NCBI RefSeq assembly: GCF_001651805.1
Contig: NZ_CP015839.1
Location: forward strand, 1-64,000
Length of the DNA: 64,000 bases
Reading direction: 5' to 3'
DNA from: Marinobacterium aestuarii
GTDB lineage: Bacteria; Pseudomonadota; Gammaproteobacteria; Pseudomonadales; Balneatricaceae
Shown: positions 1-64,000 of the stretch, piece after piece
Position numbering within the stretch: the first letter of the stretch is position 1
Layout of the letters: each line of letters opens with the position of its first letter
Program-made: the position numbers and the translations under genes
The notes under the pieces: generated by a model
The model's database searches: none
What the model was told of the DNA's origin: nothing
The model's input: the letters and a program-made list of their open reading frames with translations, nothing else

Positions 1-1581
1 ATGTCCACCGAGCTTTGGGAACAGTGCTTGAGGAGTCTGCAGGAGGAGTTCCCGGCTCAGCAGTACAACACCTGGATTCGCCCGTTAAAGGCGGAGCCCG
101 GTCGTGACAGCCTGCTTGTTCTCATGGCGCCGAACCGCTTTGTGCGTGACTGGGTGAATGACCGTTTTCTCAGCCGTATTCGCCAGGTAGTCTGTGATGT
201 CACTGGTGATATCAGCGCCGATGTGCGCCTCGAAGTCGCCCAGCATGGCGGCGGCGCGCTGCGTTCCCCTGCCCGTCCGGCCATGGCGCCACTGCGTACC
301 CGTCCGGCGGCACCGCCGCGGGAGCCAGCCTATGCAGAGCCTGCCTATAACAGGGCACCGGCCGCGCAGGCCACAGCACCTGCGCAGCAGCGTTACAATG
401 CCGCGCCCCAGGAACAGGAATATGAGCCCGAGGCTCTGCCCGGCGTGCCGGAGCCGCAGCTGGAGCTGGATATGGCGCCGGCTGCGCCTGCGTTCGCGAC
501 AACGATGAGCCCGCGGCATGATCGCAACAAGATTGTGGAGGTCGAGGGCGGTGTACGGCACCAGTCTAATCTCAATCCGTCCTTCACCTTCCAGTCCTTC
601 GTGGGCGGCAAGTCGAACCAGCTGGCGCTGGCGGCGGCGCAGCAGGTGGCGGACAATCCCGGTGGCTCCTACAATCCCCTCTTTATATATGGTGGCGTAG
701 GTCTGGGTAAAACGCATTTGATGCACGCCGTGGGCACCGAAATGCTCAAGCGCAATCCCAATGCCCGCATCGTTTATCTGCACTCCGAGCGTTTTGTTGC
801 CGATATGGTGAAGGCGCTGCAGCTGAATGCGATCAATGACTTCAAGCGCTATTACCGCTCGGTGGATGCGCTGCTGATCGATGATATTCAGTTCTTTGCC
901 GGCAAGGAGCGGTCTCAGGAAGAGTTTTTCCACACCTTTAATGCCCTGCTTGAAGGCGGTCAGCAGATGATTCTGACCAGTGACCGCTACCCCAAGGAAA
1001 TCAACGGCGTTGAAGAGCGGCTGAAATCACGCTTTGGCTGGGGCCTGACGGTGGCCATCGAGCCGCCAGAACTGGAAACCCGCGTCGCCATCGTGATGAA
1101 GAAGGCTGAAGAAGCCAAGATTATCCTGCCGGATGATGCCGCCTTCTTCCTGGCGCAGAAAATTCGCTCCAACGTGCGTGAACTCGAAGGTGCGCTCAAG
1201 CGTGTTATTGCCAACGCGCATTTTACCGGCAGCGTTATCAGTACGCCCTTCATTAAAGAGTCGCTGAAAGACCTGCTGGCTTTGCAGGACAAACAAGTTA
1301 GTATTGATAATATTCAGCGGGTTGTAGCCGATTACTACAAGATTAAAATGTCCGATCTGCTTTCCAAGCGCCGCAGCCGGTCTATTGCCCGGCCCCGGCA
1401 GGTCGCGATGAGTTTGTCGAAAGAGCTGACTAACCACAGTCTGCCCGAAATCGGCAATGCGTTTGGGGGTCGTGATCATACTACCGTGTTGCATGCCTGT
1501 CGCAAGATCAAGGAGCTGCGGGAAATTGATACGGACATCAGAGAAGATTATCAGAACCTGCTGCGTCATCTGACGGCGTAG
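1..1581 (+). CDS. dnaA: Chromosomal replication initiator protein DnaA
   Basis: DnaA is the AAA+ ATPase that binds DnaA boxes and melts the origin. The 526-residue product shows all four family domains: an N-terminal interaction domain (about 1-80), a long Pro/Ala/Gln-rich linker (about 85-190), the AAA+ core with Walker [10 protein letters not shown] at 231-239 and the Walker B run LLIDDIQF, and a C-terminal DNA-binding domain with the signature [12 protein letters not shown] near 490-500. The linker makes it longer than the E. coli protein, as in pseudomonads. The ATG is base 1 of the window, so its promoter and any upstream origin are not visible. dnaN follows 28 bp downstream on the same strand. 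Confidence 0.99.
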
Positions 1582-1609
1582 TTATCGGATCGGAACAAGG
1601 TAGATCGCC

Positions 1610-2713
1610 ATGAGATTCGTCATATCGCGCGAAGCGTTAATCAAACCCCTGCAGCTGGTCGCCGGTGTCGTCGAACGTCGTCAGACCTTGCCGGTGCTGT
1701 CCAACATTCTGCTGGTAGCCGAAGGTGACCAGCTGTCCATGACCGGGACCGACCTAGAAGTCGAGCTTGTGGGTCGTGTGACGCTGGATGAGCCGGCCGA
1801 GGCGGGCTCCATTACTGTGCCTGCGCGCAAACTGATGGACATCTGCAAGTCGCTGCCGGACGATGCTCGCATCGAGCTGGCCCTGAGCGGCCAGAAGATG
1901 GTGATCAAGGCCGGGCGCAGCCGCTTCAGTCTGTCGACACTGCCGGCGGCCGAGTTCCCCAATGTGGAAGACAGCCCCCAGGCGCTGGATCTGAATCTGA
2001 CCCAGGGGCACCTGCGCCACCTGATCGATCAGACCGGCTTCTCCATGGCGCAGCAGGATGTACGCTACTACCTCAACGGTATGTTGCTGGAAGTCGCCAA
2101 CGGCCAGCTGCGTGCGGTGTCTACCGACGGGCACCGTCTGGCGACCTGTGTTGCTGAGGTTGTGGCCGATAGCGACAGCAGCCATCAGATCATAGTGCCG
2201 CGCAAGGGTATCCTTGAGCTGGCGCGTCTGCTGCAAAGCGGTGAAGACGGTGTGCGCCTGCTGATTGGTGCCAACCATATTCGTGCTCATGTGGGTGACT
2301 TTATCTTCACCTCCAAGCTGGTTGACGGCAAGTTCCCGGATTATCAACGCGTTATCCCGCGCAATGGTAACAAGTACATGCTCGGTGACCGTCAGGTGCT
2401 GCGTCAGGTGCTGAGCCGTATCGCCATACTGTCGAACGAGAAGTACCGCGGTGTGCGTCTGCTGCTGACCAGCGGTTTCCTGCAGGTCATGGCCAATAAC
2501 CCGGAACAGGAAGAAGCCGAAGAAACCGTGGCGGTGGACTACGATGGCGAGTCGCTGGAGATCGGTTTCAACGTCAACTATCTGCTCGACAGCCTGTCGA
2601 TTCTGAATTCGGAAACGGTGCGCTTCACTCTGTCCGATGCCAACAGCAGTGCGCTGATTGAAGGTGTCGACGAAGCTGACAGCCTCTATGTCGTGATGCC
2701 GATGCGCATGTGA
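1610..2713 (+). CDS. dnaN: DNA polymerase III sliding clamp (beta subunit)
   Basis: The 367-residue protein has the length and start typical of the beta clamp (MRFVISREALIKPLQLVAGVVERRQT) and ends with the conserved YVVMPMRM tail. Two copies form a ring around DNA that tethers the replicative polymerase and other repair and replication partners. It lies between dnaA (28 bp upstream) and recF (46 bp downstream), the classic origin operon, and is probably cotranscribed with both. Confidence 0.99.
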   Translation: MRFVISREALIKPLQLVAGVVERRQTLPVLSNILLVAEGDQLSMTGTDLEVELVGRVTLDEPAEAGSITVPARKLMDICKSLPDDARIELALSGQKMVIKAGRSRFSLSTLPAAEFPNVEDSPQALDLNLTQGHLRHLIDQTGFSMAQQDVRYYLNGMLLEVANGQLRAVSTDGHRLATCVAEVVADSDSSHQIIVPRKGILELARLLQSGEDGVRLLIGANHIRAHVGDFIFTSKLVDGKFPDYQRVIPRNGNKYMLGDRQVLRQVLSRIAILSNEKYRGVRLLLTSGFLQVMANNPEQEEAEETVAVDYDGESLEIGFNVNYLLDSLSILNSETVRFTLSDANSSALIEGVDEADSLYVVMPMRM

Positions 2714-2759
2714 TCAGTCTTCACCGCAGGGCCGGGTTGAGAGACTCGGCCGTTCCTTT

Positions 2760-3851
2760 ATGCCGATAAAAAGCCTTCATGTTCAGCACGTTCGCAATCT
2801 GTCGGATGTGCGAATCACGCCGTCGCCGCGGATCAATATTATCAGTGGCGACAATGGCAGTGGCAAAACCAGCCTGCTGGAAGCCCTGCACTTTCTGGGC
2901 ATGACCCGTTCCTTTCGTACCAGCCAGTTCCGCCATCTGCTGCAAAGCGGCGCCGACAACTGCCTGGTGTTCGCCCAGATTGATCCTGCTGGCAAGGGTG
3001 AACAGCACCCCCTTGGCGTGGAACGGCGCCCCGACGGTGATGTGCGCATTCGCCACGCCGGCCAGACGCTCGGCCTGTCGGAGCTGGCCCAGCTATTACC
3101 GCTGCAGGTTATAGACTCCGATACCTTCCAATTGCTCGAGGGCAGCCCCGGTGTGCGGCGCCAGTTTATCGACTGGGGCGTGTTTCATGCCGACCCGAGT
3201 TTTATCCAGCTGTGGCGCGGCTTCAGGCGCATATTGAAACAGCGAAACTCACTGCTTAAATGTGGTAAAATCGACCCTCGGCTGCGGCGTGTGTGGGACA
3301 GAGAATTTGTCACCTATGCCGAGCGGATGACGGCGTTGCGCGCACGCTATATCGAACTGCTAAAACCTGATTTTGAAACCACTCTCAGTCGTTTGCTGGG
3401 GGGCGTACCGGTAGAGCTTAAATTCAGCCAGGGCTGGGATCGAAAAACCCCGCTGGATGAATTGCTCGAAGAAGGTTTTGCGCGCGATCTGAAGCAGGGT
3501 TTTACCGGCAGCGGCCCGCAGCGGGCTGATTTGCGGGTACGTACGGATGGACAAAGTGCCGCTGAGCGATTGTCTCGCGGTCAGAAAAAACTGGTGGTCA
3601 GCGCGTTGAAACTGGCCCAGGGTGCCCTGTTCTATCGTTTGAATAACCGCCCCTGTATTTACCTGATCGACGATTTGCCGTCGGAACTGGATGAACAGCA
3701 TTGCCGCTTGTTTTGCCAGTTCCTGGAGGAAACCTCCAATCAGTGTTTTATCACCTGTGTTGATCCCGGAGCCCTTGGCGGTTTCTGGTTACCCCAGACG
3801 GATGTCAGCCGTTTTCGGGTTGAGGCAGGGATGCTGACACAAATTGATTAA
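2760..3851 (+). CDS. recF: DNA replication and repair protein RecF
   Basis: RecF is an SMC/ABC-like ATPase that helps load RecA at gaps in DNA (with RecO and RecR). The 363-residue product has the family's Walker A GDNGSGKTS near residues 30-38, the ABC signature LSRGQKK, and Walker B IYLIDDLPSELD. The start ATG at 2760 has no strong ribosome-binding site, which suggests translation at a low level or coupled to upstream dnaN. A GC-rich inverted repeat (3858-3865 with 3878-3885) follows before gyrB. Confidence 0.97.
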   Translation: MPIKSLHVQHVRNLSDVRITPSPRINIISGDNGSGKTSLLEALHFLGMTRSFRTSQFRHLLQSGADNCLVFAQIDPAGKGEQHPLGVERRPDGDVRIRHAGQTLGLSELAQLLPLQVIDSDTFQLLEGSPGVRRQFIDWGVFHADPSFIQLWRGFRRILKQRNSLLKCGKIDPRLRRVWDREFVTYAERMTALRARYIELLKPDFETTLSRLLGGVPVELKFSQGWDRKTPLDELLEEGFARDLKQGFTGSGPQRADLRVRTDGQSAAERLSRGQKKLVVSALKLAQGALFYRLNNRPCIYLIDDLPSELDEQHCRLFCQFLEETSNQCFITCVDPGALGGFWLPQTDVSRFRVEAGMLTQID

Positions 3852-3991
3852 GCGCCTCGCCCGGCCCTTTTCTGGCGCCGGGCCGGGACTGTGATGCCTT
3901 ATGGGCGCGCGCAGAATTTTCCGCCCGATTAAGTGGGCGACGTTAGGCAGGTCGGGACGGTCTGCCTGATTGCCAGGTTAACAGGAGATAA

Positions 3992-6415
<2,424 letters not shown>

Positions 6416-6423
6416 TGCCAGGT

Positions 6424-6450
6424 GTCGGATCTCACTGGGTGTGATCCGAC
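6424..6450 (+). other. Small hairpin after gyrB
   Basis: Inverted repeat GTCGGATC (6424-6431) and GATCCGAC (6443-6450), a few bases past the gyrB stop and just before the strong terminator. It has no T tract of its own. It may stabilise the 3' end of the mRNA, which is inference. Confidence 0.5.
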
Positions 6451-6457
6451 GACTTGT

Positions 6458-6507
6458 AAAAATGCTCCTGTGTTCCACTCTGGTGTGAACACAGGAGCAT
6501 TTTTTTT
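6458..6507 (+). terminator. Rho-independent terminator of the dnaA-gyrB operon
   Basis: A perfect stem of about 17 bp (6459-6475 with 6487-6503; core GCTCCTGTGTTC / GAACACAGGAGC) with an 11-base loop is followed by a run of eight T. The A run on the 5' side makes it potentially active in both directions. It lies about 40 bp after the gyrB stop codon and ends the origin operon. Confidence 0.93.
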
Positions 6508-7096
6508 GCATCTCGATTGGCGTCGAGGCACGACGACCAGCACACAAGGTTGGTCGTTCAAAGGTGTACCACCACGTATAGATGAACAGCAATATCAGCC
6601 AACGTAGGTCGGGTTAGCCCGCAGGGCGTAACCCGACATGACAGGGCTCGGTGATTTTCGACTTTTTTCTTGTCACTTTCTTTGCTCGCGCGAAAGAAAG
6701 TAACCAAAGAAAGCGCGCCCCAATGAAGCCTTTTCGCTGCGCTCTGAAGCCATTGTACGGACACCGCTAACGCACATCCCTGTGCCGCATCTGCCGCTCG
6801 GCATCCCTGCCTCGCCCCTGACGGGCCTTATCGAAAAATACTCCTAGTGCTCGTCAGGTTATGGACATGGATGTCCTGTATGCAGGCAATGCAGGAGCAA
6901 TTGCCTGCCCTAACGGGACAAGGGTGCCAGCATCAGCCATAAGGTGTGTACTGACCACCATGGATGCTGTAAACGCAGGAGCGGTTTACCGTAGAGCGGA
7001 GCAAACTGCACCGTTTTAACTCTACGTAGGCTAACGGTATGGATCGGACATTGATGAGTTGGGAAATAGGTATACTGTCCCCGGAATTCTCCAGGT
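6508..7096. repeat. Intergenic repeat cluster with no gene
   Basis: No credible gene is present. The stretch holds several short inverted repeats of types dispersed in many proteobacterial genomes: GTCGGGTTA / TAACCCGAC at 6608-6616 and 6629-6637; ACTTTCTTT / AAAGAAAGT at 6675-6683 and 6693-6701, followed by a further CAAAGAAAG copy; and CAGGCAA / TTGCCTG at 6883-6889 and 6901-6907. It marks the start of an accessory junkyard that replaces the lptA-gmhB genes found here in Pseudomonas. Confidence 0.6.
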
Positions 7097-7360
7097 CTGG
7101 CGCCAGGCGTTGACTTGCTCGGGGTACAACCCCTTGCGGCGGCAGTATTCGCTCAGCTCGATCTCCGACAGCGACAGGGCGGCGTTTTCCAGCACCACAG
7201 CGAACTTGACTTCGGCGGGCCAGTCATCGGGCAACTTCTTGTCTCCTGGCACGACGGCTCCTTCTGCCTTGACTTGTTTGCGCCAAGCATACAGGGTCTC
7301 GTCGCTAATGCCTTCTTGGCGGGCCACCTCGGCCACGGAGAGGTTCTGTGGCGGCAGCAG
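7097..7360 (-). pseudogene. Truncated IS3-family-type transposase OrfA fragment
   Basis: About 88 codons on the minus strand resemble the helix-turn-helix OrfA of IS3-like elements: LPPQNLSVAEVARQEGISD, then TLYAWRKQVKAEG, and a second repeat ending LSEYCRRKGLYPEQVNAWRQ. The usual N-terminus is missing and replaced by YCII sequence in the same frame. The C-terminus breaks off after AWRQ and runs into unrelated sequence. No OrfB, no terminal inverted repeats and no target duplication are seen, so it is a remnant. Assignment to IS3 rather than a related family rests on motif memory only. Confidence 0.65.
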
Positions 7361-7567
7361 CTCCCGCACCGGGCGGATCTCGACGCTGCCGTAGCGGGCC
7401 GGGGGGATTTTTTCCGCCAGCCGGGCCGCTTCGTTCAGGTCTCTGGCGTCCAGCTTGTAGAAACCGGCCAGCTGCTCCTTGGTTTCGGCGAAGGGGCCAT
7501 CGGTGGTGATGGCCCTGCCGTCGCGCACGCGCAAGGTGGTGGCTCTGTCGGTGGCGCTGCAATCCTC
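7361..7567 (-). pseudogene. Truncated YCII (DGPF-domain) protein fragment
   Basis: The minus-strand frame reads ATTLRVRDGRAITTDGPFAE followed by TKEQLAGFYKLDARDLNEA and IPPARYGSVEIRPVRE. This is the C-terminal half of the YCII-related family, whose conserved core is DGPFAETKEQLGGFY. The first half (about 50 residues) is absent; upstream codons do not resemble the family. The open frame continues without a stop into the transposase fragment, forming a 216-codon chimera starting at 7681. YCII relatives often accompany extracytoplasmic sigma factors, but none is here. Confidence 0.7.
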
Positions 7568-7706
7568 ATACAATGCCGAGCACTGATAATAGTTCGTGGT
7601 ACCCCTCGGAACGAGATTGCGTGAATGCTTCCCACAGGCCCTGTTCCTTGTTGCACTGCTGGTATTGCGCGTTGCCGCCAAGTTGGAACCTGAATTCCTT
7701 CAGAGA

Positions 7707-7784
7707 CGAGACCGATGCTGGCAACGCTTGGGAGCAGGCTTACTGGCCGACCCCTTCAATGCACTGAGCAATCTGGCGTTCTTT
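7707..7784 (+). pseudogene. Possible ceramidase-family N-terminal remnant
   Basis: A short plus-strand frame reads DRCWQRLGAGLLADP then FNALSNLAFF. This resembles the start of bacterial ceramidase-family membrane proteins (pattern YCER-x-GPGLWAEPxNALSNLAF). After this the frame degenerates into low-complexity codons, and nothing else of the family is found. It is at best a 26-codon fossil, and a chance match cannot be excluded. Confidence 0.3.
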
Positions 7785-7918
7785 GAGGTCACCAGTTGCC
7801 GGCTGCGCTTTTGGCGCGTGCGTCATCCCGTCAGACAGGCTTCGCCGCGGAGCGCGGCTCCTGCGGCTCCTGCGGCTGCGACGCATGGACAGTCGTGCAG
7901 CCGTGGGGTAACCAGCCC
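7785..7918. other. Unassigned sequence
   Basis: Between the possible ceramidase remnant and the DnaA-box cluster I see no gene, only a short CTGCGGCTC-type direct repeat near 7859-7875. Confidence 0.4.
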
Positions 7919-8191
7919 TGTGTGTAACTTTTGTTATGCACAGCTATCAAACTATGCACAATATCTGTTGGCAGATCTGTGCGCAAGCTTGTAGCAAGTA
8001 CCTTGCAGTTGCGTATAGGCCCCGTGATTACTGGCTTTATTGAAACTGGTCAATCGAGCAGCCTGGGTGGTTGCAAAGGGCTGGCGGTAACGCAAACGAG
8101 CGGGCGATATCGAACTATCCCCAGTTTATGCACAGCGATGTTCACACTGTAAAAGGACGACGGCTAGCGCCCGGGCCAACAGTTATCCACT
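7919..8191 (+). promoter_or_regulatory. Cluster of DnaA-box-like 9-mers (possible origin relic)
   Basis: Against the consensus TTATNCACA there are two perfect sites (TTATGCACA at 7934-7942 and 8126-8134), two 8/9 sites (CTATGCACA 7952-7960; TTATCCACT 8183-8191) and an 8/9 site on the minus strand (7919-7927). Five sites in 273 bp, four in one orientation, exceed casual expectation. The cluster stands about 100 bp before a decayed gyrB fragment, so it could be a relic of a duplicated oriC-gyrB region, or a live DnaA-titrating or binding site. No AT-rich unwinding element stands out. Confidence 0.5.
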
Positions 8192-8284
8192 GAGTTTCAA
8201 CGGCACGTTGCGGGAAGCAGCAAGGCGTCGCCTCAAACCGCCCAGGTCGTCGGCTGCCCAACGGTGACGGCTTCAAGAGTCTTC

Positions 8285-8510
8285 AATTCGAAATTCTGGT
8301 GAACGAATACCGCACCGTCCCCCCGTCGACAAGCTGATCAATCGCCTGGCAATATTGTATCCACCTCCTATGCATCAAGCAGATACCCGATATTCTGGTG
8401 TTGCGCAAGGCGTAGCTGAAGGATCGCGAAGCCGCACAGCAGTGGGTGTAACTCCTGTGCGAGCGCTTTTAAGCGAGATCGTTGAAGACCGCGAACACAG
8501 CCAGTAGGGC
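8285..8510 (+). pseudogene. Decayed gyrB fragment
   Basis: The sequence aligns by eye with gyrB 5740-5980: CTGGTGAACGAATACCGCAC, GACAAGCTGATCAATCG, CAGCTGAAGGATCGCGAAGCC and GAAGACCGCGAACACAGCCA are shared or nearly so. Decay is clear: an insertion after ACCGC...GTC, CAG to TAG and CAA to TAA changes in the matching frame, and loss of about 30 bases before the GAGATC block. It covers codons corresponding roughly to GyrB 582-660. It cannot encode a protein. Confidence 0.88.
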
Positions 8511-8537
8511 CGGATGAGCGCACCAGCCAGGCTTGAA

Positions 8538-9161
8538 TCAGGCGCTCTTGCGCAGCCCGACGTTGCTGTGTGCAAAAGACACAAAGCCTGGCAGGGCTTC
8601 TATGCGTGCCAGCCAGCGATTGATATTGCCATAGGGTGTCAGCTCAACATTGCCCTCAGGTGCACTGGCGATATAGCTGTAAAGCGCAACGTCCGCGATG
8701 GTGATGTTGTTACCGGTGATGAATCGGTTGTCGTGTAGCTCTTGGTCAATAATCTTTAGCACCGCATGGGCGCGCGCGATGACTTCATCGGCATGCAGTT
8801 TGGCGCCGAAAAGCGTGATCAGGCGAGCGGCAGCCGGGCCGAACGCGATCTGGCCTGCCGCAATGGAGAGCCAACGCTGCACCTGGGCGGCGCCTGCCGG
8901 GTCTTCGGGGAGCCAGTCGGCTTTGTCGAACTTCTTCGCCAGGTAAACCAGGATCGCGTTTGAATCGGCGACGATAGTGTCACCGTCCTCTAGCATGGGC
9001 ACCTGGCCGAACTTGTTCTTGTGCCGATACTCCGGTGTTTTATGCTCACCGGCGACGAGGTCGACGAAGACAAGTTCGACATCAACGCCAATCAGGGACG
9101 CAAACAGGCGCGCTCTGTGGGCGTGACCCGAAAGCGGGAAATCATGAATCTTGATAGCCAT
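8538..9161 (-). CDS. Glutathione S-transferase family protein
   Basis: The 207-residue protein has the two-domain glutathione transferase layout. The N-terminal thioredoxin-like half contains [12 protein letters not shown] (the position of the catalytic Ser/Tyr/Cys turn), [11 protein letters not shown] with the cis-proline, and [10 protein letters not shown] with the glutathione-binding Asp-Ser. The helical C-terminal half contains [16 protein letters not shown]. It probably conjugates or reduces electrophiles in the cytoplasm; the substrate is unknown. It stands alone, next to the decayed gyrB copy, and the 228 bp upstream to the marR gene contain only AT-rich promoter-like sequence. Confidence 0.9.
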
Positions 9162-9389
9162 GGCCGTAGTTCCTGTTTAGGTAAATTCAGATCGCCCGTT
9201 TTGGAGCGTTCTTAAAGCCTAAATAGTTTCTCTCACCGATAGAATCATCAGGTTACGTAATTAATTATTCCTGAATTTGGAATTGCTTGCGCTGCTAAAG
9301 ACGGCAGCATGCACAGCAACGCCGCCTGCGAGATGGCGCTGCTAATTCCATTGCATCCTGATATGCAGGCTAAGAAGCAGGTCGTCGAC

Positions 9390-9902
9390 TCAGTCCCTGG
9401 CCGGCTCCAGTACCGCCAGCAGACCGGCGAGACTGGCTTCCAGAGTGCTCAGGTCGGCGGCACTTAGCGGCGCCAGTATGCGGTGCTCGTTGTCCACATG
9501 GGCTTCTACTGCGTGATCAATCAATTCGAGCCCGGCCGGCGTTAGCCGCACCAGCTTGCTGCGGGCATCGTCCGGATTGGCGACCCGCTCTACCCAGCCG
9601 CTGGCTTCCAGGCGCTGCATGCGGTGAGTCATGGTGCCGGAGGTGACCATCAGGGTGGAGAACAGTGCTGTGGGGGCCAGGCAATGGGGCGCGCCTGCGC
9701 GGCGCAGGGTCGCCAGTACATCAAACTCCCAGATCGTCAGGCCAAAGGCCGAGAAGGCTTCATCCAGCCTGCGTTGCATCAGTGCAGAGCAACGTTTCAG
9801 GCGGCCGATGGTCGCCATGGGGCTTACATCCAGGTCTGGCCGCTCACGTCGCCATTGGGCCAGGATGGCGTCTACTGCATCGGGCTGTCGTTCTGTATTC
9901 AT
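9390..9902 (-). CDS. MarR-family transcriptional regulator
   Basis: A 170-residue winged-helix repressor of the MarR family. The DNA-binding core runs from about residue 35 (CSALMQRRLDEAFSAFGLT) through TLMVTSGTMTHRMQRLEASG, with the wing RVANPDDARSKLVRLTPAG. I choose ATG 9902, which has GGGGAAG 6-10 bases upstream, over an in-frame TTG at 9917. It is divergent from the EamA transporter gene; the 114-bp gap carries two palindromes that are its likely operators. Such regulators usually repress themselves and the adjacent transporter until a small aromatic or oxidant ligand binds; the ligand here is unknown. Confidence 0.93.
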   Translation of the reverse strand: MNTERQPDAVDAILAQWRRERPDLDVSPMATIGRLKRCSALMQRRLDEAFSAFGLTIWEFDVLATLRRAGAPHCLAPTALFSTLMVTSGTMTHRMQRLEASGWVERVANPDDARSKLVRLTPAGLELIDHAVEAHVDNEHRILAPLSAADLSTLEASLAGLLAVLEPARD

Positions 9903-9952
9903 GCTGCGCTTCCCCAAGTGCCGTTTCCATAGCCTGGCTTCTGCTACGGAAG

Positions 9953-9972
9953 TTATCTTGATATCAAGATAA
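9953..9972. promoter_or_regulatory. Perfect 20-bp palindrome, MarR operator O1
   Basis: TTATCTTGATATCAAGATAA reads the same on both strands. Its ATCTTGATATCAAGAT core is the shape of site bound by many MarR dimers. It lies between the divergent marR and eamA genes, 51 bp upstream of the marR start. Confidence 0.85.
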
Positions 9973-9992
9973 ATCTGTGCGAGACTCGTTTT

Positions 9993-10012
9993 TTATCTTG
10001 AGTTGAAGATAA
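9993..10012. promoter_or_regulatory. Second palindromic operator O2
   Basis: TTATCTT at 9993-9999 and AAGATAA at 10006-10012 repeat the half-sites of O1, with an imperfect 6-base centre. Centre-to-centre distance to O1 is exactly 40 bp, nearly four helical turns, so two dimers could bind one DNA face. It ends 4 bp before the eamA start codon, where occupancy would block expression. Confidence 0.8.
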
Positions 10013-10016
10013 TATC

Positions 10017-10949
10017 ATGCGCAATCGCACACAACATCCCGTCTGGGTCGATGTACTGATTACCGCTCTGGCGCCAGCCATCTGGGGTTCTACCTATATA
10101 GTGACTACCGAACTGCTGCCGCCGGACCGGCCTTTTACCGCGGCGGTGCTGCGCACGCTTCCCGCCGGCATAGTGCTGGTGCTGCTGGGGCGTCACCTGT
10201 TGCGCCGGCCTGAGTGGGGGCGCCTGGTTATATTGGCCGCACTCAATATTGGCGTTTTTCAGGCGTTACTCTTTGTCGCCGCCTACCGTTTGCCCGGTGG
10301 TCTGGCAGCCGTTGTGGGAGCCATTCAGCCGCTATTGGTTATGGGCCTGGCCTGGTCTGTCGACAGGCGCCAGCCGGCCTGGCTGGCGGTCGTGGCAAGC
10401 CTGATCGGTGTGGCGGGCATGGCTGCGCTGCTGCTGGCGCCAGGTGCCCACTGGGATCTTGTCGGTATAGCGGCGGCACTGGTGGGGGCGGCCTGCATGG
10501 CCGGTGGCACCTTTCTAACGCGGCGCTGGCGGCCCGATGTTCCGCTGCTGGCCTTTACCGGTTGGCAGCTGTTGGTGGGTGGGCTGATGCTGCTGCCGGT
10601 GGCCTGGCTTGTTGATCCGCCGCTGCCGCCGCTGAGTACCAGCGCGGTGTTGGGCTATGTTTATCTGTCGCTGTTTGGCGCCCTGCTGGCCTATGTGCTC
10701 TGGTTTCGCGGTATTGCCCGGCTGTCGCCGGTGGCGGTGTCCTCGCTGGGATTGCTGAGCCCGCTGACGGCCGTGGTGCTGGGCTGGGCGCTGCTTGGCC
10801 AGGCCATGACTGGCGTTGCGCTCTTCGGCTTCGTGGCAGTGCTCGGCAGTATTCTCGCTGTGCAGTGGGCATCCAGCTCAGGCCCTGTGCCTGTGGTTTC
10901 GCCCCTAGTGGGCTGCCCGGCTGAGGTTCCTGCTCAATCAACTAAATGA
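10017..10949 (+). CDS. EamA-family (DMT) transporter under MarR control
   Basis: A 310-residue inner-membrane protein with about ten hydrophobic helices in two EamA repeats. The first begins ALAPAIWGSTYIVTTELLPP, a typical EamA opening; the second ends LSPLTAVVLGWALLGQAMT. These drug/metabolite transporters usually export small metabolites, amino acids or xenobiotics; the substrate is not evident. The tight operator arrangement with the divergent marR gene and the nitroreductase gene 10 bp downstream suggests a response to a toxic nitro- or quinone-type compound. Confidence 0.9.
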   Translation: MRNRTQHPVWVDVLITALAPAIWGSTYIVTTELLPPDRPFTAAVLRTLPAGIVLVLLGRHLLRRPEWGRLVILAALNIGVFQALLFVAAYRLPGGLAAVVGAIQPLLVMGLAWSVDRRQPAWLAVVASLIGVAGMAALLLAPGAHWDLVGIAAALVGAACMAGGTFLTRRWRPDVPLLAFTGWQLLVGGLMLLPVAWLVDPPLPPLSTSAVLGYVYLSLFGALLAYVLWFRGIARLSPVAVSSLGLLSPLTAVVLGWALLGQAMTGVALFGFVAVLGSILAVQWASSSGPVPVVSPLVGCPAEVPAQSTK

Positions 10950-10959
10950 GGCATTCCTT

Positions 10960-11577
10960 ATGACTAATCCAATCAAGCTGCTTATTGAGTCCCGTGCGTC
11001 CACGGGGCGTTTTGATCCCGCCCGGGGGCTGTCGGAGCATGAGGTGAGCGAGCTGGTGAGGCTGGCGACTCGGGCGCCTTCTGCCTTTAACGTGCAGAAC
11101 TGGAAGTTCGTTGCCGTGCGTAGCCTGGAGGCGAAGGCGCGGCTTAAGGCTGCGGCGTTTAACCAGCCACAGGTCGAGGATGCGGCAGTTACCTTTATTG
11201 TCTGCGGAACGCTTGGCGCCCACCTGGATATGCCCCGGGTACTGCAGCCGTCCGTTGATGCCGGCATAGTGCCCCAGGCGGTGGCTGATGGGTGGGTCGC
11301 GATGGCCGCAGCATCGCACCGGGATAATCCGCAGCTGCAGCGTGACGAAGCATTTCGCTCCGCGTCTTTGGCCGCCATGACGCTGATGCTGGCGGCCGAG
11401 GGTATGGGGTTCTCTACTGGTGCCATGAGTGGCTTTGACACCGATGCAGTGACGGCGGCTTTTGGCCTTGATGCCAGTGAAGTACCGGTGATGCTGGTGA
11501 CGGCAGGCTACGGACTGGCGAATAACTGGCCGCAGAAGCCGCGTCGCCCCCTGCACGAGGTGATGACATTCGCCTGA
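10960..11577 (+). CDS. Nitroreductase-family flavoprotein
   Basis: The 205-residue product matches the FMN-dependent nitroreductase family: IESRASTGRFDP near the start for FMN phosphate contact, LVRLATRAPSAFNVQNWKFV for the flavin-binding segment, and AAMTLMLAAEGMGFSTGAMSGFD towards the C-terminus. It probably reduces nitroaromatics, quinones or enals using NAD(P)H in the cytoplasm. It starts 10 bp after the EamA gene and is presumably in the same MarR-controlled transcript. Confidence 0.92.
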   Translation: MTNPIKLLIESRASTGRFDPARGLSEHEVSELVRLATRAPSAFNVQNWKFVAVRSLEAKARLKAAAFNQPQVEDAAVTFIVCGTLGAHLDMPRVLQPSVDAGIVPQAVADGWVAMAAASHRDNPQLQRDEAFRSASLAAMTLMLAAEGMGFSTGAMSGFDTDAVTAAFGLDASEVPVMLVTAGYGLANNWPQKPRRPLHEVMTFA

Positions 11578-11917
11578 GTCCCTGTTGCCGCCCCCAGTGC
11601 ATTAGTTTGGTTAATAGGGCTGCAATTTTTCGAATCCGCTTCAAAATGGCGACGTCGGGCTATGCTTGAGGCAGGCGGCGTGCTTGGGTACTGAGCTTTT
11701 TTGTTCGATAAGTAATTGTTAGTTAAGAATAAAAATAAAAAATCTGGTCAAGCTGCGCTAGCTTTTCTCGCCCGCAGGCACTGCTGCCTGGCGGCAAGCC
11801 CAGGGAGGCTGGTGAATTTCATGATTGCGATGTTCCGGGTCGTTAATATATATAGGTATATACATATGTGGCGCTGACTTGATCAGTACTGACCTAACCC
11901 GAACGCAGGAATGAGCG
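11578..11917. promoter_or_regulatory. Promoter region of hutH with HutC-like site
   Basis: No gene is seen in these 340 bp. The stretch 11700-11760 is strongly AT-rich. At 11855-11864, GGTATATACA matches the TGTA-N2-TACA pattern reported for the HutC repressor of histidine use at nine of ten positions, about 55 bp before the hutH start. The surrounding TATATATAGGTATATACATA is also a possible -10 region. No hutC gene is in the window. Confidence 0.4.
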
Positions 11918-13450
11918 ATGTATACACTGACTATCCAGCCCGGCCAGATGACACTGGCGCAATTGCGCGCCGTGGCACAGGCGCCCGTTGAGCTGATGCT
12001 GCAGCCTTCCAGCCACGCTGCCATCAAGGCCAGCGCCGATGCCGTGTCCCGAGCCATTGCGCAGGGACGTGTGGTCTACGGTATCAATACCGGCTTTGGC
12101 CTGCTGGCCAATACCCGTATCGCACCTGAAGATCTCGAGCTGCTGCAACGCAGTATTGTGTTGTCCCATGCCGCCGGCATTGGTGCCCTGATGAGTGAAG
12201 CCACTGTGCGCCTGATGATGACGCTGAAGATCAACTCGCTGGCCCGGGGCTATTCCGGTATCCGGCTGGAAGTGATTGAGGCGCTGATCCAGCTGGTCAA
12301 CGCCCAGGTGTATCCCTGTGTGCCACAAAAGGGTTCGGTGGGTGCGTCCGGGGATCTGGCACCGCTGGCCCACATGAGTACGGTGCTGCTGGGTGAAGGC
12401 GAAGTGCTCTATCGCGGCGAGCGCATGTCCGGTGCTGAAGGCCTGCGCATTGCCGGCCTCGAGCCTGTTACCCTGGCGCCCAAGGAGGGTCTTGCACTGC
12501 TCAATGGCACTCAGGCGTCAACCGCCTTTGCCCTTGAAGGCCTGTTCGCCGCCGAGGATCTGTTCGCTGCAGGCATAGTGGCCGGTGCGTCCTCGGTTGA
12601 GGCAGCGCTGGGCAGTCGCCGTCCCTTTGATGCCCGCGTACATGAAGTGCGGGGCCAGCTGGGCCAGATTGAAGCGGCGCGCGCCTATCGGCATTTGCTG
12701 GGTGAGGCATCACAGCTGGGTGATTCCCACCAGGGGTGTGAAAAGGTGCAAGACCCCTATTCCCTGCGCTGTCAGCCCCAGGTGATGGGCGCCTGTCTGC
12801 AACAGATCCGTCAGGCGGCCGAGGTGCTGCTGGTGGAATCGAATGCCGTATCGGATAACCCGCTGGTGTTTACCGAGACCGACGAGTTTATCTCCGCCGG
12901 CAACTTCCACGCTGAGCCGGTCGCCATGGCGGCCGATAATCTGGCGCTGGCACTGGCCGAAATAGGCTCACTGTCGGAGCGGCGCATGGCGCTGCTGATC
13001 GACTCCAGCCTGAGTAAACTGCCACCCTTCCTGGTGGACAATGGCGGCGTCAATTCCGGCTTCATGATCGCCCAGGTCACCGGTGCCGCCCTGGCCTCGG
13101 AGAACAAGTCACTGGCACACCCTGCCAGCGTCGACAGCCTGCCGACGTCTGCCAATCAGGAAGACCATGTTTCCATGGCAACCTTTGCGGCACGGCGGTT
13201 GCGCTACATGGCCGAAAACACCTCTGGCATTCTGGCGGTGGAATATCTCGCGGCCTGTCAGGGGCTGGATTTCCGGGCGCCGCTCAAGGCCGCCGAGCTG
13301 ATTGAAGCGGCCAAAGCAGAGCTGCGTGCCCTGGTCCCTTTCTATGACAAGGATCGCTACTTTGCACCCGACATAGAAAATGCACAGCAGCTGATCCGCA
13401 GCGGCAGCCTGAACGCCTACATGCCGCCGGGGCTGTTGCCGAGCGTCTGA
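11918..13450 (+). CDS. hutH: Histidine ammonia-lyase
   Basis: HutH removes ammonia from L-histidine to give urocanate, the first step of histidine degradation. The 510-residue protein contains Ala143-Ser144-Gly145 within [15 protein letters not shown], the triad that cyclises to the MIO cofactor, and the tyrosine-containing VYGINTGFG near 53. Other family blocks are DNPLVF and [10 protein letters not shown]. An AGGA box precedes the ATG. The usual partners hutU, hutI and hutG are absent from the window, so the rest of the pathway must lie elsewhere. The next gene downstream is a transporter. Confidence 0.97.
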
Positions 13451-13795
13451 TTGGCGGGCGCTGCTATTAACCCGACGGACAAATAGGTTCCCTTCCTGTT
13501 TGTCCGTCACGCCATAAAAAGGAGCGCAAGTGCGTGGACTTGCTGGTTTTTATGGCGTTCGCATTGGCCTGCGGCCAATGATGAAGCATCCCTGCTTCAG
13601 GTATTAACCGGCTGGGCTAATACCTTCGATTTTTACTGTTTCAGGCATTGCATGGGGTGCGCTGTCCCGGCATTCTTGCGCGCTTTGAACAGGTGCCGGT
13701 CGGCACCTTTCTGATCAGGCGCAATCCGCTGCAGAGGCATCCCATGTTCTTTTACCAAACACCCGTGACACCATAACAATAATGAGGACTCTATC
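13451..13795 (+). other. Hairpin-rich leader between hutH and the transporter gene
   Basis: No convincing gene. Inverted repeats follow one another: GACGGACAAA/TTTGTCCGTC (13474-13483, 13499-13508); a perfect 12-bp pair ACGCCATAAAAA/TTTTTATGGCGT (13509-13520, 13547-13558) enclosing GCAAGT/ACTTGC; CATTGGCC/GGCCAATG (about 13563-13581); AGGTATTA/TAATACCT (13598-13605, 13617-13624); and AGGTGCC/GGCACCT (about 13691-13708). None ends in a clean T tract. They could form a structured leader RNA or be stacked mobile repeats. Confidence 0.55.
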
Positions 13796-15241
13796 TTGAA
13801 CCATGAGCTTTCCTGCGCCGCGGCATCCGACCGGGGCGTATCACGGCTGGTCGTCGGACTCTTTGCAACGATTGCGGCCTTTCTGGTGTACCGCACAATT
13901 GACCCTGTCGGCTTTGGCATGAACGCTGTTCTGGTCAGTGTGCTGTCGATGTTGCTGCTGAGCCTGGCGCGCATCAATGTGGTGATCTCCCTGATTACGG
14001 CATCCCTGCTGGGGGGCGTTATCGGTGGCCTGTCGATCGAGCAGACGGTGAGTTCTTTCAATGGCGGCCTTGGCGGTGGTGCCCAGATTGCATTGAGCTA
14101 TGCCCTGCTCGGCGCATTCGCGGTGGCCATCTCCAAATCGGGCATTCCCCATATGCTGGCCCAGAGCATTGCGACCCTGCTTGGTCAGAGTGGTAGCGCG
14201 CGGCGTATTGGCCAGATCCGTTACGGCCTGATCGGCGTCATCATGCTGGTGTCGGTTTCGTCGCAGAACCTTATCCCGATCCATATCGCCTTTATTCCGC
14301 TGCTGATCCCGCCACTGCTTTTCGTTATGTCGCGGCTGCGCATGGACAGGCGTCTGGTGGCCTGTGTGCTGACCTTTGGCCTGGTCACGCCCTATATGCT
14401 GTTGCCGGTTGGGTTTGGCTCGATCTTTCTCAACGATATCCTGCTGGCCAACATCAGCAAGAGCGGCCTGGATGTCTCCGGCATAGACCCGTTCAGAGCG
14501 ATGCTGATTCCGGCTCTTGGCATGATTGCCGGTCTGCTGATTGCGGTCTTTATCAGCTACCGCGGCAAACGCGATTATGACGAGGCGCTGATTGCCCGGG
14601 TTGAAAGTCGCGCCGTGACCTATTGTGGCCGCACCCTGCTGGTGGCGCTGGGCGCAATTTTGGGAGCCTTTGTTGTTCAGCTCTGGACCGACTCGATGAT
14701 ACTCGGCGGCCTGATCGGCTTTTTGATTTTCTCGCTCTCGGGTGTCTTGAAATGGAGCGAAGGTGACGATGCCTTTACCGAGGGCATGAAGATGCTGGCC
14801 ATGGTGGGCTTTATCATGATCGCTGCCAGCGGCTTTGCTCAGGTGCTGCGCGACACCGGCCATATCGCTTCCCTGGTGAGTGCCTCTGCCGCTCTGGTGG
14901 GTGACCACCCTGGGCTGGCGGCGCTGGCGATGCTGCTGGTCGGGCTGGTGATTACACTGGGAATTGGCTCGTCATTCTCGACCATCCCGATTATTGCCGC
15001 TATCTATGTGCCCCTGGCGATGGAGCTGGGTTTCTCTGCCATGGCCATCGTTGCGCTGGTGGGGACGGCGGCGGCGCTGGGTGATGCGGGTTCGCCGGCA
15101 TCGGATTCGACGCTAGGCCCAACGGCCGGATTGAATGTGGATGGTCAGCATAACCACATCTGGGACACGGTAGTGCCCACCTTCCTGCACTACAACCTGC
15201 CCTTGCTGCTGTTCGGATGGGCTGCTGCCAGCATCCTCTAG
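13796..15241 (+). CDS. Na+/H+ antiporter-family (COG2056 type) transporter
   Basis: A 481-residue inner-membrane protein with about twelve hydrophobic segments. It resembles the Na+/H+ antiporter family typified by Bacillus YuiF, with GIGSSFSTIPIIAAIYVP and GDAGSPASDSTLGPTAGLN near the C-terminus. The start is TTG 13796: GAGG at 13784-13787 lies 8 bases upstream and no in-frame ATG occurs for about 40 codons. Members near hut genes have been proposed to carry histidine or related amino acids; its place after hutH favours this, but the two are separated by 345 bp. A hairpin and a parS site follow. Confidence 0.85.
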   Translation: MNHELSCAAASDRGVSRLVVGLFATIAAFLVYRTIDPVGFGMNAVLVSVLSMLLLSLARINVVISLITASLLGGVIGGLSIEQTVSSFNGGLGGGAQIALSYALLGAFAVAISKSGIPHMLAQSIATLLGQSGSARRIGQIRYGLIGVIMLVSVSSQNLIPIHIAFIPLLIPPLLFVMSRLRMDRRLVACVLTFGLVTPYMLLPVGFGSIFLNDILLANISKSGLDVSGIDPFRAMLIPALGMIAGLLIAVFISYRGKRDYDEALIARVESRAVTYCGRTLLVALGAILGAFVVQLWTDSMILGGLIGFLIFSLSGVLKWSEGDDAFTEGMKMLAMVGFIMIAASGFAQVLRDTGHIASLVSASAALVGDHPGLAALAMLLVGLVITLGIGSSFSTIPIIAAIYVPLAMELGFSAMAIVALVGTAAALGDAGSPASDSTLGPTAGLNVDGQHNHIWDTVVPTFLHYNLPLLLFGWAAASIL

Positions 15242-15273
15242 TCTCAATGTCTTGTGCGTTTAGCCGCAGAAAG

Positions 15274-15316
15274 GGTCACCCCCCAGAACACCTGTATGGG
15301 TACTCGGGGGTGATCC
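15274..15316 (+). terminator. Candidate terminator hairpin after the transporter gene
   Basis: GGTCACCCCC (from 15274) pairs with GGGGGTGATCC (15306-15316) with one bulge and a loop of about 21 bases. No clear T run follows, so it is a weak terminator call. It lies 33 bp after the stop codon and just before parS. Confidence 0.45.
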
Positions 15317-15330
15317 TGTTATATCCAGAG

Positions 15331-15346
15331 TGTTTCACGTGAAACA
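15331..15346. promoter_or_regulatory. parS centromere site 1
   Basis: TGTTTCACGTGAAACA is a perfect 16-bp palindrome identical to the broadly conserved ParB-binding parS sequence (consensus TGTTNCACGTGNAACA), and the symmetry extends to 24 bp (15327-15350). ParB loads here to organise origin segregation with ParA. Its place 15 kb from dnaA, between two convergent genes, is as expected for chromosomal parS. Confidence 0.93.
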
Positions 15347-15369
15347 CTCTGCAGGCTCCGGTGCAGGGG

Positions 15370-16332
15370 TCAGGCAGAGGGAGTGCTCGGACGCAGTTTT
15401 TGCCACAGGCGCAGTACGGGAGTCAGCACCAGAACGGCGATGGCACCCGCCAGCACGCCGACGAGTGCGTTGATCAGAGGCTCAGTGATAAAGGCCCAGA
15501 ATGCGCCAGCAGGCAGCGCTGCGGCCGCTTCAATAACCGGGTGCAGCATCTCGCCTGCGCCCGGTACTCCATGTAGCAGAATGCCGCCACCAACCAGAAA
15601 CATGGCGGCCGTTCCAACGATCGACAGCGTCTTCATAAGGATCGGAGCAAAGCGCAGCAGTGCTGTTCCGAACCAGCGGCTCAGGCTGCGTGCCGGGTCT
15701 TCTCGGTGGCGTTGCAGCAGATGGAGGCCGGCGTCATCCAGCTTGACGATAGCGCCAACCAGGCTGTAGACCACTATGGTCATGCCAAAGGCGATCAGGC
15801 TGACGACGGCGACCTGGGTCATAAAGCTCGCTTCACTGACGATGCCCAGCGCAATAACGATGATCTCGGCGGACAACACGAAGTCGGTGCGGATCGCACC
15901 CTGGATCTTGGCTTTTTCATAGGCCACCAGGTCGACCTTGGGGTCACTCAGTGCCTTGATCTTTTCAAGGTGCTGACTGGCCTCCTCCTCCTTGCTATGC
16001 AAAAAGCCGTGGGCAATTTTTTCAAAGCCTTCGAAACACAGATAGGTACCGCCGATCATCAGCATGGGGATGATGAGCCAGGGCGCGATAACGCTGATAA
16101 GCAGAGCGCCCGGCACCAGGATCAGCTTGTTCTTGAACGAGCCTTTGGCCACAGCCCAGACCACCGGCAGCTCACGTTCCGCCCGTACGCCTGTCACCTG
16201 CTCTGCATTGAGGGCGAGGTCATCGCCCAGTACACCGGCGGTTTTTTTTGCCGCCACCTTGGACAGAATGGTGATGTCATCCAGTACGGTGGCGATATCG
16301 TCTAGCAAGGCAAGAAGGCTGGTGCCGGCCAT
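15370..16332 (-). CDS. DUF808 (YedI-type) inner-membrane protein
   Basis: This 320-residue protein belongs to the DUF808 family (E. coli YedI), recognised from its start MAGTSLLALLDDIATVLDDI, then VAAKKTAGVLGDDLALNAEQ, and the hydrophobic segments around VPGALLISVIAPWLIIPMLM. Several membrane helices are predicted by eye. The function of the family is unknown. I use ATG 16332, where the family's proteins begin, with AGGAACA upstream, rather than the open frame reaching 16410. It converges on the antiporter gene, with parS between them. Confidence 0.9.
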   Translation of the reverse strand: MAGTSLLALLDDIATVLDDITILSKVAAKKTAGVLGDDLALNAEQVTGVRAERELPVVWAVAKGSFKNKLILVPGALLISVIAPWLIIPMLMIGGTYLCFEGFEKIAHGFLHSKEEEASQHLEKIKALSDPKVDLVAYEKAKIQGAIRTDFVLSAEIIVIALGIVSEASFMTQVAVVSLIAFGMTIVVYSLVGAIVKLDDAGLHLLQRHREDPARSLSRWFGTALLRFAPILMKTLSIVGTAAMFLVGGGILLHGVPGAGEMLHPVIEAAAALPAGAFWAFITEPLINALVGVLAGAIAVLVLTPVLRLWQKLRPSTPSA

Positions 16333-16475
16333 AATCTGAGTGTTCCTGTGGGTGAATTCCTGAAGCCTGGCAAGGGTCGCAGCTGCACGACGAGATCCCG
16401 TTTGGCTCATCCAAGCTTATACCATTAAGTGCATGACGACTGCGGCTATAGCTACAACCGCAGCCCGATCTATTG

Positions 16476-17381
16476 TCAGGTGCCGCCGTCTTTGCTGTTG
16501 TCGGCAGCAGTGGCCTTGATGTGCCTGTCGATGGTGTCCCTGAAGGCGGTGATGCTGGGCAGCGTTGAGTCCTTGCGCCAGATCAGCCAGGTGGTCGCCA
16601 GGCTGATGTCGGCTCCGGGATCTTCGGTGGCCAGCTCGCTGAACTGAGGATGCAGCGCCAGTACCGCCCGGGGCACGAGCGCGATGCCCATGCCGGCCAG
16701 TACACAGGCAAGCATGGTGTGATGGCTGGGTATTTCGATGGTTCTGTCGGGCCTGCGGTTGTCGCCATCGAGCCAACGCTGAATCCGGTTGCGGTATGAG
16801 CAGCTCTGGGTAAAGGTCACAACCGACAGCGGCTCAGGCAGTTCGGCCGCTCCGCAGCTGTGGCTGAGTGCGGCAGGCTTGACGATCAGCAGCTGTTCCT
16901 CAAAACAGGGGTGCATGCAGAGGCGATCATCCGGCACCGGGTCGGCTGCCAGTGCAACATCCAGTTCCCCTTGCAGCACCAAGTCTACCAGTGTGCCTGA
17001 GGCGCCGGTTCTGAGCTCGATATCAACCAGGGAAAACTCGCGGTGGTAGGCGCTCAGTATGGGCGGCAGGTGGGCGGCCGAGGTGCTTTCCATTGAGCCG
17101 ATACGCAGGGTGCCGCCGGGTTCTGGGTCGGTCAGGTCGTCTATGGCCTGCTGTCTGAGCCGCAGCATCTGCTCGGCGTAGACCAGCAGGCGTTTACCGG
17201 CCGGCGTAATTTTGAGACGGTTTTTCTCCCGCAGAAACAACGGTTGCTGCAGCGCCTGTTCCAGTTTCTGGATGCGCGCCGTCACATTGGAAGGCACCCG
17301 GTGGAGCTGTTCCGCAGCCCTGGAGATACCACCGCTGTCGACAACAGCCTTGAAGACCTGCAGGTCTGAAATATCCATCAT
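16476..17381 (-). CDS. LysR-family transcriptional regulator
   Basis: A 301-residue LysR regulator. The N-terminal winged helix is clear (LQVFKAVVDSGGISRAAEQL, then VPSNVTARIQKLEQALQQPLF), and the C-terminal part is the two-lobed inducer domain (GTLRIGSMESTSAAHLPPIL). Recognition-helix wording VPSNVTARI and HHTMLACVLAGMGIALVPR resemble the PtrR/YneJ subgroup. It is divergent from an EamA transporter gene 123 bp away, which is its probable target. Two ATG codons stand in tandem; either may be used. Confidence 0.93.
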   Translation of the reverse strand: MMDISDLQVFKAVVDSGGISRAAEQLHRVPSNVTARIQKLEQALQQPLFLREKNRLKITPAGKRLLVYAEQMLRLRQQAIDDLTDPEPGGTLRIGSMESTSAAHLPPILSAYHREFSLVDIELRTGASGTLVDLVLQGELDVALAADPVPDDRLCMHPCFEEQLLIVKPAALSHSCGAAELPEPLSVVTFTQSCSYRNRIQRWLDGDNRRPDRTIEIPSHHTMLACVLAGMGIALVPRAVLALHPQFSELATEDPGADISLATTWLIWRKDSTLPSITAFRDTIDRHIKATAADNSKDGGT

Positions 17382-17504
17382 CGGCGGACTTTCCTTCTGT
17401 TGTCATTAAATATGACCGTAGCGTTCTTTATTATTCAGTATTTGTGAAAGTTATCAAGGCGTAGACTCAGTTCTATTGAATACGGGCGACAGGGGTTTAA
17501 GGCG

Positions 17505-18446
17505 ATGGAGAATAGCATAGGCAGTACCAACAGCAGCGCTGGAACCACTCGGGGGCTGCTCTATGCGCTGGGCGCCGTGCTGATCTGGAGTGGCTTTATT
17601 CTGGTGTCCAGGGCCGGTGCGCTGGCGTCGCTGGCGATGACTGACATGCTGGCTGTGCGCTTTGGCACGGCTCTGGTGCTGCTGGCGCCGCTGGTCTGGA
17701 TAAAGCGCCGGGATCTGTTCAACCTGCGAATTCTGGTACTGGGGGCGATCGGTGGCCTGGGCTACGGCGCCTTCGTCTATGCCGGTTTTGAGCGGGCGCC
17801 GGCCACCCATGCTGCCCTGCTGTTGCCAGGGTTAATGCCGGTCATGATTGCCGTGATGGCATATCTGTTTGCGGCCGAGAGAAAGCCTGCCGTGGTCTGG
17901 CTGGGTATCGCTGTAAGCAGTCTGGGTATCGGGGTCTTGCTGCTCAATACCCTGCTGGAGTCGACGCGCTTCTGGTTGGGTGACCTGTGCTTTGTGCTGG
18001 CGTGCTTCTTCTGGGCTATCTATACGGTGCTGTTGCGGGCCTGGAGGGTGCCGGCCTGGACCGCAACGGTGGGTGTGGTAATGGTGTCGGGCGGGCTCTA
18101 TCTGCCATTTTACCTTGGCCTGTTCTACCAGGGTTTCAGTGAGCAAAGCTGGGCGCTGATTATAGGCCAGGGCTTCTATCAGGGCGTGCTGGCGACCATA
18201 GTGCAGATGCTGCTGTATGTGCGTGCCGTGCAATTGCTCGGTGCCACCCGTATGGGAGCATTGATGGCGCTGGTGCCGGTGCTGGCGGGCGGGCTCGCCG
18301 TGCCGCTGTTCGGGGAAGTGCTGTCGCCGATACTGATGCTCAGTATTGGGCTGGTGATACTGGGGTCGGTGGTTGGCAATCTGCCACAGAGCTGGGTGAC
18401 CTTGCCATGGTTGTGCCGGCTGCCAAGGTCTGGCGCCCATACTTGA
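17505..18446 (+). CDS. EamA-family (DMT) transporter, probable LysR target
   Basis: A 313-residue inner-membrane protein with ten hydrophobic segments in two EamA halves (GLLYALGAVLIWSGFILVSR in the first; LGATRMGALMALVPVLAGGL in the second). The family mostly exports small metabolites. It is divergent from the LysR gene and has no partner downstream; a parS site follows its stop by about 100 bp. It is not especially similar to the other EamA protein at 10.0 kb, so the two are probably not a recent duplication. Confidence 0.9.
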   Translation: MENSIGSTNSSAGTTRGLLYALGAVLIWSGFILVSRAGALASLAMTDMLAVRFGTALVLLAPLVWIKRRDLFNLRILVLGAIGGLGYGAFVYAGFERAPATHAALLLPGLMPVMIAVMAYLFAAERKPAVVWLGIAVSSLGIGVLLLNTLLESTRFWLGDLCFVLACFFWAIYTVLLRAWRVPAWTATVGVVMVSGGLYLPFYLGLFYQGFSEQSWALIIGQGFYQGVLATIVQMLLYVRAVQLLGATRMGALMALVPVLAGGLAVPLFGEVLSPILMLSIGLVILGSVVGNLPQSWVTLPWLCRLPRSGAHT

Positions 18447-18547
18447 TAAGTTTCAGGCAAGCAGCCTCCGCCGTTTCGTCCAGTCGAAACCTTGGATTGC
18501 GGGTGTATAAAGTGGGCAAGCGGTGACTGAAGGTGATCAGGCGCAGA

Positions 18548-18563
18548 TGTTCCACGTGGAACC
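18548..18563. promoter_or_regulatory. parS centromere site 2
   Basis: TGTTCCACGTGGAACC matches the pseudomonad-type parS TGTTCCACGTGGAACA at 15 of 16 positions; the inner 14 bp are a perfect palindrome. It lies 3.2 kb beyond site 1, again between convergent genes (EamA and glyS). Confidence 0.88.
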
Positions 18564-18645
18564 TTTGTGCTGGCTGAGGTGTTTTTTTCAGCGCTCGGTA
18601 CTCAAGACCCTGCACTCCAGCTCCCAAGTAAGCGCCTCAAAAAGA

Positions 18646-18669
18646 AAAACCCGCCGAATGGCGGGTTTT
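18646..18669 (-). terminator. Rho-independent terminator of glyQS
   Basis: On the minus strand a 10-bp stem (AAAACCCGCC / GGCGGGTTTT) with a four-base loop is followed by TTTTTCTTTTT. It starts 25 bp after the glyS stop codon. Confidence 0.92.
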
Positions 18670-18693
18670 GTCTGACCGGTACAGCCGCCGTAT

Positions 18694-20775
18694 TTAGCTG
18701 CCGATGACCGAGATATCAGCGACGCCCAGGAAGAGTCCGCGCAGCTGCGCCAGCAATGCCAGACGATTGTTGCGCACGGCTTCGTCGTCGGCGTTGACCA
18801 TCACCTCTTCGAAGAAGCGATCGACAACCCCGCGCAGATCAGCCAGCTGCTCCAGCGCTGTCTGATAATCACCGCTGTCGAAGGCCGGCTGCAGTTCTAG
18901 CTGCATGGCCTGCACGCGGGAGAACAGCTCCTTCTCGGCGGCTTCCTGCAGCAGGGATTCGGAGACAGCGGCGTTACCCTGTGACTCCTGCTTGCTGAGG
19001 ATGTTGCTGACGCGCTTGTTGCCCGCAGCCAGCGCATCGGCTTCGGGCAGTGTGCGGAAGTGGGCAACGGCACGTACGCGGCGATCGAAGTCCAGTGGGC
19101 GGGTCGGCCTGAGGGCGTGCACGGCCAGGAAGGTCTCAACCGCGATATCACGATCTTCGTACCAGGCACGCAGACGGTCCAGCATGAAGTCCAGTACTCG
19201 CTCCTCGAGCCCGTCACGGGCCGGCAGGCTGGCGTGGCCGTCGGCGGCAACCTTGAGCAGCTCGCTCAGATCCAGATCCAGTTCCTTCTCAACCATGATG
19301 CGCAATACGCCGACAGTGGCGCGGCGCAGGGCAAAGGGGTCTTTGGAGCCGGTTGGCGGCTGATTGATACCGAACAGACCCGTCAGGGTATCGAGTCGGT
19401 CGGCGATGGCCACAGCCGCACCTGTGAGGCTTTCGGGCAGTTCGTCGCCGGCGAACCTGGGCATGTACTGCTCGTTCTGCGCCAGGGCTACGTCCATCGG
19501 CTCACCGTCGTTGAGCGCATAGTGATAGCCCATAAGGCCCTGCAGTTCGGGGAACTCCAGCACCATTTCGGTTACCAGGTCGCACTTGGACAGCAGGGCT
19601 GCGCGCTCTGCCCACTCGGGGTTACTGCCGATACAGCTGGCGATAAAGCCTGCCAGATGGGCGACGCGTTTTGTCTTGGCATACAGGCTGCCGAGGTCCT
19701 TCTGGAAGACGATGGACTCGAGCTTGTCGCAACGCTCTGCCAGGGTGGTCTTCTTGTCATTCTCGAAGAAAAAGGCGGCATCGGCCAGGCGCGGTCGAAT
19801 GACCTTTTCGTTGCCATGGATGATCTGCTGCGGATCTTTCGATTCGATGTTGGCCACGGTAATGAAGTACGGCATCAGCTGCCCTTTCGCGTCCAGCAGA
19901 TGGAAGTACTTCTGGTTGTCCGCCATGCTCGAAATCAGCGCCTGGGACGGTACCGCCAGGAAGCGTTCCTCGAAGCGACCGGTCAGGGCTACGGGCCACT
20001 CGTTGAGGGCCGTGACTTCGTCCAGCAGCGCAGGGTCAATCACAACCTGGCCACCGATCCTGGCGGCTTCGCTCAGCAGCTGGCTGCGGATCAGTTCGCG
20101 GCGCTTGGCAAAGTCGGCGATAACGTAGCCCTGCTCCTGCAGTACCTGCTCGTAATCTGCCGGGGCTCTCAGCTCGATTTCCTGGTTGTAGTGGAAGCGA
20201 TGACCACGGGTCGTGCGGCCAGCCTTGAGACCGATGATTTCGCAGTCCAGCACCTGGTCACCGAACAGCAGGGCAACCCATTTCACCGGGCGCACAAACT
20301 CGGTACGGGATGCACCCCAGCGCATGCGCTTGGGGATCGGCAGCTTGTCGAGCGCCTGCTGAATAATCGCCGGCAGCGCTTCGGTCAGTGGGGTTGCGGC
20401 GGATAGCTGGCGAAAGCACATCTTGCCGTCCATCTCGGTCAGCTGATCAACGCTGGTGCCGCACTTGCGGGCAAAGCCTTCCAGTGCCTTGCTGGGTGCG
20501 CCACTGGCGTCGAAGGCGATTCGGGCCGGCGGACCCTGCACGAAAAATTCGCTGGCCGGGACTTCGGTGCACAGCTGTTTGATCAGCAGCGCGAGGCGGC
20601 GCGGGGCGGCGAAGGAGCGAAAAACGGCGGGCTTGAGCAGCTCGGCGGCGCCCTGGCCCAGTACCGCTTCGATGCCCTTGCGGATTTCGCTTTCCAGCGC
20701 TTGGGAAAGTTTCAGCAGTGCCTTGGGGGGCAGCTCTTCGGTGCCCAGTTCAAACAGGAAATCTTGGGTCATCAT
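18694..20775 (-). CDS. glyS: Glycine--tRNA ligase beta subunit
   Basis: The beta subunit of the alpha2-beta2 glycyl-tRNA synthetase, which charges tRNA-Gly. The 693-residue protein begins with the family hallmark [16 protein letters not shown] and includes [17 protein letters not shown] and the HD-like core. The C-terminal region (about 580-690) is the anticodon-binding domain ending [20 protein letters not shown]. The start overlaps the glyQ stop by ATGA, so translation is coupled. The glyQ-glyS pair in this position matches PA0008-PA0009 in Pseudomonas. Confidence 0.98.
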
Positions 20776-21743
20776 TTCGACTCCTCGCAGGCGGCGAGTA
20801 CTTCTGCACGAATATCAGGCGCTGCCAGAGGGAAGCCCAGCGCCTTGCGGGCGTTGAAATAGGCAGCGGCAACGCCACGGGCCAGGGTCCGCACACGCAG
20901 TATGTAGCGCTGACGTTCGGTAACGGACACCGCATGGCGGGCATCCAGCAGGTTGAACGTATGGGATGCCTTGAGTACCTGCTCGTAGGCTGGCAGCGGC
21001 AGCGGTGTTTCCAGCGCCAGCAGCTTGTTGCATTCGCGCTCGTGGAAATCGAAGTTGCCGAACAGGGTATCAACGTCGGCGTGTTCGAAGTTGTAGGTCG
21101 ACTGCTCCACCTCGTTCTGGTGGTAGACGTCGCCGTAGGTCACGACGCTGCCGTCGGGATGACGCGCCCAGACCAGGTCGTAGACGCTGTCGACTTCCTG
21201 CAGGTACATGGCGATGCGCTCGAGACCGTAGGTGATCTCGCCGGTGACCGGATAGCACTCCAGGCCGCCGGCCTGCTGGAAGTAGGTGAACTGTGTCACT
21301 TCCATGCCGTTAAGCCAGACTTCCCAGCCCAGACCCCAGGCGCCGAGGGTGGGCGATTCCCAGTTGTCTTCGACAAAGCGCACGTCGTGCACATTGAGAT
21401 CCAGACCCATGCGTTTCAGCGAGCCCAGGTACAGCTCCTGCAGGTTGTCCGGTGACGGCTTGATGACGACCTGGAACTGGTAGTAATGCTGCAGGCGGTT
21501 GGGGTTTTCGCCATAGCGGCCGTCAGTCGGACGGCGGCTGGGCTGAACGTAGGCGGAGCGCCATGACTCTGGGCCGATGGCACGCAGGAAGGTCGCCGGA
21601 TGGAAGGTGCCGGCACCAACTTCCATATCCAGCGGCTGAATAATTACGCAGCCCTGCTCTGCCCAGTATTGCTGCAAAGCCAGGATCAAACCCTGGAAGG
21701 TGCTGACGTCTGAGGTCACCTTTTCGGTCACGGAGATCACCAT
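20772..21743 (-). CDS. glyQ: Glycine--tRNA ligase alpha subunit
   Basis: The catalytic alpha subunit of glycyl-tRNA synthetase. Conserved text includes [40 protein letters not shown] and [20 protein letters not shown]. The open frame reaches 21992, but the extra N-terminal codons are unlike any GlyQ. I therefore start at ATG 21743 (MVISVTEK), giving 323 residues against about 300-315 in relatives; the ribosome-binding site there is weak. It overlaps glyS by 4 bp. A divergent acyltransferase gene starts about 185 bp upstream. Confidence 0.96.
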
Positions 21744-21928
21744 CTTTAATAGTCGGTTGGCCAAAATTAGAGCGAAATTATACACGAAAAGCGCCGCGTC
21801 CGAGGCGCAGCGCCCTCTGAGTGATTGTGAAAATGCCGGGTTGCAGCCAAAACCGATGAACACTGTCGTCGGTGCCGCAGGCTGCGTGATATTCGATATA
21901 CTGTGCGACTCTGGGAACAACGCTTGGG

Positions 21929-22831
21929 ATGGGCATTGCATTGGACAAAGTAAGAGCTGTTTTAGCCATACTGGTGCTCGGCGTGCTGGCACTGCTGCCG
22001 CTTAAATGGGCCCAGTCTTTGGGCGCCTGGTTTGGTCGCCGGCAACTGAACAAGCCAAACAGCAAACTGGCCGGCAATACGCGGCGCAACATTGCACTGT
22101 GCTTTCCCGAGCTTGATGCCCCGGCGCAGGAAAAACTCATCGCTGCGAGCCTGGCCGAAACCGGTCGTTCCCTGGCCGAGATGGGCATGTCCTGGCTCTG
22201 GTCGCCGCAGCGCAGCCTGAAAAATATTCGTTCGGTTGAGGGCGAAGAGCTGATCATCGAGACCCTGGCCGCGGGCCGGGGCATCATCCTGATTGCACCT
22301 CACCTGGGGAACTGGGAAGTACTGAATCTGTACCTGTCCAAGCGCTATCCGTTTACGGCCATGTACAAGCCACCGCGCCTGAAACTGATGGATGATCTGG
22401 TCAAGCGCATGCGTGCGCGTCTGGGCACGCGCATGGCGCCGGCCAACGCCTCGGGTGTGCGCATGGTCATGAAGGCGCTCAAACGTACAGAGATGGTGGG
22501 TATCCTGCCGGATCAGGAGCCGGATGATCAGAGCGGAGTCTTTGCGCCCTTCTTCGGGGTCGATGCGCTTACCATGAAACTGCTGCCGCAGCTGGCACGG
22601 CAAACCAAGGCCAGGGTTATCTGTGGCTACGCCGAGCGGTTGCCCAAGGGTGAGGGGTTCAAGGTGTATTTTCGCGAAGCCGAGGCCGGGCTGGACAATC
22701 CGGACCTGGTGCAGGCCGCCGCTGCGATGAATCGCTCGGTAGAGGCCTGTGTGCGTGCCCTGCCCAGCCAGTATCAGTGGGAGTACCGTCGTTTCAGCAG
22801 TCGCCCTGCGGGGCAGCCCAAGCGGTACTGA
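21929..22831 (+). CDS. Lipid A biosynthesis (HtrB/LpxL-type) acyltransferase
   Basis: This 300-residue protein is of the LpxL/LpxM late acyltransferase family, which adds secondary acyl chains to lipid A using acyl-ACP at the inner membrane. An N-terminal membrane helix ([19 protein letters not shown]) is followed by the catalytic-type [12 protein letters not shown] block, then [17 protein letters not shown] and [20 protein letters not shown]. The position beside glyQ matches PA0011 (HtrB1) in P. aeruginosa, though the tag gene usually lying between them is here at 52.5 kb. A terminator shared with trkH follows. Confidence 0.92.
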
Positions 22832-22886
22832 TAGGGGCGTAAGGGGGCGGCGTGCGCGGCTTCGAATCTGTTTTTATTGCACTTTG

Positions 22887-22920
22887 AACAACACAGGGGC
22901 CTTGCGGCCCCTGTGTTGTT
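22887..22920. terminator. Bidirectional terminator between the acyltransferase gene and trkH
   Basis: A perfect 15-bp stem (AACAACACAGGGGCC at 22887-22901; GGCCCCTGTGTTGTT at 22906-22920) with a four-base loop lies between convergent genes and abuts the trkH stop codon. T tracts are short on both sides. Confidence 0.85.
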
Positions 22921-24369
22921 TTAGCGGCGCCAGAAGATGGGGGTAAAGAGCACCAGCAGTGTGAAGACCTCAAGACGTCCGAGTAGCATGGCAAAGCACA
23001 GGATCCATTTGGCGGTGTCGTTGAGGCCGCCAAAATGCACCGAAACATCCCCCAGACCCGGGCCCAGGTTGTTCAGCGTGGCGCCCACCGCCGACCAGGC
23101 GGTGACCTGATCCAGTCCTGTGCCCAGTAGCGCCAGGAGCATCAGTACAAATACCAGCAGGTAGACTGAGAAAAATCCCCAGACAGCTTCCAGCACCCGG
23201 TCAGAGATGGGCCTGTTGCCCACCTTGACCGAGATGATTGCGCTGGGGTGTACCAGGCGCTGAATTTCGCGGTAACCCTGCTTGAGGATCAGCAGGATGC
23301 GGATAACCTTCATGCCGCCGCCGGTGGACGCCGCACAGCCGCCGACGAAGGCGGTAATGAAGAGCAGAAACGGCAGCATGACCGGCCAGTTGGCGAAGTC
23401 CGCGGTGGAGAAACCGGTGGTTGTGGCAATGGATACGACCATAAATACCGCCCGGCGCAGGGCTTCGTTAACGGCGTAGGTTTGCGTCAGCGCCAGTACC
23501 ATAAAGGTGATCAGGGCGGTGCCGCCGAGCAGCGTCAGGTAGAAGCGAAACTCCGGATCCTGGAAGTAATGACGGATCGAGCGCTGGCGCCAGGCGAAAA
23601 AGTGCAGGCCGAAGTTGACCCCCGACAGGAGCATGAAAAAGATCGCGATGCCTTCGATCAGCGGGCTGTCGAAGTAGCCAATGCTGGCGTCATGGGTCGA
23701 GAAGCCGCCGATGGCGACGGTCGAGAAACTGTGGGCAATGGCATCGAAGGGGGTCATGCCCGCCAGCCAGTAACCCAGCGCACAGGCGATCGTCAGCGAC
23801 AGGTAGATATACCAGAGGGCCTTGGCTGTTTCGGTGATGCGCGGGGTGAGTTTCGAGTCCTTTACAGGCCCAGGCGTTTCGGCCCGGTACAGCTGCATGC
23901 CACCGATGCCCAGCATTGGCAGTATCGCCACGGCCAGCACTATGATCCCCATGCCGCCCAGCCACTGCAGCTGCTGGCGGTAAAACAGAATCGAGGGGGG
24001 CAGCCAGTCGATGCCGGTCATCACTGTGGCGCCGGTGGTGGTGAGCCCCGAGACGGACTCGAATACCGCGTCCACAACACGCAAATGCGGGTAGTCCGCC
24101 AGCATCAGGGGGACGGCCCCGAACAGCCCCAGCACTGTCCAGAACAGTACTGTTATCAGAAAACCGTCGCGGGTGCGCAAGTCCTCCCGCACGCGGTGTA
24201 CCGGCAGCCAGAGAAAGAAGCCGGTGAGCAGTGTAATGGCAAAGCCTGCCACGAAGGACTGGTGTGCCCCATCCTCGTAGATATAGGACACCAGTAGCGC
24301 AGGCAGCATGGTGATGCTGAATATCATCAGCAGAATGCCGAGAATTTTTAGAATGACTCTATAGCGCAT
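22921..24369 (-). CDS. trkH: Trk potassium uptake membrane protein TrkH
   Basis: The ion-conducting subunit of the Trk system for K+ uptake. The 482-residue protein has the multiple helices and pore loops of the family: SVSGLTTTGATVMTGIDWLP (first selectivity-filter region), AHSFSTVAIGGFSTHDASIG (second), SIATTTGFSTADFANWP (third) and SAVGATLNNLGPGLGDVSVH (fourth). Its partner trkA lies 14 bp upstream in the same orientation. In P. aeruginosa trkH is elsewhere, so this pairing differs from the otherwise conserved local order. Confidence 0.97.
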   Translation of the reverse strand: MRYRVILKILGILLMIFSITMLPALLVSYIYEDGAHQSFVAGFAITLLTGFFLWLPVHRVREDLRTRDGFLITVLFWTVLGLFGAVPLMLADYPHLRVVDAVFESVSGLTTTGATVMTGIDWLPPSILFYRQQLQWLGGMGIIVLAVAILPMLGIGGMQLYRAETPGPVKDSKLTPRITETAKALWYIYLSLTIACALGYWLAGMTPFDAIAHSFSTVAIGGFSTHDASIGYFDSPLIEGIAIFFMLLSGVNFGLHFFAWRQRSIRHYFQDPEFRFYLTLLGGTALITFMVLALTQTYAVNEALRRAVFMVVSIATTTGFSTADFANWPVMLPFLLFITAFVGGCAASTGGGMKVIRILLILKQGYREIQRLVHPSAIISVKVGNRPISDRVLEAVWGFFSVYLLVFVLMLLALLGTGLDQVTAWSAVGATLNNLGPGLGDVSVHFGGLNDTAKWILCFAMLLGRLEVFTLLVLFTPIFWRR

Positions 24370-24383
24370 AGGGTGCTAGCCGC

Positions 24384-25760
24384 TCAGAAAAAGGCGAGAC
24401 CAACCTGGAACAAGCGCTCAACGTCGCGGATACGGCGCTTGTCTACCAGGAACAGGATGACGTGGTCGCCATTCTCGATCACGACATCATCGTGGGCGAT
24501 CAGAACCTCGTCGTTTCGGATGATGGCGCCTATGGTCGTGCCGGGGGGCAGATCTATATCCTCGATGGCCCGCCCCACCACCTTGGAGCTGCGTCTGTCA
24601 CCATGGGCGACGGCCTCAATGGCTTCGGCGGCGCCGCGACGCAGCGAGTGCACGGCGGCCACATCGCCGCGGCGAACGTGGGTCAAGAGCGCGCTTATGG
24701 TGGTTTGCTGCGGTGAAATGGCGATGTCGATCACGCCGCCCTGCACCAGATCAACATAGGCCGGGTTGTTGATCAGCGTCATCACGGTACGGGCGCCCAG
24801 GCGCTTGGCCAGCATCGAGGCCATGATATTGGCTTCGTCATCGTTGGTCAGCGCCAGGAAAACATCGGTGTCTTCGATGTTTTCCTCGATCAGCAGATCG
24901 CGATCCGAGGCACTGCCGTGCAGGACTATAGTGTTCTCGAGGGTCTTGGCCAGGGTGTTGCAGCGCTGAATACCGCGCTCGATGATTTTGACCTGGAACT
25001 GGTTTTCGATATTGGCGGCCAGGCGGGCACCTATATTGCCGCCGCCGGCAATGATCAGGCGCTTGTAGGGATTGTCGAGCCGGCGCAGTTCGCTCATCAC
25101 GGAACGGATGTCTCGCTTGGCGGCGATAAAGAACACCTCGTCGTCGGCCTCGATCACCGTATTGCCCTGGGGGATAATCGGCCTGTCCTGGCGGAAAATC
25201 GCGGCCACACGGGTATCCACGGCGGGCATGTGGGTGCGCAGGTAGGATATTTCGCGCCCGACCAGCGGGCCGCCGTAATAAGCTTTTACCGCCACGAGCT
25301 GGGCCTGGCCTTCGGCAAAGTCCAGCACCTGCAGTGCGCCCGGGTGCTGAATGAGGCGCTGAATATGCTGGGTCACCAGCTGTTCCGGGCTGATCAGAAC
25401 ATCCACCGGGATGGCCTGGTTCTTGAAAATTTCCCCTTCCTTGCGCAGGTAGTCGTGCTCACGCACGCGGGCAATCTTGGTCGGGGTATTGAACAGGGTG
25501 TGGGCCAGCTGGCAGGCGATCATATTGACTTCGTCACTGTTGGTGACGGCGATCAGCATGTCTGCATCCCGGGCGCCTGCGCGCTCCAGCACGCTGGGGT
25601 AGGAGGCCTTGCCTTCGATGGTGCGGATATCGAGCCGATCCTGCAGTTCGCGCAGGCGCGCGCTGTCGGTATCAACAATGGTGATATCGTTGGCTTCAAT
25701 GGCAAGGTTTTCTGCCAGAGTGCCGCCGACCTGGCCGGCTCCCAGTAGGATGATTTTCAT
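24384..25760 (-). CDS. trkA: Trk potassium channel regulatory protein TrkA
   Basis: A cytoplasmic 458-residue protein with two RCK units. Each has a Rossmann NAD-binding start: [20 protein letters not shown] at 1-20 and [20 protein letters not shown] near 232-251, followed by TrkA-C domains. It binds nucleotides and gates TrkH. It leads the operon trkA-trkH and starts 22 bp after rsmB, matching the rsmB-trkA order of Pseudomonas. Confidence 0.97.
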
Positions 25761-25782
25761 AGGTCAGCGGGGCCTGCCCTGA

Positions 25783-27081
25783 TCAGTTGGCGGGTTTTTC
25801 AAGTACAGCGTAGTAAAAACCATCGTGTCCATCTTGCTGCGGGAACAGCTGGCGCCCCAGTGGCCGTGCATGGCCCCAGTCCGCTTCTATGGGCAGGTGG
25901 CGAACATCCGGCTGCGCCTTGATGAAGCGGGCGAGCAAGCGCTCGTTTTCCTGCGGGAAGACAGAACAGGTGGCGTAGAGCAGCTTGCCGCCCGGGCTGA
26001 GCATGTGCCAGCAGTTGCGCAGAATGCTCAGCTGCAGATCCGCCAGGCGCTTCAGATCTTCGTTGCGGCGCAGGTACTTGATGTCCGGGTGACGCCGGAT
26101 GACACCGGTGGCGCTGCAGGGGGCATCAATCAGGATGCGGTCATAACTCTCTCCGTCCCACCATTTTTCGCTGGCGGCATCACCCAGGGTGACGGTGCAG
26201 CTCAGCTTGAGGCGCTGCAGATTCTGCTGAATGCGTTCGGCACGGCGTGAATCGAGCTCAACCGCTTCCACGCTGGCAAGACCGGGTTCGTGTTCCAGCA
26301 GATGACACAGCTTGCCGCCGGGTGCGGCGCAGGCATCCAGTACCCGTTGGCCGGGCTTGAGGTCGAGCAAGGGGGCCGACAGCTGTGCGGCTTCGTCCTG
26401 CACGCTGACCAGGCCATCAGCAAAGCCCGGCAGCTCGGTGACATCACAGGGCTGGTTGAGGTAGATGGCGGTTTCGGCGAAGGCCCCGGGTGTTGCCTCA
26501 ATGCCGGCGATATAGAGCTGCTCGAGATAGGCTTCGCGCGTACTGAGCCTGGTATTGAGGCGCAGTGTCATGGGCGCGGGCTGGTCGTTGGCCAGCATGA
26601 TCTGGGGCCAGTGGTCGGGCCAGTTCTGCTGCAGCTTGCCAATCATCCAGTCGGGATGGTTGTACTGCAGGCGCGGGTTGTCGCCCAGGGTTTCCATGAT
26701 GCTGTCACGCTCGCGCTGGAAGCGGCGCAACACGGCGTTGACCAGACCGCGGGCCCAGTTCTTGTTCAGATCTTCGGTGGCATCGACGGTTTCGCTGATG
26801 GCGGCGTGGTCGGCAATGCGGGTCTGGTCGAGCTGGTAGAGCCCAAGCAGCACCAGTGCCTGCAGATCTGCATCCTTGTCGCGAAATGGCTTTTGCAGCA
26901 GGTGCTCGGCGATCAGGGCAAGTCTGGGCTCGAAACGCATGGTGCCGTAGCACAGTTGCTGCAGTAGCGCGCGGTCCCGCGGAACGCAGGTGTAGAGAGA
27001 GGTTGGAAGCGTTGCACTGAGAGAGCCGCGGTGCAGCAGCAGGGGGGCCAGTGTCTGGGCGGCCAGTGTTCTAAGGTTCAT
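25783..27081 (-). CDS. rsmB: 16S rRNA m5C967 methyltransferase RsmB
   Basis: RsmB (Sun/Fmu) methylates C967 of 16S rRNA using SAM. The 432-residue protein has a NusB-like N-terminal half and a Rossmann C-terminal half with DLKPGQRVLDACAAPGGKLC (SAM binding), ILIDAPCSATGVIRRHPDIK and LLYATCSVFPQENE, which hold the two catalytic cysteines. Its start overlaps the fmt stop by 4 bp (ATGA). Confidence 0.97.
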   Translation of the reverse strand: MNLRTLAAQTLAPLLLHRGSLSATLPTSLYTCVPRDRALLQQLCYGTMRFEPRLALIAEHLLQKPFRDKDADLQALVLLGLYQLDQTRIADHAAISETVDATEDLNKNWARGLVNAVLRRFQRERDSIMETLGDNPRLQYNHPDWMIGKLQQNWPDHWPQIMLANDQPAPMTLRLNTRLSTREAYLEQLYIAGIEATPGAFAETAIYLNQPCDVTELPGFADGLVSVQDEAAQLSAPLLDLKPGQRVLDACAAPGGKLCHLLEHEPGLASVEAVELDSRRAERIQQNLQRLKLSCTVTLGDAASEKWWDGESYDRILIDAPCSATGVIRRHPDIKYLRRNEDLKRLADLQLSILRNCWHMLSPGGKLLYATCSVFPQENERLLARFIKAQPDVRHLPIEADWGHARPLGRQLFPQQDGHDGFYYAVLEKPAN

Positions 27082-28043
27082 GCGGCTCCAAGCCTCGTGC
27101 CCAGGCGGAAGGTCTCACGCCTGGAATTCATAATGTCTGCGCTGTTGAGCGGGGTTCCGCCGGGCAATTGCAGTCGTGTAATGCGAAGGGTGCCCTGTCC
27201 ACAGGCGATGCAAATGCCATCCTTGTCTGCCGCGATCACAGTGCCGGGTAAGGCGTCACTGCTGCAGCTCTGGGTATTGTTCTGCGCACTGGCGGCCCAG
27301 ATGCGCAGGGTTGTGCCCTCGAGCTGGGTGAAGGCGACCGGCCAGGGCGACAGGCCGCGAACCTGGCGCGCGAGGTAGTCTGCGCTTTGCTGCCAGTCGA
27401 TGTTGCCTTCCTGCTTTTCAAGCTTGTGGGCGTAACAGGCCTGATCGTTGTTCTGCACTTCCCTGCTGATGCTGCCATCCTCGATTGCCGCGAGGCTTTG
27501 CGTCAGGGTGCTGGCACCGAGCGCCGCCAAGCGGTCATGCAGTGCGCCGCTGTTGTCGTCGGACAGAATCGGACACTGGGTCTTGAGCAGCATGTCGCCG
27601 GTATCCAGGCCCACATCCATCTGCATGATGGTGATGCCGGTGTCGCTGTCACCGGCCAGCAGTGCCCGGTGTATGGGCGCGGCACCGCGCCAGCGTGGCA
27701 GCAGCGAGGCGTGCACATTAATGCAGCCAAGCCGTGGTATCTCCAGCACCACTTTGGGCAACAGCAGACCATAGGCGGCCACGACCATCAGGTCGGGTTT
27801 GAGTGTGGCCAGTTCCTGCTGCGCGTCTGCATCTTTGAGCGAAAGCGGCTGGTAAACCTCTATACCCTGCTCCAGCGCAAGCCTCTTGACGGGACTTGGA
27901 GTCAGCTTGCGGCCACGTCCCGCGGGACGGTCGGGCTGGGTATAGACGGCGATAATCTTATGGTGGGTGTCAAACAGGGCCTGCAGGCTGGCTGCGGCAA
28001 AGTCGGGTGTGCCGGCGAAGACAATTCTCAGCGGCTCGGGCAT
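27078..28043 (-). CDS. fmt: Methionyl-tRNA formyltransferase
   Basis: Fmt formylates initiator Met-tRNA with 10-formyl-THF. I start at ATG 28043 (MPEPLRIVFAGTPDFAAASL), which has GGGAG upstream, rather than the longer frame to 28106; this gives 321 residues. Conserved elements include the SLLPRWRGAAPIHRALLAGD block with the catalytic His/Asn region and MDVGLDTGDML. It is in the operon def-fmt-rsmB-trkA-trkH, so translation start processing and K+ uptake genes are probably transcribed together. Confidence 0.97.
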   Translation of the reverse strand: MPEPLRIVFAGTPDFAAASLQALFDTHHKIIAVYTQPDRPAGRGRKLTPSPVKRLALEQGIEVYQPLSLKDADAQQELATLKPDLMVVAAYGLLLPKVVLEIPRLGCINVHASLLPRWRGAAPIHRALLAGDSDTGITIMQMDVGLDTGDMLLKTQCPILSDDNSGALHDRLAALGASTLTQSLAAIEDGSISREVQNNDQACYAHKLEKQEGNIDWQQSADYLARQVRGLSPWPVAFTQLEGTTLRIWAASAQNNTQSCSSDALPGTVIAADKDGICIACGQGTLRITRLQLPGGTPLNSADIMNSRRETFRLGTRLGAA

Positions 28044-28120
28044 CGGGGGGCTCCCTTGTGAAATCGATCTGCAGGGGGCCTCTGGGCCCGCCTGCAAGTC
28101 TTGCAAACGCCAGCGGCGGA

Positions 28121-28639
28121 TTAGACCGGCTGGCCTTCTTCCAGACGGTGTTTCTTTTCCAGCTTGCTGCGAATCCGGGTGCGCTTGAGCGGCGACAGGT
28201 AATCGACAAACAGCTTGCCATCGAGGTGATCGATTTCATGCTGAATGCAGACAGCCAGCAGGTCGCGGGCTTCGAAATCGAGAGGGTTGCCATCACGATC
28301 CAGCGCCTTGACGCGGATATGGTTGGGCCTTTCGACATTTTCATAGAAGCCGGGCACGGACAGGCAGCCTTCCTGCATGCGCTCAAGTTCTTTATCGAGT
28401 ACTTCGAAGGTAGGGTTGATCAGCACCAGGGGCGCATCGCTCTCGTCGGAAACATCAAGGGTGATGATGCGCTGATGCACATTAACCTGGGTGGCCGCCA
28501 GGCCAATACCCGGTGCGTCGTACATGGTTTCGAACATGTCGTCGATTAACTGACGAGTATTCTCAGTAACCGTTTCGACGGATTCTGCTATGGTACGCAG
28601 ACGCGGGTCCGGAAATTCGAGGATCGGTAGTTTGGCCAT
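28121..28639 (-). CDS. def: Peptide deformylase
   Basis: Removes the formyl group from new proteins. The 172-residue protein shows all three metal-site motifs: [16 protein letters not shown] (metal Cys) and QHEIDHLDG (two metal His and the catalytic Glu). It is the first gene of a minus-strand operon and is divergent from the LysM gene at 28.8 kb, with the promoters in the 160-bp gap. Confidence 0.98.
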
Positions 28640-28798
28640 GAGGTCCGATAATTACTAGGGTTCAAAGTGAGCCGTGAATGGCGAAATTCAGCTATCAGCC
28701 TATTATACTGATATCGCTGCTCATTGCATTGCGCCTTATATTATCGGCCACGCTGGAAAAGCGACGCTTCTGGGGTAGTTCTAACAAGGGATTTGGGT

Positions 28799-29833
28799 AT
28801 GAAGAAACTGCTGTGCGGACTGCTTACCTGTCTGCTGCTTCTCACCGTTTCGGTTGCCAATGCCGAAGTACGAAAAGACAGAATTCAGCTGCGTGAAAAT
28901 TATCCAACAGAATATGTCGTCGTAAAGGGCGACACTCTCTGGGATATTTCTGGTCGCTTTCTGCAACATCCCTGGCAATGGCCAGATGTTTGGGACGTAA
29001 ACCCGCAAATCTATAATCCGCATCTGATTTATCCGGGCGATATTATCTATCTGAGCTGGATAAACGGTCAGCCGCGCCTGTCGTTGCGCCCGGGTGGTAC
29101 CCGGCTGAGTCCCAAGGCACGGGTCTCGCCACTGGATGATGCGATTCCGGCCATTCCGCTGAAAGACATTATCGCTTTCCTGTCTGACCACCTGGTGGCC
29201 GACGAGGATCTGCTGAACAATGCGCCTTATGTCGTCGGTGGCCGTAATGATCGGATACTTGCCGGTGCCGGCGATCGCGTTTATGCCCGCGGCGAGCTGA
29301 AATCCGATGAGCGGCTACAGGCGCTGTATCGTCCGGCTACCGAATATCGCGACCCTGTGACCGGCGAATTCCTGGGCTATGAAATGCTCAAGATCGCCGA
29401 TACCGCGATTCCGGCCCAGGAGAAGGACATCATCACGCTGGATCTGCGCAAGACCCGTGAGGAAGTTCGTTTGCTGGACCGCGTGTTGCCCATTGAGGAA
29501 AGCCGCATCCAGTCGCTGTTTCAGCCTTCAGCGGTGCCAGAAGGCACTGAAGGTCTGATCCTCTCGGTACTCGGCGGAGTAGCCAAGATTGGCCAGTTCA
29601 ACGCCGTTGCCGTCAATGTTGGCGCGCGGGACTCGGTGGAAGCGGGTAATGTCATGTCGATCTACCGTACCGGCGAGAAGGTACGGGATCCGGTTACCGG
29701 CGAGCGCATAGCTCTGCCGGACGAGCGTGCCGGTCTGCTGATGCTGTTCAAGGTCTTTGACAAGGTCAGCTACGGCCTGGTGCTCAACGCCAGCAACGTG
29801 ATGTCGGTGGGCGACAAGGTCTTCGAACCCTGA
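28799..29833 (+). CDS. tsaP: LysM peptidoglycan-binding protein, TsaP-like
   Basis: A 344-residue exported protein: signal peptide MKKLLCGLLTCLLLLTVSVA ending NA-E, then a LysM domain at about 38-85 (VVKGDTLWDISGRFLQHPWQ ... IYPGDIIYL), and a C-terminal beta-rich part. The gene lies between def and dprA exactly as PA0020 (TsaP) in P. aeruginosa, a peptidoglycan anchor for the type IV pilus secretin; length is also similar. Function by synteny is likely but the window has no pilus genes to confirm it. I use ATG 28799 because the upstream extension is not signal-like. Confidence 0.85.
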   Translation: MKKLLCGLLTCLLLLTVSVANAEVRKDRIQLRENYPTEYVVVKGDTLWDISGRFLQHPWQWPDVWDVNPQIYNPHLIYPGDIIYLSWINGQPRLSLRPGGTRLSPKARVSPLDDAIPAIPLKDIIAFLSDHLVADEDLLNNAPYVVGGRNDRILAGAGDRVYARGELKSDERLQALYRPATEYRDPVTGEFLGYEMLKIADTAIPAQEKDIITLDLRKTREEVRLLDRVLPIEESRIQSLFQPSAVPEGTEGLILSVLGGVAKIGQFNAVAVNVGARDSVEAGNVMSIYRTGEKVRDPVTGERIALPDERAGLLMLFKVFDKVSYGLVLNASNVMSVGDKVFEP

Positions 29834-29847
29834 TTCAGGAATAATCT

Positions 29848-30972
29848 ATGGGCAGCAATCCAAGGGACTGGATTGCTGCAAGCCTCCTGCCCGGAGTCGG
29901 CCCCATAGGGCTTAAAAGGCTTGCGGTAGCCGGTATTTCCCCTTCCCAACTCTTCTTGCATAACCCCGAGGCGCTGCGCCTTGTCGGGGCCCGTACCGCC
30001 ACGCTGCGGGCGATGGAATCCCTGGATTACAGCAACAGCCCCCTGTTCGAGCGCCTGGAGAGCTGCCTGGCATGGCTCGAAGATGGCGACGCCTGCTGCC
30101 TTACGCTTGATCACACAGAATACCCTGCCCTGTTGCTGGAAATTCCGGACCCGCCGCCCTTGCTGTTTGTACGGGGTGATGTCGGCTGTCTGGCGATGCC
30201 ACAGATGGCACTGGTGGGCAGTCGCCATGCTAGCCGCTCTGGTGTTGCCAATGCCTACAAGTTCAGCGCCGCACTGAGCGAGGCTGGCATGGTTGTAACC
30301 AGCGGCCTGGCGCTGGGTATCGACGGCGCTGCACACCAGGGCGCCGTCGATCGGCAAGGCGCCAGCATCGCCGTGTTCGGTACCGGGCTGGATGAGGTCT
30401 ATCCGCGGCGGCATACGGCTCTGGCGCAGCGCATTCTGGATACCGGCGGTGCCTGGGTGTCCGAGTTCCTGCCGGGCAGTCGGCCCCTTCCTGCCAACTT
30501 CCCCAAACGCAATCGCATTATCAGCGGCCTCAGTGCCGGTGTGCTTGTGATTGAGGCGGCGCCACGCAGTGGCTCCCTGATCACGGCCCGCATGGCGCTG
30601 GAGCAGGGGCGCGAGGTGTTCGCCATCCCAGGCAGTATTCAGAATCCCGCCGCCCATGGTTGTCATCAGCTCATCCGTGAAGGTGCGGTGCTGGTTGAAA
30701 CCGTGGCTCATGTACTGGAACCCCTGGCTGCATTGCTGGGATTCTACGCCGCTCAGAGCAGCAGTCCTGCCCCTGTTCCTGCCCTGGCGTTGCCTGCGGC
30801 CGAGGCGCAATTGCTGGAAAAAATGGGGTATGATATCGCCGATATTGACCAGCTGGTGGCCTTGACGGGCCTGCCAACACCGCAGTTAATGCCGTTACTG
30901 GTTTCTCTGGAATTGAAAGGCGTTATCGAGCCGGTAGCGGGGGGTTACCTCCGCTGCTCGTCCGATACCTAA
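29848..30972 (+). CDS. dprA: DNA processing protein DprA
   Basis: DprA binds incoming single-stranded DNA in natural transformation and loads RecA. The 374-residue protein has an N-terminal helical SAM-like region, the Rossmann core with VGSRHASRSGVANAYKFSAA, SGLALGIDGAAHQGAV, FGTGLDEVYPRRH and SEFLPGSRPLPANFPKRNRI, and a C-terminal winged-helix DML1-like domain. It starts 14 bp after the TsaP-like gene; pilus and DNA-uptake functions fit together. Confidence 0.96.
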   Translation: MGSNPRDWIAASLLPGVGPIGLKRLAVAGISPSQLFLHNPEALRLVGARTATLRAMESLDYSNSPLFERLESCLAWLEDGDACCLTLDHTEYPALLLEIPDPPPLLFVRGDVGCLAMPQMALVGSRHASRSGVANAYKFSAALSEAGMVVTSGLALGIDGAAHQGAVDRQGASIAVFGTGLDEVYPRRHTALAQRILDTGGAWVSEFLPGSRPLPANFPKRNRIISGLSAGVLVIEAAPRSGSLITARMALEQGREVFAIPGSIQNPAAHGCHQLIREGAVLVETVAHVLEPLAALLGFYAAQSSSPAPVPALALPAAEAQLLEKMGYDIADIDQLVALTGLPTPQLMPLLVSLELKGVIEPVAGGYLRCSSDT

Positions 30973-30990
30973 ATCGCTCAGGTAATACTC

Positions 30991-33313
<2,323 letters not shown>

Positions 33314-33413
33314 TTAAAAAACGATAAGCAAGGCACGGATAGAGGCCCGCTGCCTTGCAAGCCGACCCCGCCGGAAGGTATAACAACTAGAAATGCCCCG
33401 GTGGAGTTGTTGC

Positions 33414-35789
33414 ATGGAAAAGCTGAAGCCGTTAGCCCCCGAAGCGCTTTATCGTACCTGCGAAGCGGATCTGCTGCCGTTTCGAACCACGGAAACACTG
33501 GAGCCCTTTAGCGGCTTTTTCGGTCAGGAACGTGCCATTGAAGCGATGGAGTTTGGCGTCGGCATGCGCCGCCCCGGCTACAACCTGTTTGTGATGGGCA
33601 ACCCCCATACCGGTCGTTTTTCCTTTGCCATGGAAAGTCTGCGTAACGTGGCAAAAAAGGAGCGTAACCGCCTCAAGGACTGGTGTTACCTCAATAACCT
33701 CTCCGACTCGCGCTACCCCCAGGTGATGGAGTTCCCCGCCGGCAAGGCAGGCCAGTTCCGCAAGGACATCGGCCGCATGATCGAGACGACCCTGACCGAG
33801 CTGCCTGCTGCATTTGAAAATCCGGGTTATCAGCGCCAGAAAAGCCGTATCGAGCGGGATTTTAACCGCCGGTACGATCAGGCAATCGAAGGTGTTGAAC
33901 GTCAGGCCCGTGAGCACAGCATTGCGCTGTTTCGCGAATCCGGCACTATCGGTTTTATGCCCGTGGCCGAAGGCCAGGCGATGGACGAAGCGGCATTTTC
34001 GCTGCTGCCGGAAGAAGAGCGTGAGACATTTTCCCGCGCCATTTCACAGCTGGAAGACTGCCTCAACGACAGCCTGACCGAACTGCCGAAATGGCGCCGC
34101 GAGGCCGCCGAGCTGATGCGGCGGCTGGATCGGGAAACCGCCCTGCACGCCGTGGCACCGCTGATTCAGCCGCTGAAGGAAAAGTACGCCAATGTCTCGG
34201 GCGTACCCGAGTACCTGATCCGACTGGAAGTCAGCCTGGTGCGCAACTGCGGCGAAATTGCCGGTGACGACAAGGTGCTCGAAGCGCCTGATGCCGCACG
34301 CAAGGCCTATATGGAAGACACCTACGGTGTGAATCTGCTGGTGGATAACGGCAAGACCAAGGGCGCGCCTGTTATCCACGAAAGCCATCCCAACTATGAA
34401 AACCTGTTCGGGCGCATCGAGTACAACTCGGACATGGGGGCCATGGTCACCAACTTTACCCTTATTCGTCCGGGCGCCCTGCACCGCGCCAATGGCGGCT
34501 ATCTGGTGCTGGAAGCAGAGAAGTTGCTGGAGCAGCCCTATGTGTATGGTGCGCTCAAGCGGGCGCTCAAGGCCCATGAAATACGTATCGAGAATCCGGT
34601 GAGCGAGTACACCGGCATCAGTACCATTACTCTGAGCCCGCAGCCCATTCCGCTGAAGGTGAAAGTGGTGCTGATCGGTGGCCGCGACATGTACTACCTG
34701 CTGCAGGAGCTGGATCAGGACTTTGAAAAGATGTTCCGCGTGGTGGTCGACTTCGACGAGGACGTCGAACGCAAGCCTTCCAGCATTCGCAACTACGCCC
34801 GCCTGCTCAAGACCCTGGCCGATGAGGAGGGCCTGGCACCGCTGACCCGACGTGCCGTGGCGCGTCTGGTGGAGCACAGCTCGCGTCTGGCAGCGGATCA
34901 GGAGCTCTTGTCGGCCCATATAGGCGAGCTGGTGGATCTGCTGTGCGAGGCGGATTACAAGCGCGTCAAGACGGGGGATGAGCTGATCAGCGACCGGCAC
35001 GTCGAAATGGCGCTGGCGGCGAAGGAAAAACGCACTGGTCGCCTGTCGCAGAAGATCCTCGACAGCATTCTGAATCAGACAGTGCTGATCGATACCCAGG
35101 GCGAGGCGGTGGGCAAGTCCAACGGCCTGACCGTGCTGCAGGTGGGCGATGTTTCCTTTGGTACACCGGCACGCATTACCGCCACTGTGCATCCTGGCAA
35201 CCGCGGCATTATCGATATCGAGCGTGAAGTGGCGCTGGGCCAGCCGATCCATTCCAAGGGGGTGCTCATCCTGTCGGGCTACCTTGGGCACAAGTATGCT
35301 CAGGACTTCCCGCTCACCCTGTCGGCCAGCATCGCGCTGGAGCAATCCTACGGTTATGTGGACGGTGACAGCGCATCCCTGGCGGAGATCTGCACCCTGA
35401 TCTCGGCGCTGACCCATATTCCGATTCTGCAGCACTACGCCATTACCGGTTCCATTAACCAGTACGGCGAGGTGCAGGCCATTGGCGGCGTGAACGAGAA
35501 GATTGAGGGCTTCTTCAAACTCTGCGAGACCCGCGGCCTCACCGGACAGCAGGGCGCGGTGATTCCAAAAGCCAACGTGCGCAATCTGATGCTGAAAAAA
35601 GATGTCACCGATGCGGTGAGCGAGGGCCGGTTTCATATCTATGCCGTCGAGACCGTGGATCAGTGTCTTGAAGTGCTGATGGGGCGCAGTATCGGCAAGA
35701 GCAAGGCCGATGGCAGCTTCACCCAGCGTAGCGTGAACCATGCGGTAACCAAGCGACTGCGTGAGATCGCCGCTGCCAAGGCGTCCTGA
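33414..35789 (+). CDS. Lon-like ATP-dependent protease (S16, LonB/AAA_32 type)
   Basis: A 791-residue AAA+ protease with N-terminal degenerate ATPase region beginning EPFSGFFGQERAIEAMEFGV and a C-terminal S16 domain. The catalytic serine is Ser653 in DGDSAS and the lysine is Lys696 in GVNEKIEG; their spacing of 43 equals that of Ser679-Lys722 in E. coli Lon. The Lon-type GPSAG is replaced by GDSAS. The phosphate loop MGNPHTGRF lacks the usual GKT lysine-threonine, as in this subfamily. I start at ATG 33414, with TGGAG upstream, rather than 33393. A decayed partial copy lies at 41.2 kb. Confidence 0.93.
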   Translation: MEKLKPLAPEALYRTCEADLLPFRTTETLEPFSGFFGQERAIEAMEFGVGMRRPGYNLFVMGNPHTGRFSFAMESLRNVAKKERNRLKDWCYLNNLSDSRYPQVMEFPAGKAGQFRKDIGRMIETTLTELPAAFENPGYQRQKSRIERDFNRRYDQAIEGVERQAREHSIALFRESGTIGFMPVAEGQAMDEAAFSLLPEEERETFSRAISQLEDCLNDSLTELPKWRREAAELMRRLDRETALHAVAPLIQPLKEKYANVSGVPEYLIRLEVSLVRNCGEIAGDDKVLEAPDAARKAYMEDTYGVNLLVDNGKTKGAPVIHESHPNYENLFGRIEYNSDMGAMVTNFTLIRPGALHRANGGYLVLEAEKLLEQPYVYGALKRALKAHEIRIENPVSEYTGISTITLSPQPIPLKVKVVLIGGRDMYYLLQELDQDFEKMFRVVVDFDEDVERKPSSIRNYARLLKTLADEEGLAPLTRRAVARLVEHSSRLAADQELLSAHIGELVDLLCEADYKRVKTGDELISDRHVEMALAAKEKRTGRLSQKILDSILNQTVLIDTQGEAVGKSNGLTVLQVGDVSFGTPARITATVHPGNRGIIDIEREVALGQPIHSKGVLILSGYLGHKYAQDFPLTLSASIALEQSYGYVDGDSASLAEICTLISALTHIPILQHYAITGSINQYGEVQAIGGVNEKIEGFFKLCETRGLTGQQGAVIPKANVRNLMLKKDVTDAVSEGRFHIYAVETVDQCLEVLMGRSIGKSKADGSFTQRSVNHAVTKRLREIAAAKAS

Positions 35790-35834
35790 CGGGCGCTCTG
35801 GCGTTTTAGCCTCTGTGTCCGTCAGAACGCGCTG

Positions 35835-36965
35835 TCAGACTGCCTGAAAGGCACAGAGGTGGTTGTCCCAGGCCAGGCGGTCCAGCCGCATGTCCTGCAT
35901 CAGCGGCTCGCGCACGCCTTCTCGCGGGTAGAGCCAGTAGACCCGCCCATTGCCACTGCTGGCAATAAACTCCCCCGGCGTCGCGGTGGCGGCAAGACCG
36001 CAGCCATCGCGCACCTCCAGGCTACTCAGATAGGCCGCCTGATCAATATCCCAGAAGGTAATCAGACCGCCGCGCGGTGCGCTGATGGCAGCAATCTTGC
36101 CGCTGCTGTCTATGCGCACGCTGCCGCAGTACTGCGTCATCTGGCGGTTGATCGCCTCAGGCGCACTGAGCGCTTGCAGTTCCTGACCACGGCGGTGCAG
36201 TGCGACCAGCGGTTGGGTGTCCAGCGGGTCGCCTTCATATTGCATGGCCATAACGACGGCCCCGTCCGGGCTCAGATCCAGATGACGGATACTCAGCTGG
36301 TGCTGCTCAGGCGGTAGCATGCGCTGCTCGCTGATCTCGCCTGTGGCCAGTTTCAGGTAGGCAAGGGAGGGCTGCATGCTGTCGAGGTTGAGTTTCAGGC
36401 GCCCCTGGGTACGAATGCCGCCATTGGCGACGATGATTTCATCGCCCGCATGGTTGAGCAGCAGCTCGTGCGGGCCTGTGCCGCCACTGCTGAACTCAGT
36501 CACGGGCTGAAAGCCGTTCTGGGCATCGCGCAGGCTGATGCGTCCTGCGCCGTCGGGCACCGTACTCTCTGTGGCAATCAACCAGCGGCCATCGCGACTG
36601 AACAGCGCATGGCCATAAAATAGCCGGCCAGGTGCAGGTTCAATGCGCTGTACCAGGGCCTGGCTGCGATAGTCCAGCACATCGATAAAGGCGCCGGGGC
36701 GTTTGGCGACCACAGCCACCCAGGGTTGACTGGGATGGGCCGCGACATGGTGTGCCCGGGCGAGCAGCCGGTGGCGCAGGCGCAGTGCGCCCTGGGTATC
36801 GCTGACAATCAGCCAGTGCTGCTGCCGGCTATCGCTGGCGGCGCTGGCCAGCAGCCAGCTCTTATCGTCGGCGGGGCCTGCTACAGGCGGCTGGGCCAGC
36901 AGATTCGGTGCCGTCAGGGCACCGGCGAGCAGCAGGCTGAACTGGCGCCGATTAATCCCCGTCAT
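35835..36965 (-). CDS. DUF1513 protein of the imelysin operon (Tat-exported)
   Basis: A 376-residue protein of the DUF1513 family, probably a beta-propeller, from repeated blade-like segments such as GHALFSRDGRWLIATE and GPHELLLNHAGDEIIVANGG. The N-terminus NRRQFSLLLAGALTAPNLLA has a twin-arginine motif, so it is likely exported folded. It is the last gene of a four-gene unit with two imelysins and a di-haem cytochrome, the order found as PA4370-PA4373, which is iron-regulated in P. aeruginosa. Role unknown. Confidence 0.88.
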   Translation of the reverse strand: MTGINRRQFSLLLAGALTAPNLLAQPPVAGPADDKSWLLASAASDSRQQHWLIVSDTQGALRLRHRLLARAHHVAAHPSQPWVAVVAKRPGAFIDVLDYRSQALVQRIEPAPGRLFYGHALFSRDGRWLIATESTVPDGAGRISLRDAQNGFQPVTEFSSGGTGPHELLLNHAGDEIIVANGGIRTQGRLKLNLDSMQPSLAYLKLATGEISEQRMLPPEQHQLSIRHLDLSPDGAVVMAMQYEGDPLDTQPLVALHRRGQELQALSAPEAINRQMTQYCGSVRIDSSGKIAAISAPRGGLITFWDIDQAAYLSSLEVRDGCGLAATATPGEFIASSGNGRVYWLYPREGVREPLMQDMRLDRLAWDNHLCAFQAV

Positions 36966-37010
36966 GACAGCAGGACCCTGATGTTGCCGTACAGACTGAG
37001 CTGGCACAGG

Positions 37011-38096
37011 TTAGTCCCCGTCACGGCTGTTGAACCCCAGTTGTGCGTTAATGGCAGGCATGGCGTTATAGAGGGCGTGATCCAGCTCTTTCAGGGTGGC
37101 TGAAACGGCTTTCAGCTGGGCATAGCTGTCGGCGTCCTGCAGTGCGGTGGCGAAGTCGCCGGGCACCGCCTCCAGCTGGCTGCGCGCCTGGCTGAAGAGC
37201 CCGCTTATCTGGTCGGCCTGGGCACTGGCACCCTGCTCTCGCAGGATCAGATCAAGGCTGGGGGTCCCCTCTGCGTAGAGTGCCTGCAGTGCCGTCAGGT
37301 TGGTGTTCAGGCTGCGAAGTGATTGGCCGCTGCGCCAGTTTTCGGCGCGTTGCAGTCGTGCCGCGGGCTGATCATTGCCCAACACCAGTTCCAGCTTGCT
37401 GTCGCGGATGACTTCAATCGGTTGCACCAGGGAGCGCAGCAGTTCAAGGCTGAGATCCGGCAGCCCCAGGGAAGAGACTTCGTCGTCATCTTCAGTGGCC
37501 TGGCCTGCGAAATCCGGGGTCTGCCATTCGCTGTGCATCGCCTGGGCGGTGTTGGCCAACTCGGTGCTGATGGCGATTGCGAGGGCGCAGGCATTGGCTT
37601 GCTGCTGCAGCCGTGGCAGCGCACCTGCGTCATAGAACAGGCGCTCCAGCGCCGGGAACCCCTTGATCGATACGCTGGCATGGCGGAAGAAGTCCGCATC
37701 ATAGTTGCCGGCGTCTGGCCCCTGCAGCGCTTCTTTGAGCTGGCGGCCGATGATGCCCTTGCGATCCGGCCAGAACTGGATGCCATAGTTGCGCATCAGC
37801 AGCTGAACCGGGCCGAACTGTACATGCTGGATGCCCTGCCAGGCCTGCAGACTGGCTTCGAAGGCTTGGCGCAGCTGGGGAAAGTCGGCGCTGCTGCGGG
37901 TCTCGCACCAGTGCGCGCTGGTGTCGGCCAGGGTCTGGCTCTGCAGCGCCAGTTGCTGGTAACGGGGCTGGATATGGCCGCTGATGGCACTGGCATTGAA
38001 GGCATCCCAGTCGATGGGCGTTGCTGCCTGGGTCAGGCCCGTGAGCAGCAGGCTGGAGCCTGCCAGCAGTTGGGTGAGTCGAGAGGAGCTGTGCAT
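37011..38096 (-). CDS. Imelysin-family periplasmic protein (second copy)
   Basis: A 361-residue exported protein (signal peptide MHSSSRLTQLLAGSSLLLTGLTQA). It carries imelysin/M75 features such as the LLMRNYGIQFWPDRKGIIGRQL block, but the GxHxxE site reads GFPALE, so the His is replaced. This matches the divergent second imelysin of the PA4370-4373-type cluster. It starts immediately after the DUF1111 stop codon and is probably cotranscribed. It may bind iron or haem in the periplasm; peptidase activity is doubtful. Confidence 0.88.
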   Translation of the reverse strand: MHSSSRLTQLLAGSSLLLTGLTQAATPIDWDAFNASAISGHIQPRYQQLALQSQTLADTSAHWCETRSSADFPQLRQAFEASLQAWQGIQHVQFGPVQLLMRNYGIQFWPDRKGIIGRQLKEALQGPDAGNYDADFFRHASVSIKGFPALERLFYDAGALPRLQQQANACALAIAISTELANTAQAMHSEWQTPDFAGQATEDDDEVSSLGLPDLSLELLRSLVQPIEVIRDSKLELVLGNDQPAARLQRAENWRSGQSLRSLNTNLTALQALYAEGTPSLDLILREQGASAQADQISGLFSQARSQLEAVPGDFATALQDADSYAQLKAVSATLKELDHALYNAMPAINAQLGFNSRDGD

Positions 38097-39551
38097 TTAG
38101 AGTGACTCCAGAAAACGTATCAATTGGGTTCGTTGAGGGGCCGGCATGGTGACGACCCGTTCGCGGGCGGCGCGGGCTTCGCCGCCGTGCCAGAGCACGG
38201 CTTCAAGCAGGTTGCGGGCGCGGCCGTCGTGCAGAAAATAACTGTGTCCGTTGACCGCCGCGGTCTGGCCTGTGCCCCAGAGCGGCGCGGTGCGCCACTC
38301 GCGGCCGCTCGCGGCGAATTCGGCGCGCTCATCCGCCAGGCCCGCGCCCATATCGTGCAGCAGCAGGTCGCTGTAAGGCCAGATGGACTGGCGGCTCAGG
38401 GCCGGCAGTTGCAGGTTCTCGGCGGTAACGAAGTGCGGCTGATGACAGGCTGCGCAGCCAACGTCCTTAAACAGTGTCTGGCCGGCCAGTACCTCGGGGT
38501 CAGCGGCAGAGGGGCGCGGCGTTACGGCTAAATGCTGGCTGTAGAACAGCAGCCAGTCGAGCATCTGTTGCGAGGCTTCGAGCCCGTCCTGCCCCGGAGT
38601 ATTGCCGTCGGGGGCCTCTGTGCAGGCTGTCTGCCGTGGGCTGCAATCGCCGCTGGCAAGGGGAAACAGTGGGTTGCCGATGCCGATATCGCCTTGCAGT
38701 GCGCTGCTGTTCTGTTGTGCAAGGCTCGGATTACCGGCTTTCCAGCCAAAGCGCCCCAGGCGGGTGGTCTGGAGGGCCTGGTCCCAGACACTGTTGGGGC
38801 GCCCGGAGATGCCATCGCCGTTGCTATCATCTGGGTCGGCCAGGCTGAGAATATCGGCGTCGCTGATCTGCTCCAGCAGGCCGAGCCCCGCCATGGCGGG
38901 CGCGATACGCGGAGACATCTGCAGTTCGGGGTGCAGTGGGCCATGGGCTGGCGCCAGAATGCGGTAGCTTGGCGTGCGCAGCCAGGCCTCTTCACCACCC
39001 GATAGCGCAACACGGGCTTCCTCGTAGCTGACCTGCAGTTGCCCCTCGGCCACCATGCCTGGCACGGCGAAGGTTTGCAGCTGGGTGCCATAGGCGGGTT
39101 CCGGTATTACGCCACGGCGGCGCAGCAGTTCCGGATCGGCGTCCTTGTCGATCGGGATACTCAGACGCAGAAACAGTGAAACAGAGTTGTCATTCGGGCC
39201 TGCGGGGGGGCGCCCACGGCCGTTGTTGATATGACAGCGCTGGCACGAACGGGCGTTGTACAAAGGGCCCAGGCCATCGCTGGCGGTGGTGGAGGAAGGG
39301 GATGAAACCCAGAGTTTGCGAAAAATGGCCCGCCCGAGGGCGAAGGTCATCTTGTCGTCAAAGGCAAGATTGGCGGCGCTGCCGGCAAAGGCGCCCGGGG
39401 ACCTTGACAGGGGTTTGGTGGTTGCACCGCCGGGGCGTGTTTCCGTCAGGGTTTGTGGTTGTTCAGATTCAGACGGCGGGCGAGCGACATCCGCCGCAGC
39501 AATCATGGCCGGGCCGAGCAGCAGTACAGCACTCAACAGGCAAGGTCTCAT
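38097..39551 (-). CDS. DUF1111 di-haem cytochrome c (thiol oxidoreductase-like)
   Basis: A 484-residue periplasmic protein with signal peptide MRPCLLSAVLLLGPAMIAAA and two c-type haem motifs, CQRCH (103-107) and CAACH (366-370). Family blocks include DGLGPLYNARSCQRCHINNG and the C-terminal APLWGTGQTAAVNGHSYFLHDGRARNLLEAVLWHG. It is between the two imelysins and is part of a Fur-type iron-acquisition operon. It might change the redox state of iron for uptake; this is inference from the context. Confidence 0.92.
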   Translation of the reverse strand: MRPCLLSAVLLLGPAMIAAADVARPPSESEQPQTLTETRPGGATTKPLSRSPGAFAGSAANLAFDDKMTFALGRAIFRKLWVSSPSSTTASDGLGPLYNARSCQRCHINNGRGRPPAGPNDNSVSLFLRLSIPIDKDADPELLRRRGVIPEPAYGTQLQTFAVPGMVAEGQLQVSYEEARVALSGGEEAWLRTPSYRILAPAHGPLHPELQMSPRIAPAMAGLGLLEQISDADILSLADPDDSNGDGISGRPNSVWDQALQTTRLGRFGWKAGNPSLAQQNSSALQGDIGIGNPLFPLASGDCSPRQTACTEAPDGNTPGQDGLEASQQMLDWLLFYSQHLAVTPRPSAADPEVLAGQTLFKDVGCAACHQPHFVTAENLQLPALSRQSIWPYSDLLLHDMGAGLADERAEFAASGREWRTAPLWGTGQTAAVNGHSYFLHDGRARNLLEAVLWHGGEARAARERVVTMPAPQRTQLIRFLESL

Positions 39552-39615
39552 GGGCTTAGGACAGTGCCCGGCGCTTGGCGTCGGGGCTTGTCGTGCAGTC
39601 TCTTAGGCAGCGGCG

Positions 39616-40908
39616 TTACGGGGCCTGTACGGCGGCCGGGTTGTCCAGGCTGTCGGAGCCCTCAACATTGACCTGACCCAGCTCGAGGCGGGCAATGACT
39701 TCTTCGGTGGTGCGCGTCTGGGCGATCAGGGAGTCGACAAAGGCCTGGATGCGGGCGCCGCCGGCGGTATTGCCGGGCGCTATCATGACATCATAGGGCT
39801 CGCCGGCTGCGGCGGAATCCACCATCACCTGGGCGGCCAGCTGGGTCTGATCCAGCTGCTGGCGCAGGCGCTTGTCCAGTTCAGGGTCGACGCTGGCGAC
39901 CAGTGCCGCCAGCGAGGGGCCTTGCATCAGGCTGCCGTCGATACGGCTGTATTTGCCCAGGTAAACATTCTGGATGCCTTTGGCATCATAGAAGTGCGAC
40001 CAGTGGGTGTTGTCCGAGAAGCAGTCGTGCTCTTCTTCCGGGTCATGCAGCATCAGGCCCAGCTTGGTGCGCTCGCCGGCCAGTTCGCCGTAGGCCAGGC
40101 TGCCCATGCCGGTGGTGATAGTGGCCAGGCCGTCGGTCACCGACTTGGCCGTCAGTTCGCTGCGGGCGGCGCCACTGGCCTGCCAGTTGCCCACCATTTC
40201 TTCCAGGTCCTGCACCAGCAATGCGCTGGCCGCACGCAGATAGTCGCCGCGCCGGTCGCAGTTGCCGCCGGTGCAGTTGCTGCTGTCGTAATCGGTGGCG
40301 GGCCTCTCGCCGGCACCCAGCGTCATGCCGTTCAGGTCCTGGCCCCAGAGCAGAAACTCGATGGCGTGATAGCCGGTGGCGACGTTGGATTCGACGCCGT
40401 CGATTTCATGCAGAGATGTGGACAGCAGCTCAGGTGTAATGGTGCTGGCATCCAGGGTACGGCCGCCTATTTGCAGGATCGGATTGGCGATGATGTTGGC
40501 GCTGTAGAAGGGGTTTTCGTCCGATTCTTCGCCGTAGCTGTCCGTGGCGACGTAGTCGATCAGACCCTCGTCCAGCGGCCAGGCATTCACGCGGCCTTCC
40601 CAGTCATCGACGATGCTGTTGCCAAAGCGGAAGGCTTCGGATTGCTGATAGGGCACACGGGCCGCGATCCAGGCACTGCGGGCTGTCTGCAGCGTCTGCT
40701 CGCTCGGCGTGCTGATCAACTGTTCAATGGCGCTGTGCAGGGCACGGGCGCTTGTCAGGGCGTCGCTGTAGGTTGCCAGGGCCAGGTCCGCATAGTGCGT
40801 CACTATGGCCTGTGAATCCACGGAAGTATCGGTTCCGGCGGCCTGGGCCTGAGTTGAGCCCAGCATGCAGGCCAGCGAAAGGGACATCAGGGTGCGATTG
40901 AATGGCAT
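39616..40908 (-). CDS. Imelysin-family protein, IrpA/IcmP-like (first copy)
   Basis: A 430-residue exported imelysin with signal peptide MPFNRTLMSLSLACMLGSTQ and the family motif GYHAIE at 179-184, the GxHxxE site proposed to bind iron. Other blocks are AWIAARVPYQQSEAFRFGN and LLWGQDLNGMTLGAGERPATDYDSSNC. It is the first gene of the operon and is preceded by a possible Fur box. P. aeruginosa IcmP (PA4370) is the closest relative known to me. An upstream in-frame ATG at 40944 exists, but the later one gives a clean signal peptide. Confidence 0.92.
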   Translation of the reverse strand: MPFNRTLMSLSLACMLGSTQAQAAGTDTSVDSQAIVTHYADLALATYSDALTSARALHSAIEQLISTPSEQTLQTARSAWIAARVPYQQSEAFRFGNSIVDDWEGRVNAWPLDEGLIDYVATDSYGEESDENPFYSANIIANPILQIGGRTLDASTITPELLSTSLHEIDGVESNVATGYHAIEFLLWGQDLNGMTLGAGERPATDYDSSNCTGGNCDRRGDYLRAASALLVQDLEEMVGNWQASGAARSELTAKSVTDGLATITTGMGSLAYGELAGERTKLGLMLHDPEEEHDCFSDNTHWSHFYDAKGIQNVYLGKYSRIDGSLMQGPSLAALVASVDPELDKRLRQQLDQTQLAAQVMVDSAAAGEPYDVMIAPGNTAGGARIQAFVDSLIAQTRTTEEVIARLELGQVNVEGSDSLDNPAAVQAP

Positions 40909-40957
40909 TGTGCGTGTTCCCGGGCTCAGCGAATGTTGAGGCAAATGCTAAACGGAA

Positions 40958-40974
40958 TGCGAACCGTTATCAAT
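40958..40974 (-). promoter_or_regulatory. Possible Fur box upstream of the imelysin operon
   Basis: On the minus strand ATTGATAACGGTTCGCA resembles one half of the Fur consensus GATAATGATTATC; the second half is degraded. The site is about 50 bp upstream of the chosen start. Iron regulation is known for this gene cluster in P. aeruginosa. Confidence 0.4.
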
Positions 40975-41174
40975 GGTGGTGTCCAGTTGGCGCGAATCAA
41001 TACCGGGAATCCACACCTTTTCGGACCCTCTATTGCAACTAACCAATTGTATTGCCGAAGAAAAATAAAAATTACCCGAGCCTGCCTAATGACGGCCGTC
41101 CCCACAGGACGCCAATGCCCTCCCGCCCATCCTGCTGATTCTGGCGCTGCAGCGGCTTACTAAGGGGCCCGCCC

Positions 41175-41313
41175 TAGTCCGAGATCGGTTCGATAGGTCA
41201 GCACGGGGCGGTTCAGGTGACGCCGGCGATCACGAAAAGATTGAAGGCATCTGCAAGCTCTGCGAGACTCTGGGGTCGGCCTGTATGGCGCGGCAGCTCC
41301 CCGGTCCAGGTTG
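41175..41313 (+). pseudogene. Decayed fragment of the Lon-like protease gene
   Basis: The sequence aligns with 35433-35571 of the Lon-like gene. In frame it reads IGSIGQHGAVQ then GDHEKIEGICKLCETLG, against TGSINQYGEVQ and GVNEKIEGFFKLCETRG. Nucleotide blocks such as GAAAAGATTGAAGGC and AAGCTCTGCGAGAC are nearly identical. It retains the catalytic-lysine segment but loses similarity downstream and has no start. It occupies the spacer between the divergent imelysin and cytochrome operons. Confidence 0.82.
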
Positions 41314-41455
41314 TGTAACCTGAAGCAGAAACAGGCCGCGAAGGTCGCGCTGACCGGCGCTACTTTACCCTGCGCGGCATACCTCATGCGGTGAGCCGGA
41401 GCCGGCGGAATATCGCCAACACCAACGCCTGACGAGACGCCACCAGGGACGGACC
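41314..41455 (+). other. Leader of the cytochrome-patatin operon
   Basis: No gene is seen. The GC-rich sequence carries GGTTGTGTAACC (41308-41319), a small palindrome, and CCGGAGCCGG near 41395. A GGGACGGACC run precedes the ATG at 41456. No clear sigma-70 promoter could be picked out by eye. Confidence 0.35.
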
Positions 41456-43066
41456 ATGAACAAGACAAGACAAGCGATTTCGACCGTCGCCCTCAGCATC
41501 TGCGCAGCCCTGACCTGCAGTCTTGCCGTGGCCGCCCCAGCGCCAGTGCAGCTTGAGCAGGGCTGGGACGCGGCGGCGCGCGACGAAGTGCATCACCTGA
41601 GCTTCGGCTCCCGCATCCTTCCCTACGCCTGGTTGCTGCACCTGGAGCGCGCCGACAGCACTGAGTTGCTGCGCAGCGACGGTTACCTCGACAGCCTGGG
41701 CTTCATCCCGACCGGGGCCAGTGCCGCCAACCCCGATGCGCTGCCGATCGGCTTCAGCCGCACCAGCGATGACAACGGCGACGTCTGGGCGGGTCTCACC
41801 TGCGCCGCCTGCCATACCGGTGAGCTGAGTTACCAGGGGCAGCAGGTGCTGATCGAGGGTGGCGCGGCGCTGATCAATTACAGCGGCCTGGAGCAGGCAC
41901 TGGTCGATGCGATTACGGCCACCCTCGGCGACGCGCAGAAATTTTCCCGCTTCCTCGCTGGCGTACAGCCGGCCGACACCGCTGTGCTGCGGGGGCAGCT
42001 CGAGCAGCGCCTGGGCTACCTGCAGCAGCGCCAGCGAACCAATGCGTCCGAAACGCCCTATGGCCCGGGCCGGCTCGATGCCTTCGGGCAGATCTTCAAT
42101 ACGGTCGCTGTCGAGCTGCTTGGCCTGCCCGCCAACGCGCGGCCGGCAAATGCCCCGGTGAGTTTCCCCTTCCTCTGGGGTGCCTCGCACCTGGATCTGG
42201 TGCAGTGGAACGGTTCGGCGCCGAACCAGGCCCCGGGGCCCCTGGTGCAAAACGTCACCACTGCACTGGCCGTCTATGGCACTGCTGATCTGAAGGACTA
42301 TTCGGGAAGCGCCGGCTACCCGAGTTCGGTTGAGCTGGTCAACCTCGGCACCCTGCAGGATCACTTCTACCAGCTGCAGGCGCCCCGCTGGCCGGAGGCA
42401 CTGTTCGGCGCGCTGGATGAGACGCGGCGTCAGCACGGCGAGACGCTGTACAGCGACAACTGCCTGCGCTGTCATGCGCTCAGTGATCGTGCGCAGCCGG
42501 ATCGCGAGCTGCGTGCGATCCTGGTGCCGCTGGCCGAGATCGGCACCGATGCCACCATGGCGCGCAACTTCATCGACGCCACCGCTGCCACCGGGGTGCT
42601 TGAAGGGCGCGACCAGATGGTGCTGGCTGGCACGTCCTTCGGCGCCGAGGCCCGCACCGTCGACCTGGTAGTTCACGCTGCCATCGGCGCTACGCTGCGC
42701 CACCCGCTGGATGCCGTCAGGGCGTCGCTCGAGGGTTATCACGCGGTCTACAGCGCGCAGGTCAGCAGCAACCCCGAATTCTACAAGGCCCGCCCGCTGA
42801 GTGGCATCTGGGCCTCGGCGCCCTATCTGCACAACGGTTCGGTTCCGAACCTGCACGCCCTGTTGCTGCCGCCTGAACAGCGACCTGCGAGCTTCGGGCT
42901 GGGCAGCCGCGAACTGGATCCGGTGGCGGTGGGTTATGTGGATGATGCCGGCGGCGACCGCTTCGATACCCGCCTTGCGGGTAACAACAATGGCGGCCAT
43001 GTCTACGGCACCGGCCTGAATGAAGAAGAGCGTATGGCCCTGATCGAGTACCTGAAAAGCCTCTGA
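41456..43066 (+). CDS. Secreted RoxA/MauG-like di-haem cytochrome c
   Basis: A 536-residue exported protein (signal peptide SICAALTCSLAVAA-AP) with haem motifs CAACH at 116-120 and CLRCH at 336-340. Conserved text around LPIGFSRTSDD, FPFLWGASHLDLVQWNGSA and APYLHNGSVPNL is typical of the di-haem cytochrome c peroxidase/RoxA group, in which a Trp lies between the haems; Trp251 in VQWNGS is a candidate. RoxA cleaves isoprenoid polymer with O2, while MauG makes high-valent haem. It heads an operon with a paralogue (39 bp downstream) and a patatin. Substrate unknown. Confidence 0.85.
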   Translation: MNKTRQAISTVALSICAALTCSLAVAAPAPVQLEQGWDAAARDEVHHLSFGSRILPYAWLLHLERADSTELLRSDGYLDSLGFIPTGASAANPDALPIGFSRTSDDNGDVWAGLTCAACHTGELSYQGQQVLIEGGAALINYSGLEQALVDAITATLGDAQKFSRFLAGVQPADTAVLRGQLEQRLGYLQQRQRTNASETPYGPGRLDAFGQIFNTVAVELLGLPANARPANAPVSFPFLWGASHLDLVQWNGSAPNQAPGPLVQNVTTALAVYGTADLKDYSGSAGYPSSVELVNLGTLQDHFYQLQAPRWPEALFGALDETRRQHGETLYSDNCLRCHALSDRAQPDRELRAILVPLAEIGTDATMARNFIDATAATGVLEGRDQMVLAGTSFGAEARTVDLVVHAAIGATLRHPLDAVRASLEGYHAVYSAQVSSNPEFYKARPLSGIWASAPYLHNGSVPNLHALLLPPEQRPASFGLGSRELDPVAVGYVDDAGGDRFDTRLAGNNNGGHVYGTGLNEEERMALIEYLKSL

Positions 43067-43105
43067 TCACGGCCCCTGGAACAACTGACGTAGCTGGTAA
43101 GGATA

Positions 43106-45427
43106 ATGACAAGAAGAAATACCCCTGGGTCGCTGAGTCTCATGGCCCGTCTCTGGCTGCTGATTGGCAGGCTACTGAAACGGCTGCTGCTGCTTGCCCT
43201 GATGCTGGTACTGGTGGCGCTGGGTGGCTTTGCCTGGTATGTGCTCTGGCCGGTACAGGGGATGGCACCGCTGGAGTCGGTTGATGAGCTGGTCTACCTC
43301 GACCAGGGCTGGAACAGCGACGATCGCCAGACCTACTACTACACGCCCCAGGGCACGTTCATGCCCCAGGGCGCGAGCCTTGGGGCGGTGCGCTACGATT
43401 GGTTTGTGCACCTGCGACTGCCCTTTTCCGAGCAGCGCTTGGCTGATCCCGAGTACCTGCGCCGCTATCGCTTTCTGGTGGACCCGGCGCCGACGCCGCA
43501 AAACCCCGACCGGCTGCCGGTCGGCTTCACCCGGCATTTCGATACGCAGATCGGCGAAGAGGTGCTCGATATCACCTGCGCGGCCTGTCACAGTGGCCAG
43601 CTGCACTACAACCGCGGCGACAAAAGCTACGCGCTGCGCGTCGATGGTGGTCAGGCAATGCATGCCCTGACCGACAGCGCCCGGGGGCAGTTTGCACCGA
43701 TGCTGCTGGCGTCTCTGGCCTATACCACGGTCAATCCGCTCAAGTTCGACCAGTTCGCCCAGGATGTTCTGGGCAGCCGCTATCCGGCCGGCAAGGCGCA
43801 GCTGCGCAGCAATCTCTGGACGTCGCTGCAGCATTTCCTCAGTGATCCGCAGAACAATCCGTTCAAGCACCTGTATCCGGTCGAAGAAGGCTATGGCCGT
43901 ACCGATGCGCTGGGACGGATCGGTAACACCGTCTTCGGCGACCACCTGATCGAGCAGAACCTGCAGGTCGGCTCGGCGCCGGTCAGCTACCCCTATCTCT
44001 GGAATATCTGGAAGTTCGACTGGGTACAGTACAACGGTTCAGTGGCGCAACCGCTGGCGCGCAACATCGGTGAGGCTCTGGGGGTCGGCGCCCGGTTACC
44101 GCTGTTGAGCGATACCGGTGCGCCCTTGCCGGCCAGCGAACGCTTTCGCAGCTCCGTCCGGGTGCCGGATCTGGTGCGGATCGAGGGGCGGCTGCAGCAA
44201 CTACGCCCGCCGGTCTGGCCGGAATCGGTTTTCGGGCCTGTGGACCAGGGTCTGGCGACCACCGGGCGCGAGCTGTTCGTCGAGAACTGTCAGGGCTGCC
44301 ACGGTCCCCACGAGGTGAGCCGCGCCCGCCAGCAGGCAAATGCGCCGCTCAAACCCTCGTCAGCGCTGGAATGGCGCATCGAGGTGGTCCCGCTTGAGCA
44401 TGTAGGCACAGATCCGGCCGCTGCCCAGGGCTTCCTCGAACGCCACTATGACCTCAGCCCCACCGGCCTGACCGACGCCGATCTGGAAAACACGTTGCGG
44501 CCGCTGCTGTACCGCCAGCTGGTGCGTGGTGTCCGCTATCGCTTGCGTGAAGTGATCCGGTTGCGTGAACAGCAGGCGCTGCCGGTGGACGGGCTGCCGC
44601 TCATCCTCGCCGGCTATCCGTCCGAAACCGCTGAGGCGACAATTCCACAGTCGACCTTCGACGCCATCGGTCGGGCGCTGGCTGCACTGCCGGGCGCGCT
44701 GCCGCGGGTGCCCGACGCCGCGGCCGGCGCGCCGGACCCGCTGGAGTGCGACCTCGACTGCCAGACGGTGGCGCTGTTGTGGCATCTTGACCATGGTCAG
44801 CCCCAGGCTGACGCCACGCTTGCGGCGCTGGACGTTCGCCGCCTCAGCGAAGGCGAGGCGCTGGGCGTCACCGGTGTGCTGATCAAGAACCGTTATTATC
44901 AGGACCATGGCATCGGTTACGAACAGCAGCAGTGCCTCGAAGGCTTCGGCACCCTCGATCTGCCGCAGCAGATCGCGGGCTACAAGCCACGGCCGCTGGC
45001 CGGTGTCTGGGCCACGCCGCCCTTCCTGCACAACGGTTCGGTGCCGTCGATCGACCAGTTGCTGTCGCCGCCGGAAGCCCGCGACACACGCTTCCTGCTG
45101 GGGTCACGTCAGTACGACCCGGAACATCTGGGGTACCTGGTGGTTCGCGCCGATGACGCCAGCGGCGAGGAACGTGGTTTCTGGTTCGACACCTCGCGCG
45201 AGGGCAACGGCAATGGCGGCCATGCCTTTAGCGCCGATCCCGCGCTCTGGGCGCGCCACCAGGCGGCTCCGGACGAATATCCGCTGCCGTCCGGTGTCAT
45301 CGGGCCCCTGCTCAGCCAGCATCAGAGGATGGCTCTGCTGGAGTACCTGAAGATCCATCGCGACAGCCCGACCACGCCGGCAGGCTACCGGGCGACCGAC
45401 TGCGGCCTGATGAGTGGCGTGCTATGA
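43106..45427 (+). CDS. Membrane-anchored RoxA/MauG-like di-haem cytochrome c
   Basis: A 773-residue paralogue of the preceding protein. It has an uncleaved N-terminal helix (LLKRLLLLALMLVLVALGGF, about 23-45) instead of a signal peptide, haem motifs CAACH (158-162) and CQGCH (395-399), and matching blocks LPVGFTRHFD, SYPYLWNIWKFDWVQYNGSV and PPFLHNGSVPSI. The Trp of VQWNGS is Tyr here, and there are two longer insertions. It probably faces the periplasm. Its stop overlaps the patatin start (ATGA), so the three genes are one unit. Confidence 0.85.
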   Translation: MTRRNTPGSLSLMARLWLLIGRLLKRLLLLALMLVLVALGGFAWYVLWPVQGMAPLESVDELVYLDQGWNSDDRQTYYYTPQGTFMPQGASLGAVRYDWFVHLRLPFSEQRLADPEYLRRYRFLVDPAPTPQNPDRLPVGFTRHFDTQIGEEVLDITCAACHSGQLHYNRGDKSYALRVDGGQAMHALTDSARGQFAPMLLASLAYTTVNPLKFDQFAQDVLGSRYPAGKAQLRSNLWTSLQHFLSDPQNNPFKHLYPVEEGYGRTDALGRIGNTVFGDHLIEQNLQVGSAPVSYPYLWNIWKFDWVQYNGSVAQPLARNIGEALGVGARLPLLSDTGAPLPASERFRSSVRVPDLVRIEGRLQQLRPPVWPESVFGPVDQGLATTGRELFVENCQGCHGPHEVSRARQQANAPLKPSSALEWRIEVVPLEHVGTDPAAAQGFLERHYDLSPTGLTDADLENTLRPLLYRQLVRGVRYRLREVIRLREQQALPVDGLPLILAGYPSETAEATIPQSTFDAIGRALAALPGALPRVPDAAAGAPDPLECDLDCQTVALLWHLDHGQPQADATLAALDVRRLSEGEALGVTGVLIKNRYYQDHGIGYEQQQCLEGFGTLDLPQQIAGYKPRPLAGVWATPPFLHNGSVPSIDQLLSPPEARDTRFLLGSRQYDPEHLGYLVVRADDASGEERGFWFDTSREGNGNGGHAFSADPALWARHQAAPDEYPLPSGVIGPLLSQHQRMALLEYLKIHRDSPTTPAGYRATDCGLMSGVL

Positions 45428-47520
45428 ACGATCTTGGCAGCGGCGACCTGGCGTCGCCCGAGGCGCCCCGTTATACCCGGGACTTCGACGCGGTGCAGCG
45501 TGAAGAGCGGCAATGGATCAGGCAGCGGCGCCGGGCCACCGGCACAGTGCCGGACGATGCGCCTGTGGTCGGCCTGGCGCTGTCGGGCGGCGGCATCCGT
45601 TCGGCGACCTTCAACCTCGGCATCCTGCAGGCGCTGTCCCGCCGTGGGCTGCTGCCCCAGGTCGACTATCTGTCGTCGGTGTCCGGCGGCGGCTATATCG
45701 CCTCCAGCCTGAGCTGGCTGCGCAGCCACTTTCCGCTACGACAGCATCGCGACGTCGGTGCTGCACCGCTGGCCGAGGGCGGAGGTACGGTGCTGGACTG
45801 GCTACGTGCCCAGGGCAATTATCTGATCAACGGCCGCGGTTTTTCCGGCTGGACCCTGGGCGCGGCGATCCTCGCCGGCTCGTTGCTGAACCTGATCGTG
45901 CTGCTGCCGCTGCTGCTCGGGCTGGTTGCCCTGGCCAGTACCAACTGGACCGAGCGCCAGTGGCCGACCTGGCTGCACCTGCCGGGCGCCAAGGTCATCG
46001 CGGGCCACGACGGTTTCATGCTGCTGTTCTGGGCAGGGCCGCTGTGCCTGGGGCTCTATCTGGCGACGACCTTGCTGTTTGCGCTCAGCTCGGCGCCGGT
46101 GCTCGAGCGGCGCTTGCCAATGGATCGTCTTCGTACCCTTATGGGGGCACTGCTGGCCGCGGCCGTTATCACTACCGGCATCGGCCTGCTGCCGGTGTTC
46201 ACCGGGCTGGAAGAATCAGTGCTGCACTACTTCGACCACCAGGGACTTGCCGGGCTGAGCCGCCACCTGACCTACCTTGGGCCCTTGCTGATCGGGGCGC
46301 TGGTGGTAAGGGCTGCGCGGGCGAGCCGGGTGGGCTCCCTCGCGGTTGTCGGCGTCTCGCTGCTCTGTTATGGCCTGCTGACGCTGCTCTATCACCTCAG
46401 TGCGCACACGGGACTGGTCGGCTCCGCGGCATTTTACGGCTGGCTCGGCCTGTCGCTGACGCTGGCGCTGGTCTGCAATATCAACTCGCTGTCACTGCAC
46501 AGCTATTATCGCGGCCGGCTCGCCCACGCCTACCTGCCGGAGGTCGCGGCAGCGGGCTCCGGGGAGGATCCGCTGCACTTTCGTCTTGCCGATGTCCGGC
46601 CCGACAGTGGTGCTGCATTGCACCTGATCAACTGCACGCTCAATACCAGCAGTTCGCGGCGCGAAAAACAGCGCAGCCGGCGCGGAGAGTCGCTGGTGCT
46701 GAGCCCGCTCTATTGTGGCTCGGCCGCGACCGGCTTTCGCCACTGCGATGATTATCTGGGTGGCAACCTGAGCCTGTCGACGGCCTTTTCGATTTCGGGC
46801 GCGGCGGTGGACCCCAACACCTACGTCACCAGCTCCCGGGCGCTGAGCTTCCTGATGACGCTGCTGAACCTGCGCCTCGGCTACTGGGCCCGCAATCCGG
46901 CTGCCGAAGGGCGCCGGGGCTGGCTGCCGGGCTGGTACCGTTACATGTTCCGGGAATTGACCGGCCGCGGCCTGGCGGAAACCGAGGCGGAGATCCACCT
47001 GTCCGACGGCGGCCACTTCGAAAACCTGGGGCTCTACGAACTGGTGCGTCGTCGCTGTCGCTATATCGTCGTCTGCGATGCCGGCGCGGATCCGGACGGC
47101 ACCCTGTTCGATCTGGGCCGGGCGATCCAGCGGGTGCGGGCGGACTTCGGTGTCGAAGTCGAACTGGGCATCGAGGCGTTGCACCACGGCGATCCAGCGC
47201 CGGGCCCTGCCTGCCTTCCCGGCCGTATCCGCTATGCCGACGGCTCGCAGGGCGAGGTCCTGTATATCAAGACCGCGCTGTGCGCGAACCTGAGTGCCGA
47301 CATCTACGCCTACTGGCGGGCCAACCCGAGTTTTCCGAACCAGGCCACGGCCGACCAGTTCTTCGACGAAATGCAGTTCGACAGCTACCGTCAGCTCGGA
47401 CTGGAACTGATGTCCGGCCTGCTGGCCGACGGGGACGATACCTTCGAGGCGCTGTTTGCCCGGCTGCAAGGTACTGATATTGCCGACAAATCGGTAGCGT
47501 CGGTGCCGGCAAGTCGCTAG
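45424..47520 (+). CDS. Patatin-like phospholipase with inserted membrane segments
   Basis: A 698-residue protein. The patatin elements are the oxyanion loop GGGIRS at 55-60, the nucleophile elbow SVSGG with Ser87, and the catalytic Asp528 in DGGHFENLG. Between them, residues about 145-355 hold five or six hydrophobic helices, so the active-site halves are separated by a membrane domain. No signal peptide is seen; the N-terminus is charged and presumably cytoplasmic. Such proteins hydrolyse acyl chains from phospholipids. Translational coupling to the di-haem gene suggests shared lipid substrates; this is inference. Confidence 0.85.
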   Translation: MNDLGSGDLASPEAPRYTRDFDAVQREERQWIRQRRRATGTVPDDAPVVGLALSGGGIRSATFNLGILQALSRRGLLPQVDYLSSVSGGGYIASSLSWLRSHFPLRQHRDVGAAPLAEGGGTVLDWLRAQGNYLINGRGFSGWTLGAAILAGSLLNLIVLLPLLLGLVALASTNWTERQWPTWLHLPGAKVIAGHDGFMLLFWAGPLCLGLYLATTLLFALSSAPVLERRLPMDRLRTLMGALLAAAVITTGIGLLPVFTGLEESVLHYFDHQGLAGLSRHLTYLGPLLIGALVVRAARASRVGSLAVVGVSLLCYGLLTLLYHLSAHTGLVGSAAFYGWLGLSLTLALVCNINSLSLHSYYRGRLAHAYLPEVAAAGSGEDPLHFRLADVRPDSGAALHLINCTLNTSSSRREKQRSRRGESLVLSPLYCGSAATGFRHCDDYLGGNLSLSTAFSISGAAVDPNTYVTSSRALSFLMTLLNLRLGYWARNPAAEGRRGWLPGWYRYMFRELTGRGLAETEAEIHLSDGGHFENLGLYELVRRRCRYIVVCDAGADPDGTLFDLGRAIQRVRADFGVEVELGIEALHHGDPAPGPACLPGRIRYADGSQGEVLYIKTALCANLSADIYAYWRANPSFPNQATADQFFDEMQFDSYRQLGLELMSGLLADGDDTFEALFARLQGTDIADKSVASVPASR

Positions 47521-47652
47521 ATTAGACTTTCGGATAATACTTTCGGTCGCAGGGAGCGGGCCGTACGCTTTTGATTAACCGTTGCGTGGGGCGGGAGCTG
47601 CCGCCGCGCCTTGGCAAGGAGCGCCGTCGCTACGGCTGCGTAATCAGATCCC

Positions 47653-49470
47653 ATGATACTCGCCCAGATACCCAGAACACTGGCTCCTGCGCATCTGTAC
47701 AGTCTGCTGCTAGTGTTGTGCGCACTCGGCGCAGGCCTGATAACGGGGCTGGCACATGCTCAGGCTGGCGCCGCGACGCCCGCCCTGCTCGTGCAGGATC
47801 TGACGCGGGCCACGCTCAGGCCCTATCTTGAGCTGCTCGAAGATCCCGGTGCCAAGCTGACCTTTGACGATATCCGCGGCCCGGATCTCGTCCAGAATTT
47901 CGCAAACCTGGGGCTGCAGTCGCCCAATTTCGGTTTCACCGACTCTGCCTGGTGGGTACGATTGCGTCTGGACAACCCCGACGACAAGACGGTGCCGGTG
48001 ATTATCCGGCAGGACTATCCGCTGATCGACCGTCTCGACTTCTGGTCGCAGGACGCTGACGGACACTGGCAGCAACTCGCCACCGGCGACCGTCTTCCTT
48101 TCGGTACCCGGCCCATCAATAACCGTACCTTTCTGTTCCCTGTCGAACTGCCGCCGCACAGCGAACGCACCTATTACCTGCGCTTCGAGACCCAGGGCGC
48201 GATGAATATCGGGCTCTTCGCCCATGGCCCCAACGATCTGATCGATCAGATCTCCCACGAATATCTGGCGCTGGGGGTCTACTACGGCGGCTTTATCGTG
48301 CTGCTGATTTATAACCTGATCATGTTCGTGACAGTGCGCGAGCGCACTTTTGCCCACTATCTGCTGTACGTGCTCAGCTACGGCCTCTACATGTCGGTGC
48401 ACAACGGGCTGAGCTTCCAGTACCTCTGGCCCAACAACACCTGGCTGGCGAACCAGAGCCTGCTGCTACTGCTGGCGCTATCGCTGCTCGGGTGTATCCG
48501 CTTTACCCGGACCATACTGTCATCCGCCTCGCTGGCGCCGACCGCGGATCGCATCGCGGCCTTGCTGGAGCTCTGCATGGTGGGCGCCTTTCTGGTGACA
48601 CCTTTCCTGAGCTATCGCACCCTGATTGTGCCGATGGCACTGATGACGGCGCTGATCTGCCTGCACATGCTGCTGATGGGGTCTGTCACGCTATGGCGGG
48701 GATCGAGGCCGGCGCGTTATTACATGGTGGCTTTCACGGCGCTGCTGGGCGGCGTGCTGGCCTACATGCTCAAGACCTTTGGTCTGCTGCCACACAATGG
48801 CATTACCCAGAATGCTTTCCAGATCGGCTCTCTGGTGGAAATGGTACTGCTGAGCCTGGCGGTGGGCAGTCGTATCAGCGAACTGCGCCAGCGCAGCTAT
48901 ATCGACGCCCTGACGCAGTTGCATAACAGGCGCTACTTCAATGACCAGGTAGCGTCGGAGTTCTACCGCGCGCGCCGGCGCAAGCAGCCGCTGTCGCTGG
49001 TGGTCCTGGACATCGACAATTTCAAGGCCTTCAACGACAGTCATGGTCACGCCGAGGGTGACCTGGCACTGAAGGCTGTGGCGCGCACCCTGGGCAGCTG
49101 TCTGCGCAAGCCCAACTGTCCCTGCCGTTACGGCGGCGAGGAGTTCGTGGTGATCCTGCCGAATACCTCCGAGGCCCAGGTGGCGGTGCTCGCCGAGCGC
49201 ATTCGCCGCGAGGTCGAGCGGGCGACCGCCGCCAGCTTCGGGCTGACTGTCAGTGCCGGCCATGCCACCCTGCAGGGCTCAAGCTTCGGCAACCCTCTGG
49301 ATCTGTTCGTGGCCGCCGATTTCGCCCTCTATGCCGCCAAGGAGGGCGGGCGTAACCGGGTGGTCGACTATCGCAACTGCGAGTCCAAACGCAAGGGCGA
49401 CGGGCTGGCTGCCGCAAAGACGTCGCCGAGCCCGTTCGCGCAGCCGGCGATGGACCCCCCGCCACGCTGA
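47653..49470 (+). CDS. 7TM-DISM diguanylate cyclase
   Basis: A 605-residue membrane protein: signal-like helix (about 14-38), periplasmic 7TMR-DISMED2 sensor (about 45-190, with SAWWVRLRLDNPDD), seven helices (about 205-400) and a GGDEF domain (about 425-590) whose active site is GGEEF at 494-498. It makes c-di-GMP. The inhibitory I-site would be RxxD five residues before GGEEF; here it is RKPN (485-488), so product inhibition may be weak. It follows the patatin gene by 132 bp on the same strand and converges on the carbonic anhydrase gene with a 7-bp gap. Confidence 0.93.
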   Translation: MILAQIPRTLAPAHLYSLLLVLCALGAGLITGLAHAQAGAATPALLVQDLTRATLRPYLELLEDPGAKLTFDDIRGPDLVQNFANLGLQSPNFGFTDSAWWVRLRLDNPDDKTVPVIIRQDYPLIDRLDFWSQDADGHWQQLATGDRLPFGTRPINNRTFLFPVELPPHSERTYYLRFETQGAMNIGLFAHGPNDLIDQISHEYLALGVYYGGFIVLLIYNLIMFVTVRERTFAHYLLYVLSYGLYMSVHNGLSFQYLWPNNTWLANQSLLLLLALSLLGCIRFTRTILSSASLAPTADRIAALLELCMVGAFLVTPFLSYRTLIVPMALMTALICLHMLLMGSVTLWRGSRPARYYMVAFTALLGGVLAYMLKTFGLLPHNGITQNAFQIGSLVEMVLLSLAVGSRISELRQRSYIDALTQLHNRRYFNDQVASEFYRARRRKQPLSLVVLDIDNFKAFNDSHGHAEGDLALKAVARTLGSCLRKPNCPCRYGGEEFVVILPNTSEAQVAVLAERIRREVERATAASFGLTVSAGHATLQGSSFGNPLDLFVAADFALYAAKEGGRNRVVDYRNCESKRKGDGLAAAKTSPSPFAQPAMDPPPR

Positions 49471-49477
49471 GCCGGCA

Positions 49478-50026
49478 TCAGGGATCCTGGCTGTAGGGTT
49501 CCTGCAGATGCTGATCCTTGAGGCGGACATAGTTGCCAGCCGTGTAGCTGAAATAGGCCAGTTCCTTCTCGGTGAGCGGGCGCACCTGTTTTGCCGGCCG
49601 GCCCACATAGAGGTAACCGCTGTGCAGTGTCTTGCCCGGCGGCACCAGGCTGCCGGCACCCAGTACGACTTCGTCCTCAATCACGGCGCCGTCCATGACC
49701 ATGGCACCCATGCCGATCAGGATGCGGCTGCCGATGGTGCAGCCATGCAGCATGGCCTGGTGGCCGACGGTGACATCGTCGCCAATCAGCAGCGGGAAAC
49801 CGTCGGGATTGAAAGGCCCGGCATGGGTGATGTGCAGCACCGAGCCGTCCTGAATGCTGCTGCGCGCGCCTATGCGAATGCGATGCATGTCGCCACGTAT
49901 AACCACCAATGGCCAGATGGAACTGTCATCACCAATGGCGGTATCGCCCAGTACCACGGCGCTGGGATCAACGAATACACGCTCGCCCAGTACCGGTGTC
50001 ATGCCCTTGAAACTGCGAATCTTCAT
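49478..50026 (-). CDS. Gamma-carbonic anhydrase-family protein
   Basis: A 182-residue left-handed beta-helix protein. Hexapeptide repeats run through residues 15-140, with VVIRGDMHRIRIGARSSIQD and the metal-ligand region HITHAGPFN ... TVGHQAMLHGC containing the three histidines. I start at ATG 50026 (MKIRSFKGMTPVLGERVFVD), with AGGTAGG upstream. It is divergent from prlC, as PA0066-PA0067 are in P. aeruginosa. Enzyme activity is likely but many relatives are untested. Confidence 0.93.
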   Translation of the reverse strand: MKIRSFKGMTPVLGERVFVDPSAVVLGDTAIGDDSSIWPLVVIRGDMHRIRIGARSSIQDGSVLHITHAGPFNPDGFPLLIGDDVTVGHQAMLHGCTIGSRILIGMGAMVMDGAVIEDEVVLGAGSLVPPGKTLHSGYLYVGRPAKQVRPLTEKELAYFSYTAGNYVRLKDQHLQEPYSQDP

Positions 50027-50126
50027 GCTGCCTACCTGTCGAAAGCCTGTTGAAATCCTGTCCCGATCCCCCATTGTATAGGGATGGTTCCGTTTTGGCC
50101 CCGTCACGCCCTGGAGATTCGATCGA

Positions 50127-52151
50127 ATGAGCAACCCGCTGCTGCAGCAACCTGAACTGCCGACTTTCAGTGCCATCAAGCCCGAAAATGTGGAGCCGGC
50201 GATCGACGAGTTGCTTGGCCGCAACCGGGCGGGCATCGAAGCACTGTGCCAGGCGACGACGCCGCCGGACTGGAACAGCCTGGTGGCGCCACTGGAGCAG
50301 CTTAATGACGACCTGTCCCGGGCCTGGTCACCGGTGTCACATATGAATTCGGTGGTAAACGGCGATGCACTGCGCCAGGCCTACAACGCCTGCCTGCCCA
50401 AGCTGTCCCAGTACTGGACGGAATTGGGACAGAACCAGCAGCTGTTCGAGGCCTTCAGCCATCTGGCAGAGAACGACCAGTCTCTGGACGGCCCACAGCG
50501 CAAGGTGGTGGCCAATACCCTGCGGGATTTTCGCCTGTCGGGCATAGCCCTGCCGGCTGAAGGCCAGCAGCGTTACGCCGAACTGCAGCAGCAGCTGTCA
50601 CTGCTGACCACCCGTTTCTCGGAAAATGTACTGGATGCCACCAACGCCTGGAGCCTGCTGCTTACCGATGAATCTGAGCTTGCCGGCTTGCCTGAAATGG
50701 CGCTGGCCGGTGCGCGCCAGAGCGCCGAGGCCCGCGAGCAGCAGGGTTGGCTCTTTACGCTCGACTTCCCGTCCTATTTCGCCGTGGTCACCCACGCCGA
50801 TAACCGCGACCTGCGCCGCCAGCTGTACAGCGCCTATGCTACCCGCGCCTCTGAGCTCGGAACCGATGCTAAGTGGGACAATACTCAGCTGATCAACGAT
50901 ATTCTCGCGCTGCGTCACGAGCTGGCCCAGCTGCTCGGTTTTGGCAACTATGCGGAGTATTCGCTGGCGACCAAGATGGCGGAATCGACCGATCAGGTGA
51001 TCGGCTTTCTGGACGACCTCGCCACCCGCGCCCGCACGGCGGGGCAGCAGGAATACCGTGAACTGTGCGACTTTGCCCGCGAACACTATGGTCTGGAAAC
51101 CCTTGAGGCCTGGGACCTGGCGTACTGCAGTGAAAAGCTCAAGCAAGCGCGCTACGAGGTATCGCAGGAAACCCTGAGACCCTATTTCCCGATGCCCAAG
51201 GTGCTGGATGGCCTGTTTCAGGTGGCCGGGCGTCTGTTCGATATCCAGATTGAAGAGGTGACGGAGTTTGATCGCTGGCACAAGGATGCACGCCTGTTCA
51301 ACGTCTTGCGCAAGGGTGAGCGTCTGGCCAGCTTCTACCTGGACCCCTACGCCCGTGACAACAAGCGCGGCGGTGCCTGGATGGATACCTGCCGTATTCG
51401 CCGTCGTCTGCCCGATGGCCAGCTGCAGTTGCCGGTCGCCTATCTGGTATGCAACTTCACGCCGGCGGTGGGCTCGAATCCGGCGCTGCTGACCCATAAC
51501 GAAGTGACCACCCTGTTCCATGAGTTCGGTCACGGTCTGCACCATATGCTGACGCAGATAGAATGCGCCGATGTCAGCGGTATCAATGGCGTTGCCTGGG
51601 ATGCGGTGGAGTTGCCGAGCCAGTTTATGGAAAACTGGTGCTGGGAGCCTGAAGCCCTGCAGCTGATCTCAGGCCATTACCAGACCGGCGAAGTGCTGCC
51701 CAAGGCGCTGCTCGACAAGATGCTGGCGGCGAAGAACTTCCAGTCAGCCATGTTCATGGTGCGCCAGCTGGAGTTTTCCCTGTTTGATTTCCAGTTGCAC
51801 CGTGACTTTCAGCCCGGCGTAACCAATGTGCAGCAGTTGCTGGATGGTGTGCGCGAGCGGGTTTCGGTGGTACCTGTGCCGGACTTCAACCGCTTCCAGA
51901 ACAGCTTCAGCCATATCTTTGCCGGTGGCTACGCCGCTGGTTACTATAGTTACAAGTGGGCCGAAGTCCTGTCGGCGGATGCCTTTTCCCGCTTCGAGGA
52001 AGAGGGTATCTTTAGCCCCCAGGCCGGTGCGGATTTCCGCAGCAATGTGCTTGAGATGGGCGGCTCCCGTGAGCCGATGGAGCTGTTTGTCGCTTTCCGT
52101 GGCCGCGAGCCCAGCGTCGATGCGCTGTTGCGTCACGCAGGCATAGTCTGA
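50127..52151 (+). CDS. prlC: Oligopeptidase A
   Basis: PrlC/OpdA is a cytoplasmic M3 zinc metallopeptidase that degrades signal peptides and short peptides. The 674-residue protein has the zinc motif HEFGHGLHHM (His-Glu-x-x-His) near 467, the downstream Glu in the family's usual place, and the N-terminal NPLLQQPELPTFSAIKPENV. A hairpin follows the stop before the next gene. Confidence 0.97.
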   Translation: MSNPLLQQPELPTFSAIKPENVEPAIDELLGRNRAGIEALCQATTPPDWNSLVAPLEQLNDDLSRAWSPVSHMNSVVNGDALRQAYNACLPKLSQYWTELGQNQQLFEAFSHLAENDQSLDGPQRKVVANTLRDFRLSGIALPAEGQQRYAELQQQLSLLTTRFSENVLDATNAWSLLLTDESELAGLPEMALAGARQSAEAREQQGWLFTLDFPSYFAVVTHADNRDLRRQLYSAYATRASELGTDAKWDNTQLINDILALRHELAQLLGFGNYAEYSLATKMAESTDQVIGFLDDLATRARTAGQQEYRELCDFAREHYGLETLEAWDLAYCSEKLKQARYEVSQETLRPYFPMPKVLDGLFQVAGRLFDIQIEEVTEFDRWHKDARLFNVLRKGERLASFYLDPYARDNKRGGAWMDTCRIRRRLPDGQLQLPVAYLVCNFTPAVGSNPALLTHNEVTTLFHEFGHGLHHMLTQIECADVSGINGVAWDAVELPSQFMENWCWEPEALQLISGHYQTGEVLPKALLDKMLAAKNFQSAMFMVRQLEFSLFDFQLHRDFQPGVTNVQQLLDGVRERVSVVPVPDFNRFQNSFSHIFAGGYAAGYYSYKWAEVLSADAFSRFEEEGIFSPQAGADFRSNVLEMGGSREPMELFVAFRGREPSVDALLRHAGIV

Positions 52152-52173
52152 GTCTCCATTAACGTGCAACAAG

Positions 52174-52204
52174 CTGTACAGGTCGTCCGTGACGGCCTGT
52201 ACAG
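52174..52204 (+). other. Hairpin between prlC and the zinc-ribbon gene
   Basis: CTGTACAGG (52174-52182) and CCTGTACAG (52196-52204) form a perfect 9-bp stem with a 13-base loop. It ends 12 bases before the next ATG, right at the AGGA box. Without a T tract it is more likely to tune mRNA ends or translation than to terminate. Confidence 0.5.
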
Positions 52205-52215
52205 GGCAGGAACCT

Positions 52216-52473
52216 ATGACAGTGATCAAGCGTTTTATTGCCGGCGCGGTTTGTCCGCGCTGTGGCCAGATGGATTGTCTGCGCATGTATCGGGACGACG
52301 AGCGCGAATTTCGCGAATGTGTGCGGTGCGACTTCGAGGATACCCAGCGTCTGGATGGCACGCCTGAAGTGCAAGAGCTCGAAACCCGTGTCAATCAGGC
52401 CAAACCGGTGCTTGATGCCGGTGAACGGCCCATTCGCTTTGTGCCCAACCCCGTCAAAGACAGCGGCAAATGA
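52216..52473 (+). CDS. YheV-family zinc-ribbon protein
   Basis: An 85-residue protein with two CxxC pairs, CPRCGQMDC and CVRC (VCPRCGQMDCLRMYRDD ... FRECVRCDFEDTQRLDG), forming a likely zinc ribbon. It matches the small YheV/DUF2387 family found beside prlC (yheV and prlC are linked in gammaproteobacteria). The function is unknown. ATG 52216 has AGGA five bases upstream; an earlier GTG at 52189 lies within the hairpin. It overlaps tag by 4 bp. Confidence 0.88.
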   Translation: MTVIKRFIAGAVCPRCGQMDCLRMYRDDEREFRECVRCDFEDTQRLDGTPEVQELETRVNQAKPVLDAGERPIRFVPNPVKDSGK

Positions 52474-53072
52474 GCGCTGAGGGTGCAGTGACTCGCTGTG
52501 CCTGGGCGCTGAACAGCGCGCTGGAAATTGATTACCACGATACCGAATGGGGTCGGCCCCAGACGGACGACCAGGTGCTGTTCGAGTTTCTGGTGCTGGA
52601 GGGGGCCCAGGCGGGCCTGAGCTGGCGCACCGTGCTGGAAAAGCGTGAAGGTTACCGGCGGCATTTTCAGGGCTTTGATCCGGCAGCGGTGGCCGTTTTG
52701 GGCGCCGATGCTATCGAGGCCATGCTGGCGGACCCCGGTGTGATCCGTCATCGCGGCAAGCTTGAAAGTGCCGTTGGCAATGCACGCATCTTTCTGGAAC
52801 TGCAGGCCAAACATGGCAGTTTCGCCCGCTACCTGTGGCAGTTCACCGATGGCAAACCGTTGCAGGGCCAGCGTGAGCTTATGGCGCAGGTGCCGGCCCA
52901 GACGACGGAATCCCAGCAGCTTTCCAAAGAGCTTAAGCGTCTGGGCATGCGCTTTGTTGGCCCGACCATCTGTTATGCCTATATGCAGGCCGTGGGCCTG
53001 GTGAACGACCACCTGCTGAGTTGCCCGTGCCATGCCGACTGTGTCGCAGCGGGCGAGCGCTTTAGTCTCTGA
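52470..53072 (+). CDS. tag: DNA-3-methyladenine glycosylase I
   Basis: Tag removes 3-methyladenine from alkylated DNA. The 200-residue protein has the family start RCAWALNSALEIDYHDTEWG, the FEFLVLEGAQAGLSWRTVLEKREGYR block, and the C-terminal zinc site with HxxxxC-type CPCHADC. In Pseudomonas tag is next to glyQ; here it is 30 kb away, coupled by ATGA to the zinc-ribbon gene. Confidence 0.96.
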   Translation: MSAEGAVTRCAWALNSALEIDYHDTEWGRPQTDDQVLFEFLVLEGAQAGLSWRTVLEKREGYRRHFQGFDPAAVAVLGADAIEAMLADPGVIRHRGKLESAVGNARIFLELQAKHGSFARYLWQFTDGKPLQGQRELMAQVPAQTTESQQLSKELKRLGMRFVGPTICYAYMQAVGLVNDHLLSCPCHADCVAAGERFSL

Positions 53073-53111
53073 TACTTTTCTGCGGTTTTTTCAGCCTGTC
53101 CGCCGGCCGGC

Positions 53112-54212
53112 TCAGCGCTCGGCGCTGACCCGGTAAATGGCGCCGGCCTGGTCGTCGGAAATCAGCAGGCTGCCGTCCCCGTCGACCAAGACATCCACCG
53201 GACGCCCCCAGGCGCTCTGCCCCTGCAGCCAACCGGTGACGAAGGGTTTGTGGCTGATCACCCTGCCCTCCTCGGTTTGCAGCTTCATGACCCTATAGCC
53301 CGACTTCTCGCTGCGATTCCAGGAACCGTGTTCGGCAATAAAGAGTGTATTGCCGCTGGCCTTGGGCAGTTGCCCGCCGCGGTAAAAAGTCATGCCCAGC
53401 GCCGCCACATGGGCACCGAGCCCCAGTACCGGGGATACAAAGTCGGTGTTGTCGGCGGTGGCCGCATAGACAGGGTCCGGCACGGGTTTGGCCTTGTGAT
53501 TGCTGTGAAAGAACGGAAATCCGAAGTGCTGTCCGGGCTCGGTGAGGCGGTTCAGTTCGTCGTCCGGCAGGTTGTCCCCCAGCAGGTCGCGGCCGTTGTC
53601 GGTGAACCAGAGCTGGCCGCTCAGCGGGTGCCAGTCCATGCCCACGCTGTTGCGCACGCCCTGGGCGACGGTTTCGATACGGCCCGAGCGGGGGTTGATC
53701 CGGCTGATGGTGGCAAACAGCGGATTGTCCGGCAGGCAGACATTGCAGGGGGCTCCAATATTGAAATAGAGCCAGCCATCGGGCCCGACGGACAGGTATT
53801 TGGCACCGTGATGCTTGTTGCGCGGCAGCTGGTCGGTGATGAGCTGGCGGGCCGGAATCTCCGGCAGCCGCTGCTCAATGGCCGGATAGCGCCAGATGCG
53901 ATTCACCTCCGCCACATAGAGATCACCCTGATGCACCGCCACACCGTTGGGCATGTTGAGTCCCGAGCCTATGCGCATGGACTCTTCGTAACGGCCGTCG
54001 CCATCCCGGTCTCGCAGCGCCGTAATGCCATCGCCGTTGCGACTGCCGACAAAGAGGGTACCCAAGTCACCCAGCGCCAGTTGGCGGGCCCCCGGAACCT
54101 CGGCCACCAGGGCAATGTCGTGCCCGCTGGGCACCTTGAGCAGGTGCAGCGGAAGTTCGGCCCGGGCCGTCAGGGCCGGCAGAAGGCAGGCGAGCAGCAG
54201 CAATTTACGCAT
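53112..54212 (-). CDS. PQQ-dependent sugar (sorbosone-type) dehydrogenase family protein
   Basis: A 366-residue periplasmic beta-propeller with signal peptide MRKLLLLACLLPALTARA. Family blocks are LGTLFVGSRNGDGITALRDR, MPNGVAVHQGDLYVAEVNRI, LSVGPDGWLYFNIGAPCNVC and WGRPVDVLVDGDGSLLISDD, as in sorbosone/glucose dehydrogenases that use PQQ. No PQQ synthesis genes are in the window, and the true substrate is unknown. Its ATG overlaps the MATE stop (TGATG), so it sits at the end of the zinc-uptake operon by overlap. Confidence 0.88.
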   Translation of the reverse strand: MRKLLLLACLLPALTARAELPLHLLKVPSGHDIALVAEVPGARQLALGDLGTLFVGSRNGDGITALRDRDGDGRYEESMRIGSGLNMPNGVAVHQGDLYVAEVNRIWRYPAIEQRLPEIPARQLITDQLPRNKHHGAKYLSVGPDGWLYFNIGAPCNVCLPDNPLFATISRINPRSGRIETVAQGVRNSVGMDWHPLSGQLWFTDNGRDLLGDNLPDDELNRLTEPGQHFGFPFFHSNHKAKPVPDPVYAATADNTDFVSPVLGLGAHVAALGMTFYRGGQLPKASGNTLFIAEHGSWNRSEKSGYRVMKLQTEEGRVISHKPFVTGWLQGQSAWGRPVDVLVDGDGSLLISDDQAGAIYRVSAER

Positions 54213-55552
54213 CAGGATAACCAGAGCTCCTTTTTGCACAGTGTGCGGTAAACATAGCCGCCGGTCAGCGCCCGGGCCACAAAGAGGCCCATGAAAGCGA
54301 GCCAGAGTCCCTGATTTCCCAAGTCCTGCAGCAGCCACCAGAGTGGCAGGTAGGCACAGAATACCGAGACGATCATGGTGTTCTGCATGGCGCGCACCTG
54401 GGTGGTGCCGATGAAGATGCCATCCAGCAGATAGCTCCAGACGCCCACCAGTGGCAGCAGGATGATCCAGGGCAGGAAGTCGATGGCCAGGGCGCGCACC
54501 GGTTCAATATCTGTCAGGATGCCGATAATCTGTGCGCCCGCCAGCCAGAACAGCAGGCTGAACGCCAGGGCGGTGAACAGCGACCAGATCAGCGCCGTGA
54601 ACACCGTATCGTAGAAGTGATCCAGCCGGCGCTGGCCGATGGCCCGTCCGGCGAGGGCCTCGGTGGCGTGGGCGAAGCCGTCCAGACCGTGGGAAATCAG
54701 CAGCAGAAAGTTCAGCAGCACGGCGTTGGCCGACAGCGTCAGGGTGCCCATGCGTGCGCCCTGGCTGGTAAAAAAGGCAAAGCACAGCAGCAGCAGCAGG
54801 GTGCGCACAAAGAGGTAGCGATTGACCATCAGCAACTCGATGTAGTCCGGCAGGTGCCACAGGCTCCGCCGGTCCAGAGTGCCGGAGGTGTTACGCAGTA
54901 CGCGCTTTGTCAGGTAAAGCCCCAGCCCCAGCGACAGGTACTCCGAGCATACGGTGGCCAGCGCCACGCCGTCAGCATGCATGCCAAGCCCGTAGACCGC
55001 CAGCAGGTCCAGCAGCATGTTGGCGACGTTGGTCACCAGCAGTAACAGCAGTGGGATGCGGGTGTTCTGGTTGCCCAGAAACCAGCCCAGCAGGGCGTAA
55101 TTGCACAGCACCGCGGGGGCACCAAAGATGCGGATCCAGGCATAGCGCTCGGCTTCGGCGGTGACCAGATCGCCGGCATCCATCAGTGATAGCGCAATGG
55201 CGACCAGCGGCCGGTGAACCAGCAACAGCAGCAGGCCGAGTGCCGCCCCCAGCACCAGGGCGCGGGCCAGCAGCAGGCGTATCTGGGCGCCGTCTTCGCG
55301 CCCCTGTGCCTGAGCCGTAAGGCCGGTGGTGCCCATGCGCAGAAAGCCGAAGGCCCAGTAGAGGGTGGTGAAAATCATCCCCCCCACCGCCACGGCCCCC
55401 AGGTAGTGACTCTCGGGCAGATGACCGATCACCGCGGTATCCACCAGCCCCAGCAGAGGCACGGTGATATTGCTCAGGATCATCGGCCAGGCCAGCTGCC
55501 AGATGCGCTGGTGGTTCTCGCGGCTGGGCCAGCGCAGGCGGTACTGGCTCAT
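54212..55552 (-). CDS. MATE-family (DinF-type) efflux transporter
   Basis: A 446-residue inner-membrane protein with twelve hydrophobic helices. Family features are IWQLAWPMILSNITVPLLGL and VDTAVIGHLPESHYLGAVAV at the start, and the repeated pattern in the second half (LLNFLLLISHGLDGFAHATE). It is the DinF-like group of Na+ or H+-driven exporters. It overlaps znuB upstream and the sugar dehydrogenase downstream (TGATG each), which suggests one operon with zur-znuCB. Confidence 0.92.
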   Translation of the reverse strand: MSQYRLRWPSRENHQRIWQLAWPMILSNITVPLLGLVDTAVIGHLPESHYLGAVAVGGMIFTTLYWAFGFLRMGTTGLTAQAQGREDGAQIRLLLARALVLGAALGLLLLLVHRPLVAIALSLMDAGDLVTAEAERYAWIRIFGAPAVLCNYALLGWFLGNQNTRIPLLLLLVTNVANMLLDLLAVYGLGMHADGVALATVCSEYLSLGLGLYLTKRVLRNTSGTLDRRSLWHLPDYIELLMVNRYLFVRTLLLLLCFAFFTSQGARMGTLTLSANAVLLNFLLLISHGLDGFAHATEALAGRAIGQRRLDHFYDTVFTALIWSLFTALAFSLLFWLAGAQIIGILTDIEPVRALAIDFLPWIILLPLVGVWSYLLDGIFIGTTQVRAMQNTMIVSVFCAYLPLWWLLQDLGNQGLWLAFMGLFVARALTGGYVYRTLCKKELWLS

Positions 55553-56352
55553 CAGGCGCGGCTTCCGGCCTGGCGCAGTGGCAGGCTGTACAGCAACAGG
55601 AATTCAGCCAGGGCGGCGACCACCACCGAGGGGCCGGCCGGCGTATCCCAGCGCCAGGAGGCGGCGAGGCCCGCGGTGACCGCCAGGCAACCCAGCACGG
55701 CCGCCAGGCAGGCCATTTGTTCAGGCGTGCGGGACAGACGCCTGGCGGCCGCCGCCGGGATGATCAGCAGGGATGTGATCAGCAGAATGCCGACGATCTT
55801 CATGGCCGCAGCAATGACTACGGCGATCAGCAGCATCAGGGTCAGGCGCAGTCGCGCCACCGGTATCCCTTCAACCTGAGCCAGTTCCTCATTGATGGTG
55901 ATGGCCAGCAGGCCATCCCACAGACGCCACAGCAGCAGCAGCACCAGAGCGCCACCGCCGTAAATCCAGTAGATGTCCTGCACAGTGATGGCCAGCAGAT
56001 CACCGAACAGGTAGGCCAGCAGGTCGACGCGCACATTGTCCAGCAGGGCGATGGCTACGAGCCCGAGGGACAGGGTGCTGTGGGCCATGATGCCGAGCAG
56101 CGTATCGGTGGCCACAAAGCGCTGGCGCTGCAATGTCACCAGCAGCAGGGCCAGCAGCACACAGCTGGTCACGACCGCCAGGTTGACGTTTATTTCCAGC
56201 ATAAAGCCCAGCGCTACGCCCAGCAGGGCCGAGTGGGCCAGGGTATCGCCGAAATAGGCCATGCGACGCCAGACCACAAAGGAGCCCAGGGGGCCGGCAA
56301 TAACGGCCACGCCCAGGCCGCCGATCAGGGCATACAGCAGAAAATCATCCAT
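55552..56352 (-). CDS. znuB: Zinc ABC transporter permease ZnuB
   Basis: The inner-membrane channel of the zinc importer. The 266-residue protein has about eight helices and the ABC-3 family core ([20 protein letters not shown], then [20 protein letters not shown] and [21 protein letters not shown]). It overlaps znuC by 8 bp and the MATE gene by one base. Confidence 0.97.
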
Positions 56353-57133
56353 GGGGCTCGTTACTCTTTACCGCGGTGCCTGCCGGCTTGACGACATCGC
56401 CGTGCACATTGTGGACATGGTTATGGTGGTGGCTGTAGAGCGCCAGGTTTTCGGCACCGGGCACACCGAACATCTCGCGAAAGGTCGGGTCATTGCTGAC
56501 CTGCTCGGGGTGGCCGGAGCAGCAGACGTGGCGGTTCATGCAGACCACATGGTCGGTGGAGGACATCACCAGGTGCAGGTCGTGGGAGATCATCAGGACG
56601 CCGCAGCCACGCTGATCGCGTATGCGGGCGATCAGCTTGTACAGCTCGATCTGGCCGTTGATGTCCACACCCTGCACCGGCTCATCCAGCACCAGCAGCG
56701 TCGGCTCCTGCAGCAGGGCCCGTGCCAGCAGCACGCGCTGGGTTTCGCCGCCCGACAGACTATGGATCGACTGCTTCAGCAGGCGCAGTGCGCCGACATC
56801 GGCCAGGGCCTTTTCCAGCGAGGCATTGTCGCGGCTGCGGGCGGTTTGCAGGAAGCGCTCCACGGTCAGCGGAAAGGTCTGATCGATATGCAGCTTCTGT
56901 GGCATATAGCCGATGCGCAGGTCGGGCTTGCGCCATACTTCGCCGCTGCTGGGCTTGATCAGCCCGAGGACGACCCGCACCAGGGTGGTCTTGCCGGCGC
57001 CATTGGGGCCTATCAGGGTGGTGATGCAGTCGCGGTGCAGCTCCATGGAGATATTCTGCAGCACATGGTTGCGCCCAAAGCGCACATTGATACCGTCAAG
57101 CCTGGCCAGGTGCTGGTGTGCGTGGCTAGTCAT
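56345..57133 (-). CDS. znuC: Zinc ABC transporter ATP-binding protein ZnuC
   Basis: The ATPase of the zinc importer. The 262-residue protein has Walker [13 protein letters not shown], the signature [16 protein letters not shown] and Walker [14 protein letters not shown] start at ATG 57133 ([16 protein letters not shown]), which overlaps the zur stop by 4 bp, not the longer frame to 57184. The C-terminus is His-rich ([11 protein letters not shown]), a common trait in zinc transporters. Confidence 0.97.
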
Positions 57134-57642
57134 TCTGCCTCCCGTTGCCGGCTGTTTGCGTCGCTGTGCTGGCAATTCGGACAAAGGCCCACCACTTCAA
57201 CGGTTTCCTGCTCGATGACGAAGCCCAGATGCGCGGCGCTGTTGTGGATGGCGTTCTGGACCGGTGCCGACTCCAGCTCCACCGTGCAGCTGCAGTTGCG
57301 GCAAATCAGAAAGCAGCCCTGATGCGCAGGACCCGGGTGCGGGCAGCCGATGAAAGCATTGAGGGAGGCAATGCGGTGCACCAGTCCCTGGGTCTGCAGA
57401 AAGTCCAGTGCGCGGTAGACCGTGGGCGGCGCCGAGTTGAAGCCAGCGTCGGCCAGGGCCGGCAGCAGCTCGTAGGCGCCCAGCGGCTTGTGGCTCTGCC
57501 AGATGAGCTGCAGTACCAGTTCGCGAATCGGTGTCAGGCGCTGCTTGCGCTCGCCGCAGAGCGTGCGGGCTTTGTGTAGCGCCTCGTGGATGCACCTGTC
57601 GTGATTGTGCCCGGGCTGAAATGATAAAGGTTGCTTGCTCAT
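57130..57642 (-). CDS. zur: Zinc uptake regulator Zur
   Basis: A Fur-family repressor that shuts zinc uptake when zinc is sufficient. The 170-residue protein has the winged-helix core ([20 protein letters not shown], then [20 protein letters not shown]) and metal sites: C-rich FLICRNCSC and the C-terminal GLCPNCQH. It heads zur-znuC-znuB and is divergent from znuA; a palindrome between them is the likely Zur box. Confidence 0.95.
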
Positions 57643-57663
57643 GGTTTCGCACTGGATATGTTT

Positions 57664-57678
57664 TGTTATAGTGTAACT
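57664..57678. promoter_or_regulatory. Probable Zur box between zur and znuA
   Basis: TGTTATAGTGTAACT contains the dyad GTTA-TAGTG-TAAC, similar to the gammaproteobacterial Zur pattern TGTTATANTATAACA. The gap is only 66 bp, so one site could control both divergent transcripts. Confidence 0.7.
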
Positions 57679-57708
57679 TAAATTGTTATCTGATGGACCC
57701 TTGAAACC

Positions 57709-58689
57709 ATGTCGTTGCGTAAACTTTTAGTCTTGTCTGGCCTTGTTCTGCCGCTGCTGGCATCCCCCGTGCAGGCCCTGCAGGTGGTGGCCAGCGTCAA
57801 GCCGTTACAACTGCTCAGTGCCGCACTGCTGGACGGTATCTCGGAGCCGCGCTTGCTGGTGCCGACCGATGCGTCTGTGCACAACTATGTGCTCAAGCCC
57901 TCGGACGTACGGGGGCTGGCGGCGGCGGATCTGGTGATCTGGGTCGGCCCCGAGCTTGAGCTGTTTCTTGGCAAGGTGCTGAAAAATACCGATGCGCGCA
58001 TTCTGCAACTCAGTCATGCGGGTACGGCGGCGTCTGACTCCGAATCCGACCATGACCATGACCACGACCACGAAAAACATGCCGATGAGCATGACGATGA
58101 GCATGAGGGCCATGCCGACGAGTCAGCTGACCATGCTGCGGAGTCAGAACAGGGCGAGGTGCATAATCATGCCGTGGACGCCCATCTGTGGATGGATCCG
58201 GAACTGATGCTGGCCGCGGCGCAGCGCCTGCAGCAGATGCTGGCGCAGATCGCCCCCGAACACGGGCCCAGGCTGGCTGCCAACTATGCCCGCTTTGCCG
58301 CTTCGCTGCAGGCAAGGGACGCAGCCCTGCGCCTGCAGCTGGCGCCACTGGCTGATCGCGGCTTCTTTGTGTTCCACGATGCCTACGGTCATTTTGTCGG
58401 CCACTACGGTTTGAAGCAGCTGGGTTACTTTACCGTGGACCCCGCCCGCCCGCCCGGCGCCCGCCGTCTGAGTGACATTCGCCGGCAACTTAAGGCCCGC
58501 GAGGCGGTCTGTGTCTTTAGCGAGCCACAGTTTCGTGCCAATGTGGTCAGCAGTGTTACCCAGGGGCTCAATGTGCGTCATGGTGAGCTGGACCCGCTGG
58601 CGCGGGGCTTTGAGCCTGGCCCCACCGCCTACGTTGACTACCTGGAGAGCCTCGCCGGGGCCTTTGCGGACTGTTTAACGCCTGATTGA
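57709..58689 (+). CDS. znuA: Zinc ABC transporter substrate-binding protein ZnuA
   Basis: The periplasmic zinc-binding protein. The 326-residue product has a signal peptide (LLVLSGLVLPLLASPVQA), the family's zinc ligands His58 (ASVHNY), His159 (DAHLWMDP) and a third in HDAYGHF, and an unusually long His/Asp/Glu-rich loop at about 112-155 (SDHDHDHDHEKHADEHDD and further). The loop probably gathers zinc and senses its level. It is divergent from zur. Confidence 0.97.
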   Translation: MSLRKLLVLSGLVLPLLASPVQALQVVASVKPLQLLSAALLDGISEPRLLVPTDASVHNYVLKPSDVRGLAAADLVIWVGPELELFLGKVLKNTDARILQLSHAGTAASDSESDHDHDHDHEKHADEHDDEHEGHADESADHAAESEQGEVHNHAVDAHLWMDPELMLAAAQRLQQMLAQIAPEHGPRLAANYARFAASLQARDAALRLQLAPLADRGFFVFHDAYGHFVGHYGLKQLGYFTVDPARPPGARRLSDIRRQLKAREAVCVFSEPQFRANVVSSVTQGLNVRHGELDPLARGFEPGPTAYVDYLESLAGAFADCLTPD

Positions 58690-58710
58690 TAAATATTTTC
58701 ATCTAGGGGC

Positions 58711-58739
58711 TTCACAAGGCAAAAAACCGTCTATATAAT
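58711..58739 (+). promoter_or_regulatory. Sigma-70 promoter of the tRNA-Leu pair
   Basis: TTCACA (58711-58716, 5/6 of the -35) is followed after exactly 17 bases by TATAAT (58734-58739, perfect -10). A GC-rich discriminator TCGCCCCAC follows before the tRNA, as in stringently controlled stable RNA promoters. Confidence 0.88.
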
Positions 58740-58755
58740 TCGCCCCACTTTCGTC

Positions 58756-58842
58756 GCAGATGTGGTGGAATTGGTAGACACGCTAGCTTCAGGTGCTAGT
58801 GCTCGAAAGGGCGTGGGAGTTCGAGTCTCCCCATCTGCACCA
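58756..58842 (+). tRNA. tRNA-Leu (anticodon CAG), copy 1
   Basis: An 87-base class II tRNA with acceptor stem GCAGATG/CATCTGC, loop TTCAGGT giving anticodon CAG (reads CUG), a variable arm GCTCGAAAGGGC-type, the T arm GGGAGTTCGAGTCTCC and encoded 3' CCA. It is identical to copy 2, 94 bp downstream. Confidence 0.97.
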
Positions 58843-58936
58843 CTTCAGGGCCCAGTCTCTGAGCGGTGCAGCCTGCGAACCACGAAAGTACGCAAGACCC
58901 TAATAGAGTGTGCTCTCGATAAAAAGCACAACCGAT

Positions 58937-59023
58937 GCAGATGTGGTGGAATTGGTAGACACGCTAGCTTCAGGTGCTAGTGCTCGAAAGGGCGTGGGAG
59001 TTCGAGTCTCCCCATCTGCACCA
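58937..59023 (+). tRNA. tRNA-Leu (anticodon CAG), copy 2
   Basis: Same 87-base sequence as copy 1, including the CCA end. No separate promoter is evident in the 94-bp spacer, so the two are probably one transcript. Its 3' end is also the first arm of an inverted repeat. Confidence 0.97.
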
Positions 59024-59057
59024 CTTATTCCGGTTAAGATCCGGTAAGTGGTGCAGA
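59015..59057 (+). repeat. Inverted copy of the tRNA-Leu 3' end
   Basis: TCTGCACCACTTA (59015-59027, tRNA acceptor strand and CCA) and TAAGTGGTGCAGA (59045-59057) are perfectly complementary, with TTCCGGTTAAGATCCGG between them. The hairpin would compete with the acceptor stem. No T tract follows. Copy 1 lacks a full counterpart. Confidence 0.8.
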
Positions 59058-59075
59058 ACTTCGGTTATCCTCTTA

Positions 59076-59287
59076 GCTTTACCGCTTTACCGCTTTACCG
59101 CTTTACCGCTTTACCGCTTTACCGCTTTACCGCTTTACCGCTTTACCGCTTTACCGCTTTACCGCTTTACCGCTTTACCGCTTTACCGCTTTACCGCTTT
59201 ACCGCTTTACCGCTTTACCGCTTTACCGCTTTACCGCTTTACCGCTTTACCGCTTTACCGCTTTACCGCTTTACCGCTTTACCGCTT
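59076..59287 (+). repeat. Perfect tandem repeat of an 8-mer, 26 copies
   Basis: The unit GCTTTACC is repeated 26 times without a single interruption, then ends with GCTT. Because 8 is not a multiple of 3, every plus frame encodes the same octapeptide, RFTALPLY, and no stop occurs; the open frames across it are a by-product, not genes. Perfect uniformity implies recent expansion by slippage. Confidence 0.97.
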
Positions 59288-59324
59288 GATCAAAACCCTC
59301 AGTGTTACCCCTTCGCTCATAATT

Positions 59325-59390
59325 TTCGTTATTCGTTATTCGTTATTCGTTATTCGTTATTCGTTATTCTTTCCCCTTTCCCCTTTCCCC
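59325..59390 (+). repeat. Two adjacent 7-mer tandem repeats
   Basis: TTCGTTA is repeated six times (59325-59366) and TTTCCCC three times (59370-59390), separated by three bases. Together with the 8-mer array they make three different short repeat arrays in about 320 bp, all upstream of the LysR gene at 59494. Confidence 0.92.
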
Positions 59391-59493
59391 TTGTTCCTAG
59401 CCGTGCCTTCGTTTTATTTCTTTCCTGCCTATAAGTTATCCGGTAGATTCCATCGCTACTGTTCCTGTTAACTTATGGCTTGTCGTTGGATTC

Positions 59494-60423
59494 ATGAATA
59501 CCAAACAGCTCACCGCCTTTCGGGCCATTATGCAGCAGGGCTCCATGAGTGATGCCGCACGCCGCCTGGACGTGTCACAGCCGGCGATCTCGCGTCTAAT
59601 ACGGGATCTGGAGCAGGATCTGGGCTTCAGCCTGTTCGAACGGCGCAATAGCCGGGTTTACGCCACGGCGGCGGCGCGGGCGTTCTATCGCCAGGTGCAG
59701 CATCACTTTAGCGGGCTCGATCGCCTCGAGCAGTCGGCGGATCAGATTCGCCTGATGAAAAGCGGCAGTCTGCGCATTGGCGCCATTGCGGCGCTGGCTC
59801 AGACAGTGTTGCCGACCATTATCGCGGGCTTTCGCCGTGGCCGTGATGATGTGGCCATTAGCCTGGGCTGTTACGAAACCGATGAACTGCTGCCCCGGGT
59901 GGCTGGCCATCAGTTTGATTTGGCGCTGGTGGAGCTGCCGGCCGATACCGCCGGCGTTCAGTCAGGCCCGGCCTACAGAGCCGATCAGGTGTGCATCGCA
60001 CCGGCGGGGCATCATTTTGGTGCCAGCGCCCGGGTACGGGTCGAAGATCTGGAGCTTGAGCCCTTTATCAGCGTGGGGAGTTCTGACTCCGCCTGGTATC
60101 AACGTGCCGAGCGGCTGCTGCGGGACTGCCTGGTGCGTCCGGATGAGGTGCTGGCGGTGGACCGGCCAATGCTCGCGCCTGCGCTGGTGCGTGAAGGTGT
60201 CGGTGTGGCACTGGTGGACCCGTTCAGCGCATTATTGCTGTCGCCGGACACGGGCATGGTACGACCTTTCGAGCCGCCCCAGCCGTACTGTATTGGCTTT
60301 GTACAACCGCTGGGGCGAGAGCAGACCCAGCTTGAACGGGCCTTTATCGACAGCTTTGAAGCCGGCGTCGGGCGCTCGGTAACGCTGCAACCGATCGAAC
60401 CTGGCGAGGCGACTGGGGTCTGA
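59494..60423 (+). CDS. LysR-family transcriptional regulator
   Basis: A 309-residue LysR regulator: winged helix at the N-terminus (LTAFRAIMQQGSMSDAARRL, then VSQPAISRLIRDLEQDLGF) and an inducer-binding domain from about residue 90 (GSLRIGAIAALAQTVLPTII). The C-terminal recognition region resembles opine/arginine-type regulators loosely. It is 117 bp upstream of an RND efflux operon on the same strand and could control it; the upstream tandem repeats lie in its promoter region. GGA precedes the ATG at a loose distance. Confidence 0.92.
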   Translation: MNTKQLTAFRAIMQQGSMSDAARRLDVSQPAISRLIRDLEQDLGFSLFERRNSRVYATAAARAFYRQVQHHFSGLDRLEQSADQIRLMKSGSLRIGAIAALAQTVLPTIIAGFRRGRDDVAISLGCYETDELLPRVAGHQFDLALVELPADTAGVQSGPAYRADQVCIAPAGHHFGASARVRVEDLELEPFISVGSSDSAWYQRAERLLRDCLVRPDEVLAVDRPMLAPALVREGVGVALVDPFSALLLSPDTGMVRPFEPPQPYCIGFVQPLGREQTQLERAFIDSFEAGVGRSVTLQPIEPGEATGV

Positions 60424-60564
60424 GAGACGGGCTTTTCCGGGGCAGGCTCATCCGCCGGTTGTGCGCCTGCGTAAAGAAAGGTTAAGCGCACTGCGTCCCT
60501 GGGCAGAATCCCTTATGCTAAGGCTCGATACTGTTGCCTTTTGACCACAGGAGACCCGGAACGC

Positions 60565-62022
60565 GTGTTCAAGCTCAGGCCCCTGCTCTATTCAAGTCTG
60601 TTGTCGCTGTTGCTGGCCGGTTGTAGCAGCGGCGTTATCCGCACGGACACTCTATCGTCAGAGTTCCCCGATCAGTGGCAAAGCGCCGGTACTGAAAACG
60701 AAGAGCCTGCGCCCGGCTGGCTGCAGAGTCTGGCTGATCCGACGCTGGAGTCCCTGGTGCATGAAGCTTTGGTGGGCAGTTACAGCCTGGCCGAGCAACG
60801 CGCGTTGGTGCGCCAGGCAGAACAGAGCCTGGTGATCACGGGAGCCCCGCTCTATCCCGAGCTGGAATTCGATTTTGACGCCGGGCGCAGTGGCAATGGC
60901 AGCGGCAACGGGGTGTCCAGCCTGGACGCCGACCTGAGTCTGGGTTGGGAGCTGGACCTGTGGGGCAAACTGAGTGACAGCGAGCGCGAGGCTACTCTGA
61001 CCCTGGCAGCGCGCCGGGCTGATCTTGCCGGCGCCCGGCTGGCACTGGCCAGTGATCTGGCCTCTGCCTGGTTCGAATTGCAGACCGTAGAGCAGCGTTT
61101 GGTGCTGTTCAGCCGTCGCCTGAGCAACCTGGAGCAGAATCTGGAGATTATCGAGTCAGGCTACCGACTCGGTCTTGGCAGCGCGCTGGATGTGTATCTG
61201 GCACGCAATGATGTACAGAGTGAGCAGGCCCGGGTGGCGGAGCAGCGCCAGTCCCGCACCGAGGCTGTGCGTAGCCTGCAACTGTTGCTGGGGCGCTATC
61301 CCGACGGCCGCTGGGAGCCTCTCGATGCCCTGCCGGTGCTCGACTCGGCGCTGCCGGCCGGTGTGCCGGGAACCTTGTTGCGCCGCCGTCCCGATCTGAC
61401 TTCAAGCTGGATGGCGCTGCTGGCCGCCGATGCCGCCCTTGCCGTGGCGCACAAGCAGCGCTTTCCCAGCCTGACTATCAGCGCGAGCCTGGGAGACAGC
61501 GCCAGCCGCCTGTCGGATCTGCTGGGCGGCAGCCTGGCCTGGTCTTTGGCCAGTGGGCTGACGCAGCCCTTATTCAATGCCGGACGCCTCAAGGCCGGTG
61601 AAGCCCAGGCCCAGGCGCGGGTGGAGCAACTCGAACAGCAGTATCTGGGGCTGGTTTTCAGTGCCTTTGCCGAGGTTGAAACCGCCCTGAGCCGCGCCAG
61701 CGCGTTGCAGCAACAGTATGAGCAGTACCTGCAGGCCGAGCGCAACGCGCTGCTGGCCGAGGAACTGGCGTTTGCGCAGTACCGCAAGGGGCTAGTGGAA
61801 TACAACACTGTGCTGGAAGCCCAGCGGCGCTCGCTGGATGCCCAGAGTACCGTTATCGGTCTGCGAGCCGACCTGCTGACCAACCGCGTGGCCCTGTACC
61901 GTGCCCTGGGGGGCGATTTTGCCCCGGCCGAAGCCTCGCCTGACACCGCCGCTGCTCTTTCCCCTGTGGCTGCGCTGCCCTCCATTCCGTCCGCAACCCT
62001 ATCTGGCGATCAAGACGCATGA
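60565..62022 (+). CDS. RND-type outer membrane efflux lipoprotein (NodT/OprM family)
   Basis: The outer-membrane channel of an RND system. The lipoprotein signal FKLRPLLYSSLLSLLLAGCS has its lipobox LAGC at the acylated Cys. The protein is rich in the long helices of TolC-like channels, with family blocks YPELEFDFDAGRS, VDASLGWELDLWGKL-type wording and FSAFAEVETALSRASAL. I start at GTG 60565 (485 residues), preceded by GGAGACCCGGAACGC; a TTG at 60541 is possible. It overlaps the adaptor gene by 4 bp. Confidence 0.9.
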   Translation: MFKLRPLLYSSLLSLLLAGCSSGVIRTDTLSSEFPDQWQSAGTENEEPAPGWLQSLADPTLESLVHEALVGSYSLAEQRALVRQAEQSLVITGAPLYPELEFDFDAGRSGNGSGNGVSSLDADLSLGWELDLWGKLSDSEREATLTLAARRADLAGARLALASDLASAWFELQTVEQRLVLFSRRLSNLEQNLEIIESGYRLGLGSALDVYLARNDVQSEQARVAEQRQSRTEAVRSLQLLLGRYPDGRWEPLDALPVLDSALPAGVPGTLLRRRPDLTSSWMALLAADAALAVAHKQRFPSLTISASLGDSASRLSDLLGGSLAWSLASGLTQPLFNAGRLKAGEAQAQARVEQLEQQYLGLVFSAFAEVETALSRASALQQQYEQYLQAERNALLAEELAFAQYRKGLVEYNTVLEAQRRSLDAQSTVIGLRADLLTNRVALYRALGGDFAPAEASPDTAAALSPVAALPSIPSATLSGDQDA

Positions 62023-63260
62023 TCAGAAAAATCCTCCCCATTTTTGTGTTCGCGGTCTTCGTGGCTGTGGCTGCACTGATAATGCTCAATCGACCCGAAG
62101 CCAGCCGTAACAGCAGCCCGCCGGTACCCAGCGTACGCGTTGACGTTCAGGTGCTGCAGCCGCAGGACTATCAGGTTCAGCTGCAAAGTTATGGTGTTGT
62201 GCGCCCGCGTACCCAAAGTACATTGCTGCCCCAGGTGGCGGGGGAAATACTGGAGGTCGGTGCGGGTTTCCGTGAAGGCGGCTTCTTTGAACAGGGTGAT
62301 CTGCTGCTGCGTATCGATGCCCGGGATTACGAAGCGGCCCTGGCCACGGCGCGGGCGAATCTGGCCCAGGCCGAGCAGGCGTTGCAGGAAGAGCAGGCCC
62401 AGGCTGAGCAGGCGATACAGGACTGGCGTCGGTTGGGGAACAGCGAGGCACCGCCTGCGCTGGTGTCACGCCAGCCACAGCTGGCTGCCGCCAGGGCCAG
62501 TATGGGCTCGGCGCAGGCCGCTGTGCGTCAGGCACAGCTGAATCTGGAGCGTACCCGTATTCTCGCGCCCTTTGCCGGGCGAGTACTGTCCAAGTCGGTG
62601 GATGTCGGGCAGCTGGTCAATAGCGGTACCACCCTGGCAGAAATCTACGCCATCGATTATGTCGAGGTGCGGTTGCCACTGAAAAACCAGGATCTGGAGT
62701 ATATCCGCCTGCCCGAAGCCTACCGTTTTGACAACGCGCCAGAACAGGCGCTGCCGGCGGTTACGCTGCACTCCACCCTGGCGGGCAGCCAGAGTTGGCA
62801 GGGGGCCATAGTGCGTACCGAGGGCGCCATTGATAGCAGCAGCCAGCAGCTGCATGTGGTGGCGGTGATCGATGACCCTTACGGACTCAAGGCCAAGGGG
62901 CGCCAGCCGCTGAAGATCAATCAGTATGTCAGTGCGCAGGTCGAGGGCCGGCTGTTGCAGGCGGTGCTGGTGATCCCCAACAGGACTCTGTACCAGGGCA
63001 GCTATGTCTATCTGGTGGATGATGGGCTGCTGCGGCGCCAGGAGGTCGAGGTGTTGTGGCAGAACGACAGCGAAGCTCTGATCGGCACAGGCCTCAAGGC
63101 CGGTGAACAGCTGGTGACGACGGCGCTGGGTCAGGTCAGCAGTGGCACCCGCGTACAGGTCACAAATGACATCCAGGTGAATGGCGCCGAAGCGGATGCG
63201 ACGGCCCGGCCTGGCAAGCGTGAGGGCAAACGTGACGGTAACAAGGGGGGCGGATCATGA
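62019..63260 (+). CDS. RND efflux periplasmic adaptor (membrane fusion protein)
   Basis: A 413-residue adaptor with an N-terminal anchor helix (ILPIFVFAVFVAVAALIML), a barrel-sandwich hybrid domain (TQSTLLPQVAGEILEVGAGF), a coiled-coil hairpin (about 105-170, LAQAEQALQEEQAQAEQAIQ) and beta-barrel segments. The C-terminus is a charged tail (RPGKREGKRDGNKGGGS). It links the outer-membrane lipoprotein to the permease whose start overlaps its stop by ATGA. Confidence 0.95.
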   Translation: MIRKILPIFVFAVFVAVAALIMLNRPEASRNSSPPVPSVRVDVQVLQPQDYQVQLQSYGVVRPRTQSTLLPQVAGEILEVGAGFREGGFFEQGDLLLRIDARDYEAALATARANLAQAEQALQEEQAQAEQAIQDWRRLGNSEAPPALVSRQPQLAAARASMGSAQAAVRQAQLNLERTRILAPFAGRVLSKSVDVGQLVNSGTTLAEIYAIDYVEVRLPLKNQDLEYIRLPEAYRFDNAPEQALPAVTLHSTLAGSQSWQGAIVRTEGAIDSSSQQLHVVAVIDDPYGLKAKGRQPLKINQYVSAQVEGRLLQAVLVIPNRTLYQGSYVYLVDDGLLRRQEVEVLWQNDSEALIGTGLKAGEQLVTTALGQVSSGTRVQVTNDIQVNGAEADATARPGKREGKRDGNKGGGS

Positions 63261-64000
63261 TCGCCTGGTTTGCCCGTAACCACGTTGCCGCCAATCTGCT
63301 GATGGTGTGCATTCTGTTCGGCGGCATCATGTCGCTGACGACCCGTATTCCGCTGGAAGTGTTTCCGTCTTTCGTGGCCGATGTGGTCAAGGTCTCGGTG
63401 TCGCTGCGCGGCGCCACGCCTGAGGATGTGGAACAGGGCGTGACGGTACGCATTGAGGAAGCCGTTCAGGATCTGGAGGGCATCGAGAAGATCAGCAGCC
63501 GTTCCCAGGAGGGCGCGGCCTCGATCGATATCGAAATAGACAGCGACTACGACCCGCGTGAGCTGCTGGCGGATATCAAAAGCCGTGTTGATGGCATCAA
63601 CACCCTGCCTGCGGACGCGGACCGGCCGGTGATCAGCCTGGCAACGCGCAAGCGTGAGGTGCTGTCGGTGACGGTGTCGGGGGATTTTTCCGAGCGCGAA
63701 ATCAAGGAGTACGCCGAGCGGGTGCGGGATGACCTGTCGCGTCTGCCCGAGGTGACTCAGGTTGATCTGGATGCGGTGCGCGATTATGAAATTTCGGTTG
63801 AGCTGACCCAGGATCGTCTGCGTGAGTACGGCCTGACCCTGGCGGATATTTCCGCCGCCATCGACGGCGGTTCCGTCGACCTCTCTGCGGGTAACCTGCG
63901 TACCGATGGCGGCGATATTCTGCTGCGCTCCAAGGGGCAGGCCTACCAGCGTGACGAGTTCGAGCGGTTGGTGATCAAGACCAATCCGGATGGCAGCATT
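63257..64000 (+). CDS. RND efflux permease (partial, runs off the window)
   Basis: The first 248 codons of an AcrB-like RND transporter. The N-terminal helix AANLLMVCILFGGIMSLTTR is followed by IPLEVFPSFVADVVKVSVSL and GATPEDVEQGVTVRIEEAVQ, typical of the RND porter domain, then VISLATRKREVLSVTVSGD. The rest lies beyond base 64000. The operon is outer membrane lipoprotein, adaptor, permease, each coupled by ATGA. Confidence 0.96.
   Translation, partial: MIAWFARNHVAANLLMVCILFGGIMSLTTRIPLEVFPSFVADVVKVSVSLRGATPEDVEQGVTVRIEEAVQDLEGIEKISSRSQEGAASIDIEIDSDYDPRELLADIKSRVDGINTLPADADRPVISLATRKREVLSVTVSGDFSEREIKEYAERVRDDLSRLPEVTQVDLDAVRDYEISVELTQDRLREYGLTLADISAAIDGGSVDLSAGNLRTDGGDILLRSKGQAYQRDEFERLVIKTNPDGSI

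Follow-up and report, generated by a model that had tools for sequence, protein, structure and literature searches.

The window, the whole 64,000-nt stretch of Marinobacterium aestuarii contig NZ_CP015839.1 that was analysed, contains two genes for di-haem c-type cytochromes followed by a patatin gene, all on the + strand. The first gene, cytA (41456-43066), encodes a RoxA-like protein of 536 aa from family NF040606, with Trp at alignment column 251. Its N-terminus is signal-peptide-like, with a hydrophobic run at residues 6-31 in a simple hydropathy window, and we propose that CytA is a secreted lipid dioxygenase. After a 39-nt spacer (43067-43105, + strand) containing an AAGGA ribosome-binding-like site, cytB (43106-45427) encodes a 773-aa NF040606 paralogue with Tyr309 and an anchor-like N-terminus (hydrophobic run 16-51 in the same type of window), a putative second-step enzyme or hydroperoxide handler. 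The cytB reading frame overlaps by ATGA that of the patatin (45424-47520, 698 aa), a putative acyl-chain-releasing phospholipase in which an inserted membrane domain separates Ser87 from Asp528. This trio had been described in an initial annotation of the sequence and was confirmed by the open reading frames, haem motifs and hydropathy. The gene just beyond the stretch covered there (41456-47520) was missed: at 47653-49470, also on the + strand, lies a gene for a 7TMR-DISM diguanylate cyclase, the candidate receptor and output of the module. In a consensus scan of the + strand, the stretch separating this gene from the patatin gene showed no terminator-like site.

The haem motifs are CAACH (116-120) and CLRCH (336-340) in CytA and CAACH (158-162) and CQGCH (395-399) in CytB, with PYLHNGSVP at residue 456 of CytA and PFLHNGSVP at 639 of CytB. 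Both proteins exceeded the curated NF040606 cut-off of 150 bits, CytA over its full length (545 bits, 2e-163) and CytB in two stretches (467 bits, 1.3e-139). In Pfam, both matched the RoxA-like domain PF21419 (3.6e-18 for CytA, 1.6e-15 for CytB), and neither matched CCP_MauG (PF03150) at E<=1. The top PDB match of the CytA AF2 model (pLDDT 90.2) was RoxA (4b2n; Z 18.3, 397 residues aligned), and the distal His641 of RoxA pairs with CytA His515 in the sequence alignment. The modelled fold and the distal His place CytA, of the two proteins, in the RoxA-like fold branch. MauG, bacterial cytochrome c peroxidases and hydrazine synthase share the di-haem superfamily fold with CytA (Z 8.6-12.1, no non-RoxA match being higher; MauG/peroxidase chains Z 8.6-11), but only about 200-240 residues were aligned. 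Of the earlier label "RoxA/MauG-like", the RoxA part thus holds, for CytA by fold and for both proteins by domain, while the likeness to MauG comes down to the common superfamily fold. A grouping with ordinary cytochrome c peroxidases, which would have spoken against the initial annotation, was not seen in this comparison, made by domain and fold rather than by tree. A MauG-like maturation enzyme was ruled out, since fold and domain matches favour RoxA. Against the RoxA, RoxB and RoxC equivalog models (NF050033, NF050034, NF051462), CytA and CytB scored 27-78 bits, far below the cut-offs of 900-1000. Trp251 of CytA and Tyr309 of CytB share one aligned column, for which RoxA W302 is a candidate equivalent. 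Lone Tyr-type enzymes occur (L038, for example), so Trp or Tyr is not a strict mark of role, and the pair is therefore one member each of two separated subfamilies.

The N-terminal part of the patatin matched PF01734 (1.4e-6, 29.1 bits against a cut-off of 27.7). It carries GGGIR (55-59), SVSGG (85-89, Ser87) and SDGGH (527-531, Asp528), corresponding to the GGGxR, x-x-S-x-G Ser and DG[GA] Asp motifs that characterise patatin-like phospholipases, to which we assign it by motif. All 9 aligned homologues keep GGGIR, Ser87 and Asp528 unchanged. Four hydrophobic runs in a simple hydropathy window (142-176, 197-227, 238-262 and 301-326) all lie between Ser87 and Asp528. The top PDB match of its profile was cytosolic PLA2-delta (E 5.5e-4), over an N-terminal stretch only; the AF2 model of the patatin, built from 5 sequences, had a mean pLDDT of 52 and was left unused. 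No export signal was seen. Both catalytic parts therefore probably lie on the cytoplasmic side, whereas the cytochromes are exported, and the patatin product would have to cross the membrane. An anti-phage patatin effector was also considered and was ruled out by the absence of any match of the three proteins to PADLOC defence models at E<=0.1.

To what extent the trio is conserved was addressed in genomes of the same family and beyond. The full trio is adjacent in 7/116 family genomes (G000, G028, G030, G032, G033, G038 and G045), cytB and the patatin stand together without cytA in another (G042), and all three genes are likewise grouped at three loci of more distant origin (L155, L156 and L158). 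Orthologous trios are present in Marinobacterium and one further genus of the family; Dokdonella and another gammaproteobacterial MAG have them too, with gene order and strand altered. Because the trio is conserved though rearranged, its adjacency is not due to chance. The trees of CytA, CytB and the patatin show the same subgroups; all 11 rows of the CytB clade are patatin-linked, and all 11 rows of the patatin clade are linked to di-haem genes. Collectively, these results bear out the coupling of di-haem cytochromes to a patatin put forward in the initial annotation.

Co-occurrence at genome level had been suggested as a check. An NF040606 cytochrome over the cut-off was found in 26 of the 116 family genomes, and half of these (13/26) have no long patatin. 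By genus, the patatin is present in 3/16, all among the 10 with a cytochrome over the cut-off, and co-occurrence at this level tells little. In a sample of the class, 24 of 369 genomes have the patatin and 20 the cytochrome (E<=1e-20); both are found in 7 against 1.3 expected (p 9e-5, kinship ignored), but side by side only in the window's own genome. Patatin and cytochrome lie on different contigs in five of the others (G143, G201, G410, G418 and G458) and about 20 kb apart in the sixth (G357). Besides the neighbourhood in the window's genome, a di-haem link was seen in only 2 of the 20 patatin neighbourhoods retrieved from the class sample. G201 and G418 have a di-haem gene of another type next to the patatin, together with a GMC oxidoreductase.

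Neighbours of the wider cytochrome family were then compared. Unlabelled clustering at 140 loci, a set that includes patatin-chosen loci and near-duplicates (L040 and L154 are one locus), gave as top clusters patatin (16 loci), catalase-like (14), P450 (14) and 7TMR-GGDEF (13), the next having 7. Among 80 named loci that had been retrieved through the cytochrome only, catalase-like genes lay within three genes at 11 loci, P450 genes at 6 and patatin genes at 5, and none of the three was among the 416 more distant genes (near-versus-far Fisher p 0.0003, 0.012 and 0.012, kinship ignored); 58 of these loci have none of them. The corresponding counts at 13 class-sample cytochrome loci were 2, 4 and 0 (p 0.25, 0.059 and 1). 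The patatins that adjoin these cytochromes come from several separate clades; that on pNGR234a, beside a cytochrome, could not be aligned to the operon patatin by BLAST. Catalase-related and CYP74 haemoproteins are described as converting fatty-acid hydroperoxides in eukaryotes (PMC5617202, PMC8124189), and the recurrent catalase-like, P450 and patatin neighbours fit a predicted lipid-hydroperoxide chemistry. The earlier idea that the patatin frees lipids for the cytochromes to oxidise is partly supported, in that these neighbours are in keeping with lipid oxygenation; that the substrate is a patatin-released acyl chain, we infer.

The product of the gene at 47653-49470 is, by its Pfam domains (7TMR-DISMED2, 7TMR-DISM_7TM and GGDEF) and intact active-site GGEEF, a 7TMR-DISM diguanylate cyclase. 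Homologues 46-94% identical to it adjoin the module at the trio loci of the Marinobacterium genus, at L155, L156 and L158 and in G071, G072 and G076, so that the cyclase accompanies the module in most trio lineages as well as a third genus. Each of the 6 genomes searched encodes 1-2 proteins with the 7TM domain. In the second trio-bearing genus, a related sensor is encoded elsewhere in G038 and is absent among the two matches in G042, which indicates that an adjacent sensor is dispensable to the trio. One 7TMR neighbour (L046) is only 26% identical and was discounted from the 13 loci. At the 80 named loci there was no general 7TMR enrichment near the cytochromes (3 near, 4 far, p 0.75), and the cyclase link is therefore limited to the related clade.

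We favour, with a probability of about one half, a reading of the operon as an oxylipin-type lipid oxygenation module that is self-supplied, its patatin providing the substrate. The membrane-embedded patatin would release fatty acyl chains from membrane phospholipid, as its family and motifs suggest. Secreted CytA, with Trp where CytB has Tyr, would add O2 to an unsaturated chain and form a hydroperoxide, to judge from its relatives, and membrane-anchored CytB may handle this product as PA2078 does after PA2077 in Pseudomonas aeruginosa. In other bacteria, the P450 or catalase-like haemoprotein found beside the cytochrome could replace the partner. The 7TMR-DISM diguanylate cyclase may convert the product, or another envelope ligand, into a c-di-GMP signal. 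Speaking for this reading are the conservation of the module through rearrangement, the RoxA-like fold of CytA, the recurrent neighbours of the wider family and the PA2077/PA2078 precedent; speaking against it are the membrane that the patatin product would have to cross, the many cytochrome loci without any of the three partners, the cytochrome-bearing genomes that have no long patatin, the scarcity of di-haem links around class-sample patatins, the differing PA2077 motifs, the missing Phe after Trp251 and the lack of a recognised LysR-type regulator. A complete lipid-hormone circuit in one cluster, running from a PLA2-like patatin through a Trp-type dioxygenase and Tyr-type partner to an oxylipin and a 7TMR-DISM receptor that sets c-di-GMP, with a second-step enzyme exchangeable for a P450 or catalase-like haemoprotein, would parallel eukaryotic cascades with unrelated oxygenases; as a whole, we regard it as speculative and rather unlikely.

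The main rival is lipid-peroxide repair, in which the patatin would cut out acyl chains that have been peroxidised, while CytA and CytB, as membrane-side peroxidases, reduce released or phospholipid-bound hydroperoxides with respiratory-chain electrons, catalase-like and P450 partners doing the same job elsewhere. The NCBIfam title of NF040606 is "di-heme-cytochrome C peroxidase", the patatin, catalase-like and P450 neighbours suit peroxide handling equally, and exported and anchored haem enzymes next to a phospholipase suit membrane care. In addition, the PA2077 product is toxic without PA2078, which has been read as its detoxifier (PMC4496055). However, the fold of CytA is RoxA-like rather than CcpA-like, RoxA and PA2077 are described as oxygenases although PA2078 is not (PMC4496055), and repair has no obvious need for Trp-type and Tyr-type enzymes kept together; we consider it possible but doubtful. 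RoxA-like cleavage of a polyisoprenoid, carotenoid, quinone or hopanoid by CytA and CytB, with the patatin serving lipid turnover only, would suit RoxA as the closest solved structure and the RoxA-like name of PF21419, but is quite unlikely given the low equivalog scores, and no isoprenoid gene cluster could be made out in the list of recurrent neighbours, which are mostly unannotated. An envelope-sensing c-di-GMP module that makes no oxylipin, in which CytA and CytB sense redox state for the diguanylate cyclase and the patatin's task is membrane remodelling, agrees with the related sensor gene that three groups keep beside the module but not with the second trio genus, where no sensor is adjacent (G038, G042), and is very unlikely.

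Detailed knowledge of bacterial oxylipin synthesis comes from few species. An operon with its own phospholipase, candidate oxygenase pair and candidate receptor, common to several gammaproteobacterial groups, would open to test the origin of bacterial oxylipin substrates, the sensing of the product and the role of the NF040606 family. If the oxylipin reading is true, bacteria have a route that cuts fatty acids from their own lipids, oxidises them and perhaps senses the product, like the lipid hormones of animals and plants.

Among known systems, the rubber oxygenases RoxA, RoxB and RoxC resemble CytA in fold, distal His and PF21419 domain but differ in identity (23%), and the haem spacing of RoxA is 199 residues (published) against 220 in CytA and 237 in CytB; we know of no patatin partner for them. 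The eukaryotic cPLA2-cyclooxygenase/lipoxygenase and plant lipase-LOX-CYP74 cascades combine a phospholipase, a dioxygenase, a second haemoprotein and a receptor. They follow the same logic as the operon with unrelated oxygenases, an analogy in which homology is confined to the patatin/cPLA2 nucleophile region. Among the matches listed in searches of the open-licence PMC literature, no paper named a gene combination of patatin and di-haem cytochrome, with or without P450. The initial annotation's statement that no system of this composition has been described overlooks the tandem di-haem pair PA2077/PA2078 of P. aeruginosa (FadCcp; ODS), an oleate 10S-dioxygenase and 7,10-diol synthase that make oxylipins from free fatty acids (PMC4496055, PMC5155153, PMC6377657). 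Their activity is reported as periplasmic, and the products affect biofilm and serve as signals (PMC5155153, PMC6377657). The excerpts of these reports considered here mention neither a patatin nor a diguanylate cyclase alongside the pair; in them the fatty acid is added or host-derived, and the regulator OdsR is LysR-type. The present gene set includes both a patatin and a diguanylate cyclase and has no recognised OdsR-like LysR-type regulator next to it in the ORF list and Pfam matches of flanking genes. The published motifs of PA2077, CAGCH/CAACH and PYFHNGSVP (PMC4496055), do not match those of CytA and CytB; the value of such letters as a subfamily definition is uncertain. A search of 398 Pseudomonas genomes for the published motif gave 0 matches. 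No Phe occurs in the 24 residues downstream of CytA Trp251, whereas RoxA and PA2077 have one (F317 and F269) 15 and 18 residues after the Trp (published). In PA2077 both haem His are required, and its Trp251 stands against Ser243 in PA2078 (PMC4496055). CytA and CytB are likewise a tandem exported di-haem RoxA-like pair with Trp in one only, at a column that is a candidate for the published inter-haem place, and of similar size and haem spacing (245 and 235 residues published for PA2077/PA2078, 220 and 237 here) (PMC4496055). By this likeness in published description rather than in sequence, PA2077/PA2078 is the nearest precedent for the CytA/CytB pair.

The initial annotation had described two di-haem cytochrome genes followed by a patatin, and re-reading of the open reading frames and motifs found all three genes as described. 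CytA (41456-43066, forward strand) and CytB (43106-45427, forward) score 545 and 467 bits against NF040606 (NCBIfam cut-off 150), and both carry the Pfam RoxA-like C-terminal domain (3.6e-18 and 1.6e-15, respectively). The CytA model (pLDDT 90.2, pTM 0.89) matched the rubber oxygenase RoxA with a Z of 18.3 across 397 residues; the next structural matches, hydrazine synthase, peroxidases and MauG, reached at most 12.1 over about 200-240 residues. In the sequence alignment, His641 of RoxA pairs with His515 of CytA. The patatin (45424-47520, forward) was matched by Pfam weakly and in its N-terminal part only (1.4e-6; 29.1 bits, cut-off 27.7), and the best solved relative of its profile was cytosolic PLA2-delta, over an N-terminal stretch (E 5.5e-4). 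Its catalytic motifs, between which hydrophobic runs sit, were invariant in 9/9 aligned homologues. The patatin active site is probably on the cytoplasmic side while the cytochromes are exported, which poses a topology problem for the module. On the reverse strand at 35835-40944, genes for an imelysin, a di-haem oxidoreductase (DHOR), a second imelysin and a DUF1513 protein run divergently from cytA; in genome G016 (L150), an NF040606 gene standing alone also has imelysin and DHOR genes beside it. The window's genome encodes a third NF040606 protein from a lone Tyr-type gene (G000:C1:434584-436341; L038:7578-9455), whose flanking genes resemble those at L048 in G031.

Among the 116 family genomes, an NF040606 protein over the cut-off was found in 26 and a long patatin in 13, all 13 being among the 26. 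The initial annotation had named co-occurrence and conserved order as the check on its grouping; examination of the patatin neighbourhoods in all 13 genomes found cytA-cytB-patatin in order in seven (G000, G028, G030, G032, G033, G038 and G045), that is, in 7/116. G042 has cytB-patatin without cytA, three genomes (G071, G072, G076) have the order cytochrome-P450-patatin-7TMR/GGDEF, and two of the window's genus (G029, G031) have only a second patatin type, inside a di-haem/GMC oxidoreductase/patatin cassette. Thus, all 13 have a long patatin beside a di-haem gene. The window's genome also has this second cassette (G000:C1:3625474-3632348; L039:3474-10348), comprising a di-haem protein of about 850 aa, a GMC oxidoreductase and a further long patatin of 804 aa. 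Its order is kept in G028 (L289), G029 and G031, and order or strand differs in G201 and G418. A PhoD-like phosphatase gene lies upstream of cytA in two loci of the family's second genus (L044, L045).

We scanned named genomes and retained the best 80 of at least 534 relatives, a set that leans towards CytA. All three genes and the sensor gene occurred together in four of these loci: L154 (Marinobacterium nitratireducens, the same locus as L040), L155 (a gammaproteobacterial MAG) and L156 and L158 (Dokdonella MAGs, order Lysobacterales). In the last three the patatin, cytB and sensor share one strand and cytA is on the other, so the linkage occurs in two arrangements; in L158 the patatin and sensor are each broken over two frames. 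The closest CytA relatives without the module, among the matches listed, were L157 (Cellvibrio) and L159 (Marinibactrum). Long patatins of the class sample were mostly unlinked, a di-haem gene adjoining 2/20 neighbourhoods (G201, G418; window genome's excluded); 21/24 patatin-bearing genomes were covered and some neighbourhoods end at contig edges.

In a quick IQ-TREE phylogeny of 126 cytochromes with SH-aLRT support, CytA and CytB belonged to two subfamilies set well apart. Patatin linkage was seen in 11/11 rows of the CytB clade (support 100) and in 10/12 of the CytA clade (support 99), and the window's clade in the 38-row patatin tree (11 rows, support 100) was di-haem-linked in 11/11. Marinobacterium, the second genus, and Dokdonella together with the MAG recur as subgroups in both cytochrome clades and in the patatin tree, an agreement in content, with the branching order among them not fixed by the trees. 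Di-haem-linked patatins also made a second clade (6/6 rows) and single cases (L132, L164, L236), so the association is recurrent. The tree neighbours of CytB are cytochromes adjoining a catalase-like gene (L046, L142, L145, L210, L218, L222).

Label-free clustering of cytochrome neighbours at 140 loci, which include patatin-chosen loci and near-duplicates, gave patatin (16), catalase-like (14), P450 (14) and 7TMR/GGDEF (13, with L046 a distant member) as the commonest, the next numbering 7. Every catalase-like and P450 gene was directly adjacent to the cytochrome. At the 80 named loci, chosen by cytochrome alone from the at least 534 relatives, catalase-like, P450 and patatin genes lay within three genes of the cytochrome in 11, 6 and 5 loci; 22/80 had any of them and 58/80 none (kinship uncorrected), and there were none among 416 more distant genes. 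Thirteen class-sample loci, drawn from neighbourhoods retrieved for 15/20 genomes with a cytochrome match after one 3.7 kb contig was set aside, gave 2, 4 and 0, counts not significant alone. On pNGR234a (L234, 404342-421997) the order is catalase-like, small hypothetical, di-haem and patatin; this patatin was not alignable with the window's by BLAST and is thus of a different type. A shorter di-haem-like frame, 28% identical to cytA, lies upstream. The di-haem gene of pMRAD01 has on one side a long patatin on the opposite strand and on the other, past a regulator, an annotated P450 that was Pfam-confirmed and had no BLAST match to reference P450s. Other neighbours adjoin the Ruegeria, two Rhizobium and one Bradyrhizobium copies examined. 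Two Rhizobium plasmids (L237, L238) share the order HTH regulator, di-haem protein, S8/S53 peptidase, serine protease.

The fourth gene (47653-49470, forward) encodes 7TMR-DISMED2, 7TM and GGDEF domains with an intact GGEEF. The six genomes searched have one or two 7TM-domain proteins each, and in four (G000, G028, G030, G072) such a gene lies beside the module. The linked sensors are 46-94% identical to the window's across about 400-600 residues, and the other 7TM-domain proteins compared are 26-31% identical; the exception is G038, which has a 59% relative elsewhere in its genome (L286). One match in G042 (26%) adjoins a cytochrome-catalase pair, not the patatin. That the sensor binds a lipid is speculative, since carbohydrate is the ligand otherwise predicted for 7TMR-DISMED2 in the available part of PMC8846402.

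Catalase-like and P450 genes are recurrent alternatives to the second di-haem protein. Some eukaryotic members of both classes convert hydroperoxides of fatty acids, according to the parts of PMC5617202 and PMC8124189 available; the P450s found have ordinary haem-Cys motifs and are comparable to CYP74 at the level of the P450 class. Since both alternatives belong to haemoprotein classes with such members, we think that the module makes and converts a lipid hydroperoxide. Repair of peroxidised lipids by the same genes would account for much of this evidence as well.

Synthesis and conversion of a hydroperoxide is the chemistry of the FadCcp proteins of P. aeruginosa, a tandem RoxA-like di-haem pair made up of the 10S-dioxygenase PA2077 and the diol synthase PA2078; the window pair are candidate members of this group. 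The published PA2077/PA2078 motif had no copies in 398 Pseudomonas genomes; a PF21419 protein occurred in 136/199, and the 35 read (loci L240-L275) carry other motifs. In three Pseudomonas loci (L210, L218, L222) the catalase-like gene adjoins a membrane-anchored CytB relative. In the available part of PMC4496055, both tested haem histidines are required in PA2077 and neither in PA2078, and Trp251 of PA2077 is Ser243 in PA2078. The Trp251/Tyr309 difference of the window pair is the same kind of asymmetry, in a column that is only a putative counterpart of RoxA W302; the Phe after the Trp in RoxA and PA2077/PA2078 was not found in the window pair. The P. aeruginosa activity is periplasmic and its products affect motility and biofilm and serve as quorum signals (PMC5155153, PMC6377657, available parts), and the hydroperoxide is toxic without PA2078 (PMC4496055). 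In the window's module, the patatin would supply the fatty acid in place of an external source.
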